Shown here in pieces: positions 1 to 64,000 of a stretch of DNA of 64,000 nucleotides. Under the pieces are notes generated by a model that worked only from the letters and a program-made list of their open reading frames with translations, searched no databases and was not told the DNA's origin. Within the stretch, counting starts at the first letter, position 1. Each line of letters begins with the position of its first letter. The position numbers and the translations under genes are program-made. This stretch comes from Microbacterium oleivorans (GTDB lineage: Bacteria; Actinomycetota; Actinomycetes; Actinomycetales; Microbacteriaceae): positions 1-64,000 of the forward strand of contig NZ_LSTV01000003.1 of NCBI RefSeq assembly GCF_001644225.1. The letters are read 5' to 3'.

Positions 1-810
<810 letters not shown>

Positions 811-1235
811 ACCTGCACTCTGCCACTGACCTCCGACATCGACCCCGCCAAAACGGGCCCAGAACTCACGTTGTGCACACCCCTAAAATGAGAGTCCTCT
901 CATTCTTTGCGGTTCGATCGGCGGCATGCCCCCCCCCGCACCCTCCGTACCGGCGCAGCCCCGCATGAGAGGCCGCGCACCGGCCGCATCCCGAACCGTC
1001 CAGCGCCGCAGCCCCGGCATCCACCCTTCAGCGCACACCATCACCGCGCCGGATTCGGACATCGTCACCGTGTTCGGACCGGATGCCGCCACCTCCTCCG
1101 AATCCGCGCCGTCCTCCGAGTCCGCACCCCGCACCCCACCACACCCAACCCCAACCCCAACCCGCCAGGTCAACCCCCGCGCCACACCTCCCGCACCCGG
1201 CTACCGTGAGCCTCTCCGGCGACGAAAGGCATCGC
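811..1235. other. Gene-poor gap between the DUF222 gene and the first hydrolase
   Basis: No convincing coding frame is seen in this 425-base stretch. It contains the short palindrome at 887-904 and a strongly C/A-skewed segment around 1125-1200 with CCCAA units at 1144-1163. Proline/arginine-rich open frames here follow from the base skew and show no protein-like composition. The downstream end holds the likely start region of the hydrolase at 1236. Confidence 0.6.
887..904. promoter_or_regulatory. Perfect 8-bp inverted repeat AATGAGAG-TC-CTCTCATT
   Basis: AATGAGAG (887-894) and CTCTCATT (897-904) form a perfect inverted repeat with a 2-base spacer. It is A/T-richer than its surroundings and lies 77 bases upstream of the DUF222 gene start. 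It could be an operator, but no regulator gene is next to it. The arms are too weak and AT-rich for a terminator in this genome. Confidence 0.4.
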
Positions 1236-2006
1236 GTGAGGGCACGTCCAGACGGGCCGTCGATCCAGGAGGTCACGGTCGGCGGCAACACCTTCCGCGT
1301 CGTCCTCTCGCCGCGCGCCGACGCGGCGCACACCTACCTCCTGGTGCACGGCATCGGCATGTCGCACCGCTATCTGCGCCGCCTCCACGCCGAGCTGGCG
1401 CACGACCATGCCGTCGTCTCGATCGATCTGCCCGGTTTCGGGGGGCTCCCTCAGCCCCCGCGGGAGCTCGACGTCCCGGCGATGGCCGCCGCGATCGCCC
1501 GCCTCCTCGCGCACCTCGACCTCCCGCCGGTGGTCGCGGTCGGCCACTCGATGGGCAGCCAGTGGGTGATCGAACTCGCCGCGCAGCGTCCCGATCTGAT
1601 CACGCACGTCGTCGCGATGGGTCCCGTCGCCGACGACCGGCACCGCACACCCACAGCCCAGGCACTCGCGCTGGCGCTCGACGTCTTCCGCGAGCCGCCG
1701 CTCGCGAACTGGCTCGTCCTCAGCGACTACGTGAGGTGCGGCATCCCCTGGTACCTGCGGCAACTGCGCCACATGCTCGCCTACCGCACCGAGGACCGGG
1801 TGCGAGCGCTCGCACGCCCTCTGCTCGTGATCCGCGGTGCGCGCGACCCCATCGCGGGGGCGGCGTGGTGTCGACGGCTCTCCGCCGGTGCCGCGGATGC
1901 CGAGACGTCGGAGATCCCCGGCAGCGGACACGTCGTCCAGCACAGCGCCCCGCGACGCGTCGCCGAGGCGATCGTCGCGTTCCGCACACGGCAGGAGGCG
2001 CGATGA
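1236..2006 (+). CDS. Alpha/beta hydrolase
   Basis: A 256-residue alpha/beta-fold hydrolase. Visible motifs are LLVHGIGMSH (oxyanion-hole HG, about residue 35), the nucleophile elbow GHSMGSQW (about residue 105), the acid strand LLVIRGARDPI and the catalytic His in GSGHVVQHS near the C-terminus. Substrate is unknown. The start is uncertain: GTG 1236 has GAAAGG 8 bases upstream and is preferred over GTG 1206, which has none. A longer reading from 1083 would add a Pro-rich tail that looks non-coding. The stop overlaps the ATG of the next hydrolase, so the two are probably translated together. Confidence 0.85.
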   Translation: MRARPDGPSIQEVTVGGNTFRVVLSPRADAAHTYLLVHGIGMSHRYLRRLHAELAHDHAVVSIDLPGFGGLPQPPRELDVPAMAAAIARLLAHLDLPPVVAVGHSMGSQWVIELAAQRPDLITHVVAMGPVADDRHRTPTAQALALALDVFREPPLANWLVLSDYVRCGIPWYLRQLRHMLAYRTEDRVRALARPLLVIRGARDPIAGAAWCRRLSAGAADAETSEIPGSGHVVQHSAPRRVAEAIVAFRTRQEAR

Positions 2007-2692
2007 CCTCCCTCGTCCGGAACGCGGCGTGGTGGGCGTGCGACCACCTCTACGCGCTGCGCTGGCAGGTCGCCGCGACCCTGACGCGCACCGATTCGCG
2101 GCAGTTCCTGGCGGGTGAGCTCACGCCCATCGTCATCCTCCCCGGCGTGTACGAGACGTGGCGGTTCATGACGCCGCTCATCCGCGCGATGCACGACCGC
2201 GGGCATCCCGTGCACGTCCTGCCGGTGCTCCGCCGCAACCGGCGACCCGTCGACGCCGCCGCCGCCCGGGTCGTCGACTACCTCGCCGAGCACGACCTGC
2301 GCGGCTGCGTGCTGCTCGCGCACAGCAAGGGCGGACTGGTCGGCAAACGCGCCATGGTCATCGACGCGCCCACCGGCCGGGTGCGCGCAATGCTCGCCGT
2401 GGCCACCCCGTTCGGCGGATCACGTTACGGCCGACTCATGGTCCTTCCGTCTCTGCGGATCTTCTCCCCGCGCAGCGCCACGATCGTCGCCCTGTCGCGA
2501 GAGCACGAGGTCAACGCGCGCATCGTGTCGGTGTACGGGCAGTTCGATCCGCACATCCCCGAGGGCAGCGAACTGCCTGGCGCCGCCAAGAACGTGCGCC
2601 TCGACACGGGCGGCCACTTCCGGGTGCTCGCCCACCCGCGCGTCATCGCGGAGCTGATCGGTCTCTCCGAGGACGCCCCAGTCGTACCCTGA
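2003..2692 (+). CDS. Lipase-like alpha/beta hydrolase
   Basis: A 229-residue protein starting at the ATG that overlaps the previous stop (ATGA at 2003-2006). Visible motifs are VILPGVYE near the oxyanion region (about residue 43), the elbow LAHSKGGLVGK with the nucleophile Ser in HSKGG, AVATPFGGSRYG as in triacylglycerol-lipase/PGAP1-like proteins, and GGHFRVLAHP for the catalytic His. The first Gly of the usual GxSxG is Ala-His here. It has no signal peptide, so it is probably cytoplasmic. It is the second of three adjacent alpha/beta hydrolases. Substrate cannot be predicted. Confidence 0.83.
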   Translation: MTSLVRNAAWWACDHLYALRWQVAATLTRTDSRQFLAGELTPIVILPGVYETWRFMTPLIRAMHDRGHPVHVLPVLRRNRRPVDAAAARVVDYLAEHDLRGCVLLAHSKGGLVGKRAMVIDAPTGRVRAMLAVATPFGGSRYGRLMVLPSLRIFSPRSATIVALSREHEVNARIVSVYGQFDPHIPEGSELPGAAKNVRLDTGGHFRVLAHPRVIAELIGLSEDAPVVP

Positions 2693-2696
2693 TCGG
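2685..2696 (+). promoter_or_regulatory. Predicted -10 box TACCCT, leaderless start of the third hydrolase
   Basis: TACCCT (2685-2690) ends exactly 6 bases before ATG 2697, the same spacing as at many other genes in the window. It overlaps the end of the preceding gene. This predicts that the third hydrolase is also transcribed on its own, from its start codon. Confidence 0.5.
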
Positions 2697-3341
2697 ATGC
2701 GACTGTACGTCCACAGCGCCGACCGCGACGGCGCATCCGCCTGGCCCTCGTCGGGGCCTGGCGATGCGCAGTACCTCCCGCTCGACCTCACCCTCCCGCT
2801 CGACTCGCTCTCCGCCGCGCCGATGGATGCCGCACCGCGAGGCGTGACTGTGTTCGCCCATTCCGCCGCCGCCGTCCCCGTCGCGCTCGCCGCAGCCCGG
2901 CTGTCGCCCCGAGCTCTCGTCCTCGTCGAGCCCGCGCTCTACGACATCGCTCGCGGACACCCCGCGATCGAGGCCCACATCGCCGAGATCACTCGCGCGA
3001 AAGCCTTCGCCGACACCAGTGACCTCTTCGGCTACTGGTCCATCGTGCGACCGCTCATGTTCGGCGGCGCCGCCGACCCGGCGCGCTGGGAATCCGAGCG
3101 TGCCGGGGTCGCACGCTTCGCGGCGAGGCGACCCCCGTGGGGGTTCGGCGTGGACGCCGCGATGCTGCGCGGCATCCCGACCCTCGTCGTCACGGGCGGG
3201 TGGAACGCCGAGTACGACGCGATCGCCGAGGTGCTCGAGCAACACGGTGCGCATCGCCGGACCCTGACGGGCCATGGTCACCGGCCCCAGGACCACTCCG
3301 ACTTCGCCGCGACCGTCGAGACGTTCCTCGCGGACGTCTGA
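2697..3341 (+). CDS. Small alpha/beta hydrolase
   Basis: A 214-residue alpha/beta hydrolase. The likely nucleophile is the Ser of VFAHSAAAVP (around residue 55) and the catalytic His lies in TGHGHRPQDHSDF near the C-terminus. The strand LVVTGGWNAEYD would carry the acid. The family usually has 230-280 residues, so this is a short member with a reduced lid. It starts 4 bases after the previous stop and ends 6 bases before the convergent menF stop. Function unknown. Confidence 0.8.
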   Translation: MRLYVHSADRDGASAWPSSGPGDAQYLPLDLTLPLDSLSAAPMDAAPRGVTVFAHSAAAVPVALAAARLSPRALVLVEPALYDIARGHPAIEAHIAEITRAKAFADTSDLFGYWSIVRPLMFGGAADPARWESERAGVARFAARRPPWGFGVDAAMLRGIPTLVVTGGWNAEYDAIAEVLEQHGAHRRTLTGHGHRPQDHSDFAATVETFLADV

Positions 3342-3347
3342 CCGCCC

Positions 3348-4592
3348 TCAGGCGAGCGCGTCGACGATCGGGCGAAACTTCACCCGGGTCTCGAGCATCT
3401 CGGTCTCGGGGTCGCTCCCGGCGACGATGCCGGCGCCGGCGTGGGCGATGAGCGCGATGTCGCCCTCGCCGTGCACGTCGAACTGCGCGCACCGCAGCGC
3501 GATGGCCCATTCGCCGTCGCCGTTCGCGTCGATCCACCCGACCGGCCCGGCGTAGCGCCCGCGGTCGAACGGCTCGACCCGACGGATCACCTCGAGCGCC
3601 GCCTGCGTCGGAGTTCCGGCGACCGCCGCCGTCGGGTGCAGCACCTCGACGAGATCGAGCGCCGACGCGTAGCCCGAGAGCGTGCCCTCGACATCCGTCG
3701 CGAGGTGCCACACGTTCGGCAGTTTCAGCATGAACGGCTCGGGCTCGGCCACCAGCGCGGTCGTGTGCTCGCGCAGCGCGGTCAGCACGCTCTGCACGGC
3801 GTACCGGTGCTCGTCGAGGTCCTTCGCACTGGTGGCGAGGGCGACGGATGCCGCGGTGTCGGCGTCGGCGTCGGCCCCGCGCGCGGCGGTCCCCGCCAGC
3901 ACGCGGGCGGTCACGGTGCCGCCCGAGACGGTGACGAGGGTCTCGGGGCTCGCCCCGATCGCGCCGTCGACGGCGAAGGTCCACGTGTCGGGGTAGGCCG
4001 AGGCGAGGGCGCGGACCAGCCGGCGCAGGTCCGACCCGGCGGGCACCGACCCGACCAGGTCGCGGGCGAGAACGACCTTCGCGACTTCGCCGGTCGCGAT
4101 CGCCTCGAGCCCCGCGCGCACCTCCGCCTGGTAGCCGTCGGGGGTGCAGGCCCCCGGTCCGACGATCGCCGACCAGTGCGGTCCGAAGGGGATGGACTGG
4201 GGCTCGGGGCGCTCGGGTTCGCCGTCGGTGAAGACGTGGGTGACCCAGCTCGTGTCGCCGCGGCGGCCGATGATCATCTTCGGCACCGTCAGCGTCGGCG
4301 TCGCCGCACTGTGGGCCGGGTCGAACGGCAGCGCGCCGAACGCGACGAGGCCGGACCCCGGCATCCGCACCTTGTCGTCGACCTCCGCGGCGGCGGACAC
4401 GGCGCGCCACCAGGCGACCGCCGATGCACCCGCCGGGAGTTCCGCGGCGCGGCCCCAGCCGACGAGCATGTCGCCGCGACGCGACCAGACCGTCGGATCG
4501 TCGGGCGCGGCGTACGAGAGGGGGTCGTCGACCGGCTCGATGCGGCGGGTGACGGCGCGCAGCCGGGGAGCGCCGAGCGCAGTCGAAGTCAC
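3348..4592 (-). CDS. menF: Isochorismate synthase
   Basis: Converts chorismate to isochorismate, the first dedicated step of menaquinone synthesis; isochorismate could also feed a siderophore. The 414 residues match the chorismate-binding family. Motifs are KVVLARDL with the catalytic Lys at about 172, GASPETLV (about 213-220), AGTAARG (about 233-239), DLDEH (about 258-262), HPTAAVAGTP, GPVGWIDANGDGEW and the Mg-binding AGAGIVAGSDPE near the end. The GTG start at 4592 is set by a TAGGCT box 6 bases upstream. It is divergent from menG, which supports a role in menaquinone synthesis. No siderophore genes are nearby. Confidence 0.92.
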   Translation of the reverse strand: MTSTALGAPRLRAVTRRIEPVDDPLSYAAPDDPTVWSRRGDMLVGWGRAAELPAGASAVAWWRAVSAAAEVDDKVRMPGSGLVAFGALPFDPAHSAATPTLTVPKMIIGRRGDTSWVTHVFTDGEPERPEPQSIPFGPHWSAIVGPGACTPDGYQAEVRAGLEAIATGEVAKVVLARDLVGSVPAGSDLRRLVRALASAYPDTWTFAVDGAIGASPETLVTVSGGTVTARVLAGTAARGADADADTAASVALATSAKDLDEHRYAVQSVLTALREHTTALVAEPEPFMLKLPNVWHLATDVEGTLSGYASALDLVEVLHPTAAVAGTPTQAALEVIRRVEPFDRGRYAGPVGWIDANGDGEWAIALRCAQFDVHGEGDIALIAHAGAGIVAGSDPETEMLETRVKFRPIVDALA

Positions 4593-4604
4593 GATCTCAG
4601 CCTA
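4593..4604 (-). promoter_or_regulatory. Predicted -10 box TAGGCT of menF
   Basis: On the minus strand TAGGCT (bases 4604-4599) is followed by GAGATC and then the GTG start of menF. The 6-base spacing predicts a leaderless mRNA. The menG promoter in the same 79-base divergent region carries an identical hexamer at the same spacing. Confidence 0.6.
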
Positions 4605-4659
4605 ATCCGGCCGCACCCACCCGAGCCTCGCGCGCAGCCCCTCGGCATCCCGCCCCGAT

Positions 4660-4671
4660 TAGGCTCGACAC
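4660..4671 (+). promoter_or_regulatory. Predicted -10 box TAGGCT of menG
   Basis: TAGGCT (4660-4665) ends 6 bases before the GTG start at 4672, predicting a leaderless transcript. No ribosome binding site is visible before the GTG. Confidence 0.6.
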
Positions 4672-5418
4672 GTGACCGAACAGCCCTCCCGCACCCCGTC
4701 CACCCGCGCGGACCTCGGCAAGGATCCCGCGCGCGTCAGCGGCATGTTCGACGAGGTCGCGGCCGGCTACGACCGCACCAACACGATCCTCAGCCTCGGC
4801 AACGACAAGCTGTGGCGCATCGCGACGACCCGCGCCATCGCCCCGCGTCGCGGCCAGCGGATCCTCGACCTCGCCGCCGGCACCGGCGCCAGCTCGGTCT
4901 CGCTCGCCCGCTCGGGTGCCGAGGTCGTCGCGGGCGACTTCTCGGCGGGGATGATCGCCGAGGGGAAGCGGCGGCACGGCGGCATCCCGAACCTGTCCTT
5001 CGTCGAGGCGGACGCGACGGCCCTGCCCTTCGCCGACGAGGAGTTCGATACCGTGACGATCTCGTTCGGGCTGCGCAACGTGAACGACCCCGACAAGGCC
5101 CTGCGCGAGATGCTCCGCGTCACCAAGCCCGGCGGAAGCCTCGTCATCTGCGAGTTCTCGCACCCGCCGGCAGCGCTCATGCGGGGGCTCTACCGCTTCT
5201 ACAACGACCGCGTCCTGCCCGTCGTCGCGCGGGCGTTCAGCTCGAACGCGGACGCCTACGACTATCTCAACGAGTCGATCCGCGACTGGCCCGATCAGCG
5301 CACCCTCGCCGGCCGCATCCGCGCCGCGGGGTGGGAGCAGGTCGCCTGGCGCGACCTGAGCTTCGGGATCGTCGCACTGCACCGCGCGCGCAAGCCCGCA
5401 ACCCCGGGCCGGGCCTGA
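4672..5418 (+). CDS. menG: Demethylmenaquinone methyltransferase
   Basis: The last step of menaquinone synthesis: SAM-dependent C-methylation of the naphthoquinone ring. The 248 residues match the UbiE/MenG family: [16 protein letters not shown] near the N-terminus, the SAM loop [12 protein letters not shown] (about residues 63-74), the [18 protein letters not shown] segment and CEFSHPP. The GTG start has the N-terminus expected for the family and a leaderless-type promoter. It lies between menF (divergent) and a polyprenyl diphosphate synthase (downstream, 23 bases), so quinone head and tail enzymes are encoded together. Confidence 0.94.
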
Positions 5419-5429
5419 GGCGCGACGGG

Positions 5430-5441
5430 TACGCTGGAGGC
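5430..5441 (+). promoter_or_regulatory. Predicted -10 box TACGCT of the polyprenyl synthase
   Basis: TACGCT (5430-5435) ends 6 bases before ATG 5442. The intervening GGAGGC could also act as a Shine-Dalgarno, but it is too close to the ATG, so a leaderless start is the better reading. Confidence 0.5.
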
Positions 5442-6503
5442 ATGACCCCCCGTCCCGGTACTCCGGGCTCGCAGATCGCGAGCCGTCTCGGCGTAACCGA
5501 GCGCATCTTCGTGGGCCCGCGCATGCGCAAGCTGCTCACCACGGTCGAAGAGGGGCTCGACCTCGTCGAAGCCCGCCTCGCCGGTGAGCTCAAGGTCGGG
5601 GACTCGCTCGCCGACGTCACCTCGCGCTACCTCTACGAGGCGGGCGGAAAGCGGATGCGGCCGATGCTCGCGATCCTCACGGCGCAGCTCGGCTCCGGGG
5701 TCACCGACGACGTCCTCGCCGGCGCGACGGCGCTCGAGATGACCCACCTCGGCTCGCTGTACCACGACGACGTCATGGACGAGGCCGACCGTCGCCGCGG
5801 TGTTCCCAGCGCCCACGCGGTGTGGGGCAACAGCGTCGCGATCCTCACGGGCGACCTGCTCTTCTCGCGTGCCAGCCAGCTCATGGCCCAGGTGGGCGAG
5901 CGCGCCATCCGGCTGCAGGCCGACACCTTCGAGCGCCTCGTGCTCGGTCAGATGCACGAGACCGTGGGCGCCCAGCCGGGCGACGACCCGGTCGACTTCT
6001 ACCTGCAGGTCCTCAGCGACAAGACCGGTTCGCTGATCGCCGCCGCCGCCGAGACCGGCGTCGTCTTCTCCGACGCCTCCGACGAGTACGCCGCCCCGGT
6101 GCGCGAGTTCGGTGAGCGCGTGGGTGTCGCCTTCCAGCTGCTCGACGACGTCATCGACCTGTCGGCCGACGCCGAGGAGACCGGCAAGGTCCCCGGCACC
6201 GACCTGCGCGCCGGCGTGCCGACGATGCCCTACCTGCTCCTCGGCCGTGCGACAGACCCGGCCTCGCAGGCGCTCAAGGTCACGATCGACGAGGGTGTCG
6301 CCCGCATCTCCGACGGCGCCGACCCCGTCATCCTCGACGCCCCGCTCGCGCAGCTGCGCGACCACCCCGCGACCGAGGCCACCCGCCGCCTCGCGCACGA
6401 GTGGTCGGACCGCGCCGTCGCCGCCCTCTCGCCCCTCCCGGACGGCCTCGTCCGAGAGGCGCTCACGCGCTTCGCGCAGGTCGTCGTCGACCGCTCCAGC
6501 TGA
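5442..6503 (+). CDS. Polyprenyl diphosphate synthase (trans-isoprenyl transferase)
   Basis: Condenses isopentenyl diphosphate units to a long-chain prenyl diphosphate, here probably the menaquinone side chain. The 353-residue protein has the GGKRMRP motif (about residues 68-74), the first Asp-rich motif HDDVMDEADRRRG (about 107-119) and the second LLDDVIDLSAD (about 232-242). Length and motifs fit heptaprenyl/octaprenyl/solanesyl-type synthases rather than short-chain geranyl or farnesyl enzymes, but product length cannot be read with certainty. It follows menG on the same strand. The start at ATG 5442 is supported by the promoter spacing. Confidence 0.9.
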   Translation: MTPRPGTPGSQIASRLGVTERIFVGPRMRKLLTTVEEGLDLVEARLAGELKVGDSLADVTSRYLYEAGGKRMRPMLAILTAQLGSGVTDDVLAGATALEMTHLGSLYHDDVMDEADRRRGVPSAHAVWGNSVAILTGDLLFSRASQLMAQVGERAIRLQADTFERLVLGQMHETVGAQPGDDPVDFYLQVLSDKTGSLIAAAAETGVVFSDASDEYAAPVREFGERVGVAFQLLDDVIDLSADAEETGKVPGTDLRAGVPTMPYLLLGRATDPASQALKVTIDEGVARISDGADPVILDAPLAQLRDHPATEATRRLAHEWSDRAVAALSPLPDGLVREALTRFAQVVVDRSS

Positions 6504-6564
6504 TCACCGGCGGAACCGCCGCTTCTTCGTCACGCCCGCGCGCGGGCTCTCGGAAAGGACACCC

Positions 6565-7938
6565 ATGACCAAGCTCCGGCTGGCCATCGTCGGCGCAGGA
6601 CCCGCCGGCATCTACGCGGCGGACATCCTGCTCAAGGCCGAGCGCAAGTTCGACGTCTCGATCGACCTGTTCGACCACCTGCCGGCGCCCTACGGTCTCG
6701 TCCGCTACGGCGTCGCCCCCGACCACCCGCGCATCAAGGGCATCATCAACGCCCTGCGCGACGTGCTCGACCGCGGCGACATCCGCATCTTCGGCAACGT
6801 CCGCTTCGGCACCGACATCACCCTCGCCGACCTGAAGAAGCACTACAACGCGGTCATCTTCGCGACCGGTGCGATCAAGGACGCCGACCTCGACATCCCC
6901 GGCATCGACGCCGAGGGCTCGTTCGGCGCCGCGGATTTCGTCAGCTGGTACGACGGCCACCCGGACTTCCCGCGCGAGTGGCCGCTGGATGCGGCATCCG
7001 TCGCGGTCCTCGGCAACGGCAACGTCGCGCTCGACGTCGCTCGCGTGCTCGCCAAGCACGCCGACGACCTGCTGCCCACCGAGATCCCCGCGAACGTCTA
7101 CGAGGGCCTGAAGGCCTCGCCCGTCACCGACGTGCACGTGTTCGGCCGCCGCGGTCCCGCGCAGGTGAAGTTCACCCCCCTCGAGTTGCGCGAGCTCGGC
7201 GAGCTGCGCGACGTCGACATGGTCGTCTACGACGAGGACTTCGACTACGACGAGGCGTCGAAGGCCGCGATCGCCTCGAACAAGCAGGTCATGGTCATCG
7301 ACCGCGTGCTGCAGTCGTGGCGCCAGCGGCCGAGCGTCAACAACGCCGGCGGCGAGGCGAGTCGCCGGCTGCACCTGCATTTCTGGGCGCGTCCCGTCGA
7401 GATCAAGAAGGATGCCGACGGCCGCGTCGCGGCGATCGTCACCGAGCGCACCCGTCCCGACGGCTCCGGCGGGGTCGAGGGCACGGGCGAGCTCCGCGAG
7501 ATCCCGGTCGGCCAGGTTTACCGTGCCGTGGGCTACTTCGGTTCGCCGCTGCCGGACGTGCCGTTCGACAAGCGCCACGGCGTCATCCCCAACCACGAGG
7601 GTCAGGTGCTGAAGAAGGGCTCGAACGAGCGGGTCCCCGGCGTGTACGCGACCGGCTGGATCAAGCGCGGCCCGGTCGGTCTCATCGGTCACACGAAGTC
7701 CGACGCGATGGAGACCATCCGTCACCTCATCAACGACCAGGCCTCGTGGTGGACCCCCGAGGACCCGTCCGACGACGCGATCATCTCGCTCCTCGCCGAG
7801 CGGCAGGTCGCATGGACGGACCTCGACGGCTGGCACCGGCTCGACGAGCACGAGGTCGCCCTCGGTGCACCGCACGAGCGTGAGCGGATCAAGGTCGTCG
7901 ACCGCGACGAGATGGTGCGGGTCTCGCGCGGGGAGTGA
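6565..7938 (+). CDS. Ferredoxin/adrenodoxin-type NADP reductase (FprA-like)
   Basis: An FAD enzyme that moves electrons between NADPH and ferredoxin, 457 residues as in mycobacterial FprA. It has the FAD-binding AIVGAGPAGIYAADIL (about residues 7-22), APYGLVRYGVAPDH (about 46-59), and the NADP-binding AVLGNGNVALDVARVL (about 147-162). The C-terminal VYATGWIKRGPVGLIGHTK is also typical. The start at ATG 6565 has GGAAAGGA about 7 bases upstream. It lies 61 bases after the prenyl synthase and 7 bases before the next hydrolase, with which it may share a transcript. The electron partner is not encoded nearby. Confidence 0.92.
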   Translation: MTKLRLAIVGAGPAGIYAADILLKAERKFDVSIDLFDHLPAPYGLVRYGVAPDHPRIKGIINALRDVLDRGDIRIFGNVRFGTDITLADLKKHYNAVIFATGAIKDADLDIPGIDAEGSFGAADFVSWYDGHPDFPREWPLDAASVAVLGNGNVALDVARVLAKHADDLLPTEIPANVYEGLKASPVTDVHVFGRRGPAQVKFTPLELRELGELRDVDMVVYDEDFDYDEASKAAIASNKQVMVIDRVLQSWRQRPSVNNAGGEASRRLHLHFWARPVEIKKDADGRVAAIVTERTRPDGSGGVEGTGELREIPVGQVYRAVGYFGSPLPDVPFDKRHGVIPNHEGQVLKKGSNERVPGVYATGWIKRGPVGLIGHTKSDAMETIRHLINDQASWWTPEDPSDDAIISLLAERQVAWTDLDGWHRLDEHEVALGAPHERERIKVVDRDEMVRVSRGE

Positions 7939-7945
7939 GGCTCCG

Positions 7946-8971
7946 ATGAGCCGCGAGTGGGAGACGGACGTCCTCGGGCGTCCGTTCCAGTCCCTGACGC
8001 TGCCCCTCGGCGCCGACCAGGAGGGCGAGGTCGTCGCGACGCTCGTCCGCCTCGAGCCGCCGACGCTCGCGCGGCTGACGGGACCGCTGCGCGACGTCGA
8101 CGTCCTCTATCTCCACGGCTGGTCCGACTACTTCTTCCAGGTCGAGCTCGCCCGGTTCTGGACCTCGCACGGAGCGCGGTTCCACGCGCTCGATCTGCGC
8201 AAGTACGGCCGCAGCCTGCGCCCCGGACAGACGCCCGGCTTCGTGACGTCGCTCGAGGTGTACGACGCCGACATCGCCACAGCCCTCGAAGCGATGGGCC
8301 ATGGTCTCGAGGGTGCGCCGTCGCGGCGCCGGCTCGTGATGATGGGGCATTCGACGGGCGGCCTCACCGCCACGCTCTGGGCCTCGCGGCACCACGGGCG
8401 CCTTGCGGGGCTCGTCCTCAACAGCCCGTGGCTCGAGCTGCAGATCGGCACCCTCGGGCGCCAGGCGCTGTCGCCGCTCGTGCAGATGCGGGCGCGCGTC
8501 GATCCGTTGGGTGCGCACCCCGTCGTCGACCTCGGCTTCTACACCCGCGCGCAGACCGAGGTGGGCGCACTGCCCGTCCGCGGCTACCGGCGAGAGTGGC
8601 GGCCCGAGCGCGGGTTCCCGACGCACCCGGGCTGGCTCGCCGCGATCGTCGAGGGGCACCGTCGGGTGTCGGCGGGCATCGACGTGGGCGTTCCGACCCT
8701 CGTGATGCTGTCGACCGCGTCGACGAATCCGTTCGCGTGGAACGCCGAGATGACCGGAAGCGACTCTGTGCTCGTCGTCGACGACATCGCCCGCGCCGCC
8801 ACCCGGATCGGGCGCGACATCACGCTCGCGCGGATCGAGGGCGGCATCCACGACCTCTTCCTGTCGCGTCCGGGCCCTCGCGAGCAGGCCTACCGTGCGC
8901 TCGAGCGGTGGCTCACGACGAGTGCGATCGGGCGCTCGCGCGGTTCGAGGCGATCCCGAGCGTCAGGCTGA
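7946..8971 (+). CDS. Alpha/beta hydrolase (serine lysophospholipase-like)
   Basis: A 341-residue cytoplasmic alpha/beta hydrolase. It shows VDVLYLHGWSDYFFQ (oxyanion region), MMGHSTGGLTATLWAS with the nucleophile Ser in GHSTGG (about residue 136), and GGIHDLFLS with the catalytic His near the C-terminus. The layout resembles monoacylglycerol lipase/lysophospholipase-like proteins. The ATG at 7946 lies 7 bases after the FprA-like stop. The last 59 bases overlap the 3' end of the convergent MFS gene, so the Arg/Ser-rich tail (GRSRGSRRSRASG) may be a by-product of that overlap. Substrate unknown. Confidence 0.85.
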   Translation: MSREWETDVLGRPFQSLTLPLGADQEGEVVATLVRLEPPTLARLTGPLRDVDVLYLHGWSDYFFQVELARFWTSHGARFHALDLRKYGRSLRPGQTPGFVTSLEVYDADIATALEAMGHGLEGAPSRRRLVMMGHSTGGLTATLWASRHHGRLAGLVLNSPWLELQIGTLGRQALSPLVQMRARVDPLGAHPVVDLGFYTRAQTEVGALPVRGYRREWRPERGFPTHPGWLAAIVEGHRRVSAGIDVGVPTLVMLSTASTNPFAWNAEMTGSDSVLVVDDIARAATRIGRDITLARIEGGIHDLFLSRPGPREQAYRALERWLTTSAIGRSRGSRRSRASG

Positions 8972-10118
8972 TCAGCGCGCCGACGAGCATGACGCACGCC
9001 ATCGGCACCGCGGTCTCCTCGCCCCACAGACCCACCACGGGGGTGATGAGCGCGCCGGTCGCGAACTGGCACGCGCCCATGAGGGCCGCGCCGGCGCCGC
9101 GATTACGGGGCGTCGCCCGGGCGAGGCCGAGCGCGTTCGCGTTGCCGAACGTGAGACCCGCCGCCCCCATGGTGGCGAAGGCGCAGCCGAGGAAGAGCGG
9201 GATCGACAGGATGCCGGTGGCCGCCGAGACCGTCATGACCGACGCGGACGCGACGCCGAGCGCGGCGCCGACCACCAGCATCCGTTCCGGTCCGATGCGC
9301 GGCGCGTAGGTCGCGTTGATCAGGTTCGCGACGAGCAGCGCGACCCCGCCCCCGGCGAAGCCGAGGCCGTAGAGGAAGGGCGGCATCCCGAGGATCACCT
9401 GGGCGACGAAGGGGGATGCCGCGACGTAGGCGAACAGGCCCGCGAACCCGGCGACGTACGCACCGGTGTAGCCGAGGTAGATCGGGTCCCGCACGAAGTG
9501 GGCGAACGACGATCGCATGGCGCGCAGCCCGCCGGTGTGGCGGAGTTCGCGGGGCAGTGACTCAGGCACGACGAGCCAGGCGAGCGCGAGCATCAGGACG
9601 GCGATGACCGCGAGGGCCGTGAGCACCCCGCGCCACCCCGAGAACGAGGCGACCAGTCCGCCGATCGGGGGAGCGACGAGGGGGCCGAGGCCGCCGACGG
9701 TCGCGATCAGACTGAGCGCCCGGACGGCGGTGCGTCCTGTGCTGAGGTCGACGGCGATGGCGCGGGCGATCACGACGCCGGCCGCGCCGGCCAGCCCCTG
9801 CACCAGCCGCAGGGCGATGAACACCTCGATGGTCGGCGCGGCGACGAGGGCGATGCTCGCGAGGGTGAAGGCGCTCGTCGCGAGCAGGAGCACCCGCCGG
9901 CGTCCCCACGTGTCCGAGAGCGGTCCGAGCAGCAGTTGGCCGACACCGAGGCCCAGGAGGAACGCCGTCAGCGTCAGCTGCACCGTCGCGGGTGCGGCGT
10001 CGAGCTCGCGGGCGATCTGCGGCAGCGACGCGAGGTACATGTCGATCGCGAACGGACCGACCGCCGAGAGAAAGCCGAGGACGACGACGAGCCGGCGCGT
10101 GAGGTGCGGCCCGGTCAT
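8913..10118 (-). CDS. MFS drug efflux transporter, Bcr/CflA type
   Basis: A 401-residue, 12-helix proton-driven exporter of the DHA1 Bcr/CflA type. The N-terminus LGFLSAVGPFAIDMYLASLP, the motif-A loop LGPLSDTWGRRRVLL (about residues 63-77) and the R-rich loop RLVQGLAGAAGVVIARAI fit this family. The ATG at 10118 overlaps the stop of the upstream TetR gene (ATGA), so the two form a regulator-pump operon probably controlled by the operator at 10738-10763. The C-terminus overlaps the convergent hydrolase by 59 bases. The drug or metabolite exported is unknown. Confidence 0.9.
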   Translation of the reverse strand: MTGPHLTRRLVVVLGFLSAVGPFAIDMYLASLPQIARELDAAPATVQLTLTAFLLGLGVGQLLLGPLSDTWGRRRVLLLATSAFTLASIALVAAPTIEVFIALRLVQGLAGAAGVVIARAIAVDLSTGRTAVRALSLIATVGGLGPLVAPPIGGLVASFSGWRGVLTALAVIAVLMLALAWLVVPESLPRELRHTGGLRAMRSSFAHFVRDPIYLGYTGAYVAGFAGLFAYVAASPFVAQVILGMPPFLYGLGFAGGGVALLVANLINATYAPRIGPERMLVVGAALGVASASVMTVSAATGILSIPLFLGCAFATMGAAGLTFGNANALGLARATPRNRGAGAALMGACQFATGALITPVVGLWGEETAVPMACVMLVGALISLTLGIASNRASARSHSS

Positions 10119-10714
10119 ACGGGCGGGCGCAGGAGCGCACCCAGGGTGCGCAGCGTCGATTCCAGCCCGACCGTCGGATCGAGCAGCCACTGGATCTGCA
10201 GACCGTCGGATGCCGCGATGAGGAGCGACGCGAGGTGCTCGGCCGAGACGTCGTCGCGCACCAGACCCTCGGCCTGCTGCCGCCGCAGGCTCTCGGTCAT
10301 CGTGGCGCGGAGCCCGGTGAAACGGGCCGTGAAGAACTCGCGTCCGACTCCGGACTCCGTCTCGAGCGAGGCGGCGAGCAGGGTGGAGTACAGCGTGACG
10401 AGACCGGGCACCTCGACGTTCTTGATCGCCGCCTCGATCATCGTGTCGATGCCGGGGCGGAGGTCGGGGGAGTCGACGCGGCTGTCCTCGGCGTGCTTGT
10501 AGACGGCGACGAGCAGCTGTTCGCGCGAGTCGAAGTAGTGCAGGAGGGCGGCGTGCGAGACGCCGATGGCCTCGGCGATCTTGCGGAGCGACGTGCCGTG
10601 CGCCCCGCGCTCGCGGAAGACCTCGATCGCGCGATCGAGGATCTCCTGCCGCCGGGCGACGCCCTTCGGCTGCGATCCGCGGCGGCCAATCACGCCCTCG
10701 TCGTCCTGACCCAT
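10115..10714 (-). CDS. TetR-family repressor of the MFS pump
   Basis: A 199-residue TetR-type regulator. The N-terminal HTH spans about residues 20-65 (RQEILDRAIEVFRERG, then SLRKIAEAIGVSHAALLHYF) and the ligand domain follows. The ATG at 10714 is preferred: an upstream TTG at 10750 would place the first codons inside the operator palindrome. It overlaps the pump gene start and so is co-transcribed with it. It is likely to repress itself, the pump and possibly the divergent isomerase gene. Confidence 0.9.
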   Translation of the reverse strand: MGQDDEGVIGRRGSQPKGVARRQEILDRAIEVFRERGAHGTSLRKIAEAIGVSHAALLHYFDSREQLLVAVYKHAEDSRVDSPDLRPGIDTMIEAAIKNVEVPGLVTLYSTLLAASLETESGVGREFFTARFTGLRATMTESLRRQQAEGLVRDDVSAEHLASLLIAASDGLQIQWLLDPTVGLESTLRTLGALLRPPV

Positions 10715-10737
10715 GGGGACAGAGTAGGGCCGTCGAC

Positions 10738-10763
10738 GAAAAACCTCCAACTGGAGGTTTTTC
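10738..10763. promoter_or_regulatory. TetR operator, 12-bp arms GAAAAACCTCCA-AC-TGGAGGTTTTTC
   Basis: GAAAAACCTCCA (10738-10749) and TGGAGGTTTTTC (10752-10763) form a perfect inverted repeat with a 2-base spacer. It lies 23 bases upstream of the TetR gene and 60 bases upstream of the divergent sugar isomerase gene. Position and symmetry are those of an autoregulatory TetR operator. Confidence 0.85.
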
Positions 10764-10823
10764 TGCTATCGTCGTGGCCACGCCGCCCCGCGGCATCCGA
10801 CAACGACGTACGAAGGAAGGCCC

Positions 10824-11648
10824 ATGGCTCTGCCACTCGCCTCTGTCCAGCTCTACACACTCGCCAAAGAGTTCAGCGAGGACATGTCCGGATCGCTCGA
10901 CAAGCTGGCTGCGATCGGCCTGCGCAACGTGGAGGCGTTCGACTTCGTGCGGCGTCCCGACGAGATCCGCGCGGCCCTCGACGCCAGCGGCCTCGCCTCT
11001 CCCACCGGCCACGCGCCCCTGCTCTCGGACGAGCTCTGGACCCCGGACGGCTCGATCCCGACCCCCGCTCCCGAGGTCGTCTTCGAGGCGGCCGCGAAGA
11101 TCGGCATGACGACGGTCATCGACCCGTTCGTGCCCGCCGAGCGCTGGCTCACCGAAGAGGGTGTCGCCGACATCGCCGAGCGCATGAACCGCGCCGCCGA
11201 GAAGGCCGCGGAGTTCGGCCTCACGGTCGGGTACCACAACCACGCGCAGGAGTTCGTGGCGGACTTCGGCGGTCAGACCGCCTACGAGCGCTTCCTCGAG
11301 CTGACCGACGACCGCGTCGAGATCGAGCTCGACCTGTTCTGGGCGCTCACCGGCGGCCAGGACGTGCCGGCGCTCGTGAAGAGCCTCGGCGACCGGCTCG
11401 TCGCCGTGCACGTCAAGGACGGCATCGCCCCGGCATCCAACCCGTGGGCGCCCGGCGCCGACGCGTTCGGTTCCGACTCGCTCGAGCAGCTGCGCGCCGG
11501 CACGGGCGACGTGCCCCTCGCCGAGTCGCTGCAGGCGGGGACGGGCATCAAGTTCGCCGTCATCGAGTACGACAAGGCTCCCGGCGACGTCTTCGAGGAC
11601 ATCGCGGCCTCGTACGCCTTCCTGAAGAACGGCGGGTTCATCGCATGA
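10824..11648 (+). CDS. Sugar phosphate isomerase/epimerase (AP-endonuclease-2 TIM barrel)
   Basis: A 274-residue TIM-barrel protein of the xylose-isomerase-like/AP endonuclease 2 family. It has LASVQLYTLAKEF at the N-terminus, YHNHAQEF (a metal-ligand His region, about residues 138-145), a conserved acidic strand IELDLFWAL (about 168-176) and VAVHVKDG (about 194-201). GAAGGA precedes the ATG at 10824 by about 7 bases. It overlaps the oxidoreductase gene by ATGA, so the pair likely acts on the same sugar, polyol or inositol-like substrate. It is divergent from the TetR/MFS operon and may share its operator. Confidence 0.88.
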   Translation: MALPLASVQLYTLAKEFSEDMSGSLDKLAAIGLRNVEAFDFVRRPDEIRAALDASGLASPTGHAPLLSDELWTPDGSIPTPAPEVVFEAAAKIGMTTVIDPFVPAERWLTEEGVADIAERMNRAAEKAAEFGLTVGYHNHAQEFVADFGGQTAYERFLELTDDRVEIELDLFWALTGGQDVPALVKSLGDRLVAVHVKDGIAPASNPWAPGADAFGSDSLEQLRAGTGDVPLAESLQAGTGIKFAVIEYDKAPGDVFEDIAASYAFLKNGGFIA

Positions 11649-12772
11649 CCGGTCCCGTCGGAGTCGGCATCGTCGGTGCCGGTGTCATCAGCCAGACCTA
11701 CCTCGAGAACCTCACGTCGTTCCCCGACGTGAAGGTGGTCGCGATCGGCGACCTGATCCCCGAGCGCGCGAAGGCGAAGGCCGAGGAGCACGGGGTGCCA
11801 TCGTGGGGCACGCTCGAGGACGTCCTCGCCAACCCCGAGGTCGAGCTCGTCGTCAACCTCACGATTCCCGAGTCGCACATCGCGGTCTCGGTGCAGGCGG
11901 TCGCCGCCGGCAAGCACGTTTGGACCGAGAAGCCCCTGGGCCTCGACCGCGAGGGTGCGCGTCAGCTGCTGAAGGATGCCGAGGCTGCGGGTGTCCGCGT
12001 CGGTTCGGCGCCCGACACGATCCTCGGCCCGGGTTTCCAGACCGCGAAGCGCGCGATCGCCGAGGGTGTCATCGGCACCCCGCTGTTCGTGCAGACCGCG
12101 TTCCAGACGCAGGGCCCCGACCTGTGGCATCCCGAGCCCGCGTTCCTGTTCGCGAAGGGTGCCGGCCCGCTGCTCGACATGGGTCCGTACTACTTCTCGG
12201 CCCTCGTCAGCCTGCTGGGGCCCATCGCCGGCGTCGCCGCGCGCGGGTCGCGGTTCCGCACGGAGCGTCACATCCACACCGGTCCCCGCGCGGGCGAGAC
12301 CTTCCCCGTCGAGGTGCCCTCGTCGGTGCAGGTCCTCTCGACCTTCGAGGGCGGCCAGCACGGCACGCACCTGCTGAGCTTCGACTCGGCGCTCGAGCGT
12401 CACGGCGTCGTGGAGATCCACGGCACCGAGGGCTCGATCGTGCTGCCCGATCCCAACCGCTTCGAGGGGCGCACGGCGTACGTCAAGCCGCTCGGCGTGT
12501 TCCGCGACGGCATGAAGACCGAGCAGGAGTGGATCGAGGTCGAGCAGCAGGGCACGGTCGTCGGCCGCGGCCTCGGCGTGCTCGACATGGTGCGCGCCGT
12601 CGCGGAGAACCGGCCGCACGTGGCGACCGGCGAGCTCGGCTTCCACGTGCTCGACGTGCTGCTCTCGGCGCAGGACTCGGCCGAGACCGGCCAGTACCTC
12701 GAGATCGACAGCACGGTCGCACCGGTCCCGCCGGTGCCGGTCGACTTCGACCCGTTCGCCCGCACGCTCTGA
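11645..12772 (+). CDS. Gfo/Idh/MocA-family oxidoreductase
   Basis: A 375-residue NAD(P)-dependent sugar or polyol dehydrogenase. The Rossmann motif is VGIVGAGVISQTYLENL (about residues 5-21), followed by VVNLTIPESHIAVSVQA, the EKPLG signature (WTEKPLGLD, about 97-105) and a C-terminal alpha/beta domain with a substrate-site stretch GPLLDMGPYYFSALVSLLGP. The ATG overlaps the stop of the isomerase gene, so the two are co-translated. A strong hairpin at 12784-12823 ends the unit. The substrate is not identifiable from sequence. Confidence 0.9.
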   Translation: MTGPVGVGIVGAGVISQTYLENLTSFPDVKVVAIGDLIPERAKAKAEEHGVPSWGTLEDVLANPEVELVVNLTIPESHIAVSVQAVAAGKHVWTEKPLGLDREGARQLLKDAEAAGVRVGSAPDTILGPGFQTAKRAIAEGVIGTPLFVQTAFQTQGPDLWHPEPAFLFAKGAGPLLDMGPYYFSALVSLLGPIAGVAARGSRFRTERHIHTGPRAGETFPVEVPSSVQVLSTFEGGQHGTHLLSFDSALERHGVVEIHGTEGSIVLPDPNRFEGRTAYVKPLGVFRDGMKTEQEWIEVEQQGTVVGRGLGVLDMVRAVAENRPHVATGELGFHVLDVLLSAQDSAETGQYLEIDSTVAPVPPVPVDFDPFARTL

Positions 12773-12783
12773 GCCGCTGACGC

Positions 12784-12823
12784 GACGACGGCCCGGACCC
12801 TTGAGGGGGTCCGGGCCGTCGTC
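12784..12823. terminator. Bidirectional terminator hairpin, 17-bp stem
   Basis: A 17-bp perfect stem (12784-12800 with 12807-12823, GC-rich, key arm GACGACGGCCCGGACCC) with a 6-base loop lies between the convergent oxidoreductase and BLUF genes. There is no strong U-tract, as is common in high-GC actinobacteria. Confidence 0.85.
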
Positions 12824-12829
12824 GTCCGG

Positions 12830-13276
12830 TCAGCGCGGCTGGGTCGCGCGGACGCGGAACCAGAGGCTCAGCTCGCGTGCCGCCCGAAGGGTGGCCGACG
12901 GGTCGCCATGCGCTTCGAGGTCGTCGAACGTGTCACGGAATCCTTCCGGCGCCTCGGCGTCCGGGGTCGTGATGGGTTCGAAGCCCATGGTCCACTCGGC
13001 GAAGTTGCGCTCGCCGATGAACTCGTCGATGAGTACCCGGAGGTGGTCGTGGCGGGGGTCCCGTTCGATCTTCGCCATCGTGTCGCGGACGGCCTGTTCG
13101 GGGCCCTCGAGGATCTGGATGAAGCGGCCGTTCCGGTACAGCAGCATCCCCGTCACGTCCCGCTCGGCGTTCGAGGCACGGCTCTGCTCGAGGAGTTCGC
13201 GCAGCGCGCCGTCATCGAGCGGCGCGGTCGCCATGCTCGAATACACGACGGAGAAGACGGCGGGGGAGTCGGTCAT
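12830..13276 (-). CDS. BLUF-domain blue-light photoreceptor
   Basis: A 148-residue protein made almost entirely of a BLUF domain, which binds FAD and senses blue light by hydrogen-bond switching. The key residues can be placed: Tyr12 (VVYSSMA), Asn36 in SRASNAERDVTGML, Gln54 in FIQILEG, the ERDPRHDHL segment and Trp95/Met97 in FAEWTMGF. No output domain is attached, so it belongs to the short stand-alone class that must signal through a partner or its own C-terminal helices (after about residue 105). It overlaps the small gene upstream by ATGA, which makes that gene product the prime partner candidate. Confidence 0.9.
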   Translation of the reverse strand: MTDSPAVFSVVYSSMATAPLDDGALRELLEQSRASNAERDVTGMLLYRNGRFIQILEGPEQAVRDTMAKIERDPRHDHLRVLIDEFIGERNFAEWTMGFEPITTPDAEAPEGFRDTFDDLEAHGDPSATLRAARELSLWFRVRATQPR

Positions 13277-13521
13277 CGGTTCTCCCGGATCGTCAGGATG
13301 CCGGCGGTCCCGGCAACGGTCTCGGCGGACAGCGTCCGCATCGCGGAGACGAGGTCGGCGAAGGTGCCGACCGCGGTGGAGCGCATGTCGAACGCGACGT
13401 AGCGGCCGTCCCCCCGCCGTTCGATGTACCCCAGGAAGTTGCCGTCGCGACTGCCGACGTGGAAGCCGTCCTCGACGCGCGCCCAGACCGTGCCGGGGGT
13501 GGGATGGTGGTGCTCAGGCAC
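13273..13521 (-). CDS. Small protein of unknown function upstream of the BLUF gene
   Basis: I do not recognise this 82-residue protein. It has a compact, mixed composition with segments DGFHVGSRDGNFLGYIERR and YVAFDMRSTAVGTFADL, suggesting an antiparallel beta core plus a C-terminal helix. There is no signal peptide or membrane segment. The GTG start at 13521 has GTGAGG 12 to 7 bases before it, and a TAGCGT box at 13564-13559 could be the promoter. Its last codons overlap the BLUF start, so it is translationally coupled to the photoreceptor. It may be a partner in the light response or an unrelated neighbour. Confidence 0.7.
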   Translation of the reverse strand: MPEHHHPTPGTVWARVEDGFHVGSRDGNFLGYIERRGDGRYVAFDMRSTAVGTFADLVSAMRTLSAETVAGTAGILTIRENR

Positions 13522-13582
13522 AGCGGGGACCTCACAAGCTCGTGGTGCTGACCTGCCACGCTAGGTGAGGGCTCCGACGCTC

Positions 13583-13608
13583 GCGCGGGCTTGACAACCC
13601 GCCCGCGC
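13583..13608. terminator. Possible terminator hairpin after yajQ
   Basis: GCGCGGGC (13583-13590) pairs with GCCCGCGC (13601-13608) across a 10-base loop, 24 bases beyond the yajQ stop on the minus strand. The stem is GC-only and lacks a U-tract. Confidence 0.5.
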
Positions 13609-13632
13609 CGACCCGGTGCTCGGGCGCTGTGC

Positions 13633-14124
13633 TCAGCGGTAGTTGACGAACTGGAGGTCGACGTCGAGGTCGGCGGCCTTCAGCATCCGCTGCACTTCCT
13701 GCAGGTCGTCGCGGGACTTCGACTGCACGCGCAGCTCGTCGCCCTGGATCTGGGCCTTGACCGACTTGGGGCCCTCGTCGCGGATGATCTTGCTGATCTT
13801 CTTCGCGTCCTCGGAGGAGATGCCCTCCTTGAGGGTCGACACGATCCGGAACTCCTTGCCCGAGGGCTGGGGATCGCCGGAGTCGAGGCTCTTCAGGGAG
13901 ATGCCGCGCTTGATCAGCTTCGACTGGAAGACGTCGAGCACCGCCTTGGCGCGCTCGTCGCTGTTCGCCTTGATGAGGATCGACTCGCCGCTCCACTCGA
14001 TCGAGGCGCCGGTGCCCTTGAAGTCGTAGCGCTGCTCGACCTCCTTGCGCGCCTGGTTGAGCGCGTTGTCCGCCTCCTGGCGATCGATCTTGCTGACGAT
14101 GTCGAATGAGCTGTCGCTGGCCAT
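13633..14124 (-). CDS. yajQ: YajQ-family nucleotide/c-di-GMP-binding protein
   Basis: A 163-residue YajQ/DUF520 protein with two ferredoxin-like halves. Landmarks are [18 protein letters not shown] at the N-terminus, [13 protein letters not shown] (about residues 32-44), [11 protein letters not shown] and [12 protein letters not shown]. Relatives bind cyclic di-GMP or tRNA/nucleotides; the precise role in actinobacteria is not settled. The ATG at 14124 gives the family N-terminus, and a TACCCT box lies 7 bases upstream. It stands alone between the BLUF pair and the LysM lipoprotein, on the same strand. Confidence 0.93.
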
Positions 14125-14182
14125 GCGTTCGAGGGTACCGCCGTCGAGATGGCGAGGCCCCGCGACGACGTGAAGCGTTCGA

Positions 14183-14548
14183 TCAGTTCGTGCTGTCGAG
14201 GTATTCGCGCCACTGGAAGGAGTGGTCGACGGTGAGGTCGAGGATGTCACCGGGGTGGAGCCAGCCGTTCGGGATGCGAGTGATCGGGATGCCGAACGTC
14301 CGCGAGATCCCCCAGGCGGTGTCGCCTTCGACGATGACGTAGTTCGTCGGAGCGTCATCCAGGCCAGTCGGGACAGGTCCGGCAGGGCGGAGCGGCTTCG
14401 GCTGAGCCGAGGTGGGCGGCGGGACGGTGCCCATCGTCCTCGACGGGTCCGGGGCAGCGGTCTGGGCGGTGTCGAAGGTGCATCCGGCGAGCGGGACGGC
14501 GAGTAGACCAGTGACGAGGACGGAGGCGAGGTTCGCGCGGTTCCGCAC
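14183..14548 (-). CDS. LysM-domain lipoprotein
   Basis: A 121-residue exported protein. The signal peptide ends in a lipobox LAGC with the lipidated Cys at residue 23, followed by a Pro/Thr-rich linker and a single LysM-like module from about residue 69 ([19 protein letters not shown], then [10 protein letters not shown]). It would sit on the outer face of the membrane and touch peptidoglycan. The GTG start at 14548 lies only 2 bases after the stop of the larger LysM gene, so the two are one operon. A likely accessory cell-wall protein. Confidence 0.85.
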
Positions 14549-14550
14549 GG

Positions 14551-15426
14551 TCAGACGCTCGGCTCGGGGATCATGACCGTTGTGCGCTGGGGTGTGATCT
14601 CGACGACGTCCCCGGGGTGGAGGGGATCTCCGACGATCCCGGCATACTCGTTGTAGCTGGCGAGCGCCATGCCGTCGGTGCAGAACCGGTCAGCGATTCC
14701 ACGCCATGTGTCGCCCGCGTCGACGGTGTAGCGGATGACCTCACCGTCGCGGATCTCGGGGGTCCCCGAGGCGTATTCACCGGGGCGGGTGTCGCGCGGG
14801 GTGCCGCTCATGCTGACGCGGAACTCGCCCTCGGGGTCCGTCTCGACGTAGCGCGTGAGATCGACGCGAGCGACCGTGCCGTCGCAGTCCTGGTGGGTGT
14901 AGTAAGTCGGCCCACTGTCGCCCGGAATGCTGTCGGCGCGCTGGGCGCGGCCTGCGGCCTCCTCATGGAAGGCGACGACGTCGCCGTAGTAAAGCTGGCC
15001 GTCGGTGATGCCGTTGAGCTGGTTGAACTCGCGGGCGTCGAGGCAGAAGCGCTCCACCACCGACGTGTAGACATCACCCCGGCCCACGGTGTAGAGCGTG
15101 GCGAGGCCATCAGCGTTCCGGTCCTCGACCGTACCCTGAGCGCCGCTGGACCACATCTCTCCGAGGTCGGTCCCCGGAGGTCGCTGGTCGCAGATGATCG
15201 AGACGTAGGAGTAGTCGTCGAGCGGCGCGTGGGGGATCGGCGCGGTGGTCGGCGTCGCTGACGCAACCGCGGTTGGCTTCGGCGCAACGACCAGGGCCGG
15301 ATCGGCGGTGGGAACAGCCTCCGGATCGGCGGTGGGAACAGCCAGAAGCGGAGCGACCGTCATGCCGGCGAGGCCGACGAAGACGGCGGCGCAGATGCCG
15401 ACGGTGATCTTCTGAGCGCGATTCAT
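14551..15426 (-). CDS. Membrane-anchored protein with two Cys-containing LysM-like modules
   Basis: A 291-residue protein. Residues 7-30 form an uncleaved signal anchor, 31-70 a Pro/Ala/Thr-rich spacer, then two LysM-like modules: LYTVGRGDVYTSVVERFCLD (about 112-131) with YGDVVAF, and YTVDAGDTWRGIADRFCTD (about 237-255) with PGDVVEI. Four Cys are conserved with the divergent paralogue at 15541 (IICD, RFCLD, HQDCD, RFCTD), which suggests disulfides outside the cell. It is followed at 2 bases by the LysM lipoprotein. It probably binds the cell wall; no catalytic domain is seen. Confidence 0.8.
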   Translation of the reverse strand: MNRAQKITVGICAAVFVGLAGMTVAPLLAVPTADPEAVPTADPALVVAPKPTAVASATPTTAPIPHAPLDDYSYVSIICDQRPPGTDLGEMWSSGAQGTVEDRNADGLATLYTVGRGDVYTSVVERFCLDAREFNQLNGITDGQLYYGDVVAFHEEAAGRAQRADSIPGDSGPTYYTHQDCDGTVARVDLTRYVETDPEGEFRVSMSGTPRDTRPGEYASGTPEIRDGEVIRYTVDAGDTWRGIADRFCTDGMALASYNEYAGIVGDPLHPGDVVEITPQRTTVMIPEPSV

Positions 15427-15528
15427 CGGTTCGAACGTAGCCGGGCCTCTCGCCATTCGATCAATCGCGGCGTGTCGGTCATTCGCGTAGCGCCGGACGA
15501 TCGTTGCGCGCCCGTGACCCGGGACGGA

Positions 15529-15540
15529 TAGCGTCGAGGT
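15529..15540 (+). promoter_or_regulatory. Predicted -10 box TAGCGT, leaderless LysM gene
   Basis: TAGCGT (15529-15534) ends 6 bases before ATG 15541. The intervening CGAGGT is too close to serve as a normal ribosome binding site. Confidence 0.5.
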
Positions 15541-16383
15541 ATGGATCGTCGGGGGAAGATCATGCTCGGTATCGCCGTGGGGTCGGTGGTGGGCCTGCTG
15601 GCTCTCGCCGCGCCCGCTGTCATCGGGATGATCCCGACCGACGAGGTGGTCGCCGAGGCGCCGCCCACGTCGGCGGCACCGCCGCGGACGGCGACACCCA
15701 CGCCCACGCCTGTGCCGACGCGGCTCGCGCCCCTTCCCACGCCCGTCGAGACGACCCCGGCGCCCGAGAGCAAGTGCCTGGGCGTTCCGGCGGGCACGGA
15801 CCGCGGCGACATCTCGCCTGGAGCGACCGGCGTGGTCGAGCGCTCCAATGGGAAGGGCCTCGCGACGGTCTACCGGGTGGTCTCGGGCGACTCGTACTGG
15901 GCGATCGTCGAGCGCTTCTGCCTCGCCAGCGAGGACTTCAACAGCGCGAACAACTTCGGCGGTGCGGGCGACATCTACGCCGGCGACTACCTCGCCGTCC
16001 TCCCCGAGGGGCAGCCCGAGGCCCTGGCACTCAACGAGGCGGCCAAGGGCGGCTACCGCACGCATCAGGACTGCGACGCCATCGCGCGCATCTCGCTCGC
16101 AGAGCCCAACGCCGAAGGTCGGATCCCGGTCAGCATGTCGGGCACGATCGTCGACACCGGCAAGGGCGAGTACGCCGAGGGTCCGGTCGAGAAGGTCGAC
16201 GGCAAGCCCACGTTCTACACCGTGCAGCCGGGGGACACCTACCGTGGCATCGGCGACCGCTTCTGCGTCGATGCGATCACCGTGCAGGCGTTCAACGAGG
16301 CGGGCGGACCGGAGCACGTCCTGCAGCCCGGCGACCGCGTGCAGTTGCGGCCGACGAGCCGCACCATCGCGGCGCAGGGTTGA
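15541..16383 (+). CDS. Membrane-anchored protein with two Cys-containing LysM-like modules (paralogue)
   Basis: A 280-residue paralogue of the gene at 14551-15426, transcribed divergently from it. Residues 7-31 are an N-terminal anchor and 32-76 a Pro/Thr-rich spacer. Two modules follow: YRVVSGDSYWAIVERFCLA and YTVQPGDTYRGIGDRFCVD. The block GGYRTHQDCDAIARISL between them and VSMSGTIVDTGKGEYAEG are shared with the paralogue, as are all four Cys (KCLG, RFCLA, QDCD, RFCVD). It likely arose by an inverted local duplication. A cell-wall-binding role is inferred from the LysM pattern only. Confidence 0.8.
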   Translation: MDRRGKIMLGIAVGSVVGLLALAAPAVIGMIPTDEVVAEAPPTSAAPPRTATPTPTPVPTRLAPLPTPVETTPAPESKCLGVPAGTDRGDISPGATGVVERSNGKGLATVYRVVSGDSYWAIVERFCLASEDFNSANNFGGAGDIYAGDYLAVLPEGQPEALALNEAAKGGYRTHQDCDAIARISLAEPNAEGRIPVSMSGTIVDTGKGEYAEGPVEKVDGKPTFYTVQPGDTYRGIGDRFCVDAITVQAFNEAGGPEHVLQPGDRVQLRPTSRTIAAQG

Positions 16384-16422
16384 CGTTCCGCGCGTCGCCG
16401 CATCCGTCGTCGCGTCCACCCG

Positions 16423-16434
16423 TAGCCTGACGGG
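16423..16434 (+). promoter_or_regulatory. Predicted -10 box TAGCCT, leaderless membrane-protein gene
   Basis: TAGCCT (16423-16428) ends 6 bases before GTG 16435, matching the spacing seen at other genes. Confidence 0.5.
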
Positions 16435-16749
16435 GTGACCACGCCCGCCGTCCCGCTTCTTGCCCAGCGCGCGTGGGGCATCGCCGCCGTCGTGCTCGTC
16501 GTGCTCTCGGTGCTGCCGACCCTGTTCGTCCTGCTGCTCGCCGCGACCGTCGACGAGCAGTACGGGTGGCTCCTGATCCCGGCCTTCGCCCTCCTCGTCG
16601 GCGGCGGGTCGGTCGCGATGCTCACCGGCATCGTCGGTCTCGTCTTCGCGGGCATCCGCCGCCGCGGGTTCCTGTGGCCCGCGATCGGCACAGCAGCGGG
16701 GATCGGTCTCGTCGGCACCGCCTCGCTCATCCTGAACCTCGGCGCCTGA
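16435..16749 (+). CDS. Small integral membrane protein
   Basis: A 104-residue protein with three predicted membrane helices (about residues 14-38, 45-72 and 79-101) separated by short polar turns (VDEQYGW and IRRRGF). No conserved domain is recognised. The GTG start is supported by a TAGCCT box 6 bases upstream. It is followed 43 bases later by the FBP-domain gene, which has its own promoter, so the two need not be co-transcribed. Confidence 0.65.
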   Translation: MTTPAVPLLAQRAWGIAAVVLVVLSVLPTLFVLLLAATVDEQYGWLLIPAFALLVGGGSVAMLTGIVGLVFAGIRRRGFLWPAIGTAAGIGLVGTASLILNLGA

Positions 16750-16780
16750 CGTCGGCGGAGCCGCGGCATCCGCCCCTTCG

Positions 16781-16792
16781 TACAATGGGCTG
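16781..16792 (+). promoter_or_regulatory. Predicted -10 box TACAAT of the FBP-domain gene
   Basis: TACAAT (16781-16786) is close to the consensus TATAAT and ends 6 bases before ATG 16793, predicting a leaderless mRNA. It is the best -10 match among the series in this window. Confidence 0.6.
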
Positions 16793-17281
16793 ATGCGGCC
16801 GCTGACAGAGGACCAGTTGCGCGACGTGCTGGTGAATGCGACGAAGGACGAGCGGGAACGCCTCGAGCCGCCCCACGACTTCCCGCTGCTCGAGTGGGAT
16901 CACCTCGACTTCCTCGCGTGGCGCGATCCCACGACGCGCAGCCGCGGCTACGTCGTCGCCGAGATCGACGGGCACCCGACCGGCATCGTGCTGCGCGCCG
17001 CGAACGGCGCGACGCAGGGTCGCTCCGCCATGTGCAACATCTGCCACACGATGCAGCCGGGCAATCAGGTCACGATGTTCACCGCTCGACGGACCGGGGA
17101 TGCCGGTGACCGCGGCGACAGCGTCGGCACCTACGTCTGCGCCGACCTGACCTGCCACGACAACGTCCGCATCGCGGGGCCGCTGGCTCCGAGCGAGATC
17201 CGGGCGAGCGTGGATCGCCGCATCGACGGCACCCGCCACCGCCTCGAATCCTTCGTCGAGCGCGTCGCGTCGGCCGCCTGA
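16793..17281 (+). CDS. FBP-domain (EF-G-binding-type treble-clef zinc finger) protein
   Basis: A 162-residue protein with the FBP C-terminal zinc-binding treble clef known from fusidic-acid-resistance proteins of the FusB family. The zinc ligands are visible as MCNICHTM (about residues 77-84) and YVCADLTCHDN (about 116-126). The N-terminal part is short and lacks the helical FusB domain, so this is the stand-alone actinobacterial form. The family binds elongation factor G, but whether this version rescues stalled ribosomes is unknown. The start is supported by a TACAAT box 6 bases upstream. Confidence 0.85.
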   Translation: MRPLTEDQLRDVLVNATKDERERLEPPHDFPLLEWDHLDFLAWRDPTTRSRGYVVAEIDGHPTGIVLRAANGATQGRSAMCNICHTMQPGNQVTMFTARRTGDAGDRGDSVGTYVCADLTCHDNVRIAGPLAPSEIRASVDRRIDGTRHRLESFVERVASAA

Positions 17282-17368
17282 CGCCGCGGTTTTCGTCACG
17301 CCCGCGGGGAGGGTAGAGTAGGGGATCGCGCCTCCGGTCGACTGCACAAGCCGGGCGGGTGCGCACCT

Positions 17369-17453
17369 GGCGAGTTACCCAAGCGGCCAAAGGGATCTGA
17401 CTGTAAATCAGACTGCATTGCATTCGGGGGTTCGAATCCCTCACTCGCCACCA
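17369..17453 (+). tRNA. tRNA-Tyr (GTA)
   Basis: The acceptor arms GGCGAGT (17369-17375) and ACTCGCC (17443-17449) pair perfectly, the discriminator is A, and CCA is encoded (17451-17453). The anticodon loop carries GTA (ACTGTAAAT). The long variable arm makes it class II, 85 bases in all, as expected for bacterial tRNA-Tyr. The T-arm is GGGGGTTCGAATCCC. Confidence 0.97.
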
Positions 17454-17455
17454 CG

Positions 17456-17483
17456 AAGGGCTGCGGAGATCTCCGCAGCCCTT
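17456..17483. terminator. Terminator hairpin after tRNA-Tyr
   Basis: A perfect 28-base palindrome (centre GGAGATCTCC, arms AAGGGCTGCGG and CCGCAGCCCTT) starts 2 bases after the tRNA CCA end and is followed by TTCCC. It is an intrinsic-type terminator for the tRNA transcript. Confidence 0.85.
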
Positions 17484-17526
17484 TCCCGTTCCCGCGGGGG
17501 ATGCCGCGCGGTAGCCTGCGGGCAGG

Positions 17527-18027
17527 ATGACCACGCACCGATCGATCGGCGCCGCCGCCGCAGCCGCGACAGCCGCCGCTCTCGCCGTCGCGTTCGCGGG
17601 ATGCGCGCCGGTCGCGGAACGCTCGATCGCCGTCGCCCCCGACCAGGTCGCCGCCATCGAGTTCTTCGAGTACCCCTCGACCGACGTGCCCGACACCGTC
17701 GATCGGCTCACGGTGCGCGACCCCGCGCTCATCACGGAGTGGATGCGGGCCTTCACCGACATGCCGCTGCGCGCGTACACCCCCGACGAGCCGGATGAGT
17801 TCGACGGCGCGCAGACCCAGTCCAGTCGGCTGATCCTCACCGACGGCCGCGAGATCGAGATCACGACGATCTGGATCGGCCCGCACGACAACGTCGTCCT
17901 GTGGCCCGACGCCACCGTGTGGCGCACCGAGTGGGGGTCGCCCCGCGTGGTGGAGGCGTACGCCGACGTCGCGCAGATCGACCAGGTGAGCGCCGACGAG
18001 CTGCCGGTGGTCGTCCTCCCCGGGTGA
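17527..18027 (+). CDS. Lipoprotein of unknown function
   Basis: A 166-residue exported lipoprotein: Ala-rich signal peptide ending in FAGC with the lipidated Cys at residue 26. The mature part has mixed beta/alpha composition (DQVAAIEFFEYPSTDVPDT, RLILTDGREIEITTIWIG, NVVLWPDATVWRTEWGSP) and no recognised domain. It would be anchored on the outer face of the membrane. A TAGCCT box lies 9 bases before the ATG, with AGG near the start codon. No functional link to the next gene is evident. Confidence 0.75.
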   Translation: MTTHRSIGAAAAAATAAALAVAFAGCAPVAERSIAVAPDQVAAIEFFEYPSTDVPDTVDRLTVRDPALITEWMRAFTDMPLRAYTPDEPDEFDGAQTQSSRLILTDGREIEITTIWIGPHDNVVLWPDATVWRTEWGSPRVVEAYADVAQIDQVSADELPVVVLPG

Positions 18028-18144
18028 TGTCCTCCACACCCCGGTGACGGGCCGCCACCCCTGTGGACATCCGACCTGCTCATCGGCCGGTCTGACAGGA
18101 TGGGGGCGAGTGCGGGGGAGGCCTCCGCCGAAGGGATGTCGAGG

Positions 18145-19179
18145 ATGAGCGAACCGATCACCGCCCCCCGTTCGAGCAAGATCTTCCGCGCAGCGATCTG
18201 GGTCGCGATCGGCGCCCTGATCGCCGCGGCGATCGTCTGCGTCGTGTGGGTGCTCCTCGGGGACTCGAACGGCATCGTCGGGCGAGCGTTCCTGACGATC
18301 CTGCTGCTCGCGGCCTTCGCCGGGATCTCGATCCTCGAGGCATCCCTCGCCAGCCGTCGCCCCGCGTGGTTCGCCCTCGCGAGCATCGTGTCGTGGGTCG
18401 TCGCGCTCATCATCGGCGCGTTCATGATCTGGATGCCGGAGGCCGCCGGCGACTACGGCGTCGGCGCCGAGCGCTTCTTCAAGTTCCTGCTGATCCTGCT
18501 GATCCTGCAGGGCGCGCTGCTGCACGTCCGCCTCTACGCGAAGGCCTTCGCGCGTTACCAGACCACCTTCACGAGCATCGTCACCTACGTGACGATGGGC
18601 CTCGTCGTGATCCTCGCGATCATGCTGATCATCCCGCTGATGCTCGAGGAGTTCATCGAGTTCCGCGAGATCTACTGGCGCGTGCTCGTGTCGGTCGCGA
18701 TCCTCGCCGCCGTGGGCACGGCGCTCGTCCCGCTCGTGAACGCCCTCTTCGCCCCGAAGAAGGAGCGTCCGCAGGTCGCGGCGCCCTACGGCGCGCAGGT
18801 GTACGCCACGTCGGGTCAGCCCGACGGTGCTGCGTACACGGCGTCGGCCACGGCGCCCCCGCAGGCGTGGCCCACGTACGCCGACGGTCGGACGCCCCTG
18901 CCGGTCATGCCCGACGGCAGCCCCGACTGGAACGCGTACTACACCGGCTGGCCCACCTACCCGCAGCAGCCCTACGGCGCCACGACGCCCGACGGAGCGT
19001 CGGCTCCCGAGGCGGCTCCGGCGGCCCCGGCAGCTCCCGCTGCTCCGCCGGCGCCCGCATCCGCGCCGGACGCGCCCGCTGCTCCGGATGCTGGCTCGCC
19101 GCAGGTCCCGCCGGTGCCGCCCCTCCCGGGCGCGCCCGACGCGCCCCCGGCGCCGCCCGTCCCGCCGCAGCAGCACTGA
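18145..19179 (+). CDS. Multi-spanning membrane protein with long Pro/Ala-rich tail
   Basis: A 344-residue protein. About six membrane helices lie between residues 12 and 205 (for example IWVAIGALIAAAIVCVVWVL, FFKFLLILLILQGALLHV and VTMGLVVILAIMLIIPLML). From about residue 215 to the end there is a low-complexity Pro/Ala tail with Tyr/Trp-rich patches (AQVYATSG, TPLPVMPDGSPDWNAYYTGW). No family is recognised. The start at ATG 18145 fits GAAGGG about 9 bases upstream. The tail could be a protein-interaction region or reach into the wall. The stop lies 3 bases from the convergent flavoprotein stop. Confidence 0.75.
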   Translation: MSEPITAPRSSKIFRAAIWVAIGALIAAAIVCVVWVLLGDSNGIVGRAFLTILLLAAFAGISILEASLASRRPAWFALASIVSWVVALIIGAFMIWMPEAAGDYGVGAERFFKFLLILLILQGALLHVRLYAKAFARYQTTFTSIVTYVTMGLVVILAIMLIIPLMLEEFIEFREIYWRVLVSVAILAAVGTALVPLVNALFAPKKERPQVAAPYGAQVYATSGQPDGAAYTASATAPPQAWPTYADGRTPLPVMPDGSPDWNAYYTGWPTYPQQPYGATTPDGASAPEAAPAAPAAPAAPPAPASAPDAPAAPDAGSPQVPPVPPLPGAPDAPPAPPVPPQQH

Positions 19180-19182
19180 GCC

Positions 19183-20748
19183 TCAGCGCGACAGCATCTC
19201 CAGGGCCGCCATCGCGGCGTTGTGGCCGCCGATCCCGCTGACGGCGCCGCCGCGCCGGGCGCTCGACCCGCACAGCAGAACACCCTCGACACCGCTCGAG
19301 ACCCCCCACCGATCCGCGGGGGTCTCGAGCGGTTCGTCGTCCGCGGCCCACGGCCACGACAGGTCGCCGTGGAAGATGTCGCCGCCCAGCATCGCGAGAT
19401 CCCGCTCGAGGTCGGCCGTCGTCCGCGCCTCCACGCACGGCGAGCCGTCCGGTGCGCGGTACAGCACGTCGGCGATCGGTTCGGCGAGCACCGCGTCGAG
19501 CGAACGCTGCGCGGCGGTCCACAGGGCGTCCCGGTCGACGGCGCCGTCCGCGACGAGCCGGTGCGGCACCTGCAGCCCGAACAGGGTCAAGGTCTGCGCC
19601 CCCGAGGCCCGCAGCTCCGGCCCGAGGATCGACGGGTCGGTCAGGGAGTGGCAGTAGATCTCGGCCGGCAGCGGATCCGGGATGCCGCCGCCCGCCGCCC
19701 GGTCGTAGGCGGCATCCAGCTGCGACAGCGCCTCGTTGATGTGGAACGTCCCCGCGAACGCGGCGCGGGGGTCCACCGCCGTGTCGCGCAGACGCGGGAG
19801 TCGCGAGAGGAGCATGTTGACCTTGATCTGCGCGCCCTCGGGCGTCGGGGCTCCCGTCCCCGCGGCGCCGCCCGCGCGGAGGAGGCGGTCGAGAACCGCC
19901 GCACCGACGCCGCTGAGCAGCACGCGGGCACCGAGCCGCTCGCCGTCGGCGAGGACGACCTCGCCGTCCGGTGAGGCCGCGACGACCTTTGCGCCGGTGC
20001 GGATTTCGGCGCCGGCAGCGCGTGCGGCCCGCTCGAGCTCGCCGCTGACCGCACCCATGCCGCCGACCGGGACGTCCCAGTCCCCGGTCCCGCCGCCGAT
20101 GACGTGGTACAGGAAACACCGGTTCTGGCGCAGGGCGGTGTCGTCCGAGCGCGCGAACGTGCCGATCAGTCCGTCGGTGAAGGCGATACCGCGTGCGACG
20201 TCGGTCTGCAGGCCGTCGCGCAGGAACTCCGCGAGCGGACGGGCGGTCACGGCCTCCCACAGGGCGTCGTCGCCGACGGCCGCGCGGGCGTCGTGCTCCC
20301 GTGGCAGCGGCGCGGTCACGGTGGGGAACAGCGCCGCGCCGAGCGGGGCGATCCGTTCGTAGAACCGTGCGAACCGATGCGCCTCGTCGGCGTCGCCGGT
20401 GGCCCGGGCGAAGCTCACCGCCGTGGCCCCGGCATCCGCGTTGTCGATGAGGATGCCGCGGCTCGGGTCGTCCGGCAGGGGCGTGTACGACGAGTAGCGG
20501 CGGCGTTCCAGGCGGATGCGCAGCCCCAGGTCGTCGATGAGGGTGCGGGGGAGCAGGCTCACGAGGTACGAGTAGCGCGAGAGGCGCGCGTCGACACCCG
20601 CCCACGGCCGCTCCGAGACCGCGGCGCCGCCGACGTGGTCCTGTCGCTCCAGCACTGTGACGGTGCGTCCTGCCCGGGCGAGGTACGCGGCGGCGACGAG
20701 GGCGTTGTGGCCTCCGCCGATGATGACGACGTCGCGGCTGGCGCTCAT
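19183..20748 (-). CDS. FAD-dependent oxidoreductase, phytoene-desaturase-like
   Basis: A 521-residue flavoprotein of the carotenoid-desaturase/isomerase-like NAD(P)/FAD oxidoreductase family. It has the dinucleotide-binding VVIIGGGHNALVAAAYLARA (about residues 7-26) followed by VLERQDHVGGAA, a central GGMGAVSGELERAARAAGAEI, and a C-terminal CGSSARRGGAVSGIGGHNAA that closes the FAD site. The substrate is not known; no carotenoid genes lie nearby, so a carotenoid role is not supported. The ATG at 20748 has a TAGGTT box 7 bases upstream. It is divergent from the inositol-phosphatase-like gene. Confidence 0.88.
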   Translation of the reverse strand: MSASRDVVIIGGGHNALVAAAYLARAGRTVTVLERQDHVGGAAVSERPWAGVDARLSRYSYLVSLLPRTLIDDLGLRIRLERRRYSSYTPLPDDPSRGILIDNADAGATAVSFARATGDADEAHRFARFYERIAPLGAALFPTVTAPLPREHDARAAVGDDALWEAVTARPLAEFLRDGLQTDVARGIAFTDGLIGTFARSDDTALRQNRCFLYHVIGGGTGDWDVPVGGMGAVSGELERAARAAGAEIRTGAKVVAASPDGEVVLADGERLGARVLLSGVGAAVLDRLLRAGGAAGTGAPTPEGAQIKVNMLLSRLPRLRDTAVDPRAAFAGTFHINEALSQLDAAYDRAAGGGIPDPLPAEIYCHSLTDPSILGPELRASGAQTLTLFGLQVPHRLVADGAVDRDALWTAAQRSLDAVLAEPIADVLYRAPDGSPCVEARTTADLERDLAMLGGDIFHGDLSWPWAADDEPLETPADRWGVSSGVEGVLLCGSSARRGGAVSGIGGHNAAMAALEMLSR

Positions 20749-20767
20749 GGTGCCCAACCTAGCGGCG

Positions 20768-20779
20768 TAGCGTGGAGGG
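20768..20779 (+). promoter_or_regulatory. Predicted -10 box TAGCGT of the inositol-phosphatase-like gene
   Basis: TAGCGT (20768-20773) ends 6 bases before ATG 20780. It lies in the 31-base divergent gap shared with the flavoprotein gene. Confidence 0.5.
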
Positions 20780-21568
20780 ATGGATGCCGCTGCGCTCGCC
20801 GACCTCGCCCTCGACATCGCCCGCGAAGCCGGTGCCCTCGCCTGGCAGCGCCGCGAGGAGGGTGTGGCCATCGCCGCGACGAAGTCCGCGATCGCCGACA
20901 TCGTGACCGAGGCCGACCGCGAGGTCGAGGCGCTCATCCGGGCGCGGCTCGCCGCCGAGCGCCCGGACGACGGCTTCCTCGGCGAGGAGTCCGGCGCCGA
21001 GCGGGGCACCTCGGACATCACCTGGGTTGTCGACCCGATCGACGGCACGGTGAACTACGCCTACGGGATGCCGCACTACGCCGTCAGCATCGCCGCGGTC
21101 TCCGGTGAGCCGACACCGCCCACCTGGACAGCGCTCGCGGGCGTCGTCCACAACCCGGCGGTGGGGGAGACGTTCCACGCCGTCCGCGGCGGCGGCGCCT
21201 GGCGGGGCGAGCAGCGCCTCACGGTGTCGCAGGTCGGCGAAGCCGGCGGGCTGGTCGCGACCGGATTCGGGTACGACCCGAAGCACCATCAGGGCGACCT
21301 CGCCCGCGTCGCGGCGGTCATGCCGCTCGTGCGGGACCTCCGCCGTGCCGGCGCGGCCTCGCTCGACCTCGCGTACGTCGCGGCGGGGCGTCTGGACGGC
21401 TATTTCGAGCGCGGTCTGCACCCGTGGGACCACGCCGCGGGTGCGCTGCTGGTGACCGAGGCGGGCGGTCTCGTGACGGGTGCGCCGGACGGATTCCCCG
21501 GCCGCGAGATGACGGTCGCCGCCGGACCGGACCTCCTCCACAGGATCGTCGCCGCGATCGGGTTGTGA
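20780..21568 (+). CDS. Inositol monophosphatase family protein
   Basis: A 262-residue Mg-dependent phosphatase of the inositol monophosphatase/3'(2')-bisphosphate nucleotidase superfamily. Metal-ligand motifs are visible: DIVTEADREVE (about residues 40-50), LGEESGAE (about 71-78), WVVDPIDGTVNY (about 86-97) and HPWDHAAGALL in the C-terminal half. Substrate may be inositol-1-phosphate, histidinol phosphate or a nucleotide; the sequence does not decide. The start is fixed by the promoter box 6 bases upstream. It is alone on its strand before the M23 gene. Confidence 0.9.
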   Translation: MDAAALADLALDIAREAGALAWQRREEGVAIAATKSAIADIVTEADREVEALIRARLAAERPDDGFLGEESGAERGTSDITWVVDPIDGTVNYAYGMPHYAVSIAAVSGEPTPPTWTALAGVVHNPAVGETFHAVRGGGAWRGEQRLTVSQVGEAGGLVATGFGYDPKHHQGDLARVAAVMPLVRDLRRAGAASLDLAYVAAGRLDGYFERGLHPWDHAAGALLVTEAGGLVTGAPDGFPGREMTVAAGPDLLHRIVAAIGL

Positions 21569-21649
21569 ACGGACATGCCATTCTCAGCCCCGTCGTGTAG
21601 CGTGTTTATCTGATCGTTACCTTCGCTGCCCGAGCGGAGGATTCTGACC

Positions 21650-21697
21650 TTGCAGCCCGCGGCCCCCGCCGCTCTACCCGAGAGCCCGCACGTTTGA
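21650..21697 (+). CDS. Possible 15-codon leader peptide before the M23 gene
   Basis: A TTG at 21650 with GGAGG at 21636-21640 (9 bases upstream) opens a 15-codon frame (LQPAAPAALPESPHV if the first codon is read literally) ending with TGA at 21695-21697. The stop overlaps the TTG start of the M23 peptidase gene (TTGA). The M23 start itself has no good ribosome binding site, so coupling from this leader would explain its translation. It is a short frame and could be chance. Confidence 0.35.
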   Translation: MQPAAPAALPESPHV

Positions 21698-23091
21698 CTT
21701 TCGAGACCTCCCCCACCGACGCGCCCGCAACGCGTCGCGACCGGCAGTCCCCTGTGTCCGGCGCCACGCCGCTGACCCGTGCGGAGCTTCGGCGCCGCGC
21801 CGCCGCCGCTCCGGCTGCGAGCGAGGCCGAGGTCGCTGCGGTGCAGGCTGTCGCGGCGATGGGCGAGGTCATCGCAATGGTCCAGGCGAGCGAGACCCCG
21901 GCGCTGCGCCGTCGTCGCGACCGTGCCGCCGCGTCGGCAGCGGTGTCGACCGATGCCGGATCGAGCGCCGAGTCCGCGTCCCCCTCGATCGTCGAGTCGG
22001 TCGTCGCTGAGACCCTCGCCGAGGCGCTCTCGGATACCTCCGCCGCCACCCTTCCTCTTCGTCGCCGTACGCGCACCCCGCGTACGGCGACAGTCGTTCC
22101 GCCCGCCCCCGAAGCTCCGCGGGTGCCCCAGTTCCTCGACGAGACGATCGTCCTGCCGTCGGCGTCCTCGACCCACACCTCGCCGCAGGATGCGGGACCC
22201 GCCGTCGACGAGTTCGAGTTGGCGGCGAAGGTGTTCTCCTTCACCGGTGAGACGCCCGTCCAGGTCGCCCGTGCCGCCGTCGACGCCGAAGAGCATGCGC
22301 GGCGCACGACCCGCGTCCGCATGGCCGAGCAGCCGCGCCGCCCGCGGCGTGGCCGCGTCCTGCTGAAGCGGGCCGCCGCGGCATCCTTCTCCCTCAGTGT
22401 GGTCGGCGTCGTCGGTCTTCTCGCGATCGGCACGACCACCCCCGTCACGGCGGTCGGCTCGTTCGGACAGGACGTCACCGGGGACATCTCGCTCGCCTCC
22501 GACGCGACCGACGCTGACGCCCCCGAGATCCAGGCGTACGTCGCCAATTCGGACGCCGGTGAGACGACGCTCGCCCGGTCGGGGGAGTACGACATCGAGT
22601 CCATGACCGACGTCGCCGCCCAGTCGGGTGTGACGCAGTTCGCCGGCACATGGGTCAACGACGAGACGGCCGCCGTGCAGTGGCCGTTCCCGGTGGGTGT
22701 GCCCATCTCGGCGCAGTTCGGATCCACGTCGTACCTGTCGAAGTTCTCGCGCGCGCACCACGGCACGGACTTCACGCCGGGCGCCGGCGCCGAAGTGCAC
22801 GCCGTCGCCGCGGGCACCGTCCGCATCGCGACCGAGGCCGGCGGCGACTACGGCGTCACCGTCGTCATCGACCACATCATCGACGGCAAGCTCGTCTCGA
22901 CCCGGTACGGCCACATGCAGTACGGGTCGCTGCGGGTCTCGCCCGGCGAGACGGTCGACGCCGGTGACGTCATCGGGCGGGTGGGGAGCACGGGCAAGTC
23001 GACGGGTGCCCACCTGCACCTCGAGGTGCTGCTCGGCGGCACCACCCGGATCGACCCCGTGCCGTGGCTCAAGGAGCACACGGAGGGCTGA
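21694..23091 (+). CDS. M23-family peptidoglycan endopeptidase-like protein
   Basis: A 465-residue cell-wall protein. The N-terminal ~225 residues are Ala/Ser/Arg-rich and probably cytoplasmic, a single membrane helix follows (about 229-252, SFSLSVVGVVGLLAIGTTT), then a spacer and a C-terminal M23/LytM domain (about 325-460). Catalytic Zn ligands are seen as HHGTDFTPG and GAHLHLEV, both complete, so it may be active. The long N-terminal extension is unusual. Start codon TTG 21694 is uncertain; GTG 21751 is an alternative. Upstream, CGTTACC at 21615-21621 with a related TTATC 11 bases before it resembles the motif at 31818. Confidence 0.82.
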   Translation: MTFETSPTDAPATRRDRQSPVSGATPLTRAELRRRAAAAPAASEAEVAAVQAVAAMGEVIAMVQASETPALRRRRDRAAASAAVSTDAGSSAESASPSIVESVVAETLAEALSDTSAATLPLRRRTRTPRTATVVPPAPEAPRVPQFLDETIVLPSASSTHTSPQDAGPAVDEFELAAKVFSFTGETPVQVARAAVDAEEHARRTTRVRMAEQPRRPRRGRVLLKRAAAASFSLSVVGVVGLLAIGTTTPVTAVGSFGQDVTGDISLASDATDADAPEIQAYVANSDAGETTLARSGEYDIESMTDVAAQSGVTQFAGTWVNDETAAVQWPFPVGVPISAQFGSTSYLSKFSRAHHGTDFTPGAGAEVHAVAAGTVRIATEAGGDYGVTVVIDHIIDGKLVSTRYGHMQYGSLRVSPGETVDAGDVIGRVGSTGKSTGAHLHLEVLLGGTTRIDPVPWLKEHTEG

Positions 23092-23155
23092 CCCGTGACA
23101 TCGGGGATGCCGCGACTCTGGTATCCTCTTCTAGTTGCCCGCGTGCGGGCAGCAC

Positions 23156-23227
23156 GCCCCGATAGCTCAGTGGCAGAGCACTTCCATGGTAAGGAAGGGG
23201 TCGTCAGTTCAATCCTGACTCGGGGCT
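23156..23227 (+). tRNA. tRNA-Thr (GGT)
   Basis: GCCCCGA (23156-23162) pairs with TCGGGGC (23220-23226); discriminator T at 23227; CCA is not encoded. The anticodon arm CTTCCATGGTAAGGAAG carries GGT. The D-arm is GCTCAGTGGCAGAGC. A TATCCT box at 23122-23127 lies about 30 bases upstream and may be its promoter. Confidence 0.96.
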
Positions 23228-23250
23228 CGCAGCATCTCTCGGATGCTCGT

Positions 23251-23324
23251 GGCGGGGTAGCTCAGTTGGTGAGAGCGCACGACTCATAATCGTGAGGTCG
23301 CGGGTTCAAGCCCCGCTCCCGCTA
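23251..23324 (+). tRNA. tRNA-Met (CAT), elongator type
   Basis: GGCGGGG (23251-23257) pairs with TCCCGCT (23317-23323) with G-U at both ends; discriminator A; CCA not encoded. The anticodon arm CACGACTCATAATCGTG carries CAT. The stem lacks the three consecutive G-C pairs of initiator tRNA, so this is the elongator. It lies 23 bases after tRNA-Thr and likely shares its transcript. Confidence 0.95.
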
Positions 23325-23326
23325 CG

Positions 23327-23356
23327 CAAAACCCCCGGCTCCACCCGGGGGTTTTG
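23327..23356. terminator. Terminator hairpin after tRNA-Met
   Basis: CAAAACCCCCGG (23327-23338) pairs with CCGGGGGTTTTG (23345-23356) across a 6-base loop. The A and T tracts on both sides make it a good bidirectional terminator for the tRNA unit and the convergent TetR gene. Confidence 0.9.
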
Positions 23357-23369
23357 TTGTTTCCGGGAG

Positions 23370-23936
23370 TCAGCCCGCGGCCATGAGCGCCCCCGCGAGC
23401 TCCTGCGCACGACCGAGACGGTGCGAATCCCCGTCGAGGCGCTGATGCGCGATCGCGCCCTCGACGAGCAGGAAGACGTGCTCGGCGACATCCGGTGCCG
23501 GTCGTCCGAGGTCGGCCGCGACGAGTTCGCGGAGGCGATCCGCCACACGCGCCTTGTGCGTTCGGATGACGCCCCAGCCGGGGTGTCCGGGCGGCAGCTC
23601 CGCGGCGGCGTTGAGGAACGCGCATCCCTGACCTGACGGATCCGCATCCTCGGCATACGCGTCGAACACGGTGAGGGTGCGCAGAGCGGATGCCACGGCG
23701 ATGCGCTCCTCCCAGCGCTCCCACCACGCGGTGTCACGGCGCTGCAGGTACGCGACCACGAGCGCATCCTTCGACCCGAAGCGGTCGTACAGGGTGCGCT
23801 TGGTCACCCCCGAGGCCTCCGCGATCGTGTCGACGCCGACCGACGCGATGCCGCGCGCGTAGAACAGCCGGGTCGCGGCATCCAGGACCTTCGTCGCCCC
23901 CGGCGTGAGGGGAGCGGTTTCCGGCGTGCTGATCAT
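23370..23936 (-). CDS. TetR-family regulator of the adjacent MFS gene
   Basis: A 188-residue TetR-type repressor. The HTH is at about residues 15-60 (ATKVLDAATRLFYARGI, VGVDTIAEASGVTKRTLYDR). The C-terminal ligand domain has GQGCAFLNAAAELPPGHP, common in AcrR-like members. The ATG at 23936 lies 11 bases from a perfect 20-bp palindrome in the divergent promoter region, so it likely represses itself and the MFS transporter. The 3' end meets the tRNA terminator. Confidence 0.9.
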   Translation of the reverse strand: MISTPETAPLTPGATKVLDAATRLFYARGIASVGVDTIAEASGVTKRTLYDRFGSKDALVVAYLQRRDTAWWERWEERIAVASALRTLTVFDAYAEDADPSGQGCAFLNAAAELPPGHPGWGVIRTHKARVADRLRELVAADLGRPAPDVAEHVFLLVEGAIAHQRLDGDSHRLGRAQELAGALMAAG

Positions 23937-23947
23937 GCACCTAGGCT

Positions 23948-23967
23948 ACTTCACAGATCTGTGAAGT
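23948..23967. promoter_or_regulatory. TetR operator ACTTCACAGATCTGTGAAGT
   Basis: A perfect 20-bp palindrome in the 35-base gap between the divergent TetR and MFS genes. It sits directly over the MFS start region, so binding would block both transcription units. Confidence 0.88.
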
Positions 23968-23971
23968 GAGG

Positions 23972-25126
23972 ATGCCGGTGACCGACGACACTCTGACGGC
24001 GCGGCGCACGGTGGTCCTGTCCGCGGCAGGGATCACGCTGATCGCCGTCTGCTACGGGCTCGCCCGATTCGCGTACGGCCTGTTCGTGCCTGCCTTCCGC
24101 GTCGCCTTCGACCTCGACGGCGCCGTGATCGGCGCGATCGCCGCCACGAGCTACGCCGCGTACGCGGTCGGCATCCTCTACGCCACGGTGGCGACCCCTC
24201 GTCTGGGAGCGCGGTTCGTCGCGACCTCCGCGGGCGTGCTCGGTGCGATCGGATGCGGCCTCATCGCCGCCGCGCCGGACCCCGGCATCCTCGCCCTCGG
24301 GGTCGCGGTCGCCGGCTCCAGCACCGGCGTCGCCTCGCCACCCCTCGCGCACGTCGTCGCTCGCCGCGTCCGAGAGGCGCGTCGGGACCGCGTGCAGACC
24401 GTCGTCAACGCGGGCACCGGGCTCGGCGTGCTCGTGTCGGGACCGGTCGCGCTGTTCGCGGACGAGCAGTGGCGTCTCGCGTGGGCGGTGTTCGCCGGGA
24501 TGTGCGCCGCCGCCGCGGTGTGGGCGGCGATGGTCGTGCCGTCCGAGCGCACCACCCGGCCGCGCACGCAGCGGCGACGTTCGAGGCTCGTCGCCGGCGC
24601 GACGTCGCTCGCGCTGGCCGCCGCCGTGTCGGGATCGGGGACGGGGCCCGTCTGGACGTTCGGGCAGGACCTGCTCCGCGACGTGGGCGGTCAGAGCGCG
24701 GGGTCGGCGGCAATCGTGTGGATCGTCCTCGGCGTCTGCGGGCTCGTCGGCGCGCTCGCGGGCGGCGTCATCGGCCGGGTCGGCATCGTCGCGACGTGGC
24801 GCGCGCTCGTGGCCGCGGCATCCGTCGCCACCGCCGTCCTCGCCCTCGCCCCGTCGTCGTTCGCGGCCGCGGCCCTCGCGAGCGGGGTCTTCGGCGCGGT
24901 CTACATCGCGGTGACGGGCGTGCTGCTCGTCTGGAGCACCCGCGTCTTCGTCGACAGCCCCGCGACCGGCGTCGGCGTCGCCTTCCTCGCGCTCGCGATC
25001 GGTCAGGCGCTCGGATCCCCGCTGATCGGGTGGATCGCGGACCTCACCGACCTGCGCGTCGCGATCGTCGTGGCGGCCGGCCTCAACCTGGTCGCGCTGC
25101 TGGTCACGCCGCCTCGCGAGTCCTGA
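23972..25126 (+). CDS. MFS transporter, YbfB/YjiJ-like
   Basis: A 384-residue, 12-helix major facilitator transporter. The N-terminal helix has VCYGLARFAYGLFVPAF, the hallmark of the YbfB/YjiJ-like group; the substrate is unknown and efflux is inferred from the TetR neighbour. The start is ATG 23972 or GTG 23978; the latter has GTGAGG 6 bases upstream. A GTG at 23966 would lie in the operator and is less likely. The 3' end overlaps the reading frame of a short-chain dehydrogenase remnant on the minus strand. Confidence 0.85.
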   Translation: MPVTDDTLTARRTVVLSAAGITLIAVCYGLARFAYGLFVPAFRVAFDLDGAVIGAIAATSYAAYAVGILYATVATPRLGARFVATSAGVLGAIGCGLIAAAPDPGILALGVAVAGSSTGVASPPLAHVVARRVREARRDRVQTVVNAGTGLGVLVSGPVALFADEQWRLAWAVFAGMCAAAAVWAAMVVPSERTTRPRTQRRRSRLVAGATSLALAAAVSGSGTGPVWTFGQDLLRDVGGQSAGSAAIVWIVLGVCGLVGALAGGVIGRVGIVATWRALVAAASVATAVLALAPSSFAAAALASGVFGAVYIAVTGVLLVWSTRVFVDSPATGVGVAFLALAIGQALGSPLIGWIADLTDLRVAIVVAAGLNLVALLVTPPRES

Positions 25127-25144
25127 CCGGCCCTCGCCTCGAGG

Positions 25145-25295
25145 TCAGCGGAACGCCTCGACCTGTGTCTCGGCGTGCCGCGAGGACGACCCGCGCGCCC
25201 CTGTCCGCGAGAGCGAGGGCGGTTCCGCGGCCGACGCCGCTGGTCGCCCCGGTCACGACGACCGTGGCGTTCCGTAAACGTGCCCGCTGACTCAT
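25145..25295 (-). pseudogene. Truncated short-chain dehydrogenase (N-terminal fragment)
   Basis: From ATG 25295 the minus strand encodes a clear SDR Rossmann start: VVVTGATSGVGRG (about residues 11-23), ALALADRGARVVLAARR (about 25-41). Homology stops at about residue 43 and the frame ends in a non-SDR tail at 25104. A shifted frame reads ETQVEAFR then stop at 25145, which may be what is left of the C-terminus. Normal SDRs have 240-340 residues and need a YxxxK motif that is absent, so this is a deletion remnant. It abuts the TetR/MFS pair. Confidence 0.75.
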
Positions 25296-25390
25296 GCCCG
25301 CAGTGTGCGGGCGCTCGAATACAGGTCCGAGGGGGCTTGCGTGCGTCCCGAGTCAGCGCTATCGCGCGGAACGATGTGCGCGGATGCCGC

Positions 25391-25490
25391 CGGGTTCACG
25401 TACGTGTACGCAACAGATCCGGCCCGACACGCCGCACCGCCGGAGCGGGCGTCGGCGTGTCGCGCCGGATCTATTGCAACCGTGAACGGG
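25391..25490. repeat. REP-like inverted-repeat element, copy 1 (GATCC type)
   Basis: Nested arms: GTTCACG/CGTGAAC (25394-25400 and 25481-25487), GCAACAGATCCGG/CCGGATCTATTGC (one mismatch), then the core CCGACACGCCG and CGGCGTGTCG around a GC-rich loop. The element ends directly at the stop of the small acidic gene (25491). Three related copies are at 42927, 49475 and 50493. It may also work as a terminator. Confidence 0.8.
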
Positions 25491-25748
25491 TCAGAGGTCC
25501 TCGGGCGACAGGTCGCCTTCGCCCTCCTCGCCCAGCTCGACGACCACGGGGTCCTCGCCCTGCGATTCGGGCTGGATGTCGCTCGCGGCATACGTCTCTT
25601 CGGGATCCTCTGCCGGGGCATAGTCGAGGGGGCGCCCCTCGAACTCCGCGTCGGCCGCGGCGGTGTCGCCGACGGTCGTGTCGCCGAGCGGCGCATCGGC
25701 CGGGTCGAGGCGGATGCCGTCGTTGTCGCCGGTCTCGGGTGTGCTCAT
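25491..25748 (-). CDS. Small acidic protein of unknown function
   Basis: An 85-residue, strongly acidic, probably unstructured protein (many Asp/Glu; segments GIRLDPADAPLGDTTVGD, EDPEETYAASDIQPESQGED, ELGEEGEGDLSPEDL). No signal peptide, membrane segment or known domain. The ATG at 25748 has GGAAGGA about 8 bases upstream. The composition is like small acidic proteins seen in many Microbacteriaceae genomes; function unknown. It is bordered by a REP-like element at its 3' end. Confidence 0.65.
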   Translation of the reverse strand: MSTPETGDNDGIRLDPADAPLGDTTVGDTAAADAEFEGRPLDYAPAEDPEETYAASDIQPESQGEDPVVVELGEEGEGDLSPEDL

Positions 25749-25851
25749 GTCGCGGTCCTTCCTCGCGTGCCCGGGCGGTCGCACCGGGGCATCCACTCTG
25801 CGCTTCCTCGCCATCGGTCCGCAGGGGCTGTCGCCCACCGGGCGCCTCGGC

Positions 25852-25863
25852 TACCCTGCCGCG
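25852..25863 (+). promoter_or_regulatory. Predicted -10 box TACCCT of the phosphoesterase gene
   Basis: TACCCT (25852-25857) ends 6 bases before ATG 25864; no ribosome binding site is visible. Confidence 0.5.
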
Positions 25864-26358
25864 ATGACCACCCGGCTGCTCCTGATCTCCGACACGCACA
25901 TCCCCGGCCGCTCGCGACGCCTGCCCGACGCGGTAGTGCGAGAAGCGGATGCCGCTGACCTCACCGTCCATGCCGGGGACTGGGTCGCGGCATCCGTCCT
26001 CCACGACCTGCGACAGCACGGCGAGGTCCTCGGGGTCTACGGCAACAACGACGGCGAGGACCTGCGGGCCGTTCTGCCGGAGGTCGCGCGCCGCGAGGTC
26101 GAGGGCGTGCGGATCGCGGTCGTGCACGAGACGGGGCAGAAGCAGCGTCGCGAGGAACGGATGGACGTCGCCTACCCGGATGCCGACCTCCTGATCTTCG
26201 GCCACAGTCACATCCCGTGGGACACGACGACGCCGCGCGGCATGCGGCTGCTCAACCCCGGCTCACCGACGGATCGCCGTCGGCAGCCGGACCACACGTT
26301 CGTGACGCTGGAGCTCGCGGACGGCGGCATCCGCTCTGTCCGACTCCACAGCATCTGA
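25864..26358 (+). CDS. YfcE/MJ0936-family metallophosphoesterase
   Basis: A 164-residue calcineurin-like phosphoesterase. All metal-binding motifs are present: LISDTHIPG (about residues 7-15), HAGDWV (about 38-43), GNND (about 60-63), VVHE and FGHSHIPW (about 117-124), plus the closing NPGSPTDRR. The size and motif spacing fit the YfcE/MJ0936 group of phosphodiesterases. The natural substrate is unknown. A TACCCT box 6 bases upstream fixes the start at ATG 25864. Confidence 0.9.
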   Translation: MTTRLLLISDTHIPGRSRRLPDAVVREADAADLTVHAGDWVAASVLHDLRQHGEVLGVYGNNDGEDLRAVLPEVARREVEGVRIAVVHETGQKQRREERMDVAYPDADLLIFGHSHIPWDTTTPRGMRLLNPGSPTDRRRQPDHTFVTLELADGGIRSVRLHSI

Positions 26359-26425
26359 CGAGGTGCCCTCTGCCGCCGGAGGAGTACTATCGCTGTCGGA
26401 TTGCTAGAAAAGCGAGGTAAATCTC

Positions 26426-28039
26426 ATGGCGAAGGACTCCCGGCGGTGGTTCGGTCTCGTCTTCATCAGCGTCGCGGTCTCGCTCATCATCGTCGACTCG
26501 ACGATCGTGAACGTCGCGGTGCCCTCGATCGTCGAGGAGCTGAAGATCAGCTCGACCGAGGTGCAGTGGGTGCAGGAGGTCTACACCCTCGTCTTCGCCT
26601 CGCTGCTGCTGCTGTTCGGCGCCTTCGCGGACCGGTTCGGGCGACGGCGGATCATGCTGCTCGGCGTCGCGATCTTCGCCGCCTCGTCGGTGCTCGCGAG
26701 CTTCGCGCCGACCGGTGAGCTGCTGATCCTCGCCCGCTTCGTGCAGGGCATCGGCGGCGCCATGATCCTGCCGACCACCCTGTCGCTCATCAACTCGACC
26801 TTCCGCGGCCGCGAACGCGGCATCGCCTTCGCTGTCTGGGGCTCCACGATCGGCGGCATGGCCGCCGTCGGGCCGCTGCTCGGCGGATGGCTGACGACCG
26901 CGTTCTCGTGGCGGTGGGCGTTCGGCATCAACGTGCCGCTCGGGATCATCATCGTGATCGGCGTCCTGCTGACCGTCGCGGAATCCCGCGAGGCCCGCAA
27001 GCGGTCCATCGACGGTGTCGGAGCGCTCCTGTCGGTCATCCTCTTCGGCTCGCTCGTGTTCGGTCTCATCGAGGGCCGCACGTTCGGGTGGTGGACGGCC
27101 GAGGACGGGCTCACCATCGGCGGCTGGGAGTGGCCGTTGACGATCTCGCCGATCCCGTTCGCCTTCGCAGTGACCCTCGTCGCGCTCGTGCTCTTCGTCT
27201 GGTGGGGCCTGCGCCGTGCCCGCCGCGGACAGGACCCGCTGATCGACTTCTCGCTGCTGAGCATCTCGTCGTTCCGCAACGGCAACATTGCCGCCCTCGT
27301 CGTCTCGCTCGGCGAGTTCGGACTCATCCTCGCCCTGCCGCTGTGGCTGCAGTTCGTCCTCGGCTTCGACGCCCTGCAGGTGGGCTTCCTGCTGCTCGCC
27401 CTGGCGGGCGGCTCGTTTGTCGCGAGCGGTGCCGCGGGCGCGTTCAGCGGCAAGGTTCCGGCTGTCGTCGTGGTGCGCGTCGGCATCCTGGCCGAGATCG
27501 TCGGCATCGCGTGGGCCGGGTTCATCATCGGACCGGATGCCGCCTGGGGCTGGCTCATTCCGGCGCTCGCCGTGTACGGGTTCGGCGTCGGACTCGCGAC
27601 CGCGCAGCTCACCGGCGTCATCCTGCAGGATGTCCCGGTCGAGAAGTCGGGTCAGGGGTCGGGCATGCAGTCCACCGCGCGCCAGGTCGGCTCGGCGCTA
27701 GGCGTCGCGATCCTCGGGACCGTGCTGTTCACGACCACCGGAGGTGTGCTCGCGACATCCCTCGACGACGCCGGGGTGCCCGCCGCGCAGGCCGACACCG
27801 TCGTCTCGGCCGTCGTCGACTCGGCCGGCGCCGCGATCGCCGGGTTCGAGGCGGACCCGTCGCGGGCGCAGATCGCGGATGCCGCGCGTACCGCGTTCTC
27901 GGACGGCACCCGCGCCTCGGCGCTGACCGCCGCGGGCTTCCTGGTGATCGGCCTCGGCGCGACCTTCGCCCTTGGCTCAGGGCGCCGGCGTGAGGAGTCT
28001 CAGGAGCCGCGGCTGGCGGAGCGCGTCCAGGGATCGTAG
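26426..28039 (+). CDS. MFS drug transporter, DHA2 (EmrB/QacA) type
   Basis: A 537-residue, 14-helix drug:proton antiporter. Motifs: IIVDSTIVNVAVPSI in helix 1 (motif D1), FGAFADRFGRRRIML (motif A, about residues 65-79), LARFVQGIGGAMILPTT (motif B) and AVGPLLGGWLTTAFSWRW (motif C, about 150-167). AAGCGAGGT lies 8-10 bases before the ATG, a good ribosome binding site, and TACTAT at 26385-26390 may be the -10 box. No regulator is adjacent. The 3' end overlaps the convergent LigD-type gene by 40 bases. Confidence 0.92.
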   Translation: MAKDSRRWFGLVFISVAVSLIIVDSTIVNVAVPSIVEELKISSTEVQWVQEVYTLVFASLLLLFGAFADRFGRRRIMLLGVAIFAASSVLASFAPTGELLILARFVQGIGGAMILPTTLSLINSTFRGRERGIAFAVWGSTIGGMAAVGPLLGGWLTTAFSWRWAFGINVPLGIIIVIGVLLTVAESREARKRSIDGVGALLSVILFGSLVFGLIEGRTFGWWTAEDGLTIGGWEWPLTISPIPFAFAVTLVALVLFVWWGLRRARRGQDPLIDFSLLSISSFRNGNIAALVVSLGEFGLILALPLWLQFVLGFDALQVGFLLLALAGGSFVASGAAGAFSGKVPAVVVVRVGILAEIVGIAWAGFIIGPDAAWGWLIPALAVYGFGVGLATAQLTGVILQDVPVEKSGQGSGMQSTARQVGSALGVAILGTVLFTTTGGVLATSLDDAGVPAAQADTVVSAVVDSAGAAIAGFEADPSRAQIADAARTAFSDGTRASALTAAGFLVIGLGATFALGSGRRREESQEPRLAERVQGS

Positions 28040-29232
28040 TCGACCTCGAGCGGCTCCTGCGGGGGCCGCTCGGGTTCGGGGACGTGCTGCAAGTTGACGC
28101 GGACGCGGTACCAGAGCGAGCTCGATCCGCGCATGCCGTCGACGAGCACGTCGGCGGGGGAGAGGTGCCGGACGACGTCGGGATGCCGCGCCTTCCACCG
28201 CTCGAGACCTTCGAGGGCCTCGTCCTTCGTCGCGGCGCGCGAGATCTCGATGAGCGGCATCGTCGACTGGCGGCGCCCGGTGCCGTCGCCGCCCCGGGGC
28301 GCCTTCTCCGCGGGTCCCAGGCGCTCGGCGAGGTCGAGCAGTCGGCCCAGCGAACCGGGTGCGTCGTCGATGCCCGCGTGCGCGTCGCCGCGCTCGGCGA
28401 ACAGGGCGGGAACCGTGCGCATGGTGAACGCCTCGGGGCGGACCTCGCGCAGGTCGTCCCAGTCGACCGGCATCGACACGCGGGCGTCGGGGAGCGGGCG
28501 CACCGAGTAGGCCGAGGCGACCGTGCGGTCCTTCGCGTTCTGGTTGAAGTCGACGAACACGCTCTCGCCGCGTTCCTCCTTCCACCAGTGCGCCGTCGCG
28601 AGCCCCGGCGCGCGGTTCTCGACTTCGCGCGCGAACGCCTGCGCGGCCAGTCGCACCTGCGGGTAGTCGTGGGCACGGTCGGTGCGGACCAGGATGTGGA
28701 TGCCGCGCGACCCCGACGTCTTCGGCCAGCCCACGAGCCCCACGTCGGCGAGCACGTCGCGCGCGACGAAGGCGACGTCGACGATCTGCGTCCAGTCCAC
28801 GCCGGGCATCGGGTCGAGGTCGATCCGGAGCTCGTCCGGGTGGTCGAGGTCGTCGGCGCGGACCGGATGCGGGTTGAGGTCGAGGCATCCGAGCCCCACC
28901 GCCCAGACCAGGCCCGCGGCATCCCGGATCACTGCCTCTTCGGCGCTCGTCCCCGAGGCGTAGCGGAGCGTCGCGGTCGACACGAAGTCCGGCCGGTTCT
29001 CGGGCACGCGCTTCTGGAAGAACGCCTCCTGGCCGATGCCCTTCACGAAGCGCTTCAGCACCATCGGGCGATCGGCCACGCCGCGGAGGGCGCCGTCGGC
29101 GACGGCGAGGTAATAGTCGGCGAGGTCGCGCTTGGTGATGCCCGGCTCGGGGAACACCACCTTGTCGGGGCTCGAGAGCCGCACCTCGTGCCCGTCGACC
29201 TCGAGCGTGACCGCGTCGTCCTTCTTCGCCAT
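28000..29232 (-). CDS. Stand-alone LigD-type primase-polymerase (NHEJ polymerase domain)
   Basis: A 410-residue archaeo-eukaryotic primase-like polymerase, as in the polymerase domain of LigD used in non-homologous end joining. Catalytic features: ELRIDLDPMPG with the two Asp ligands (about residues 134-144), GSRGIHILVR (about 171-180) and the third acidic residue in VFVDFNQNAKDRT (about 224-236). Ligase and nuclease domains are absent, so the protein would need a separate ligase and Ku, neither of which is in the window. The last ~100 residues (TMPLIEISRAATKDEALEG onward) are an extension. The 3' end overlaps the DHA2 gene. Confidence 0.9.
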   Translation of the reverse strand: MAKKDDAVTLEVDGHEVRLSSPDKVVFPEPGITKRDLADYYLAVADGALRGVADRPMVLKRFVKGIGQEAFFQKRVPENRPDFVSTATLRYASGTSAEEAVIRDAAGLVWAVGLGCLDLNPHPVRADDLDHPDELRIDLDPMPGVDWTQIVDVAFVARDVLADVGLVGWPKTSGSRGIHILVRTDRAHDYPQVRLAAQAFAREVENRAPGLATAHWWKEERGESVFVDFNQNAKDRTVASAYSVRPLPDARVSMPVDWDDLREVRPEAFTMRTVPALFAERGDAHAGIDDAPGSLGRLLDLAERLGPAEKAPRGGDGTGRRQSTMPLIEISRAATKDEALEGLERWKARHPDVVRHLSPADVLVDGMRGSSSLWYRVRVNLQHVPEPERPPQEPLEVDYDPWTRSASRGS

Positions 29233-29332
29233 GCGCCCGGTCTACCCCGCCCGGGCCGGCCCCGCCACGGGGTTGCGGCGCGGCTGTGTCTACGATCGAG
29301 AGGTCCCGTCCGGCATCCCTCCTGGAGGTCCC

Positions 29333-30628
29333 ATGTCCACGCCCGTGTCCGGCACGGCCGCACTCGACCACGCCGCCGACCTGGCCGACTTCGTCGCTGC
29401 CTCGCCGTCGAGCTACCACGCCGCAGCCGAGGTCGCCCGTCGACTGCGCGAGGTCGGCTTCCGCGAGCTCGACGAGCGCGAGGCCTGGCCGGCGCAGCCC
29501 GGTGGCCGGTTCCTGGTGGTCCGCGACGGTGCGGTGCTCGCCTGGATCGTCCCGGAGAGAGCGGATGCCGCGACCGGCGTCCACGTCTTCGGGGCCCACA
29601 GCGACTCACCCGCCTTGAAGCTCAAGCCCCGCCCCACGACCGGGTCGCACGGATGGCTGCAGGCCGGCGTCGAGGTCTACGGCGGGCCGCTGCTGAACTC
29701 ATGGCTCGACCGTGAGCTGCGCCTCGCGGGTCGCCTCGTGCTCGACGACGGCACGAGCGTCCTCGCCGCGACCGGACCGCTCCTGCGCCTGCCGCAGCTC
29801 GCGATCCACCTCGACCGCGAGGTCAACGACGGGCTGGCCCTCGACCGGCAGCGGCAGACCCAGCCGGTCTGGGGTCTGGGGGACGCCGACTCGGCGGATC
29901 TGCTCGGCGAGCTCGCGGCGCAGGCCGACGTCGACGCGACCCGCATCCGCGGATACGACGTGGTCACGGCGGATGCCGCACGCGGCGCGGTCTTCGGCAA
30001 GGACGATGCGTTCTTCGCCTCGGGGCGGCTCGACGACCTCGCATCGGTGCACGCCGGTGTCGTCGCGCTCGCGCGCGCGGCGGACGGGTTCGACGGGGAG
30101 CGCATCGCGATGCTCGCCGTCTTCGACCACGAGGAGGTCGGCTCCGCCACCCGCTCGGGTGCCGCCGGGCCCTTCCTCGCCGACGTGCTCGAGCGGATCC
30201 AGCTGAGCCTCGGCGCCGACCGCGAGCAGCAGCTGCGCGCCCTCGCGTCGTCGTGGTGCGTCTCGAGCGACGTCGGCCACGCCGTGCACCCCAACTACGC
30301 CGAGAAGCACGACCCCGTCGTCCAGCCGCGGCTCGGGTCCGGCCCGATCCTCAAGATCAACGCGAACCAGCGCTACGCGACCGACGGCGCCGGGGCCGCC
30401 GCGTGGCACGGCTGGTGCGAGGCCGCCGGTGTCGGCTCGCAGGAGTTCGTCTCGAACAACGCGGTGCCGTGCGGCTCGACCATCGGACCGATCACGGCGA
30501 CGCGACTGGGCATCGCGACGGTCGACGTCGGCATCCCCATCCTGTCGATGCACTCGGCGCGGGAGCTCGCTGGCGTCACCGACCTGTACGACCTCGCCCG
30601 CGTCGCCGAGGCGGTCTTCACCTCCTGA
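29333..30628 (+). CDS. M18-family metalloaminopeptidase
   Basis: A 431-residue cytoplasmic zinc aminopeptidase of the M18 (aspartyl aminopeptidase) family. Landmarks are HVFGAHSDSPALKLKP (zinc His, about residues 83-98), GVEVYGGPLLNSWLDRELR (about 107-125), AVFDHEEVGSATRSGA (catalytic Glu pair), HAVHPNYAEKHDP and ILSMHSARELAG with the last His ligand. Length fits the family. CTGGAGG lies 5 bases before ATG 29333, so this gene has a leader and normal ribosome binding. It is followed by a large hairpin. Confidence 0.93.
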   Translation: MSTPVSGTAALDHAADLADFVAASPSSYHAAAEVARRLREVGFRELDEREAWPAQPGGRFLVVRDGAVLAWIVPERADAATGVHVFGAHSDSPALKLKPRPTTGSHGWLQAGVEVYGGPLLNSWLDRELRLAGRLVLDDGTSVLAATGPLLRLPQLAIHLDREVNDGLALDRQRQTQPVWGLGDADSADLLGELAAQADVDATRIRGYDVVTADAARGAVFGKDDAFFASGRLDDLASVHAGVVALARAADGFDGERIAMLAVFDHEEVGSATRSGAAGPFLADVLERIQLSLGADREQQLRALASSWCVSSDVGHAVHPNYAEKHDPVVQPRLGSGPILKINANQRYATDGAGAAAWHGWCEAAGVGSQEFVSNNAVPCGSTIGPITATRLGIATVDVGIPILSMHSARELAGVTDLYDLARVAEAVFTS

Positions 30629-30636
30629 AACGGCGA

Positions 30637-30678
30637 ATGCCGCGGGTCCGCCGACGTGGTGTCGGGGACCCGCGGCAT
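30637..30678. terminator. Bidirectional terminator hairpin
   Basis: ATGCCGCGGGTCC (30637-30649) pairs with GGACCCGCGGCAT (30666-30678), and an inner stem CCGAC/GTCGG extends it to 18 bp with a 5-base loop and one unpaired G. It lies between the convergent M18 and transglycosylase-like genes. Confidence 0.8.
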
Positions 30679-30695
30679 CCGGGGTCGTGCGGGGG

Positions 30696-31718
30696 TCAGT
30701 ACCAGCCGTTGGACTGGGAGTGGCCCCACGCGCCGCAGGGGCTGCCGTAGCGGCCGTCGATGTAACCGAGGCCCCAGGCGATCTGCGTCGCGGGGTTCGT
30801 CTTCCAGTCGGAGCCGGCGCTGCCCATCTTGCTGCCGGGCAGGGCCTGCGGGATGCCGTAGGCGCCGCTCGAGGAGTTGTAGGCCTGGTAGTTCCAGCCC
30901 GACTCCTTGTTCCACAGCGAGACGAGGCACGAGAACTGGTCGTCGCCCCAGCCGTAGTTTCCGAGCATGCTGCGCGCGGTCGCCTGCGCGGCGCCGGCGG
31001 ACGTGCCCGAGGCGGCGCGCTTGGTCGTACCGGCGGAGCTCGACGAGCCCGACGACGACGAGCTGGAGGAGGTGGACCGGGATGCCTCGGCCGCGGCAGC
31101 CTCTTCGGCGGCCTTCTTCTCGGCGGCGGCCTTCGCGGCAGCCTCGGCCTTGCGCTTCTCCTCGGCCAGGCGCTCCTTCTCCTTCTGGATGGCGGCGTCC
31201 AGGCGGCCCTGGAGCGCGCCCGTCTGCTCGTTCACCTCGGCCACGGCCTCTTCGACGGCGGCGGTGGCGTCGCGCGTGTCGAGCAGCAGCGGGAGGGCGG
31301 AGACGTTCTCGAGGTCCGAGACGGCCTGAGCGAGGTCATCGGTCTCGACCGTGGTGTCGTCCGTTCCGACGTCCAGCTTCGAGGAGGCGATGTCCGCCGT
31401 GACCTTCTTCGAGGCCGCGACCGCGTCGTCGGCGCGGTCGAGCGTCGACTGGATCTTCGAGGCGGGGACCGAGGTGGCGACGCCGGCGGTGATCGAGTCG
31501 GGCAGTGCCTTCGTGAACGAGGCCAGCGCGATCGCCGGAGTCGATTCGGCACGTGCCGTGGCCGGAGCGGGGGCCATGGCGGTGGCGCTCGCGGCGATGG
31601 CGAACGCAGTGGTCAACGTCGTGAGGACGAGGACCGGACGGCGCCGGAGTCGGCGTGCGTCGGTGCGGGTCGTGCGGATGGATCGGCGGGTGGGGGTGGA
31701 TGGCGTGTCTGTAGGCAT
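30696..31718 (-). CDS. Secreted lytic-transglycosylase-like protein
   Basis: A 340-residue exported protein. Signal peptide about residues 18-52 (VLVLTTLTTAFAIAASATA), then a helical region with a Lys/Glu/Ala coiled coil (about 165-215), a Ser-rich linker (about 222-240), and a C-terminal lysozyme-like domain (about 262-340). The catalytic Glu is in LWNKESGWNYQAYN; AYGIPQALPG and TQIAWGLGYIDGRYG are typical of resuscitation/transglycosylase-type domains. It probably cleaves or remodels peptidoglycan. A direct repeat CGTTAC-N5-CGTTAC (31818-31834) lies about 100 bases upstream. The ATG at 31718 has only a weak ribosome binding site. Confidence 0.85.
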   Translation of the reverse strand: MPTDTPSTPTRRSIRTTRTDARRLRRRPVLVLTTLTTAFAIAASATAMAPAPATARAESTPAIALASFTKALPDSITAGVATSVPASKIQSTLDRADDAVAASKKVTADIASSKLDVGTDDTTVETDDLAQAVSDLENVSALPLLLDTRDATAAVEEAVAEVNEQTGALQGRLDAAIQKEKERLAEEKRKAEAAAKAAAEKKAAEEAAAAEASRSTSSSSSSSGSSSSAGTTKRAASGTSAGAAQATARSMLGNYGWGDDQFSCLVSLWNKESGWNYQAYNSSSGAYGIPQALPGSKMGSAGSDWKTNPATQIAWGLGYIDGRYGSPCGAWGHSQSNGWY

Positions 31719-31817
31719 GCAGAAAGAAAGGTTCCGTGTAGCGAGAACACGCTCCGATGGAGCGCGCGTGTCCGTTCGGGCGGGCACGAGTCGCCCACTC
31801 TGTCCCACGTTCCTGGG

Positions 31818-31834
31818 CGTTACCCGAACGTTAC
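31818..31834 (-). promoter_or_regulatory. Direct repeat GTAACG-N5-GTAACG upstream of the transglycosylase-like gene
   Basis: On the minus strand two GTAACG hexamers stand 11 bases apart (start to start), about one helical turn, 100 bases before the start codon. Tandem GTAAC-type hexamers at this spacing resemble binding sites of the cell-wall response regulator MtrA in actinobacteria. The identity of the regulator is inferred. Confidence 0.4.
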
Positions 31835-31922
31835 CTGGGCAGTCACGCCATCGACGGTGCCCGAAAAAGGCCTGATCACGATCCCTGGGAAGTTGCTGAC
31901 GCGGCCCCTCGGGTGTCGTCAG

Positions 31923-31932
31923 CGATATATCG
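31923..31932. promoter_or_regulatory. CGATATATCG palindrome before the padR gene
   Basis: A perfect 10-bp AT-rich palindrome 33 bases before the padR ATG, followed by a related half GGCTATCGG. AT-rich ATAT-centred palindromes of this kind are frequent autoregulatory sites of PadR regulators, and this one may also overlap the promoter. Confidence 0.55.
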
Positions 31933-31964
31933 TTGGCTATCGGTCACCATCTGAAGGAGACATC

Positions 31965-32576
31965 ATGAACAGCTCATTCGGCTCGCAGGGCTTCGGTTCG
32001 GGCGGCTTCGGCGGCGGCGGTCGCGGCTTCGGATCGGGGTCCCAGGGCTTCGACCTCAGCGGCCTCGGCGCGAATCTCATGGAGGCGTTCGAACAGTTCC
32101 GCACCCAGTTCGACCAGCGTCCCGCGTCCCCCCGGATGAGCCGCGGCGACGTCCGCACCGCGGTGCTCGCCCTCCTCGCCGAGAAGCCGATGCACGGGTA
32201 TCAGATCATCCAGGAGATCGACTCGCGGAGCGGCGGGTCGTGGAAGCCGAGCGCCGGCTCGGTCTACCCCACCCTTCAGCTCCTTGCCGACGAGGGCCTG
32301 ATCGTCGCCGAGGAGGCGAACGGTCGCAAGACCTACTCGCTGACGGACGCCGGCCGTATGGTCGCCGAGGAGGCCGTGGGATCGGCCCCGTGGGAGACCG
32401 CCGCGCCGCAGAAGGAGCACCCGCACCGCGCGACCGCGCTGCCCAAGGCGGGCGTCGAGCTCGCCCAGGCCGCCGCGCAGGTGGCGCGCTCCGGCTCTCC
32501 CGAGCAGGTGGCACAGGCCGTCGAGATCCTCGACGAGGCCCGCCGCCGGCTTTACGCCCTGCTCGCGCAGGGCTGA
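31965..32576 (+). CDS. PadR-family regulator with Gly/Phe-rich N-terminal tail
   Basis: A 203-residue regulator. Residues 1-30 are an unusual Gly/Ser/Phe-rich repeat (SFGSQGFGSGGFGGGGRGF). The PadR winged helix spans about 60-140 (DVRTAVLALLAEKPMHGYQI, GGSWKPSAGSVYPTLQLLAD, GRKTYSLTDAGR). The C-terminal part (about 160-203) is helical and may dimerise. GAAGGAG sits about 7 bases before ATG 31965. It is followed 5 bases later by the UbiB-like kinase gene, so the two form an operon that it likely autoregulates through the palindrome at 31923. Confidence 0.9.
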   Translation: MNSSFGSQGFGSGGFGGGGRGFGSGSQGFDLSGLGANLMEAFEQFRTQFDQRPASPRMSRGDVRTAVLALLAEKPMHGYQIIQEIDSRSGGSWKPSAGSVYPTLQLLADEGLIVAEEANGRKTYSLTDAGRMVAEEAVGSAPWETAAPQKEHPHRATALPKAGVELAQAAAQVARSGSPEQVAQAVEILDEARRRLYALLAQG

Positions 32577-32581
32577 CCCGC

Positions 32582-34309
32582 GTGGCAGCACGTCGTCGGG
32601 AAGGCGACGACCTTCCCGACGACCGCGACGCACGGGCGCGCTACCGCCGCATCCTCCGTTTCGCCGCGAGGGCCCTCGTGGTCACGTGGTGGTTCGAGCT
32701 GTTCCTTCCCCGGATCGGTCTCGGCTGGCTCGGCGTGCGCGGCCGTTCGGCGCGCATGCAGCGCATCGCCCGGCGCTTCCACGCGCTCGCGATCGACCTC
32801 GGCGGTCTCATGATCAAGGTCGGGCAGTTCATGTCCTCGCGCCTCGACGTGCTGCCGCCCGAGATCACCAAGGAGCTCGAAGGTCTGCAGGACGAGGTCC
32901 CCGCCGTCCCGTTCCCGCTCATCCGCGCCGAGGCCGAAGGCGAGCTCGGGGTCACCCTCGACCGCGCGTTCGCCGCCATGGAGACCGTGCCGGTGGCCGC
33001 GGCATCCCTCGGCCAGGCTCACCGCGCACGCCTGTCGCCGGAGGACGCGGCCCTCACCGGGCTGGACTCCGTCGTCGTGAAGGTGCAGCGCCCGGGCATC
33101 CAGGACATCGTCGACACCGACCTCGCGGCACTCCGCCGGGTCGGCAGGTGGCTGAGTCACGTACGGATCGTGTCGGACCGCGTCGACGCGCCGCAGCTCG
33201 TCGAAGAGTTCGCCGAGACGAGTCTCGAGGAGATCGACTACCTGCACGAGGCCGCCAACGGCGAGCGGTTCGCGGCGGACTTCGCCGGCGACCCGCGCGT
33301 CGGCGTCCCCGCCGTCGTCTGGGAGCGCACCTCGCGGCGCACCCTGACCCTCGAGGACGTCACGGCCATCAAGATCACCGACCACGAGTCGCTCCGGGCC
33401 GCCGGCATCGATCCCGCCGAGGTGGCGCAGGTGTTCGCCTCCGTCATGTTCGACCAGGTGTTCACGCACGGGTTCTTCCACGCCGACCCGCATCCGGGCA
33501 ACATCTTCGTCACGCCGATGCCGACGACGGATGCCGCGGCTCCCGCGACCCCGCCGTGGCGGCTCACGTTCATCGACTTCGGCATGATGGGCGAGGTCCC
33601 GCCGAGCCTGCGCGCCGGTCTCCGCCGCCTCATGATCGCCGTCGCCGCGCGCGACGGCGTGGCCCTCGTGCAGAGCATCCGCGATGTCGGCGTCCTGCTG
33701 CCGAGCGCCGACACGAGCGAGCTCGAGCGCGCCATGACCCAGCTGTTCGCGCGCTTCGGCGGGATGGGTTTCGCCGAGCTGCGCGAGGTCGACCCGCGGG
33801 AGTTCCGCGCGTTCGCGATCGAGTTCCAGGACGTCGTGCGGACGCTGCCGTTCCAGCTGCCGGAGAACTTCCTGCTCATCGTGCGCGCCATGTCGCTGAC
33901 CTCGGGTGTGTGCAGCGCCCTCGACCCCGCGTTCAACCTGTGGGATGCCGTCGAGCCGTACGCGTCGCGCCTCGTCCGGGAGGAGGGGCGCAACGCCGTG
34001 ACCGACGTGCTGCGGCGCGCGGTGACCTCGCTGACGACCGCTTCGCGCCTGCCGGGCCGCGTCGACGACCTGATCACCCGCGTCGAGGACCATCGCATCA
34101 CCCTGCCCGACCCGGCGCTGGAGCGTCGCGTCGCGCGGCTCGAGCAGCTCGGCCGTCGCACCCTATCGGGCATGCTGTTCGCCGGCCTTCTCGTCGGGGG
34201 CGCGGTGATCCGCCCCGATGATCCGGTGCTCGGCGGTGTCCTCATGACGGGGTCGCTCCTGCCGCTCGCGCACGCGGTGCTCGCGGGGGTCTTCGGCCGC
34301 CGCTGGTGA
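32582..34309 (+). CDS. UbiB/AarF-like atypical kinase
   Basis: A 575-residue ABC1/ADCK/UbiB protein-kinase-like family member. It has the family KxGQ motif (MIKVGQFMSSRLDVLP), the Ala-rich loop VAAASLGQAHRA that replaces the Gly-rich loop, VVVKVQRPG (ATP-binding Lys), HGFFHADPHPGNIF (catalytic loop) and FIDFGMMG (DFG-like). Two membrane helices close the C-terminus (about 520-570). Homologues support quinone synthesis or lipid homeostasis; the substrate is unknown. GTG 32582 is the likely start, 5 bases after padR, so expression follows padR. Confidence 0.9.
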   Translation: MAARRREGDDLPDDRDARARYRRILRFAARALVVTWWFELFLPRIGLGWLGVRGRSARMQRIARRFHALAIDLGGLMIKVGQFMSSRLDVLPPEITKELEGLQDEVPAVPFPLIRAEAEGELGVTLDRAFAAMETVPVAAASLGQAHRARLSPEDAALTGLDSVVVKVQRPGIQDIVDTDLAALRRVGRWLSHVRIVSDRVDAPQLVEEFAETSLEEIDYLHEAANGERFAADFAGDPRVGVPAVVWERTSRRTLTLEDVTAIKITDHESLRAAGIDPAEVAQVFASVMFDQVFTHGFFHADPHPGNIFVTPMPTTDAAAPATPPWRLTFIDFGMMGEVPPSLRAGLRRLMIAVAARDGVALVQSIRDVGVLLPSADTSELERAMTQLFARFGGMGFAELREVDPREFRAFAIEFQDVVRTLPFQLPENFLLIVRAMSLTSGVCSALDPAFNLWDAVEPYASRLVREEGRNAVTDVLRRAVTSLTTASRLPGRVDDLITRVEDHRITLPDPALERRVARLEQLGRRTLSGMLFAGLLVGGAVIRPDDPVLGGVLMTGSLLPLAHAVLAGVFGRRW

Positions 34310-34377
34310 GCGGGGCGCGGCGCCTAGGATGAGTCGGGCGCACCGGTCCGCTGGTGGCGGTGCGCGGAGGAGGCGGC

Positions 34378-34935
34378 ATGGCCGGCAATCGCAGGACCTG
34401 GGTGCTCGTCGACGGGGAGAACATCGACGCCACCCTGGGCGGATCGATCCTCGGCCGGCGTCCGCAGCCCGATGAGCGGCCGCGGTGGGACCGCATCCTC
34501 TCGTTCGTCGCGGACAGCTGGAACCAGGACGCCCGCGGGCTCTTCTTCCTGAACGCGTCCATCAACCTGCCGATGTCGTTCGTGCAGGCGCTCCTCGCCC
34601 TCGGCTACCAGCCCGTGCCGCTGTCGGGAGACCCCGACGAGAAGGTCGTCGACCTCGCCATTCAGCGCACCCTCCGCGCCCTGCAGGACCACGGCGACGA
34701 CGTCGTCCTCGTCAGTCACGACGGCGACTTCGTCGACGACCTCGGCGTCCTCGCCGACGGCTCGCGCCGCGTCGGCGTGCTCGCCTTCGAGGAGTTCCGC
34801 AACGCCGGCTTCGCCCAGATCCCCGGCATCCGCTTCTTCGACCTCGAGTACGACGCCGGAGCCTTCGACGCGCAGCTGCCGCGCGTGCGCATCATCCCCA
34901 TCGCCGAGTTCGACCCGGAGCAGTTCCTGCGCTGA
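34378..34935 (+). CDS. NYN-domain (PIN-like) putative RNase
   Basis: A 185-residue NYN/LabA-type protein. The nuclease-fold acidic residues are visible: VLVDGENIDATLG (about residues 9-21), GDPDEKVVDLAIQRTL (about 84-99), and VLVSHDGDFVDDL (about 109-121). The family includes metal-dependent RNases. Start ATG 34378 has GGAGGAGG upstream. A TAGGAT box at 34325-34330 could be the promoter. Its stop lies 6 bases from the convergent lactonase stop. Confidence 0.88.
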   Translation: MAGNRRTWVLVDGENIDATLGGSILGRRPQPDERPRWDRILSFVADSWNQDARGLFFLNASINLPMSFVQALLALGYQPVPLSGDPDEKVVDLAIQRTLRALQDHGDDVVLVSHDGDFVDDLGVLADGSRRVGVLAFEEFRNAGFAQIPGIRFFDLEYDAGAFDAQLPRVRIIPIAEFDPEQFLR

Positions 34936-34941
34936 GCGCGC

Positions 34942-35976
34942 TCAGGCGAAGCGGACCCAGTTCGCGCCGCGGCCGGTCTCGTATCGGCCCTGCAGGTGCA
35001 GGTCCGCGCCGTCGACGCGGTAGAGCGAGACGGTCGTCGAGCGCTCGCCCGCCGCGACGAGCAGCGTGCGGTCGTCGCTGACGGCGAAGCCGCGCGGCTG
35101 CTCCTCGGTCACGACGAAGCCGGTCGGTTCGGAGAGGGAGCCGTCCGCCGCGATGCGCAGGGCCGCCAGCGTGCTCGCGGTCCGCTCCGAGGCCCACACG
35201 ACGCCGTCGGTGAGGTGGATGTCGGCACCCCAGACGTAGCGGTTCTCGCGGGGGTCCTCGTCGATGACGCTGTGGCGGAGCTTCTCGGACGGGTCGTGCG
35301 CGGGCGTCGCCGACAGCAGCTCGAGCGTCCCCGCCGCCGCGTCGCGCCGGTAACGCAGGACCTCGCCGGTGAACTCCGTCAAGACGTACAGGGTCTGCTC
35401 GTCGTCGCCGAACGCGAGGTGACGCGGGCCGCTGCCGGTCGGAGCCGCGGCGACCGGCGGGTCGAGCGGGGTCAGCCCGAGGTCGTCGCCGAGCGAGAAC
35501 TGCGCGAGGAGGTCGCTCTCGAGCGAGACGAAGTAGGCGTGGCGGCCGTCGGTGCTCGCGAGCACCGAGTGCAGTCGCGGGAAGCGGACCTCGGCGGCGG
35601 GCGGGCTGACCACCCCGTACGCGTCGACGGCGCAGACGATCCCGTACCCGCCGGAGTACGCCGCGCCCAGCAGCACCGCGCCGTCCCGCGTGAGCGAGAG
35701 GTAGTTCATCGCGCCACCGGGCAGCGGCACGCGGGTCAGCGGGGTGAGGTCGCCCGTCTCGCGGTCGAGGGAGAGGGTGAGGATGCCGGCATCCGTGTTC
35801 TCGTCGTCGGCCTTGACCGACGCGTAGACGAGGCCGCGCTCGGGGTCGACGGCGAAGTTCGAGCATCCGGTGGTGCCGGTCGTGACCGACAGCCGCTCGA
35901 GCCCGCCATCCGTCACACGGAACGTGCTGATCGAGGATTCACCGGCATTGGCCACGAGGACGAGCGAAGGGGACAT
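34942..35976 (-). CDS. Lactonase-family beta-propeller protein (6-phosphogluconolactonase-like)
   Basis: A 344-residue seven-bladed beta-propeller of the YbhE/lactonase family (PF10282). Repeats of the type NFAVDPERGLVYAS, MNYLSLTRDGAVLLGA, RHLAFGDDEQTLYVLTE and GFAVSDDRTLLVAAG are spread over the length. HSVLASTDGRHAYF and GADIHLTDGVVWASER are typical. It may hydrolyse 6-phosphogluconolactone or another sugar lactone; specificity is not evident. No signal peptide. ATG 35976 has a TACGAT box 6 bases upstream (minus strand). Confidence 0.88.
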   Translation of the reverse strand: MSPSLVLVANAGESSISTFRVTDGGLERLSVTTGTTGCSNFAVDPERGLVYASVKADDENTDAGILTLSLDRETGDLTPLTRVPLPGGAMNYLSLTRDGAVLLGAAYSGGYGIVCAVDAYGVVSPPAAEVRFPRLHSVLASTDGRHAYFVSLESDLLAQFSLGDDLGLTPLDPPVAAAPTGSGPRHLAFGDDEQTLYVLTEFTGEVLRYRRDAAAGTLELLSATPAHDPSEKLRHSVIDEDPRENRYVWGADIHLTDGVVWASERTASTLAALRIAADGSLSEPTGFVVTEEQPRGFAVSDDRTLLVAAGERSTTVSLYRVDGADLHLQGRYETGRGANWVRFA

Positions 35977-35988
35977 CCTTCGATCGTA
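35977..35988 (-). promoter_or_regulatory. Predicted -10 box TACGAT of the lactonase gene
   Basis: On the minus strand TACGAT (35988-35983) is followed by CGAAGG and the ATG at 35976, giving the common 6-base spacing. Confidence 0.5.
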
Positions 35989-36025
35989 GGCCGAGGCTCC
36001 GCGCGGGCGTCCGCCGGGCCGGGAG

Positions 36026-36037
36026 TAGGGTCGAGGC
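36026..36037 (+). promoter_or_regulatory. Predicted -10 box TAGGGT before the TauE gene
   Basis: TAGGGT (36026-36031) ends 6 bases before ATG 36038, the first codon of a 9-codon frame, not before the GTG of the transporter. Transcription would therefore begin at the short frame. Confidence 0.5.
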
Positions 36038-36067
36038 ATGCGTTTCGTGTCGGACCCCGCCTCGTGA
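36038..36067 (+). CDS. Possible 9-codon leader frame before the TauE gene
   Basis: ATG 36038 opens a 9-codon frame (MRFVSDPAS) whose TGA (36065-36067) overlaps the GTG start of the transporter (GTGA). It lies at the predicted transcription start, so a ribosome starting on the leaderless end would translate it and reinitiate on the transporter gene. Confidence 0.4.
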   Translation: MRFVSDPAS

Positions 36068-36861
36068 CCACGACACCCCCCGTCGCCCGCACCCCCCGCT
36101 ACTACCTGGGCGCGCTGGGCATCGGCCTGCTCGCCGGGCTCATGTCGGGCATGTTCGGCGTGGGCGGCGGAACGGTCATCGTGCCCCTTCTGCTGACGCT
36201 GCTGGTCTTCGATCAGAAGCGCGCCGCCGGCACCTCGCTCGCCGCCATCGTGCCCACCGCCGCGGTCGGCGTCGTGTCGTATGCGGCCGTCGGGGCCGTC
36301 GCCTGGGTGCCTGCGCTGATCCTCGCCGCCGCCGCGGTCGTCGGCGCGCAGATCGGTACGTGGCTCCTCGCCCGCCTGCCCCAGAACGCGATCCGCTGGG
36401 GCTTCATCGCCTTCCTCGTCGTCGTCATCGTGATGCTCTTCATCGTCGTGCCGTCCCGCGAGGCCGAGTTGCCGCTGACGTGGCTCACGGGAACGGGCCT
36501 GGCCGTCCTCGGTGTCTTCACCGGCGTGATGGCGGGGCTGCTTGGGGTGGGCGGAGGCGTCATCGTCGTGCCCGCGCTCATGTTCCTCTTCGGCGCGAGC
36601 GACCTGGTGGCCAAGGGCACCTCGCTGCTCATGATGATCCCGACCGCGATCTCGGGCACGATCGGCAACCTCCGCCGCCACAACGTCGACCTCGTCGCCG
36701 CCGGCGTCATCGGCATCGCCGCGTGCACGACCACCGCCCTCGGCGCGTGGCTTGCGACCCTCGTCGACCCGTTCACGGCGAACGTCCTCTTCGCGGTCTA
36801 CTTGACCTTCATCGCCGTGCAGCTGTCGATCAAGGCCGTGCGGGCCCACCGCGCCCGCTGA
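36064..36861 (+). CDS. TauE/SafE-family anion transporter
   Basis: A 265-residue membrane protein with about eight helices. Two family repeats are seen: GLMSGMFGVGGGTVIVPLLL (about residues 23-42) and GVMAGLLGVGGGVIVVPALM (about 156-175). Members export sulfite, sulfonates or related organic anions; the substrate here is unknown. The GTG start at 36064 overlaps the stop of a short leader frame and lacks its own ribosome binding site. It lies 38 bases before the HadA-like gene, which has its own promoter. Confidence 0.88.
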   Translation: MTTTPPVARTPRYYLGALGIGLLAGLMSGMFGVGGGTVIVPLLLTLLVFDQKRAAGTSLAAIVPTAAVGVVSYAAVGAVAWVPALILAAAAVVGAQIGTWLLARLPQNAIRWGFIAFLVVVIVMLFIVVPSREAELPLTWLTGTGLAVLGVFTGVMAGLLGVGGGVIVVPALMFLFGASDLVAKGTSLLMMIPTAISGTIGNLRRHNVDLVAAGVIGIAACTTTALGAWLATLVDPFTANVLFAVYLTFIAVQLSIKAVRAHRAR

Positions 36862-36887
36862 ACCGGGCCGGCGCCGGACCCGGACGG

Positions 36888-36899
36888 TAGGATCGACCG
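36888..36899 (+). promoter_or_regulatory. Predicted -10 box TAGGAT of the HadA-murB operon
   Basis: TAGGAT (36888-36893) ends 6 bases before GTG 36900. It would drive the three overlapping genes that follow. Confidence 0.55.
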
Positions 36900-37346
36900 G
36901 TGCCCGTGAATCCCGAGTTGCAAGGTCGTGCCTTCCCGCCGACCGCCCCGTACCTCGTCGGCCGCGAGAAGGTGCGCGAGTTCGCCCGCGCGGTGTTCGC
37001 GACCGACCCGCAGCACGACGATCCCGAGGTCGCGCGTTCGCTCGGCTACGCCGACGTCGTCGCGCCGCCGACCTTCGCGATGGTGATCCAGGACGCCACG
37101 CTGCAGCAGCTGCTGAGCGAGCCGGACTCCGGCATCGTGCTCGAACGCGTCGTGCACGCCGAGCAGCGCTTCCGCTACACGCGGCCCATCGTCGCCGGCG
37201 ACGAGCTGACGGGACGCCTGACGGTCACCGGCATCCGCGCCTTCGGGAAGGGTGCGATGGTGACGAGTGAGGCCGAGATCACGGATGCCGCCGGTGACCA
37301 CGTCGTCACCGCGACCTCCGTCCTGCTGGTGGGAGGCGACGAATGA
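36900..37346 (+). CDS. FAS1-like dehydratase-domain protein (HadA-like)
   Basis: A 148-residue hot-dog fold protein with the FAS1-type dehydratase (MaoC N-terminal) pattern: YLVGREKVREFARAVF (about residues 18-33), DVVAPPTFAMVIQD (about 54-67), ERVVHAEQRFRYTRPIVAGD (about 82-101). In mycobacteria the HadA subunit pairs with a MaoC-type HadB to dehydrate 3-hydroxyacyl-ACP. The next gene is such a HadB-like protein and overlaps by ATGA, so the two most likely form a heterodimer. The substrate chain is unknown, as no other fatty-acid genes are nearby. Confidence 0.88.
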   Translation: MPVNPELQGRAFPPTAPYLVGREKVREFARAVFATDPQHDDPEVARSLGYADVVAPPTFAMVIQDATLQQLLSEPDSGIVLERVVHAEQRFRYTRPIVAGDELTGRLTVTGIRAFGKGAMVTSEAEITDAAGDHVVTATSVLLVGGDE

Positions 37347-37762
37347 CCGCCATGGGCCCGAACCTCGAGGTCGGCGCGGTCGTCGCCGAGCGCACCGTGC
37401 ACCTGACCCGCGCCGCGCTCGTGCGGTACGCGGGCGCCTCGGGGGACTTCAACCCGATCCACTACAACGACGCCGTCGCCGAGCGCGTGGGGCTGCCGGG
37501 CGTCCTCGCCCACGGCATGCTCACGATGGGCCTCGCCGTCGAGACGATCGTGTCGTGGCTGGGGGACTCGGGCCGCATCCTCGACTACGGCGTCCGCTTC
37601 ACGCGCCCCGTCGTCGTCGACACCGATGCGGGGGCCGACGTCTCCGTCGTCGCCAAGGTCGGCGCGATCGAGGACGACGCGGTGCGCATCGACCTGACCG
37701 TCTCGCACGACGGCACGACCGTTCTCGGCAAGGCGCAGGTGCGCGTGCGCGCGGCATCCTGA
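37343..37762 (+). CDS. MaoC-like hydratase/dehydratase (HadB-like)
   Basis: A 139-residue hot-dog hydratase. The catalytic signature YAGASGDFNPIHYNDAVAE (about residues 29-47) holds the Asp/His dyad, followed by LPGVLAHGMLTMGL (about 52-65) and VRFTRPVVVDTDAG. It is probably the catalytic partner of the HadA-like protein upstream, whose stop it overlaps. Its own stop overlaps the murB start (TGATG), so translation of the three genes is coupled. Confidence 0.9.
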   Translation: MTAMGPNLEVGAVVAERTVHLTRAALVRYAGASGDFNPIHYNDAVAERVGLPGVLAHGMLTMGLAVETIVSWLGDSGRILDYGVRFTRPVVVDTDAGADVSVVAKVGAIEDDAVRIDLTVSHDGTTVLGKAQVRVRAAS

Positions 37763-38898
37763 TGCCCGAGATCGCCCCCGTCCCGCTGACGCAGCTCACG
37801 ACGCTCCGCGTCGGGGGGATGCCGCGCCGCATGGTCGAGGTCACCACGACCGACGAGCTCGTCGCCGCCCTCCGAGACGTGTGGGACGACGGCGACCGCT
37901 GGCTCGTCGTCGGCGGCGGATCGAACCTGCTGTTCGGCGACGACGAGTTCGACGGCACCGCCGTCCTCGTGCGGACGAGCGGCATCGAGCGCCTGCCGTC
38001 GCCGCACCCCGGCCGCGTGCGGCTGAAGGTGCAGGCCGGTCACAACTGGGACGACCTCGTCGCGCAGACCGTGGCCGCAGGACTCAGCGGCATCGAAGCC
38101 ATGTCGGGGATCCCCGGCACCACCGGCGCCGCCCCCATCCAGAACGTCGGCGCCTACGGCCAGGAGATCGTCGAGACGCTCGTCGAGGTCGAGCTCATCG
38201 ACGAGGCGACCGGCGAGGTGTCGGTGGTCCCGGCATCCGATCTGGGACTCGGGCTCCGCACCTCGGTGCTGAAGAAGCACTACGGGTCGGTCCCCGAGCG
38301 CTCCGCCGTCATCCTCTCGGTCACGCTGGAGCTCACGCAGGTCGGTCACGGCGACGTCCCCGTGCGGGGTGCGCAGCTGCGGTCGGCGCTGGGCCTCGAA
38401 CCGGATGCCGCGGTCTCGCTCGCGTGGATCCGCGAGACGGTGCTCGACATCCGCTCCCGCAAGGGCATGGTGCTCGACGAGGACGACCACGACACGTGGA
38501 GTGCGGGGTCGTTCTTCCAGAACCCGATCGTCTCGGCGCAGTTCGCCGCGACGCTGCCGCCCGAGGCGCCGCGCTGGTCGATGGCGCCCGAGCCCGAGGC
38601 CGACCGGGTGATCCCGCTCGACCGGTTCGACGGGTTCATCCCGCCGCGGGCGGACGGACCTGCGCCGGTGAAGATCAGCGCCGCGTGGCTCATCGAGCAG
38701 GCGGGGATGCGCAAGGGCTTCCGCCTGCCGGGCTCGCGCGCGTCGCTGTCGACGAAGCATGCGCTCGCCCTCACGAACCGCGGACGCGCCACCGCAGAGG
38801 AGGTCGCCGCGCTGGCGCGACTCATCCAGCAGCGCGTGCAGTCCGAGTTCGGGGTGCTGCTGCAGCCCGAGCCGGTGCTCTTCGACGTCGAGCTCTGA
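37762..38898 (+). CDS. murB: UDP-N-acetylmuramate dehydrogenase
   Basis: Reduces UDP-GlcNAc-enolpyruvate to UDP-MurNAc for peptidoglycan synthesis, with FAD and NADPH. The 378 residues have TTLRVGGMPRRMVEV (about 13-27), the FAD-binding VVGGGSNLLFGDDEF (about 49-63), GIEAMSGIPGTTGAAPIQNV (about 109-128) with AYGQEI next, SAGSFFQNPIV with the catalytic Ser (about 247-257) and AAWLIEQAGMRKGFR. The tyrosine-containing insertion region suggests the E. coli-like type. Its start overlaps the HadB-like stop, an arrangement that links a wall enzyme to a fatty-acid dehydratase pair. Confidence 0.95.
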   Translation: MPEIAPVPLTQLTTLRVGGMPRRMVEVTTTDELVAALRDVWDDGDRWLVVGGGSNLLFGDDEFDGTAVLVRTSGIERLPSPHPGRVRLKVQAGHNWDDLVAQTVAAGLSGIEAMSGIPGTTGAAPIQNVGAYGQEIVETLVEVELIDEATGEVSVVPASDLGLGLRTSVLKKHYGSVPERSAVILSVTLELTQVGHGDVPVRGAQLRSALGLEPDAAVSLAWIRETVLDIRSRKGMVLDEDDHDTWSAGSFFQNPIVSAQFAATLPPEAPRWSMAPEPEADRVIPLDRFDGFIPPRADGPAPVKISAAWLIEQAGMRKGFRLPGSRASLSTKHALALTNRGRATAEEVAALARLIQQRVQSEFGVLLQPEPVLFDVEL

Positions 38899-38927
38899 CT
38901 CGGAGCTTCGACCGAAGTCCCGATCCG

Positions 38928-38954
38928 GCCGGGAACGGCGGGCCCATTCCCGGC
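38928..38954. terminator. Terminator hairpin between murB and the aminotransferase
   Basis: GCCGGGAA (38928-38935) pairs with TTCCCGGC (38947-38954) across an 11-base loop, between two convergent genes. No U-tract follows. Confidence 0.6.
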
Positions 38955-38994
38955 TGGAGTGGGACCTCGGAGATCGCCGCCCGGAGGGCGCGCG

Positions 38995-40194
38995 TCAGCC
39001 GAAGAGGCGCTGCAGGCGCTGGACGCCCTCGAGCAGCTGCTCCTCGCCGAGCGCGTACGACAGACGCAGGTAACCGGACGGGCCGAAGGCCTCGCCCGGG
39101 ACGACGGCGACCTCGGCGCGCTCGAGGATGTAGTCGGCCAGCTCGAGCGACGTGTCGATGCGCACACCGTCCCACTCGCGCCGCAGCAGTCCCGTGACAT
39201 CCGGGTAGACGTAGAACGCGCCGAGCGGGTTCGGGACCGTGACGCCGGGGATCTTCGCGAGCTCCGAGACGATCAGTCCGCGACGGCGGTCGAAGGCCTG
39301 GCGCATCTTCTCGGCCTCGTCCTGCGGGCCGGTGAGGGCGGCGAGGGCCGCGCGCTGCGCGATGTTGTTGACGTTCGAGCTGAGGTGCGACTGCAGGTTG
39401 CCGGCGACCTTGATGGCGTCGGCGGGCCCGACCATCCAGCCCACACGCCAGCCGGTCATGGCGTAGGTCTTCGCGACGCCGTTGACGAGGATCGTCTGGC
39501 CGGCGAGCTCGGGCACGGCCTCGACGATCGACACCGCGCGAGCGCCTTCGTAGACGAGGTTCTGGTAGATCTCGTCGCTGATGACCCAGATGCCGTGGGC
39601 GAGGGCCCACTCGCCGATCGCCTTCGTCTCGTCGGCGGTGTAGACGGCGCCCGTCGGGTTCGACGGCGACACGAACACGAGCGCGGTCGTCTTGTCGGTG
39701 CGGGCGGCCTCGAGCTGGTCGACGGTGACCTTGTACTCCTGGTCGGCGCCGGCGAACACCTCGACGGGAACACCGTCGGCCAGGGCGATCGCCTCGGGGT
39801 AGGTGGTCCAGTACGGCGCGGGCAGCAGGACCTCGTCGCCCGGGTTCACGACCGCCTGGAAGGCCTGGTAGACGGCCTGCTTGCCGCCGTTGGTGACGAT
39901 CACCTGCGAGGGGGCGACCTCGAGGCCCGAGTCGCGCAGCGTCTTCGCGGCGATCGCCTCACGCAGCACGGGCAGGCCGGCCGCGGGGGTGTACCGGAAG
40001 TTGGCGGGGTCGCGCAGCGCCTCGGCCGCGGCATCCACCACGAACTGCGGGGTCGCGAAGTCGGGCTCGCCGGCCGCGTACGAGACCACCGGACGACCGG
40101 CGGCCTGCAGGGCCTTGGCCTTGGCGTCGACTTTCAGGGTCGCGGACTCGGCGATGGCGGAGAGTTTGCGGGAGACGGGAGCGCGTTCGGTCAC
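38995..40194 (-). CDS. PLP-dependent aminotransferase (aspartate aminotransferase type)
   Basis: A 399-residue class I aminotransferase. Motifs are [10 protein letters not shown] near the N-terminus, [39 protein letters not shown], the PLP Lys at about 242 in [16 protein letters not shown], and the C-terminal Arg in [11 protein letters not shown] that binds the substrate carboxylate. It fits the bacterial aspartate aminotransferase subgroup Ib. The GTG start at 40194 has a TACGCT box 6 bases upstream. It is followed on the opposite side by the murB terminator and preceded by map. Confidence 0.92.
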
Positions 40195-40206
40195 CCTCCG
40201 AGCGTA
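40195..40206 (-). promoter_or_regulatory. Predicted -10 box TACGCT of the aminotransferase gene
   Basis: On the minus strand TACGCT (40206-40201) is followed by CGGAGG and GTG 40194, the common 6-base spacing. Confidence 0.5.
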
Positions 40207-40243
40207 CCGTCGGGCGTCGCGCGGGCGAGGGGTGTGTCGGGGG

Positions 40244-41017
40244 TCAGCGCGTGGGACGCGTGAGGATCTCGTTGCCCGATTCGAGGATCGCCACCGTGTG
40301 CTCGGTGTGCGCGGTGCGGCATCCGGTCGCGCTGCGCAGCGTCCAGCCGTCCTCGTCGACCTTCAGCTCGTCGGTGTCGACCATGACCCACGGCTCGATC
40401 GCGAGCATGAGTCCGGGGCGCAGGCGGTACCCGCGGCCGGCACGGCCGATGTTCGAGACGTGCGGGTCCTGGTGCATCGTCGTGCCGATGCCGTGCCCGC
40501 CGAACTCGGTGTTCACGGGATAGCCGGCCCCGGTCAGCACGTCGCCGATCGCGGCGGAGATGTCACCGATGCGCGCGCCCGGCTGGGCGGCTTCGATGCC
40601 GGCGGCGAGGGCCTCCTCGGTCGCACGGATGAGGGCGTCGTTCTCGGCGTGCGGCGCGCCGCCCACGGTGAAGCTGATCGCGGCGTCGGCGGCGACCCCG
40701 CCCGTCTTGATCGCGAGGTCGAGCGTCAGGAGGTCGCCCGCGGCGACACGCTGGTCCCGCGGACGGCCGTGCAGCACGGCGTCGTTGACGGCGGTGCAGA
40801 TGTAGTGGCCGAAGGGTCCGCGGCCGAAGGACGGCGCGTAGTCGACGTAGCAGGACTCGGCGTCGGCGCCGAGGATCATGTCCTTCGCCCACGCGTCGAT
40901 CTCGAGCAGGTTCGTGCCCGGCTTCACGCGCTCCTTGATGCCGTGCAGGATGTCGCCGACGAGCCCGCCCGTCGTGCGGGCGCGGTCGATCTGGTCGGGG
41001 GTGAGGATCTCGATCAC
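40244..41017 (-). CDS. map: Methionine aminopeptidase, type I
   Basis: Removes the N-terminal Met from new proteins. The 257 residues show a type I M24 fold with the metal ligands in [20 protein letters not shown] (two Asp), [16 protein letters not shown] (His), [10 protein letters not shown] (Glu) and a final Glu in [10 protein letters not shown]. Metal site is complete. The GTG start at 41017 has no close promoter box; a TAGGAT sequence at 41059-41054 about 35 bases upstream may be the -10 box with a short leader. It lies upstream of the aminotransferase gene on the same strand, with its own promoter between. Confidence 0.94.
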
Positions 41018-41092
41018 GAGGCAGTCCGTTCCGGTCGTCAGGCGCGACCTCTCATCCTACGCCCGCCCGGATGGTTCCCAGCCCGGCTCCAC

Positions 41093-41104
41093 TACGGTGG
41101 ATAG
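41093..41104 (+). promoter_or_regulatory. Predicted -10 box TACGGT of the DEAD-box gene
   Basis: TACGGT (41093-41098) ends 6 bases before GTG 41105. Confidence 0.5.
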
Positions 41105-42895
41105 GTGAGTGACCCCCAGACCCCGACCGAGCCCGCAGACACCCCCGCCCTCCCCGGCTTCGACGAGCTGGGCCTCACCGGTCCCGTCCTCGCCGCCATC
41201 AAAGACCTCGGCTACGAGACGCCCTCCGCGATCCAGGCCGCGACCATCCCCGTCCTCCTCGGCGGCCGCGACGTCGTCGGCATGGCCCAGACCGGCACCG
41301 GCAAGACCGCCGCGTTCGCGCTGCCGATCATGGAGAACCTCGACCTGACGCAGAAGACGCCGCAGGCCCTCGTCCTGGCCCCCACCCGCGAGCTCGCGCT
41401 CCAGGTGTGCGAAGCGTTCGAGTCCTACGCCGCGCGCATGAAGGGCGTCCACGTCCTCCCCGTCTACGGCGGTCAGGGCTACGGCGTGCAGCTGTCGGCT
41501 CTCCGCCGCGGCGTGCACATCGTCGTCGGCACGCCCGGCCGCATCATGGACCACCTCGAGAAAGGCACCCTCGACCTCTCGCAGCTGAAGAACCTCGTGC
41601 TCGACGAGGCGGACGAGATGCTGAAGATGGGCTTCGCCGAGGACGTCGAGCAGATCCTCGCGCAGACCCCCGCCGAGAAGCAGGTCGCCCTGTTCTCGGC
41701 GACGATGCCGGCATCCATCCGCCGACTCGCGCAGCAGTACCTGCGCGGCCCGGAGGAGATCACGGTCAAGACCAAGACCTCCACCAACACGAACATCACG
41801 CAGCGGTACCTGATCGTGTCGTACCAGCAGAAGGTCGACGCGCTCACCCGCATCCTCGAGGTCGAGGACTTCGACGGGATGATCATCTTCGTCCGCACGA
41901 AGAACGAGACCGAGACCCTCGCCGAGAAGCTCCGCGCCCGCGGGTTCAGCGCCGCCCCCATCAACGGCGACATCCCGCAGCCGCAGCGCGAGCGCAGCAT
42001 CCAGCAGCTGAAGGACGGCAAGCTCGACATCCTCGTCGCGACCGACGTCGCCGCCCGCGGCCTCGACGTGGAGCGCATCAGCCACGTCGTGAACTTCGAC
42101 ATCCCCACCGACACCGAGTCGTACGTGCACCGCATCGGCCGCACCGGTCGCGCCGGCCGCACCGGAGACGCGATCAGCTTCGTCACCCCGCGCGAGCGCT
42201 ACCTGCTCGCCCACATCGAGCGCGCGACGCGTCAGGCGCCCACGCAGATGCAGCTGCCGACGACCGAGGACATCAACTCGACCCGTCTCGCGCGCTTCGA
42301 CGACGCCATCACGGCGGCGCTCGCCGAGACCGACCGCATCAGCGGGTTCCGCGACGTCATCGCGCACTACGTCCGCAACCACGACGTGCCCGAGCAGGAC
42401 GTCGCCGCGGCGCTCGCCGTCGTGGCGCAGGGCGAGACACCGCTGCTGCTCGACCCCGAGCGCGACGAACTCGCGAAGGCGGTCGCCGCCGACGCCGAGC
42501 GCGGCACGCGCAAGGACCGTCCGGCGCGTGCCGACGGCCCCCGGGAGCGTCGCGGCAAGGGCGACTTCACGACGTACCGCATCGCGGTCGGGCGCCGGCA
42601 GCGCGTCGAGCCGCGTCAGATCGTCGGCGCCCTCGCGAACGAGGGGGGCCTCGGCCGCGACGACTTCGGGGCCATCACCATCCGCCCGGACTTCTCGCTC
42701 GTCGAGCTGCCGACGTCGATGGATGCCTCCGTGCTCGAACGCCTCAAGGGCACCCGCATCTCGGGGCAGCTCATCGAGATCCGTCCCGACCGCGGCCGCC
42801 CCGGCGGGGAGCGCCCGAAGCGCTCCTTCGACGACCGGCCGAAGCGTTCGTACGGCGACCGGCCCGAGCGCAAGCCGCGTCACGGCCGCGAGTGA
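41105..42895 (+). CDS. DEAD-box RNA helicase (DeaD/CsdA-like)
   Basis: A 596-residue ATP-dependent RNA helicase. Q motif GFDELGLTGPVLAAI (about residues 18-32), motif I AQTGTGKT (61-68), PTRELALQV, GTPGRIMDH, motif II LDEADEML (about 166-173), SATMP, then ATDVAARGLDVERI and YVHRIGRTGRAGRTG. Residues ~470-550 form the DbpA-type RNA-binding domain (TTYRIAVGRRQRVEPRQIVG), and the end is Arg/Asp-rich. Such helicases act in ribosome assembly and RNA decay, often at low temperature. It is a single gene followed by a REP-like element. Confidence 0.95.
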   Translation: MSDPQTPTEPADTPALPGFDELGLTGPVLAAIKDLGYETPSAIQAATIPVLLGGRDVVGMAQTGTGKTAAFALPIMENLDLTQKTPQALVLAPTRELALQVCEAFESYAARMKGVHVLPVYGGQGYGVQLSALRRGVHIVVGTPGRIMDHLEKGTLDLSQLKNLVLDEADEMLKMGFAEDVEQILAQTPAEKQVALFSATMPASIRRLAQQYLRGPEEITVKTKTSTNTNITQRYLIVSYQQKVDALTRILEVEDFDGMIIFVRTKNETETLAEKLRARGFSAAPINGDIPQPQRERSIQQLKDGKLDILVATDVAARGLDVERISHVVNFDIPTDTESYVHRIGRTGRAGRTGDAISFVTPRERYLLAHIERATRQAPTQMQLPTTEDINSTRLARFDDAITAALAETDRISGFRDVIAHYVRNHDVPEQDVAAALAVVAQGETPLLLDPERDELAKAVAADAERGTRKDRPARADGPRERRGKGDFTTYRIAVGRRQRVEPRQIVGALANEGGLGRDDFGAITIRPDFSLVELPTSMDASVLERLKGTRISGQLIEIRPDRGRPGGERPKRSFDDRPKRSYGDRPERKPRHGRE

Positions 42896-42926
42896 CGGCA
42901 TCCGCTCTCCCTTGCCCGTCCGGGGC

Positions 42927-43020
42927 GGCGTTCACGGATGCAATGGATCCGGTGCGACACGCCGCCCGTCGGGACGCGCACGCGGCGTGGCGGCTCGGAT
43001 CCATTGCATCGGTTGACGCC
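42927..43020. repeat. REP-like inverted-repeat element, copy 2 (GATCC type)
   Basis: The outer arms (42927-42951 and 42996-43020) are 25 bases long with 23 matches, centred on GGATGCAATGGATCCG and CGGATCCATTGCATC. Inside is the core GTGCGACACGCCGC with GCGGCGTGGCG opposite. It is clearly related to the copy at 25391. It fills the gap between the convergent helicase and GH2 genes. Confidence 0.85.
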
Positions 43021-43052
43021 CCCAGCGCCATGGCCGGGACGAGCGGATGCCG

Positions 43053-44846
43053 CTACTCGGCCGGCTCGCCCGTGATCGCCGCGCGGATCCGGTCGATCGG
43101 GATCTTCGGGGTGCGGTCGGCGGTGACGAGCCCGTTCGTCTCCTGCAGGGTGTCGGTCAGCTGCGTGTAGCAGAAGCCCGCGAGGGCCTCGCTCGCGTGC
43201 ACCGCCGCCAGGAGGCCCGACAGGCGCTCGGCGAAGTCGTCGGGTGAGGTCGCCGTCGAGTAGCCCCAGGCATCCTCCGCCGCCTCGGTGTCGAACGAGA
43301 CACCCCCGAACTCGGTGAGCATGATCGGGGCGTCCGACACGTCGCCGCTGATGATGAGCGTCCGGCCCGCGGGGCCGACCGTGTCGAAGAGGCGGTGAAT
43401 GTCGGCATCCGTCGCGTACCGCTGCCGCATGACCTCGGGGCGCCACTCGTAGTCGTGGATCGCGACGATGTCGGTGTCGACCTGTTCCCACCCGTCGTTC
43501 GAGACGACGGGCCGGGTCGGGTCGAGCGCCTTCGTCAGCGAGACGAGCGCGCGCGCGAAGTGCTGCATGCGCGGGTCCGCGGCGATGTGCTGCACGCCCC
43601 AGCTCTCGTTGAGCGGCACCCACGTCACGATCGACGGGTGCGACACGTCGCGCCGCACCACCTCGAGCCACTCGCGGGTCGTGCGTTCGATCGCCGTCGG
43701 CGTGAAGGTGTACGTGCCGGGGGCCTCACCCCACACGAGCAGTCCGAGGCGGTCGGCGGCGAAGAGGAACCGCGGATCCTCGAACTTCTGGTGCACCCGC
43801 GCGGCGGTGAACCCGAGCGAGCGGATGAGCTCGACCTCCTCGCGCAGGGCCTGCGCCGACGGCGCCGCGAGGTGGGAGTCGGGCCAGTACCCCTGCTCGA
43901 GCACCGATCGCACGTAGTACGGGCGATCATTGAGCCAGAAGCGTCCGCGGGCGACATGGGCGGTGCGGATGCCGAGGTACGACGCCACGACGTCGTCACC
44001 GACCCGAATGGTCGCGTCCACGAGGCGCGGGTTCTCGGGCGACCACAGCAGGTCCTCGTACGCCTGACCGTTCGTGAGGGCCGCGACGGGGACGACGATC
44101 GTCGCCTCGCGCGACGTCGCCGTCGCGCTCGCGGCGCCGAGCCGCCGCCCCTCGAACGAGAGCTCCACCGAGACCTCGGTCTCGGCGGCGGGGCCCGACA
44201 GCTCGACGTCGAGCGTGACGGTCCCGGCGCGCAGGTCCGTCCACCACCGAAGGGCGCCGACGTGTGCCTCGGGCACGCTCTCGAGCCACACGGGCTGCCA
44301 GATGCCCGACGTCCGGTGGTACCAGATGACGTGCGGGTGGTCGAGCCAGTCCTGCTTGCCGCGAGGCTGCGCGATGTCGGTCGGGTCGTCCTCGACCCGC
44401 ACCACGATCGTGCGGCCGGCGGCCACGGCGTCCGTGACGTCGAACGCGAACGGGGTGTGGCCGCCCTCGTGCCGGCCCACCGACCGGCCGCCGACCCAGA
44501 CCTCGCAGCGGTAGTCGACGGCCCCGAAGTGCAGGATCAGTCGCCGGCCTTCCGCGTGGCCCGCGGCATCCAGGTCGGCGTCCGTGATCTCCCGCGAGTA
44601 CCACATCACGCGGTGCGGACCTGTGTCGCCGACACCTGAGGCGGCCGACTCGGGCGGGAACGGGACGACGATGCGACCCGAACGGATGCCGGTGCCCTCC
44701 CAGCCGAGGTGGGCACCGGCATCCTCGTCGTCGAACGCGAACCCCCACGTCCCCGTCAGGTCGGCCCACTGCGGGCGGACGAGCTGCGGTCGGGGGTAGG
44801 AGCCGTCCTGCGTGCTCGCGCGGAAGGCGACGTCATCGTCGGTCAT
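43053..44846 (-). CDS. Glycoside hydrolase family 2 enzyme
   Basis: A 597-residue GH2 enzyme (beta-galactosidase/beta-glucuronidase/mannosidase group). The N-terminal sugar-binding domain (about 15-180) has VMWYSREI and GGHTPFAFDVTD, an Ig-like domain follows, then the TIM barrel from about 295. The acid/base Glu is about 414 in VPLNESWG and the nucleophile about 512 in LTEFGGVSF; both are present. No signal peptide, so it acts in the cytoplasm on imported sugars. ATG 44846 lies 25 bases after the aceB stop on the same strand, an odd association. Exact substrate unknown. Confidence 0.9.
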   Translation of the reverse strand: MTDDDVAFRASTQDGSYPRPQLVRPQWADLTGTWGFAFDDEDAGAHLGWEGTGIRSGRIVVPFPPESAASGVGDTGPHRVMWYSREITDADLDAAGHAEGRRLILHFGAVDYRCEVWVGGRSVGRHEGGHTPFAFDVTDAVAAGRTIVVRVEDDPTDIAQPRGKQDWLDHPHVIWYHRTSGIWQPVWLESVPEAHVGALRWWTDLRAGTVTLDVELSGPAAETEVSVELSFEGRRLGAASATATSREATIVVPVAALTNGQAYEDLLWSPENPRLVDATIRVGDDVVASYLGIRTAHVARGRFWLNDRPYYVRSVLEQGYWPDSHLAAPSAQALREEVELIRSLGFTAARVHQKFEDPRFLFAADRLGLLVWGEAPGTYTFTPTAIERTTREWLEVVRRDVSHPSIVTWVPLNESWGVQHIAADPRMQHFARALVSLTKALDPTRPVVSNDGWEQVDTDIVAIHDYEWRPEVMRQRYATDADIHRLFDTVGPAGRTLIISGDVSDAPIMLTEFGGVSFDTEAAEDAWGYSTATSPDDFAERLSGLLAAVHASEALAGFCYTQLTDTLQETNGLVTADRTPKIPIDRIRAAITGEPAE

Positions 44847-44871
44847 GCGCTCCAGCATGCCCGACGACGGG

Positions 44872-46509
44872 TCACTCCACGAGGAAGCGCGCGTACGCGC
44901 CGAGCGTGAGGAACGTCGGGAAGTCGGCCCCGAGGGCGACCTCGCGGAACACCTCCGCGGCGTCGTCGAACCGGTCGTGGTCGTGGCGGGGGACCTCGTC
45001 CAGCACCCGCGCGATGAGGCCCTCGACGTACTCGCGGGTGATGCGGGTGCCGTCCTCCGTCGTGCGGCCCTGGTGGATCCACTGCCAGATCTGCGACCGG
45101 CTGATCTCGGCGGTCGCGGCATCCTCCATCAGTCCGTCGATCGCGACGGCGCCGAGGCCCCGCAACCACGCCTCGATGTAGCGGATGCCGACCGACACGT
45201 TGCCGTGGACGCCCGCCGCCGTGATCGGCAGCCCGATGTGGCAGTCGATGAGCTGCGCGGGGGTCACGGCGACGTCCTCGCGCAGCCGGTCGACCTGGTT
45301 CGGCCGCTCGCCGAGCACGGCGTCGAACTCGGCCTGCGCCACCGGGATCAGGTCGGGGTGCGCGACCCACGTGCCGTCGAACCCGTCGCCCGCCTCCCGC
45401 CGCTTGTCGGCCGCGACCTTCTCGAACGCGGTGCGCGTCGCGCCCTCGTCGCGGCGGTTCGGGATGAAGGCGCTCATGCCGCCGATCGCGAACGCGCCCC
45501 GCTTGTGGCAGGTCTGCACGAGCAGCTCGGTGTAGGCGCGCATGAAGGGGACCGTCATCGTCACCTGGCTGCGGTCGGGCAGGACGAAGCGCGCGCCGCG
45601 CCCCCGGTAGTTCTTGATCATCGAGAAGATGTAGTCCCACCGCCCGGCGTTCAGGCCCGCGGCGTGGTCGCGCAGTTCGAACAGGATCTCCTCCATCTCG
45701 AACGCCGCCGGGAGCGTCTCGATCAGCACCGTCGCCCGGATCGTCCCGTGCGGGATCCCGAGGAACCGCTCGCTGAAGGTGAAGACGTCGTCCCACAGCT
45801 TCGCCTCTTCGGCCGACTCGATCTTCGGCAGGTAGAAGTAGGGGCCGCGACCGTCGGCGATCAGGCGCTCGGCGTTGTGGAAGAAGTAGAGACCGAAGTC
45901 GACGAGCGAACCGGATGCCGCGAGGGTCCGTCCGTGCCGGTCGCTGATGTCGATGTGCTTCTCCATCAGATGCCAGCCGCGCGGGCGCATGACGATCGTC
46001 GGCGTCCGCTCGGCGGTGACCTCGTAGACCTTGCCCTCGGGGCTCGTGTACCGCAGCTCGCCGCGGATCGCGTCGCGCAGCGACAGCTGCCCCTCGATGA
46101 CGTTGCGCCAGGTCGGGCTCGTGGCGTCCTCCTGGTCGGCGAGCCAGACGCGCGCACCGGAGTTCAGCGCGTTGATCGTCATCTTGGGGTCGGTGGGGCC
46201 GGTGATCTCGACGCGGCGGTCCTCGAGGCCGGGTCCGGCGCCGGCCACCCGCCAGTCCGGGTCCTCGCGGATGTGCGCCGTGTCGGAGCGGAACGTCGGG
46301 TCCTGACCGTTGCCGATCTCGAAGCGCCGCCGCATCCGGTCGGCGAGGCGGTCGTGGCGTCGCCCGCCGAAGCGCTCGTGCAGCTGCGCGACGAAATCGA
46401 GCGCACCGGGCGTGAGGATCTCGTCGTAGCGCTCGCGCAGCGGTCCGCGGATCGTCAGCGTCGTGGTCGTGGTCGTGGTCGTCGGGGGAGGGGTGTCGAT
46501 GAGGGTCAT
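44872..46509 (-). CDS. aceB: Malate synthase A
   Basis: Condenses glyoxylate and acetyl-CoA to malate, the second glyoxylate-bypass enzyme. The 545 residues fit the malate synthase A form. GTDPK-like region GPTDPKMTINALNSGARVW, the segment KIESAEEAKLWDD and the acetyl-CoA site region MSAFIPNRRDEG are visible, as are the LEDAT-like DQEDATSPTW and DGLMEDAATAEISRSQ at the end. Residues 9-17 are an unusual run of eight Thr encoded by a 6-base repeat. It lies 38 bases after aceA with AGGAGT before the ATG, so it is in the aceA operon. Confidence 0.94.
   Translation of the reverse strand: MTLIDTPPPTTTTTTTTLTIRGPLRERYDEILTPGALDFVAQLHERFGGRRHDRLADRMRRRFEIGNGQDPTFRSDTAHIREDPDWRVAGAGPGLEDRRVEITGPTDPKMTINALNSGARVWLADQEDATSPTWRNVIEGQLSLRDAIRGELRYTSPEGKVYEVTAERTPTIVMRPRGWHLMEKHIDISDRHGRTLAASGSLVDFGLYFFHNAERLIADGRGPYFYLPKIESAEEAKLWDDVFTFSERFLGIPHGTIRATVLIETLPAAFEMEEILFELRDHAAGLNAGRWDYIFSMIKNYRGRGARFVLPDRSQVTMTVPFMRAYTELLVQTCHKRGAFAIGGMSAFIPNRRDEGATRTAFEKVAADKRREAGDGFDGTWVAHPDLIPVAQAEFDAVLGERPNQVDRLREDVAVTPAQLIDCHIGLPITAAGVHGNVSVGIRYIEAWLRGLGAVAIDGLMEDAATAEISRSQIWQWIHQGRTTEDGTRITREYVEGLIARVLDEVPRHDHDRFDDAAEVFREVALGADFPTFLTLGAYARFLVE
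46460..46484. repeat. Hexanucleotide repeat (GTGGTC)n in the aceB N-terminus
   Basis: Three GTGGTC units and flanking partial units (46460-46484) encode the eight-Thr run of malate synthase on the minus strand. Unit changes would keep the frame. Confidence 0.7.
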
Positions 46510-46547
46510 GTCGTACTCCTGAGAAAAGGGGATGCCGGGGCATCCGG

Positions 46548-47864
46548 TCAGTGGAACTGCGCCGTCTCGGTCGATCCGACCAGGGCGAGGGTGGCGCTGT
46601 CGGGGTTGAGCGCCGTGGACACGAGGTCGAAGTAGCCGGTTCCGGCTTCCCGCTGGTGCTTGGTGGCGGTGTAGCCGTCCTTCTCGGCGGCGAACTCCGC
46701 CTCCTGCAGGGCCACGTAGGCGGTCATGCCGCTCTCGGCGTAGCCCTTCGCGAGGTCGAACATCGAGTGGTTGAGGGCGTGGAAGCCCGCGAGGGTGATG
46801 AACTGGAACGCGTAGCCCAGCTCGCCGAGGTCGCGCTGGAAGGTCGCGATCTGCGCGTCGTCGAGGTGGCGCTTCCAGTTGAAGCTCGGCGAGCAGTTGT
46901 AGGCGAGCAGCTTGCCCGGGAAGCGCGCGTGGATCGCCTCGGCGAAGGCGCGGGCCAGCTCGATGTCGGGCTCGCCGGTCTCGACCCACAGGAGGTCCGC
47001 GTACGGCGCGAAGGCGAGGCCGCGGCTGATGACGGCCTCGAGCCCCGGCCGGACCCGGTAGAGCCCCTCGCTCGTGCGCTCGCCGGTCGTGAACTCCTGG
47101 TCGCGCGGGTCGACGTCGCTCGTGAGCAGGTCGGCGGCGAGGGCGTCGGTGCGGGCGATGATGACGGTCGGCACGCCCGCGACGTCGGCGGCGAGGCGTG
47201 CGGCATTGAGCGTGCGGATGTGCTGCTGCGTCGGCACGAGCACCTTGCCGCCGAGGTGGCCGCACTTCTTCTCACTCGCCAGTTGGTCCTCCCAGTGGAT
47301 GCCGGCGGCCCCCGCCTGGATCATCGACAGCGCCAGCTCGTAGGCGTTGAGGGGTCCGCCGAAACCGGCTTCGGCGTCGGCGACGATGGGCGCCAGCCAG
47401 TCGCGCGTGGCGCCGCCCTCGGCGTGCTCGATCTGGTCCTGGCGCGCGAGCGCGTTGTTGATGCGGCGCACCACCGACGGCACCGAGTTGGCCGGGTAGA
47501 GGCTCTGGTCGGGGTAGGTCTGGCCGGCCAGGTTGCCGTCGGCGGCGACCTGCCAGCCCGAGAGGTAGATCGCCTTGAGCCCGGCGCGCACCTGCTGCAC
47601 GGCCTGGCCGCCGGTGTAGGCGCCGAGGGCGTTCACGTAGTCCTCCGTGTGCAGCAGGTTCCAGAGGTTCTCGGCACCGCGCCGGGCGAGGGTCGCCTCT
47701 TCTCGGACCGAGCCGCGCAGGCGGACGACGTCCTCGGCGGAGTACGTGCGTTCGATGCCGTCCCAGCGCGGGTCGGCATCCCACTCGGCCTGCAGCTCGG
47801 CCGCGGTCTGGGTCTGGTCGCCGGCGCGCATCGGCCGGGCCGAGGGGGTGGTGGGGAAGGTCAT
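46548..47864 (-). CDS. aceA: Isocitrate lyase
   Basis: Splits isocitrate to succinate and glyoxylate, the entry to the glyoxylate bypass. The 438 residues match bacterial isocitrate lyase. The active-site loop KKCGHLGGK has the catalytic Cys at about 201; other features are [23 protein letters not shown] (Mg site) and [24 protein letters not shown] stands just before the ATG at 47864. It is the first gene of the aceA-aceB operon and divergent from ramB, whose product likely represses it when C2 substrates are absent. Confidence 0.96.
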
Positions 47865-47945
47865 GGCGTCCTCCTGAGGGGTCGGGAGCGGGTCGTGACA
47901 CCACTGTGCGAGAAGAAGCGCGCCCCCGGTCGAGGTTTCCGAGGT

Positions 47946-47963
47946 GAAGATTGCGCGTTCTTC
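47946..47963. promoter_or_regulatory. Possible operator GAAGA-N8-TCTTC between aceA and ramB
   Basis: GAAGA (47946-47950) and TCTTC (47959-47963) flank TTGCGCGT in the 123-base divergent region, 25 bases before the ramB ATG. RamB sites in Corynebacterium are A/T-rich around TTTGC, so this AT-rich inverted repeat is the best candidate here, but the match is weak. Confidence 0.35.
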
Positions 47964-47987
47964 TGCTCTCGTGACACACTCCCGGAC

Positions 47988-49466
47988 ATGACGATCGATG
48001 AAGATCGGGCGGATGCGGCATCCGCCCCTGTCTCGACCGCGGCCGACGCGCTCAGCATCGGCCGCCGGATCCGCCAGGTGCGCACCGCTCGCGGCATGAC
48101 GCTCGACGAGCTCGCCGCCGCCGTCTCGCGGGCACCGAGCCAGCTCTCGATGATCGAGACGGGCAAGCGCGAGCCGAAACTCTCGCTGCTGCAGACGATC
48201 GCCCGCGCGCTCGGCACGACGATCGACGCGCTCCTCGCCGCCGAGCCGCTCGACGAGCGCGCGAGTCTCGAGATCGCGGTCGAACGCGCGATGAAGGGGC
48301 CGACGTTTCAGGCCCTCGGCATCCCGCCGTTCCGCATCGGCAAGTCGGTCCCCGACGGCGTGCTCGAGACGCTGCTCGCCCTGCACGGCGAGATCGAGCG
48401 GCTGAACGACGAGCGCTCGGCGACCCCCGAAGAGGCGCGGCGCGCGAACGTCGAGCTGCGGCACCTGATGCGACGGCAGGACAACTACTTCGGCGAGCTC
48501 GAGGCGCAGGCCGAGCGCATCCTCGCGGCCGTCGACCACCCCGGCGGGCCGCTCACCCAGCGCACCGCGTCCGAGATCGCGGCGCACCTCGGGTACTCGC
48601 TGCACTACGTGTCGGACCTGCCGGCATCCACCCGATCGGTCGCCGACAACCGCACCGGCCGGCTCTACCTCTCGAGCAGCATCCCGGGGCGCGGGGATTC
48701 GCGCACGCCCGTGCTGCAGGCGCTCGCCGGTCGGATCCTCGGGCACGCCGAGCCGCGGTCGTACGCCGAGTTCCTGCGGCAGCGGGTCGAGACGAACTAC
48801 CTCGTCGGCGCACTCATGGTGCCCGAGTCGCACGCCGCGGCGTTCCTGCAGGACGCCAAATCGCGCCGCGCGATCTCGATCGAGGACCTCCGCGACGCGT
48901 ACTCCGTCTCGTACGAGACCGCCGCGCACCGCTTCACCAACCTCGCGACGCGGCACCTCGGCATCTCGGTGCACTTCCTGAAGGTGCATGAGTCAGGGAC
49001 GATCACGAAGGCGTACGAGAACGACGACGTGAACTTCCCCGCCGACCGGTTCGGGTCGATCGAGGGGCAGCTGTGCTGCCGGCGGTGGACGAGCCGGGTG
49101 GTCTTCGACATCCCCGACAAGTTCAACCCGTACTACCAGTACACCGACACCGGCAACGGCACCTACTGGTGCACCGCGAGGGTGGAACCCTCGAGCGACG
49201 GCGCCCACTCGGTGAGCGTCGGGGTGCGCTTCGATGACACGAAGTGGTTCATCGGCCGCGAGACCCCGAACCGCGGGGTGTCGCGCCACGGCGTCGAGGT
49301 CTGCTGCCGACGTCCGCCCGCCGAACTCGAACGCACGTGGCGCGACCAGGCCTGGCCGAACGTCCGGACGCCGCGCACCCTGCTCGCGACCCTCCCCACC
49401 GGGGCCTTCCCGGGCGTCGACACGACCGACCTGTACGAGTTCCTCGAGGCGCACGCGCCGGAGTGA
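47988..49466 (+). CDS. ramB: RamB-type regulator of acetate/glyoxylate genes
   Basis: A 492-residue regulator. XRE-type HTH at about residues 24-75 ([20 protein letters not shown]), a middle region of the ImmA/IrrE (M78) fold (about 185-300, [20 protein letters not shown]) and a C-terminal Cys-rich ScfRs/DUF2083-type domain (about 330-480; [18 protein letters not shown]). The protease HExxH motif is missing, so it is a sensor, not a peptidase. In Corynebacterium RamB represses aceA and aceB. Its divergence from aceA-aceB here makes the same job likely. The ATG at 47988 gives the expected N-terminus. Confidence 0.88.
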
Positions 49467-49474
49467 GGCCGCCG

Positions 49475-49565
49475 CCGGGCCGAACGGCGGAGATTCTCGC
49501 GACGCGCCGTGGTGCGGCATCCGTTCCGCGGCGTGTCGGACGGGATCTCCGCCGTTCGGCTCGGG
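49475..49565. repeat. REP-like inverted-repeat element, copy 3 (GGAGAT type)
   Basis: Arms GCCGAACGGCGGAGAT (49479-49494) and ATCTCCGCCGTTCGGC (49545-49560) are perfect, with the core GCGACGCGCCG/CGGCGTGTCG inside. It begins 9 bases after the ramB stop and touches the stop of the convergent DUF559 gene. Its right arm is repeated directly at 50557-50572. Confidence 0.85.
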
Positions 49566-49566
49566 T

Positions 49567-50397
49567 TCAGCCGTGATCGAGGTGGATGCCGGCGGCCACC
49601 AGACCGTCGATGGCGGCGCGCACCGTGTCCCAGTCGTGCACGATCATCGCGTCCTCGAACCGCAGCGTGACGTAGCCCCAGGCGGCGGCGTTCGCGTCGC
49701 GCAGCAGATCGCGGTGCCGGGCGGGGGCGGAACCGTGGTGCTCGGCTCCGTCGGCCTCGAGAATCAGTCGATCGCCGAGGAGGAAATCGACCCGTCCGAC
49801 GCCGGCGATGAGGACCTGCGCGCGCAGCGCGATTCCCGTGCCTCGGAGCCGCCACCGCAGGAGCGACTCGAGGCCGCTCTCCGAGTCCGCACCGGCGGCC
49901 TCCAGCGCCTCGCGGGCGCCGTCCCCGCAGGTGCGCTGCAGCCACGCGCGGCCCTCGGGCGTCAGCATCCCGAGATGCAGCGCCGACTCGACCGCCACGA
50001 AGAACTCCTCGACACCGCGGCAGAGCCAGATCTGCCGGAGGATGCGGGGAACGGATGCCGCGGCGAGCCGCCCGCGCGACGGCGCCGCATCCCAGTGGTC
50101 GACGCACCGGCATCCGTCATGGGGAAATCGGTGGCCGTCGGCCTGCAGCCAGACGTGCGTCTCACCCTCGGGGGCGAGGGTCCACAGGCCGAGGTGCCGC
50201 GCCGCGCTCACGCAGCCCAGGACGCCGCCGTGCACGGCGGCCTCCCTCACGGCCCTGCACGTTCCGCGGGCGGCATACGTCCCGCGGCGCACCCGCGCGA
50301 TCGATCCGGACCGCACCGCGGCTGCGATCGCGGAGCGGCGCAGCCCCGATCGCCGGAGGTCCGCTGTCGTCATCAGCCCCGCACCGTCGTCGCACAC
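49567..50397 (-). CDS. AbiEi-like HTH plus DUF559 (Vsr-type) nuclease-fold protein
   Basis: A 276-residue protein. The N-terminus (residues 9-45, MTTADLRRSGLRRSAIAAAV, RRGTYA) is the AbiEi-type winged helix found in type IV antitoxins. The middle part has VSAARHLGLWTLAPEGETHV. The C-terminal ~110 residues (VGRVDFLLGDRLILEADGAEHH, WGYVTLRFEDAMIV) are a DUF559 domain related to Vsr endonucleases; the acidic Asp/Glu/Glu pattern is present. GTG 50397 has AGAGGG upstream; ATG 50373 is an alternative. No toxin gene is next to it. It is bracketed by two REP-like elements. Confidence 0.82.
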   Translation of the reverse strand: MCDDGAGLMTTADLRRSGLRRSAIAAAVRSGSIARVRRGTYAARGTCRAVREAAVHGGVLGCVSAARHLGLWTLAPEGETHVWLQADGHRFPHDGCRCVDHWDAAPSRGRLAAASVPRILRQIWLCRGVEEFFVAVESALHLGMLTPEGRAWLQRTCGDGAREALEAAGADSESGLESLLRWRLRGTGIALRAQVLIAGVGRVDFLLGDRLILEADGAEHHGSAPARHRDLLRDANAAAWGYVTLRFEDAMIVHDWDTVRAAIDGLVAAGIHLDHG

Positions 50398-50492
50398 GAC
50401 GGCACCCTCTCGCGGACCCCGCCGCGGCGGTCCGCCGGCCCGGGGATCCGTGGACCCCGGGCGCGGTGCCGCACCGGTGGAGGAGTCCTTGA

Positions 50493-50575
50493 CCGGGCAG
50501 CGGAGATGCGCCGCGACACGCCGTTCGAGCCCCGCCGTCCCCGGCGTGTCGCAGGAATCTCCGCCGTTCGGCACG
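50493..50575. repeat. REP-like inverted-repeat element, copy 4 (GGAGAT type)
   Basis: The core GCGACACGCCG (50513-50523) and CGGCGTGTCGC (50542-50552) is perfect; outside it GCGGAGAT faces ATCTCCGC. The right side ATCTCCGCCGTTCGGC (50557-50572) is identical to the right arm of copy 3, in the same direction. Confidence 0.82.
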
Positions 50576-50613
50576 GCAGCCGAGCACGGCGCGGCACGGC
50601 ACGCGCGCCGGCC

Positions 50614-52146
50614 TCACCCGCCGAGCTGCAGCGCCGCCCACAGCTCGGCGCGCCCGGCGAACGACGAGAGGTCGACGCCGAGCACGCGTTCCGCGGCGGC
50701 GAGGCGTGTGCGGACGGTGTGGCGGTGCACGCCGAGCGCGGATGCGGCGCCGTCGTTCGACCCGTCGGCGGCCACCCACGCGCGCAGGGTCTGTTCGAGC
50801 CGGCCGCCCTGCTCGCGGTCGTGCCGGCGCAGCGGCTCGAGGAAGGCGGCGGCCACCGTCGGCGCGGTCCCCGCCGACAGCGCCGACAGGATGCCGCCGG
50901 CCTGCACCTCCGCGAATCCCACCACGCCCGCGCCCCCGGCCCGTCCGCGCGCCGCGCGGGCCTGGTCCAGCGCCTTCGCGAAGCCGGCGTAGGGCGTCGG
51001 ATCCGACACCCCGAGCCGCGCGTCGAAGCGTTCGGCGAACTCGTCGAGGACCGGTGACGCGGATGCCGGGACCACGATCACGACGTCGTCGTCGACGCTC
51101 CCGAAGAACAGCCCGCCGTGGCGCTCCTCGGCGCGCAGCTCCAGCAGGTCGAGCAGCGCGTCCGCGCGGCGACCGGCGGCATCCGTCACTGCCACCACCA
51201 CCGGCGCGGGCGGCAGGGCGCCCCAGACGTCACGGGAGATCTGCCGCGCGAGCGCCGGATCCCCGGTGAGGAGCGAGCGCACCATCCCCGAGCGCAGCGC
51301 CTTGCGCGCCCGCGACAGGCGCTGATGCTGCTCGAGGGCGAGCCCCGCCATCGCGATCACCGCGGTGACGACGTCGCGCCCGGCGCGGTCGAGCTCGCCG
51401 GCGGCGATCGCGAGAACGCCGCGCAGCTCGCCGCCGCGTCCGAGGGTCTGCAGCGTGAAGGCGGCGGCGTCCGAGTGCAGCGACGAGCCGGCGCGCGCGC
51501 CGCGCCGCAGCACCGCGCCGACCTCGGCGCGCAGGGTGTCCGCCGCGGTGGGCGAGAGCGCGCCGGCGGGGTGCTCTCGGACGAGTTCGCCGGCGGCGTC
51601 GTACATCCCGACCCACGTGTCGAGCTGCTTGGCGAGCTCGGCGATCGTCGCGCCGAGCCCGTCGGGGCGGAGCGCGGCGAGGGCGAGGGCGCGCTGCGCC
51701 GACAGCGCCCACGTGCGCCGTGCGTAGGCCTGCGCGGCGACGGCTTCGGCGTTGGCGCGGGCGACGGCGATGAAGGGTGTGCTGTACGGCACCTCGAACA
51801 GGGGGAGGCCCGCCGCCCGGCACGCCGCCGCGAGGTCGGGCGGGATGCCGTCGCGCACCACCTCGGTACCGAACCCGAGCGCCGCCACGCCGCGGTCCAC
51901 GAGCCGCCGGACGTACGCGTCGAAGGGGTAGTCGCCGTCGGTCGGGAACTGGGTGCCGGTAGTCAGGAGGACGAGGTCCTCGGCGAGGAACGGGGTCGGA
52001 TCGTCGAGGTCGGAGCTGTGCACCCACCGGGTCGGTCGGTCGAGCGCCCCCGGCCGGAAGGCGGACTCGTCGTCGGCGAGGCGCAGCGCCAGCTCGCGGC
52101 GCGCGAGCAGCGCCCGCAGAGTCGGCTCGGCCTCGCGCGTGACCAT
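50614..52146 (-). CDS. PucR-family regulator of the putrescine/GABA cluster
   Basis: A 510-residue PucR-type activator. N-terminal PucR domain (about 10-125, RWVHSSDLDDPTPFLAEDLV, GVAALGFGTEVVRDGIP), a central GGDEF-like CdaR region and a C-terminal HTH_30 (about 455-505, DGAASALGVHRHTVRTRL). GGAGGAGG lies a few bases before ATG 52146. It is divergent from gabT with a GTGTACA palindrome between, so it is likely to regulate the catabolic run and itself. The inducer may be putrescine or GABA, by analogy with other PucR members. Confidence 0.88.
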   Translation of the reverse strand: MVTREAEPTLRALLARRELALRLADDESAFRPGALDRPTRWVHSSDLDDPTPFLAEDLVLLTTGTQFPTDGDYPFDAYVRRLVDRGVAALGFGTEVVRDGIPPDLAAACRAAGLPLFEVPYSTPFIAVARANAEAVAAQAYARRTWALSAQRALALAALRPDGLGATIAELAKQLDTWVGMYDAAGELVREHPAGALSPTAADTLRAEVGAVLRRGARAGSSLHSDAAAFTLQTLGRGGELRGVLAIAAGELDRAGRDVVTAVIAMAGLALEQHQRLSRARKALRSGMVRSLLTGDPALARQISRDVWGALPPAPVVVAVTDAAGRRADALLDLLELRAEERHGGLFFGSVDDDVVIVVPASASPVLDEFAERFDARLGVSDPTPYAGFAKALDQARAARGRAGGAGVVGFAEVQAGGILSALSAGTAPTVAAAFLEPLRRHDREQGGRLEQTLRAWVAADGSNDGAASALGVHRHTVRTRLAAAERVLGVDLSSFAGRAELWAALQLGG

Positions 52147-52161
52147 CTCGCCTCCTCCGGT

Positions 52162-52178
52162 GTGTACACGATGTACAC
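52162..52178. promoter_or_regulatory. Palindrome GTGTACA-CGA-TGTACAC upstream of the PucR gene
   Basis: A perfect 7-bp inverted repeat with a 3-base spacer, 16 bases before the PucR gene and 65 bases before gabT. It is the clear operator candidate of the divergent region. Confidence 0.75.
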
Positions 52179-52230
52179 CTCTGCGCTGAGGATAGACGCA
52201 ACGGCGAGTGACCGCTCGCCCGCGCCCCTC

Positions 52231-52242
52231 TACGCTCGCCGC
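52231..52242 (+). promoter_or_regulatory. Predicted promoter of gabT, -10 box TACGCT
   Basis: TACGCT (52231-52236) ends 6 bases before ATG 52243, and GTGACC at 52208-52213 lies 17 bases before it as a possible -35 box. The PucR palindrome is about 30 bases further upstream. Confidence 0.6.
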
Positions 52243-53601
52243 ATGAGCACCTCGACCGCAGCCGTCACCACGCCCCTCGGCGGACCGTCCCTCCCGCAGG
52301 AGCGCCGCCTCGAGACCGCGATCCCCGGGCCCCGCTCGCAGGAGCTCCTTTCGCGCAAGGCCGAGGCCGTCGCCGCGGGCGTCGGGCACACCGTCCCGAT
52401 CGCGGCCGTCGCCGCCGGCGGTGGCGTCGTGGTCGACGCCGACGGCAACTCGCTCATCGACCTCGGCTCGGGTATCGCCGTCACGACGGTGGGTGTCGCG
52501 CACCCGAAGGTCGTCGAGGCGATCGCGGCCCAGGCCGCGCAGCTGACGCACACCTGCTTCATGATCTCGCCGTACGAGTCCTACGTGGAGGTGGCCGAGA
52601 ACCTCAACCGGCTCACCCCCGGCGACCACGCGAAGAAGAGCGCCCTGTTCAACTCGGGCGCCGAGGCGGTCGAGAACGCCGTCAAGATCGCCCGCAAGTT
52701 CACCGGCAAGCAGGCCGTCGTCGCCTTCGACCACGCGTACCACGGCCGCACCAACCTCACGATGGCCCTGACCGCCAAGTCGATGCCCTACAAGAGCGGC
52801 TTCGGCCCGTTCGCCTCGGAGATCTACCGCGTGCCCGGTTCGTACCCGCTCCGCGACGGACTGTCGGGGGCGGATGCCGCGGCCCGCGCGATCTCGATGA
52901 TCGAGAAGCAGGTCGGTGCCGACAACCTGGCCGCCGTCATCATCGAGCCCATCCAGGGCGAGGGCGGCTTCGTCGTCCCGGCCGACGGCTTCCTGCCGGC
53001 CGTCGTCGACTGGTGCCGGGACAACGGCGTCGTCTTCATCGCCGACGAGGTGCAGTCGGGCTTCGCCCGCACCGGCGCCATGTTCGCGAGCGAGCACTTC
53101 GGCATCGTGCCGGACCTGATCACCACGGCCAAGGGCATCGCTGGGGGCATGCCCTTGGCCGCGGTCACCGGTCGCGCCGACATCATGGATGCGACGCACA
53201 CCGGTGGCCTCGGCGGCACGTACGGCGGCAACCCCGTCGCGTGCGCGGCGGCGCTCGCGGCAATGGACGCCTTCGAGAACGACGGCCTCATCGAGCGCGC
53301 GCAGCAGATCGAGGCGCTCCTCACGGCGCGACTGGGCGCCATGGCGGCATCCGACCCCCGCATCGCGGAGGTCCGTGGGCTCGGCGCCATGATCGCGATC
53401 GAGTTCGTCGACCCGACCACCGGTGCGCCCGACGGCGCGCTGACGTCCGCGGTCGCGAAGGCCTGCATCGCCGAGGGCGTCATCGTGCTCACGTGCGGCA
53501 CCTACGGCAACGTGATCCGCTTCCTGCCCCCGCTGTCCATCAGCGACGACCTGCTGACCGAGGGCCTCGACGTCCTCGCGCGGGCGCTGAAGACGGTCTG
53601 A
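52243..53601 (+). CDS. gabT: 4-aminobutyrate aminotransferase
   Basis: Transfers the amino group of GABA to 2-oxoglutarate, giving succinate semialdehyde. The 452 residues are a class III (PLP fold I) aminotransferase: LGSGIAVTTVGVAHP, LFNSGAEAVENAVKIAR, FDHAYHGRTNLTMA, EPIQGEGGFVVP, FIADEVQSGFARTG, and the PLP Lys at about 297 in TTAKGIAGGMPLAAV. The start is set by the TACGCT box 6 bases upstream. It is the first gene of the putrescine/GABA run, next to a permease, putrescine oxidase and two aldehyde dehydrogenases, which supports GABA over ornithine as substrate. Confidence 0.94.
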   Translation: MSTSTAAVTTPLGGPSLPQERRLETAIPGPRSQELLSRKAEAVAAGVGHTVPIAAVAAGGGVVVDADGNSLIDLGSGIAVTTVGVAHPKVVEAIAAQAAQLTHTCFMISPYESYVEVAENLNRLTPGDHAKKSALFNSGAEAVENAVKIARKFTGKQAVVAFDHAYHGRTNLTMALTAKSMPYKSGFGPFASEIYRVPGSYPLRDGLSGADAAARAISMIEKQVGADNLAAVIIEPIQGEGGFVVPADGFLPAVVDWCRDNGVVFIADEVQSGFARTGAMFASEHFGIVPDLITTAKGIAGGMPLAAVTGRADIMDATHTGGLGGTYGGNPVACAAALAAMDAFENDGLIERAQQIEALLTARLGAMAASDPRIAEVRGLGAMIAIEFVDPTTGAPDGALTSAVAKACIAEGVIVLTCGTYGNVIRFLPPLSISDDLLTEGLDVLARALKTV

Positions 53602-53603
53602 GT

Positions 53604-55073
53604 ATGGCGGGGTCCGACAACTGGTCGCAGCCGGTCTCGCCCGAGACGTCGGCGGGGCTCGGCGCGGTGACGCAGGCGCGCTCCAGCAAACTGCGCTCGC
53701 GTCATGTGACGATGATCACGCTCGGCGGGATCATCGGGGCGAGCCTGTTCGTCGGCTCCGGCAACGTGATCCGCGAGGTCGGACCCGCCGCGATCGTCTC
53801 GTACCTGATCGGCGGCCTGCTCGTCTTCTTCGCGATGCGCATGCTGGGCGAGATGGCGGCATCCCGCCCCGCGATCGGTTCCTTCATGGAGTACGCCCGC
53901 GTCGGTCTCGGCGACTGGGCGGCCTACCTCGTCGGCTGGCTGTACTGGTACTTCTGGGTCGGCGTGCTCGCCTATGAGGCCGTGCTCGGCGGCGAGACGC
54001 TCCACACGTGGCTCCCGGCGCTGCCGTCGTGGGCGTGGTCGCTCATCCTCATCGCGATCTTCGTCGGCACGAACGTCATCTCGGTGCGCACCTTCGGCGA
54101 GGTCGAGTTCTGGCTCGCAAGCATCAAGGTGCTCGCCATCGTCGTGTTCCTGGGCGCCGGCATCCTCTTCGCCCTCGGACTCTGGCCGAACGCAACGTTC
54201 GCCGTCCCGAACCTGTGGGAGCACGGCGGGTTCGCGCCGAACGGAATCGGCGTCGCCTTCACCGGCGTCGCGCTCGTGATCTTCTCCTACTTCGGCACCG
54301 AGATCGCCGTCATGGCCTCGGCCGAGTCCGTCGACCCCGCCAAGGGCATCCGGCAGGCGACGAGCACGATCATCTGGCGCATCCTGCTGTTCTTCGTGGG
54401 GTCGGTCCTCGTCATCGTCACCGTCGTCCCCTGGGACGAACTGCCCGTGCCGACCGATGTCGCGAACGCGCCCTTCACGATCGCGCTGTCGCGGTTCGGC
54501 ATCCCGTTCGCCGACGTGATCATGCAGCTCGTCATCTTCACGGCTGTCATCTCGGTCCTGAACTCCGGCCTCTACTCGGCCTCGCGCATGTTCGCCGCGC
54601 TCGCCGACAAGGGGTTCGCCCCGAAGGTCGTCGCCCGCCGTTCCCGCACCGGGGTGCCGGTGTTCGCCCTGCTCGCCTCGACGATCGGCGGGCTCATCGC
54701 GACGCTCGTGAACTTCGTCGCCCCGAGCTCGGGCATCTTCGACTTCATCATGAACTCCGCGGGCCTCGTCGCCCTCTTCGTCTACGTCTTCATCGCCCTC
54801 ACGCAGATGCGGCTGCGGCAGAAGATGACGCCCGACGAGGTCGCCGCGCTCAAGCTCAAGGTGTGGCTGCACCCGTGGCTCAACATCCTGCTGATCGCCG
54901 CGATCACCGCCGTCGTCGCCATCATGCTGACGTCGGAGTCCGGGCGCGCGCAGGTGTGGACGAGCCTCATCGCGACCGCCGTGCTGCTCGTGTTCTGGCC
55001 GCTCGTGCGGCGCAACCTCCGTCGCCGGCCCGACCACGCGCCGACGACCAGCTCTCTGACGAAGGAGTCGTGA
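53604..55073 (+). CDS. Amino acid permease (GABA permease-like)
   Basis: A 489-residue, 12-helix APC-superfamily transporter of the amino-acid transporter (GabP/AnsP-like) branch: the N-terminal HVTMITLGGIIGASLFVGSG (about residues 34-53) and SYLIGGLLVFFAMRMLGEMA are the family signature. The ATG at 53604 lies 2 bases after gabT, and the next gene starts directly at its stop, so it is inside the operon. GABA uptake is the likely role from context; the substrate is inferred. Confidence 0.9.
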   Translation: MAGSDNWSQPVSPETSAGLGAVTQARSSKLRSRHVTMITLGGIIGASLFVGSGNVIREVGPAAIVSYLIGGLLVFFAMRMLGEMAASRPAIGSFMEYARVGLGDWAAYLVGWLYWYFWVGVLAYEAVLGGETLHTWLPALPSWAWSLILIAIFVGTNVISVRTFGEVEFWLASIKVLAIVVFLGAGILFALGLWPNATFAVPNLWEHGGFAPNGIGVAFTGVALVIFSYFGTEIAVMASAESVDPAKGIRQATSTIIWRILLFFVGSVLVIVTVVPWDELPVPTDVANAPFTIALSRFGIPFADVIMQLVIFTAVISVLNSGLYSASRMFAALADKGFAPKVVARRSRTGVPVFALLASTIGGLIATLVNFVAPSSGIFDFIMNSAGLVALFVYVFIALTQMRLRQKMTPDEVAALKLKVWLHPWLNILLIAAITAVVAIMLTSESGRAQVWTSLIATAVLLVFWPLVRRNLRRRPDHAPTTSSLTKES

Positions 55074-56432
55074 ATGACCGAGATCACCCGTGACGTCGTG
55101 ATCGTGGGAGCCGGTGCCGCCGGCCTCACCGCCGCGAACGAGCTGCGCAAGGCCGGTCTGTCGGTCGCCGTCCTCGAGGCCCGCGAGCGCGTCGGCGGTC
55201 GCCTGTGGACCGACGTCGTCGACGGCGCGATGCTCGAGCTCGGCGGACAGTGGGTCTCGCCCGACCAGGACGCCCTCATCGAGACGGTCGCCGAACTGGG
55301 GCTCGAGACCTTCAGCCGCTACCGCGAGGGCGACAGCGTCTACGTCGGGCCCGACGGCACCGTGTCGCGTTTCACCGGCGAGATGTTCCCCGTGAGCCCC
55401 GAGACCGAGCGGACGATCGACGAGATCACCCGCCGGCTCGACGCGATGGTCGCCGAGATCGACCCCGACCGTCCCTACGCGCACCCGAAGGCCGCCGAGT
55501 GGGACACGATCACGTGGGACGCGTGGCTGCGCCAGCAGACCGACGACGACGAGGCGGTCCGCAACCTCGCCTTCGCGACCGGGTCGGCGATGCTCACCAA
55601 GCCGACGCACGCCTTCTCGCTGCTGCAGTCGCTGCTCATGGCCGCGAGCGCCGGCAGCTATTCGCACCTCGTCGACGCGGACTTCATCCTCGACAAGCGC
55701 GTCGTGGGTGGCCTGCAGCAGGTGCCGGTGCTCCTGGCGGAGCGCCTCGGCGACGACGTCTTCCTGAACCGTCCGGTGCGCACCCTGGAATGGTCGGATG
55801 CCGGGGTCACGGCGCACGCCGAGGGCCTCACCGTCCGGGCGCGCCGCGCGATCCTCGCCCTCGCGCCGGTGCTGTACCACCGGATCTCGTTCGAGCCGCC
55901 GATGCCGCGTCTGCAGCACCAGATGCACCAGCACCTGTCGATGGGGTTCGTCATCAAGGTGCACGCCGTCTACGAGACGCCGTTCTGGCGCGAGAAGGGC
56001 TTGTCGGGCACCGCCTTCAGCCCCTACGAGATCTGCCACGAGGCCTACGACAACACGAACCACGAGGACCCGCGCGGCACGCTCGTCGGCTTCGTGTCGG
56101 ACCGTAACGCCGACGACATGTTCCGCCTGTCGGCCGAGGAGCGCAAGGAACGCATCCTCGAGTCGCTGTCGCACTACTACGGCCCCGAGGCGAAGGACCC
56201 GGTCGTCTACTACGAGAGCGACTGGGGCACCGAGGAGTGGACCCGCGGCGCCTACGCGGCGAGCTTCGACATGGGCGGCCTGCACCGCTACGGCGCGGAT
56301 GTGCGCACGCCCGTCGGGCCCATCCACTTCGCCTGCAGCGACATCGCGGGCGCCGGCTACCAGCACGTCGACGGCGCGATCCGCATGGGCCGCCTCGCCG
56401 CCCGGAACATCCTCGCGGACGGCCGGGTATGA
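55074..56432 (+). CDS. puo: Flavin amine oxidase, putrescine oxidase-like
   Basis: Oxidises putrescine to 4-aminobutanal with oxygen, giving ammonia and H2O2. The 452 residues carry the FAD Rossmann motif VVIVGAGAAGLTAANELRKA (about 8-27) followed by LEARERVGGRLWTD, LELGGQWVSPDQ and, at the end, FACSDIAGAGYQHVDGAIRMG that completes the FAD site. Length and the SMGFVIKVHAVYETPFWRE region agree with actinobacterial putrescine oxidases rather than tyramine oxidases, but specificity is inferred. The ATG follows the permease stop directly; its stop overlaps the Usp gene. Confidence 0.85.
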   Translation: MTEITRDVVIVGAGAAGLTAANELRKAGLSVAVLEARERVGGRLWTDVVDGAMLELGGQWVSPDQDALIETVAELGLETFSRYREGDSVYVGPDGTVSRFTGEMFPVSPETERTIDEITRRLDAMVAEIDPDRPYAHPKAAEWDTITWDAWLRQQTDDDEAVRNLAFATGSAMLTKPTHAFSLLQSLLMAASAGSYSHLVDADFILDKRVVGGLQQVPVLLAERLGDDVFLNRPVRTLEWSDAGVTAHAEGLTVRARRAILALAPVLYHRISFEPPMPRLQHQMHQHLSMGFVIKVHAVYETPFWREKGLSGTAFSPYEICHEAYDNTNHEDPRGTLVGFVSDRNADDMFRLSAEERKERILESLSHYYGPEAKDPVVYYESDWGTEEWTRGAYAASFDMGGLHRYGADVRTPVGPIHFACSDIAGAGYQHVDGAIRMGRLAARNILADGRV

Positions 56433-57313
56433 GCGGCCGCATCGTCGTCGGGTACACCGCGACGAAAGCCGGCCGCGACGCGGTCGCGGTCGCGGGTGGT
56501 CTGGCCGCGGCATCCGGCGCGGAACTCGACATCGTGCTCGTCCTGCCGGGGGAGGGGCGCAGCGTCATCACCCCGCCCGACGCGTCGTACGACCGCTACC
56601 TGCTCGGCCAGGCCGAGTCCTGGCTCGCCGAGGCGGCCGCCGACGTGCCGAACGGCGTGGTCCACCGCGAGCACGCCCGCTACGCCGAGTCCTTCGCCGA
56701 GGGTCTCGTCGAGGCCGCCGACGAATTCGGCGCCTCGCACCTCGTGGTGGGTGCTGCCGACGGCGGCTCGCGGGGGCGTCACCGGCTCGGCTCCACGACG
56801 AGCCAGCTGCTGCACTCCTCCGACGTTCCGGTCGTGCTCGTGCCGCGCGGTGCGCGCAAGCGGGTGACGGATGCCGGTGTTCCGCGCCTGACCGTCGCGG
56901 TCGGCACGCGTGCCGGTGCCGACGTCCTCCTCGAGGAGGCCGTCGCGCTCGCGTCGGCGACGGGGGCGTCGCTGCGCCTCATCTCGCTCGTGACGGTCGA
57001 CCTGCCGGCATCCGTCGACACGGGGGTCATCCGGCTCGCGGGCGCCGCGCACGCCGAGAAGGTGCTCGACGACGTGCTCGCAGCGATCCCCGAGGGCGTC
57101 CGTGCCGACATCGTGACCGCGAAGGGCGACAGCATCGAGGATGCCGTCGCCCATCTCGACTGGCTGCCGGGCGAGATGATCCTCGTCGGCTCGAGCCGCC
57201 TCGCGCAGCCGCGGCGCCTGTTCCTGGGATCGGTCGCGGCGAAGCTGCTGAGCGAGATCCCGGTGCCGATGGTTGTCGTGCCGCGCACCCGCACCCCCGA
57301 ACAGTCCCGCTGA
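56429..57313 (+). CDS. Universal stress protein with two Usp domains
   Basis: A 294-residue tandem UspA protein. Domain 1 is about residues 1-142 (RIVVGYTATKAGRDAVAVAG, HLVVGAADGGSRGRHRLGST with the ATP loop) and domain 2 about 145-294 (RLTVAVGTRAGADVLLEE, LVGSSRLAQPRRLFLGSVAA). The ATP-binding glycines are largely kept. Its ATG overlaps the amine oxidase stop, so it is part of the catabolic operon. It may protect against the H2O2 or aldehyde made by the oxidase, but that is inference. Confidence 0.9.
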   Translation: MSGRIVVGYTATKAGRDAVAVAGGLAAASGAELDIVLVLPGEGRSVITPPDASYDRYLLGQAESWLAEAAADVPNGVVHREHARYAESFAEGLVEAADEFGASHLVVGAADGGSRGRHRLGSTTSQLLHSSDVPVVLVPRGARKRVTDAGVPRLTVAVGTRAGADVLLEEAVALASATGASLRLISLVTVDLPASVDTGVIRLAGAAHAEKVLDDVLAAIPEGVRADIVTAKGDSIEDAVAHLDWLPGEMILVGSSRLAQPRRLFLGSVAAKLLSEIPVPMVVVPRTRTPEQSR

Positions 57314-57330
57314 TCCGAAGGAGCTCGACG

Positions 57331-58896
57331 ATGAGCCAGCACGCCGCAGAGAAGATCCCCGGGGCGAAAGACGCCGCGATCTCCGCCAAGGGCCTCAGCG
57401 CCGGAACGGTGGGCCTGGTCGGCGCCGTCGTGATCGGCGTCTCGACGATCGCCCCCGCCTACACGCTCACCGCCTCCCTGGGGCCCACGGTCTCGGCGGT
57501 GGGCGTGCAGGTGCCCGCCGTGATCCTCGTCGGGTTCATCCCGATGCTGCTCGTCGCCCTGGGCTACCGCGAGCTGAACCGGGTCATGCCCGACTCCGGA
57601 ACGAGCTTCACCTGGGGCGTCCGCGCCTTCGGCCCGTGGATCGGGTGGATGACGGGCTGGGGCCTGATCGCGGCGACCGTCATCGTGCTGTCGAACCTCG
57701 CCGGCATCGCCGTCGAGTTCCTCTTCCTGCTGATCGCGCAGATCAGCGGCAACGAGGGCATCGCCGAGCTCGCCTTCAACCCGTTCATCAATGTCGGGGT
57801 GTGTCTGCTGTTCCTCCTGGGCGCGACGCTCGTGTCCTACCGCGACATGCAGACCACGCAGAAGTTCCAGTACGTGCTCGTCGGTTTCCAGGTCATCGTG
57901 CTGGTCCTCTTCGCCGTCGCGGCCTTCGTGAAGAGCTTCAGCGGGGACGGCATCGACCACCTCGCCTTCGACTGGTCGTGGGTCAACCCGTTCGAGGTGT
58001 CGAGCTTCAGCGCCTTCGCCGCGGGCATCTCGCTGTCGATCTTCATCTTCTGGGGCTGGGACGTCGTCCTGACGATGAACGAGGAGACGAAAGACCCCGA
58101 CCGCACGCCCGGACGCGCCGCGATGGTGACCGTCGTGGTCGTGATGGCGCTCTACCTCGCCCTGTCCGTCAGCCTGATGATGTTCGCCGGCGTCGGGACC
58201 GGGGAACTCGGGCTCGGCAACGAGGACATCTCGGCGAACGTCTTCTTCGCGCTCTCGGGCCCCGTGCTCGGACCGTTGGCCTTCCTCGTCTCGCTGGCCG
58301 TGCTCTCGAGCTCGGCGGCATCCCTGCAGTCCACCGCGGTGGGACCGGCCCGGACGCTGCTGGCCATGGGGCATTACGGCGCGCTGCCGCGTCGGTTCGC
58401 CGCCGTCAGCCCGCGGTTCTTCACGCCCGGCTTCGCGACCATCGTGTCCTCCGTGGTCGCCGCGGTGTTCTACGCGGTCATGCGGCTGCTCAGCGAGAAC
58501 GTCCTCACCGACACGATTCTGTCGCTCGGAATGATGATCTGCTTCTACTACGGGCTCACCGCCTTCGCGTGCGTCTGGTACTTCCGCAAGCAGTGGTTCG
58601 ATTCCGTCCGGTCGTTCCTGTTCACGTTCCTCTCGCCGCTCGTCGGCGGGGTGATCCTCGCCGTCATCTTCGTCACGACCCTCGTCGACTCGATGGACCC
58701 GGCCTACGGTTCCGGCTCCGAGGTGTTCGGCGTCGGCCTCGTGTTCATCCTCGGGATGCTGATCATCGTCGTCGGGATCGTCACAATGATCTGGCAGTCC
58801 GTCCGCCGTCCGGCGTTCTTCCGCGGGCAGACGCTCGCGATGGACGCACCCCCCAGTGCGCGGAAGCTACGCGCAGAAAGCGAGAACAACCGATGA
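57331..58896 (+). CDS. APC-family permease (putrescine importer-like)
   Basis: A 521-residue, about 12-helix APC-superfamily transporter of the branch that includes the putrescine importer PuuP. The N-terminal GTVGLVGAVVIGVSTIAPAY (about residues 26-45) and YRELNRVMPDSGTSFTWGVR (about 75-94) are characteristic. GAAGGAG stands about 8 bases before the ATG. It overlaps the first aldehyde dehydrogenase by ATGA. With a GABA-type permease and putrescine oxidase in the same run, polyamine import is the likely job. Confidence 0.88.
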   Translation: MSQHAAEKIPGAKDAAISAKGLSAGTVGLVGAVVIGVSTIAPAYTLTASLGPTVSAVGVQVPAVILVGFIPMLLVALGYRELNRVMPDSGTSFTWGVRAFGPWIGWMTGWGLIAATVIVLSNLAGIAVEFLFLLIAQISGNEGIAELAFNPFINVGVCLLFLLGATLVSYRDMQTTQKFQYVLVGFQVIVLVLFAVAAFVKSFSGDGIDHLAFDWSWVNPFEVSSFSAFAAGISLSIFIFWGWDVVLTMNEETKDPDRTPGRAAMVTVVVVMALYLALSVSLMMFAGVGTGELGLGNEDISANVFFALSGPVLGPLAFLVSLAVLSSSAASLQSTAVGPARTLLAMGHYGALPRRFAAVSPRFFTPGFATIVSSVVAAVFYAVMRLLSENVLTDTILSLGMMICFYYGLTAFACVWYFRKQWFDSVRSFLFTFLSPLVGGVILAVIFVTTLVDSMDPAYGSGSEVFGVGLVFILGMLIIVVGIVTMIWQSVRRPAFFRGQTLAMDAPPSARKLRAESENNR

Positions 58897-60353
58897 CCTC
58901 CCGCGAGTCCGACCTCCTCGCCCAGATCCCGAACCAGCTCTTCATCGGGGGCCGGTGGGTGGATGCCGAGGGGCAGAAGACCCTCGACGTGTTCGACCCG
59001 TCGACGGGAGAGGTGATCCGGCGGATCGCCGACGCCTCGCCGGCCGACGGCATCCGGGCCCTCGACGCGGCCGTCGCGGCGCAGGAGGCGTGGGCGGCGA
59101 CCGCGCCGCGGGAGCGGAGCGACATCCTCCGCCGCGCGTTCGACCTCGTGCAGGCCCGCAAGGAGGATCTCGCCCTCCTCATGACCCTCGAGATGGGCAA
59201 GCCCCTCGCCGAGTCCAGGGGAGAGGTGGCCTACGGCGGCGAGTTCCTGCGCTGGTTCAGCGAGGAGGCCGTGCGCATCTCGGGCCGCTACGGCATGAAC
59301 CCCGAGGGCACGGGGCGCATGGTCGTCTCGCAGCGCCCCGTGGGTCCGTCCTTCTTCATCACCCCGTGGAACTTCCCGCTCGCGATGGCGACCCGCAAGA
59401 TCGCCCCCGCGCTCGCCGCGGGCTGCACCGTGGTCGTGAAGCCCGCCGAGCTGACGCCGCTGACGACTCTGTTCTTCGCGCAGCTGCTCGCCGAGGCCGG
59501 CGTGCCCGAGGGCGTCGTCAACGTCATCACGACCTCGTCGTCGAGCGCGGTGTCCGGTCCGATCATCTCCGACCCTCGACTGCGCAAGCTCTCCTTCACG
59601 GGGTCCACCCCCGTCGGTCAGAAGCTCATCGCCCAGGCGGCCGAGGGCGTCCTGCGCGTCTCGATGGAGCTCGGCGGCAACGCGCCGTTCGTCGTCTTCG
59701 AGGACGCCGACCTCGACAAGGCCGTCGACGGCGCGATGCTGGCGAAGTTCCGCAACATCGGACAGGCCTGCACAGCGGCCAACCGCTTCATCGTGCACGA
59801 GTCGGTCGCGGCCGAGTTCTCGCAGCGCGTCGCCGACCGCGTGCGCGCCATGAACGTGGGCCGCGGCACCGAGGACGGCGTGCAGATCGGTCCGCTCATC
59901 GACGACCGCGCGGTCGCGAAGGCGCAGGAGCTCGTCGGCGACGCCGTCGAGCGGGGCGCCCGCATCCTGGCCGGCGGCAACGCCCTCGAAGGTCCCGGCA
60001 CCTTCTACGAGCCGACGGTCGTCGAGGGCGTCGTCCCCGGCAGCGCGATCCTCCGCGAGGAGATCTTCGGGCCGGTGCTGGCGATCTCCACCTTCTCCGA
60101 CGAGGACGAGGCCGTGCGCCTGGCCAACGACACCGAGTACGGGCTGGTGTCCTACGTCTTCACACAGGACCTCGCCCGCGGCCACCGCATGATCGACCGT
60201 CTCGAGACGGGCATGATGGGCCTGAACGTCGGCGTCGTGTCCAACGCCGCTGCCCCGTTCGGCGGGGTCAAGCAGTCGGGCATGGGGCGCGAAGGCGGCC
60301 TGGAAGGCATCCACGAATACCTGAACGTGAAGTACACCCTGATCCCCGCCTGA
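58893..60353 (+). CDS. gabD: NAD(P)-dependent aldehyde dehydrogenase, GabD-like
   Basis: A 486-residue aldehyde dehydrogenase most like succinate-semialdehyde dehydrogenase GabD. Catalytic Cys about 293 (NIGQACTAANRF), Glu about 259 (SMELGGNAPFVVF), the FITPWNFPLAM motif and SFTGSTPVGQKL are present, and GVKQSGMGREGG closes it. Context suggests oxidation of succinate semialdehyde made by GabT, or of 4-aminobutanal made by the oxidase. Start ATG overlaps the permease stop. The second enzyme downstream is a different subgroup, so the two reactions are probably divided between them. Confidence 0.92.
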   Translation: MTSRESDLLAQIPNQLFIGGRWVDAEGQKTLDVFDPSTGEVIRRIADASPADGIRALDAAVAAQEAWAATAPRERSDILRRAFDLVQARKEDLALLMTLEMGKPLAESRGEVAYGGEFLRWFSEEAVRISGRYGMNPEGTGRMVVSQRPVGPSFFITPWNFPLAMATRKIAPALAAGCTVVVKPAELTPLTTLFFAQLLAEAGVPEGVVNVITTSSSSAVSGPIISDPRLRKLSFTGSTPVGQKLIAQAAEGVLRVSMELGGNAPFVVFEDADLDKAVDGAMLAKFRNIGQACTAANRFIVHESVAAEFSQRVADRVRAMNVGRGTEDGVQIGPLIDDRAVAKAQELVGDAVERGARILAGGNALEGPGTFYEPTVVEGVVPGSAILREEIFGPVLAISTFSDEDEAVRLANDTEYGLVSYVFTQDLARGHRMIDRLETGMMGLNVGVVSNAAAPFGGVKQSGMGREGGLEGIHEYLNVKYTLIPA

Positions 60354-60373
60354 GCGGGACGAAGAGGAGCATC

Positions 60374-61738
60374 ATGAGCGACTACGCCGTCATCGACCCC
60401 GCCACGGGGGAGACCCACGCCACCTACCCGACCGCCACCGCCGAGGAGGTGGAGCACGCCCTCGCCACCGCCGACGGGGCCGCCCGCGGGTGGGGGCGCA
60501 CCTCCACGCCCGCCGAGCGGGCCGATCTGCTGCGCCGCGCCGCGCAGCTGCACCGCGAGCGCCGCGACGAGCTCGCGAAGATCATCGTCCGCGAGATGGG
60601 CAAGCAGATCGACGGGGCGCTCGGCGAGGTCGACTTCGCCGCCGACATCACCGAGTACTACGCCGACCACATCGAGGAGATCACCGCGGACGCGCCCGTC
60701 CCGATCGACGGCGACGGCACCGCCGTCATCCGCAAGGCGCCCCTGGGCGTGCTGCTGGGGGTCATGCCGTGGAACTTCCCCTACTACCAGGTGGCCCGTT
60801 TCGCGGCCCCGAACCTGGCGGTCGGCAACACGATCCTCCTCAAGCACGCGCCGCAGTGCCCCGAGTCCGCCGCGGCGATCGAGGCGATCTACCGCGACGC
60901 GGGCTTCCCCGAGGGCGCGTACACGAACGTCTACCTGACGAACGAGCAGGCCGCCGACGTCATCGCCGACCCGCGGGTGCAGGGCGCCTCGGTGACGGGT
61001 TCCGAGCGTGCCGGTGCGGCGGTCGCCGAGGTCGCCGGGCGCAACCTCAAGAAGGTCGCCCTCGAGCTCGGCGGGTCCGACCCGTTCATCGTGCTGTCGG
61101 CCGACGACATCGACGCGGTCGCGCAGGCGGCGGTCGACGCGCGCCTCGACAACACGGGGCAGTCCTGCAACGGCGCCAAGCGGTTCATCGTCGTCGACGG
61201 CCTCTACGACGCGTTCCTCGAGGCGTTCACCGCCAAGATGGCCGCGGCGAGCGTCGGCGATCCGTGGAGCTCCGACACGGTCCTCGGCCCGCTGTCGTCG
61301 GTCGCGGCCGCCGAGCGTCTCGAGAAGCAGATCCGGGATGCCGCGGCCCAGGGCGCCACGATCGTCACCGGCGGCACCCGCGACGGTGCCTTCTTCACCC
61401 CGACCGTCCTCACGGGCGTCACCCCCGTGATGGACGTCTACCGCGAGGAGCTGTTCGGTCCGGCGGGCGTCGTCTACCGCGTCGCGGACGAGGACGAGGC
61501 GGTCCGCCTCGCCAACGACACCCCGTTCGGCCTCGGATCGTACGTGTACACGACCGACCCCGAGCAGGCGAAGCGGGTCGCCGACAGGATCGAGGCGGGC
61601 ATGGTCTACGTCAACCTCGTGCTCGCCGACGAGCCGGGCCTGCCCTTCGGCGGCATCAAGCGCAGCGGCACCGGCCGCGAGCTGGGGCTGCTGGCGGCCG
61701 ACGAGTTCGTCAACAAGAAGCTCATCCGCATCGGCTGA
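60374..61738 (+). CDS. Aldehyde dehydrogenase, Sad-like
   Basis: A 454-residue aldehyde dehydrogenase of the shorter Sad-like subgroup. The catalytic Cys is about 265 (TGQSCNGAKRF), Glu in ALELGGSDPFIVL, and VMPWNFPYYQVARF is conserved. It lacks part of the N-terminal arm of the longer GabD forms. AGAGGAGC stands just before the ATG. It is the last gene of the run and ends 2 bases before a strong terminator. It may take 4-aminobutanal or succinate semialdehyde; which of the two is not decided by the sequence. Confidence 0.9.
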   Translation: MSDYAVIDPATGETHATYPTATAEEVEHALATADGAARGWGRTSTPAERADLLRRAAQLHRERRDELAKIIVREMGKQIDGALGEVDFAADITEYYADHIEEITADAPVPIDGDGTAVIRKAPLGVLLGVMPWNFPYYQVARFAAPNLAVGNTILLKHAPQCPESAAAIEAIYRDAGFPEGAYTNVYLTNEQAADVIADPRVQGASVTGSERAGAAVAEVAGRNLKKVALELGGSDPFIVLSADDIDAVAQAAVDARLDNTGQSCNGAKRFIVVDGLYDAFLEAFTAKMAAASVGDPWSSDTVLGPLSSVAAAERLEKQIRDAAAQGATIVTGGTRDGAFFTPTVLTGVTPVMDVYREELFGPAGVVYRVADEDEAVRLANDTPFGLGSYVYTTDPEQAKRVADRIEAGMVYVNLVLADEPGLPFGGIKRSGTGRELGLLAADEFVNKKLIRIG

Positions 61739-61740
61739 CC

Positions 61741-61786
61741 GAACGGTGAGGGGCGGCATCCGGTCGGATGCCGCCCCTCACCGTTC
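61741..61786. terminator. Bidirectional terminator, 21-bp stem with 4-base loop
   Basis: A perfect 21-bp inverted repeat (61741-61761 and 61766-61786; inner arms GGGGCGGCATCC and GGATGCCGCCCC) with loop GGTC sits between the convergent aldehyde dehydrogenase and tetratricopeptide genes. Confidence 0.9.
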
Positions 61787-61791
61787 CCGGA

Positions 61792-64000
61792 TCAGGCCGA
61801 GGTCGTCGCGCGGATCTCCGCCGCCTCGGCGTGACGGCCGAGGCCCTCGTAGACGTCGCCGAGCTCGAGCGCCGCCTGCTGGCGGAGCGGGTCGTTGCCG
61901 CCCTCGGTCGCATGGTCGACGGCCGAGCGGTACAGCAGGACCGCGTCGGCCGCCCGGTCGACCCCGACGAGCAGCCGGGCTGCCAGCAGCTCCGACCCCG
62001 CCCCCGAGCCCGGGTCGCCGGCCTCGGCGAATCCGTCCGCGGCCTGGAGGGCGGTCGCCACGGCCTCCTCCGTGCGCTCGCGGCCGGCCAGCAGGCGCGC
62101 GCGCGTGTCGAGCACGTCGGCGACGTACCAGTGCGCCTCGTTGGCCCGGCCGAGCGCCAGCGCCTGGTCGATCACGTCGGAGGCGTCCTCGTCGCCGCGC
62201 TGCATCTTGGCCTGCGCGAGCAGGTGCAGCGCCTCGGCGAGCACGCCGACCTGGTCCTCGCGGTCCCGGATCAGACCGATCGCGGTGTCGAACGCTAGCA
62301 CGGCGTCGTCGAACTCCCCGAAGTTGCCGAGGTGCCGGCCCTGCTGCACGAGCGCCTGCGCCTGGCCCTCGGCCTCGCCGGCCTCCTCGTGCAGATCGGC
62401 CGCGAAGCCCCACGCCCCCACGGCGTTGCCGTAGTCGCGCGCCCCCTCGTAGGCGCGGGCGAGCAGGGCGACGGTGATCGCGCGGGACCCCGCGGGGACC
62501 TCGGCGGCGGTCTCCTCCTGCAGCGCCTCGTGGAGGGCATCGAGGGCCTCCTGCGACATGTCCGCGGCGAGGAGCGCGCGGCCGAGCCGGTAGCGGGTCT
62601 CGGCGGTCGAGGCGCCCGCGGACTCGAACCGCTCCGCCGCCGACCGGTACCGACCCGCCGCGAGCGACGCCGAGCCGGCATCCTCGTGCAGGGCTCCCGC
62701 GAGCAGGAACGCCTCGCCGACGCGCAGGTCGTCGGCGCCGACCGACAGCAGAAGTCGCACGGTCTCGTCGGCGTCGGCGGCGCCGGACTCGAACTCCCCG
62801 GCACCGCCCTGCAGACGCGCGCGGGCGGCGAGCACGCGGGCGCGGCGCCCATCGCTCAGCGGCGCGGCCAACAGCTCGGCCACGACCTCACGCGCCTCGT
62901 CGAAGAGCGAAGCGGATGCCGCGGCATCCACCTCCAGCACCTGCGCGCCCTGCGCGCGGACCGGGTCCCCCGCCTCGGCGAACAAGCGGGCAGCGGTGCG
63001 GGCGTCCTCGCGCGCCTCGGCGAAGCCCCCCTCATACAGCCGCGCGACGCCGAGCGTCTGGAGCAGGTCCGCCCGCACGTCGGCGGGCGCGTCGGCCGCG
63101 GCGGCGACCTCGGCGCGCAGCAGGTCGCCCGCCTCGGCGAGGTCCCTGCCGAACAGGACCAGCCCCAGGCGGTCCTCGAGCTCGGCCTGCGCCGCGTGTC
63201 CCGCTTCGTGCAGCGCGGCGATCCGCTCGGGCAGGAACGCCTCCGCCTCGTCCAGCCGGTCGGTCGCGACGAGGCCGCCCAGCAGGTGCGACGACAGCGT
63301 CACGCGCTCGGCGGGCGCGGCATCCGTCAGCAGCTCGCGCAGCGGGGCGATCGCGGCAGACGATCCGACCTGCGCAAGCGCGACGGCCCGCGCGAGCCGC
63401 TCCTCGCGGGTCACGGCGGGGGCGGGGGTCGCGACGGCCGAGAAGTCGTGCGTGCGGATCGGGACGTCGTACCGCTCGGCGCCGGTCTCGCGCAGTCGCT
63501 CGAGGTTCCGGGTGTGGGCGTCGGTGCCGTTGCGGCGGTCGAACGCGGCGGCGATGTCGCCGGCGGCCCGCCAGGCGGTCGCGGCGAGCTCATAGACGCG
63601 CCACGGCCTGTCATGCGCGCCGAAGACCGGCACGAGCGCGTCGGCGTCGGACCCCCGCACGGTGAGCTCGGGGTGCCCCGCGGCCGCGACGGCGTCGAGT
63701 GCCAGGGCGAAGGCGCCCAGGGCCGTCGCGTGCGCGTCGGCGTTGAGGCCGTCGTGGACGAGCCAGGGGAGGTGGCGTTCGACGAGGGCGAGGGCGCGGG
63801 CCTCGTTGCCGGTGACGGCGCAGAACACGACGTTCTTCGCGACGATCGCGAGGTTGTCGGGGTTGTCCTTCGCGAGCCGGTAGCTCCGCAGGTGCGCCGT
63901 CCGGGCGTCGTCGAACATGCCGGCGCGCAGGTAGGGGAGGAGGATGCGCGAGAGGGCGTGCTCGGGCTCCTCGCCGCACGAGAAACCGTTCTCGATCATC
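61792..64000 (-). CDS. Tetratricopeptide-repeat protein, 5' end outside window
   Basis: At least 735 residues of helical, Ala/Glu-rich repeats with TPR-type consensus, for example LEDRLGLVLFGRDLAEAGDL, YRLGRALLAADMSQEALDAL, QALVQQGRHLGNFGEFDDA and AALELGDVYEGLGRHAEAAE. No enzymatic domain is visible. The frame is open to the window edge (an ATG at 63999 may be internal), so the N-terminus is not seen. Similar long TPR proteins of Microbacteriaceae act as scaffolds of unknown role. It is convergent with the catabolic operon. Confidence 0.75.
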   Translation of the reverse strand, partial: MIENGFSCGEEPEHALSRILLPYLRAGMFDDARTAHLRSYRLAKDNPDNLAIVAKNVVFCAVTGNEARALALVERHLPWLVHDGLNADAHATALGAFALALDAVAAAGHPELTVRGSDADALVPVFGAHDRPWRVYELAATAWRAAGDIAAAFDRRNGTDAHTRNLERLRETGAERYDVPIRTHDFSAVATPAPAVTREERLARAVALAQVGSSAAIAPLRELLTDAAPAERVTLSSHLLGGLVATDRLDEAEAFLPERIAALHEAGHAAQAELEDRLGLVLFGRDLAEAGDLLRAEVAAAADAPADVRADLLQTLGVARLYEGGFAEAREDARTAARLFAEAGDPVRAQGAQVLEVDAAASASLFDEAREVVAELLAAPLSDGRRARVLAARARLQGGAGEFESGAADADETVRLLLSVGADDLRVGEAFLLAGALHEDAGSASLAAGRYRSAAERFESAGASTAETRYRLGRALLAADMSQEALDALHEALQEETAAEVPAGSRAITVALLARAYEGARDYGNAVGAWGFAADLHEEAGEAEGQAQALVQQGRHLGNFGEFDDAVLAFDTAIGLIRDREDQVGVLAEALHLLAQAKMQRGDEDASDVIDQALALGRANEAHWYVADVLDTRARLLAGRERTEEAVATALQAADGFAEAGDPGSGAGSELLAARLLVGVDRAADAVLLYRSAVDHATEGGNDPLRQQAALELGDVYEGLGRHAEAAEIRATTSA

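Follow-up and report, generated by a model that had tools for sequence, protein, structure and literature searches.

Results

A small gene overlaps a stand-alone BLUF gene

The stretch of DNA analysed here (called the window throughout) comprises 64,000 nucleotides of Microbacterium oleivorans (assembly GCF_001644225.1, contig NZ_LSTV01000003.1, positions 1 to 64,000); the source genome is 2.97 Mb in 6 contigs. A gene for a stand-alone BLUF photoreceptor lies on the minus strand, directly preceded by a small gene for which we use the name SM. The features of the locus are:

13273..13521, minus strand: SM gene; GTG start, 82 aa, undescribed family
SM residues 11-71: predicted fold, a five-strand beta domain plus C-terminal helix; the tails are predicted with low confidence
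12830..13276, minus strand: stand-alone (short) BLUF photoreceptor gene; 148 aa, PF04940
13273..13276, minus strand: ATGA overlap, formed by the SM stop TGA and the BLUF start ATG; probable translational coupling
13282..13286, minus strand: GGGAG, Shine-Dalgarno-like, within the final SM codons and 5 bases 5' of the BLUF start; putative function
12845..12952, minus strand: BLUF residues 109-144, the C-terminal cap (GFRDTFDDLE...TLRAARELSLWFRVR); proposed SM docking region with pair-associated conservation
12783..12824, no strand: perfect 18-base inverted repeat with a 6-base loop, 3' of the BLUF gene

The reading frames and their junction are as the original prediction had described them, with an 82-residue gene upstream that overlaps the BLUF gene by ATGA. 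The inverted repeat separates the BLUF gene from a convergent plus-strand gene ending at 12772 and is a possible end point for transcription. Scans of the locus for T-run terminators and for sigma-70 promoters gave none. By eye, the list of open reading frames also contains two secreted proteins near the pair (window 15541-16383 and 14183-14548), which we take to be LysM-like.

The BLUF protein resembles PixD

The BLUF protein matches PF04940 over residues 8-98 (E 1.1e-29; 102.8 bits, cut-off 25). Y12, N36, Q54, W95 and M97 are invariant in an alignment of 29 BLUF sequences; we take the first three to be the flavin-site Tyr, Asn and Gln, and W95 and M97 to be the Trp/Met switch residues, with roles in flavin photochemistry. 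The family match and the invariant residues agree with the earlier description of a stand-alone BLUF with Tyr12, Asn36 and Gln54 intact. PF04940 is the sole Pfam family above its cut-off in the 148 residues, as expected for the claimed absence of an output domain. The predicted model (mean pLDDT 80) has a C-terminal helix at residues 126-145, and its top Foldseek matches are TePixD and Tll0078, both PixD-type (best E 5.2e-11), followed by other BLUF structures. Judged from sequence and model, the protein is a short (PixD-like) BLUF protein, with a predicted BLUF fold followed by a short helical stretch at the C-terminus and lacking an output domain. Hallmarks of BLUF photoreceptors in general are FAD binding and a red-shifting photocycle, and PixD forms a light-dependent decamer.

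The same genome carries a second stand-alone BLUF (L001:1375-1914; G000:C2:220539) with an intact core and no adjoining SM. Its C-terminus is unlike that of the paired BLUFs, and its nearest relatives in the BLUF tree come from three other Microbacterium genomes (L065-L067). A BLUF fragment in a further genome (L070:2395-2601, G146), matched in two pieces, is probably a decaying second copy.

SM is a selected gene of an undescribed family

The earlier reader could not assign the small protein to a family, and our searches led to the same result. SM matched no Pfam family at E <= 10, and none of 29 sequences (SM with its relatives) did so at E <= 0.1. Searches of PHROGs and of PDB sequences gave no match, NCBIfam returned a single chance-level row (E 0.061) and no SM was found in phage records. 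The predicted structure consists of five strands and one helix, with a mean pLDDT of 84-92 for blocks of residues 11-60 and below 50 at the ends. Foldseek found nothing under E 0.001 in the PDB. With VIA-align the best Z was 6.0 (MMO inhibitory subunit, OspA) and some matches reached 4-5 (SH2, AP2, YkuJ); values up to 6.0 are within the range of unrelated chains and we claim no fold relative.

The motif VEDGFHVGS is invariant in 29 SM sequences. The dN/dS of the SM core is 0.10, 0.29, 0.11, 0.13 and 0.19 against five close relatives; over 374 pairs (dS 0.05-1.5) the median is 0.38 and the maximum 1.0. Because the values against close relatives fall at 0.10-0.29, SM is, by this codon-level measure, a real protein encoded by a gene under selection.

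Every sampled Microbacterium genome with BLUF carries the pair

Searching bacterial genomes for SM led to 28 loci, which were fetched (24 Microbacterium, 2 Microbacteriaceae bacterium, 1 Leucobacter and 1 Actinomycetota MAG). BLUF is the next gene on the same strand in all 28. With start codons picked by the analyst, the two genes share a 4-base overlap (ATGA or GTGA) in 25 loci; in the remaining three they are separated by 10, 10 and 12 bases.

We then counted BLUF genes in 198 Microbacterium genomes, a sample drawn from a larger group. Sixty-five of these genomes bear BLUF (78 matches), SM lies directly upstream of 70 of the 78 matches, and the pair is present in all 65. The eight unpaired matches (seven full-length, one fragment) are extra copies, and their host genomes also carry the pair. 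These numbers use the 119 of 150 listed SM matches that score at least 47.4 bits; none of the 31 weaker ones that were dropped lies at an unpaired BLUF. The pairing is far above chance. The genome scans were a loose first pass on limited candidates, in which divergent SMs may be missed.

Beyond the genus the picture is different. Among 249 Microbacteriaceae genomes from 85 genera there were 89 BLUF matches, eight of them with SM: that of the window and seven in four other genera. The original prediction had named conservation of the pair across Microbacteriaceae as a check; it holds strongly for Microbacterium, reaches a few other genera and does not extend family-wide, as only 7 of the 87 BLUF matches outside Microbacterium in this sample are paired. 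In a sample of 296 genomes across the class, seven had SM matches, all of them Microbacteriaceae; this does not imply absence elsewhere, since Dietzia has SM (see below). Twenty BLUF loci were hand-chosen from the 89 Microbacteriaceae matches, and one of them (L076) is paired. At the unpaired BLUF loci examined no hidden SM match above 25 bits was found, and three-frame translation of the sequence upstream of seven of these BLUFs revealed none. We found no description of the SM-BLUF pair in a literature search conducted largely without subscription papers. In the accessible portions of two studies, BLUF comes up only as missing from the strains or clusters under study, or as occurring there only in the form of other photoreceptor homologues (PMC8591293, PMC6739363).

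The pair behaves as a unit

Flanking genes turn over and the pair stays. Across 21 loci whose BLUFs fall below 75% identity, no flanking ORF has matches in more than 2 of the 20 other loci, while called BLUF ORFs match 16 of 20 and SM ORFs 9-10 of 20; the calls came from a simple GC-position caller that missed true genes and called BLUF in only part of the loci, and ten of the loci had flanks of about 0.2-3 kb only. SM matches (E <= 1e-3) were also found in two of 72,556 plasmid records, both from Dietzia kunjamensis, a member of another order. BLUF directly follows SM with an ATGA junction on both plasmids, in different surroundings, which suggests that the pair has moved as a pair. The SM gene is unannotated on one of them (CP155438).

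Paired BLUFs share a C-terminal cap

BLUF C-termini are described as highly divergent and as proposed partner sites in the available text of PMC6695109. Paired and unpaired BLUFs have similar flavin-core scores (medians 140 and 121), whereas residues 109-144 differ. We scored this region with a profile of the paired rows, leaving out training rows at least 70% identical to the query and excluding the L070 fragment; the columns were picked after the alignment had been viewed, and the rows are related. The 40 paired BLUFs gave 41.7-80.5 bits (median 70.3), seven unpaired Microbacterium BLUFs 65.0, 35.5, 31.3, 11.5, 9.1, 8.6 and 4.5 bits, and 19 unpaired BLUFs of other genera a median of 1.8 bits. 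In fresh rows, eight paired BLUFs scored 35.9-62.7 bits, among them six from three other genera (54-63) and the two from Dietzia (35.9 and 38.2), and two unpaired BLUFs from Curtobacterium plasmids scored -3.7 and -0.4 bits. Core scores are the same (about 109) for a Dietzia BLUF and for the unpaired L087, but their C-terminal scores are 38 and 0.6 respectively. There are exceptions: the unpaired L064, L074, L075 and L093 have C-terminal scores of 46.7-65 bits, and the 35.5 bits of the unpaired L068 are close to the Dietzia values.

In the BLUF tree (L070 excluded) the unpaired rows from Microbacterium fall into three groups among the paired ones, two of them weakly supported, and their positions fit those that losses of SM would produce. 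The C-terminus is lost in one group (4.5-11.5 bits), weakened in another (31.3 and 35.5) and kept in the third (65.0). Both this tree (100 columns) and the SM tree (76 columns) are poorly resolved. Since the paired BLUFs share a cap that most of the unpaired BLUFs examined lack, these data suggest that the C-terminus may be the docking site of SM, with the caveat that a correlation among related sequences is not proof.

SM belongs to a wider domain family

An SM-domain match occurs in 150 of the 198 Microbacterium genomes. Among the matches listed, 63 of 67 at 80 bits or more are BLUF-linked, falling to 70 of 119 at 47 bits or more, where the other 49 have no BLUF. Frequent occurrence of the small gene without BLUF had been named beforehand as evidence against a partnership, and it is what we see in the wider SM-domain family (70 of 119 linked) and not in the BLUF-type subfamily (63 of 67 linked). 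The four BLUF-less SMs above 80 bits comprise one linked to DUF7882 (G008, L036) and three of the BLUF type, at 81-103 bits, from genomes that lack a BLUF match (G157, G167 and G109); no BLUF remnants were found beside SM in these three. As SM-domain relatives are common without BLUF, the basic role of the domain need not involve light.

Twenty of the 49 BLUF-less loci were chosen by hand, and in 14 of them (L036, L038-L044, L046-L051) a DUF7882 gene lies directly upstream on the same strand. By eye, 13 of these 14 SMs have a hydrophobic stretch resembling a membrane anchor at the C-terminal end; the loci are often near MarR genes and may represent a membrane-anchored module. A different arrangement places SM directly upstream of a MarR gene (L004, in our own genome, L071 and L073 by Pfam; L072 by eye). 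The own-genome case (L004:1438-2202; G000:C5 about 438,800) is an SM paralogue that precedes a MarR regulator and has a divergent DUF7882 gene. DUF7882 is likewise divergent to SM in L052, L053, L072 and L073; no MarR gene was found after SM in L052 and L053, and the SM tree label MarR_divDUF is defined by the divergent DUF7882 gene, not by MarR. Partner labels cluster in this tree (7 changes compared with a shuffled mean of 22.2). The BLUF-linked SMs require 5 changes and are therefore not one clean clade. In two Microbacteriaceae genomes (L158 and L161) two SM-domain stretches lie in tandem, with weak scores for the second stretch (23 and 20 bits).

According to the accessible part of PMC12227055, DUF7882 (PF25355) is the family entered in Pfam for proteins that may act as cytoplasmic transducers of cryorhodopsins, and a PH-like ring fold is proposed for it there. 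We considered SM as a DUF7882 relative and rejected this, because the profiles do not align (comparison probability 0.1) and PF25355 is unmatched in 29 of 29 SMs. On a PH-like ring fold in SM, comparison with the PDB gave weak scores and no convincing fold match. DUF7882 adjoins a rhodopsin gene in 12 of 19 lower-scoring, hand-picked Microbacteriaceae loci and in none of the 30 best loci; SM was found beside rhodopsin in none of the 19 and, by profile scan, in none of the 30. DUF7882 matches occur in 183 of the 198 Microbacterium genomes, with up to 17 in one genome and 8 in our own (G000). The latter genome has no rhodopsin match, so DUF7882 cannot serve as a rhodopsin transducer there.

Discussion

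BluF of E. coli is a BLUF protein that includes an EAL domain; its counterpart BluR belongs to the MerR-like repressors. The likeness to the present pair is that a BLUF protein acts on a separate protein; the difference is that the window BLUF has no output domain, and BluR has its repressor family. BlsA of Acinetobacter is a short BLUF whose partner is reportedly Fur, named in a paper's title. Fur is a known regulator, whereas SM is small, co-encoded and of an undescribed family. What BlsA and the window BLUF have in common is a C-terminal region that is a proposed partner site, in BlsA for regulatory partners according to the available text of PMC6695109. That short BLUFs signal through separate partners, as had been assumed, is exemplified by PixD of Synechocystis and its 43 kDa response-regulator-like partner PixE (PMC5899715, in the portion accessible). 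PixD also lacks an output domain and acts via a separate protein, and PixD-type structures are closest to the window BLUF model. PixE differs from SM, which has 82 residues, no known family and a gene overlapping that of BLUF. We rejected SM as a PixE-like response-regulator partner, given its size and the lack of a receiver-like domain (no Pfam match at E <= 10). The accessible part of PMC12227055 describes CryoRhodopsin and DUF7882, again a Microbacteriaceae photoreceptor and a small soluble protein with adjacent or overlapping genes; here, however, the receptor is a BLUF, SM is not a DUF7882 protein and SM adjoins none of the 19 rhodopsin loci.

Our preferred reading, to which we assign a probability of roughly 0.62, is that SM is the dedicated partner of the short BLUF, docking on its C-terminal cap to give a two-protein blue-light module. 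The short BLUF would bind FAD and sense blue light. SM would be translated just before it, probably from one transcript, across the overlapping stop and start codons, and would serve BLUF as its dedicated adaptor or transducer by binding to the C-terminal cap. Light may then alter the cap and hence the SM-BLUF complex, and the altered complex would change the downstream contacts of SM, if the signal does run from BLUF to SM. Overlapping genes by themselves are commonplace in operons. The partner reading is supported because the two genes are associated, because the pair recurs in another order and because the BLUF C-terminus is pair-associated; as far as such comparative evidence goes, the proposal that the small protein is the natural candidate partner is backed by the association, the Dietzia pairs and the cap. 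Points against a dedicated partner are the low share of pairs outside Microbacterium, the BLUF-less SMs, the SM tree and the unpaired BLUFs that possess the cap.

SM could instead be an accessory factor of BLUF (for folding, flavin loading, or control of dose or oligomeric state), with another protein providing the output. SM comes first in gene order and overlaps BLUF, it is tiny and of no known catalytic or DNA-binding family, and SM domains accompany several unrelated partners, all of which would suit such a role. The persistence of eight Microbacterium BLUFs (seven full-length) with no adjoining SM speaks against it, an argument of little weight given that their genomes also carry the pair; overall we regard an accessory factor as unlikely. 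It is somewhat less likely still that nothing more than co-transcription links SM and BLUF, SM having a task of its own and the overlap only setting the translation of BLUF. The 49 BLUF-less SM genes among the 119 listed matches are what one would expect in that case. The pair, however, outlasts the turnover of its neighbours and occurs together on the Dietzia plasmids, the BLUF C-terminus for the most part varies with the presence of SM, and SMs with the same partner label group together in the SM tree, though with the 5 changes among BLUF-linked SMs noted above.

Under a third explanation SM would be a small protein that binds DNA or counteracts a regulator, and BLUF would hold it back or let it go in light, in the way that PixD holds PixE, or SM would stand in for a repressor such as BluR. 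This view draws on the SM relatives directly upstream of MarR regulators and on one of the weak fold matches, that to an AP2 domain (Z 4.6). Fold matches of this kind are weak throughout, and the hydrophobic, apparently membrane-spanning ends (by eye) of nearly all DUF7882-linked SMs would be odd for a DNA binder. We judge this explanation improbable, more so than mere co-transcription.

The dedicated-partner reading would add to a field in which short BLUF signalling is understood for only a handful of proteins, with another partner in each case. A short BLUF with a separate partner is a known arrangement; the partner family is new to the libraries that we searched. At 82 and 148 residues the compact module offers a small receptor-partner test system, for which the likely contact region can be named. 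The SM domain family is, moreover, tied by gene neighbourhood to DUF7882, the little-understood putative cryorhodopsin transducers. As a speculative extension that we think doubtful, SM could be the founding domain of an undescribed actinobacterial family of signalling adaptors, soluble with BLUF, membrane-anchored with DUF7882 and in a third form with MarR. If this were true, two photoreceptor classes of one bacterial family would share one adaptor logic.
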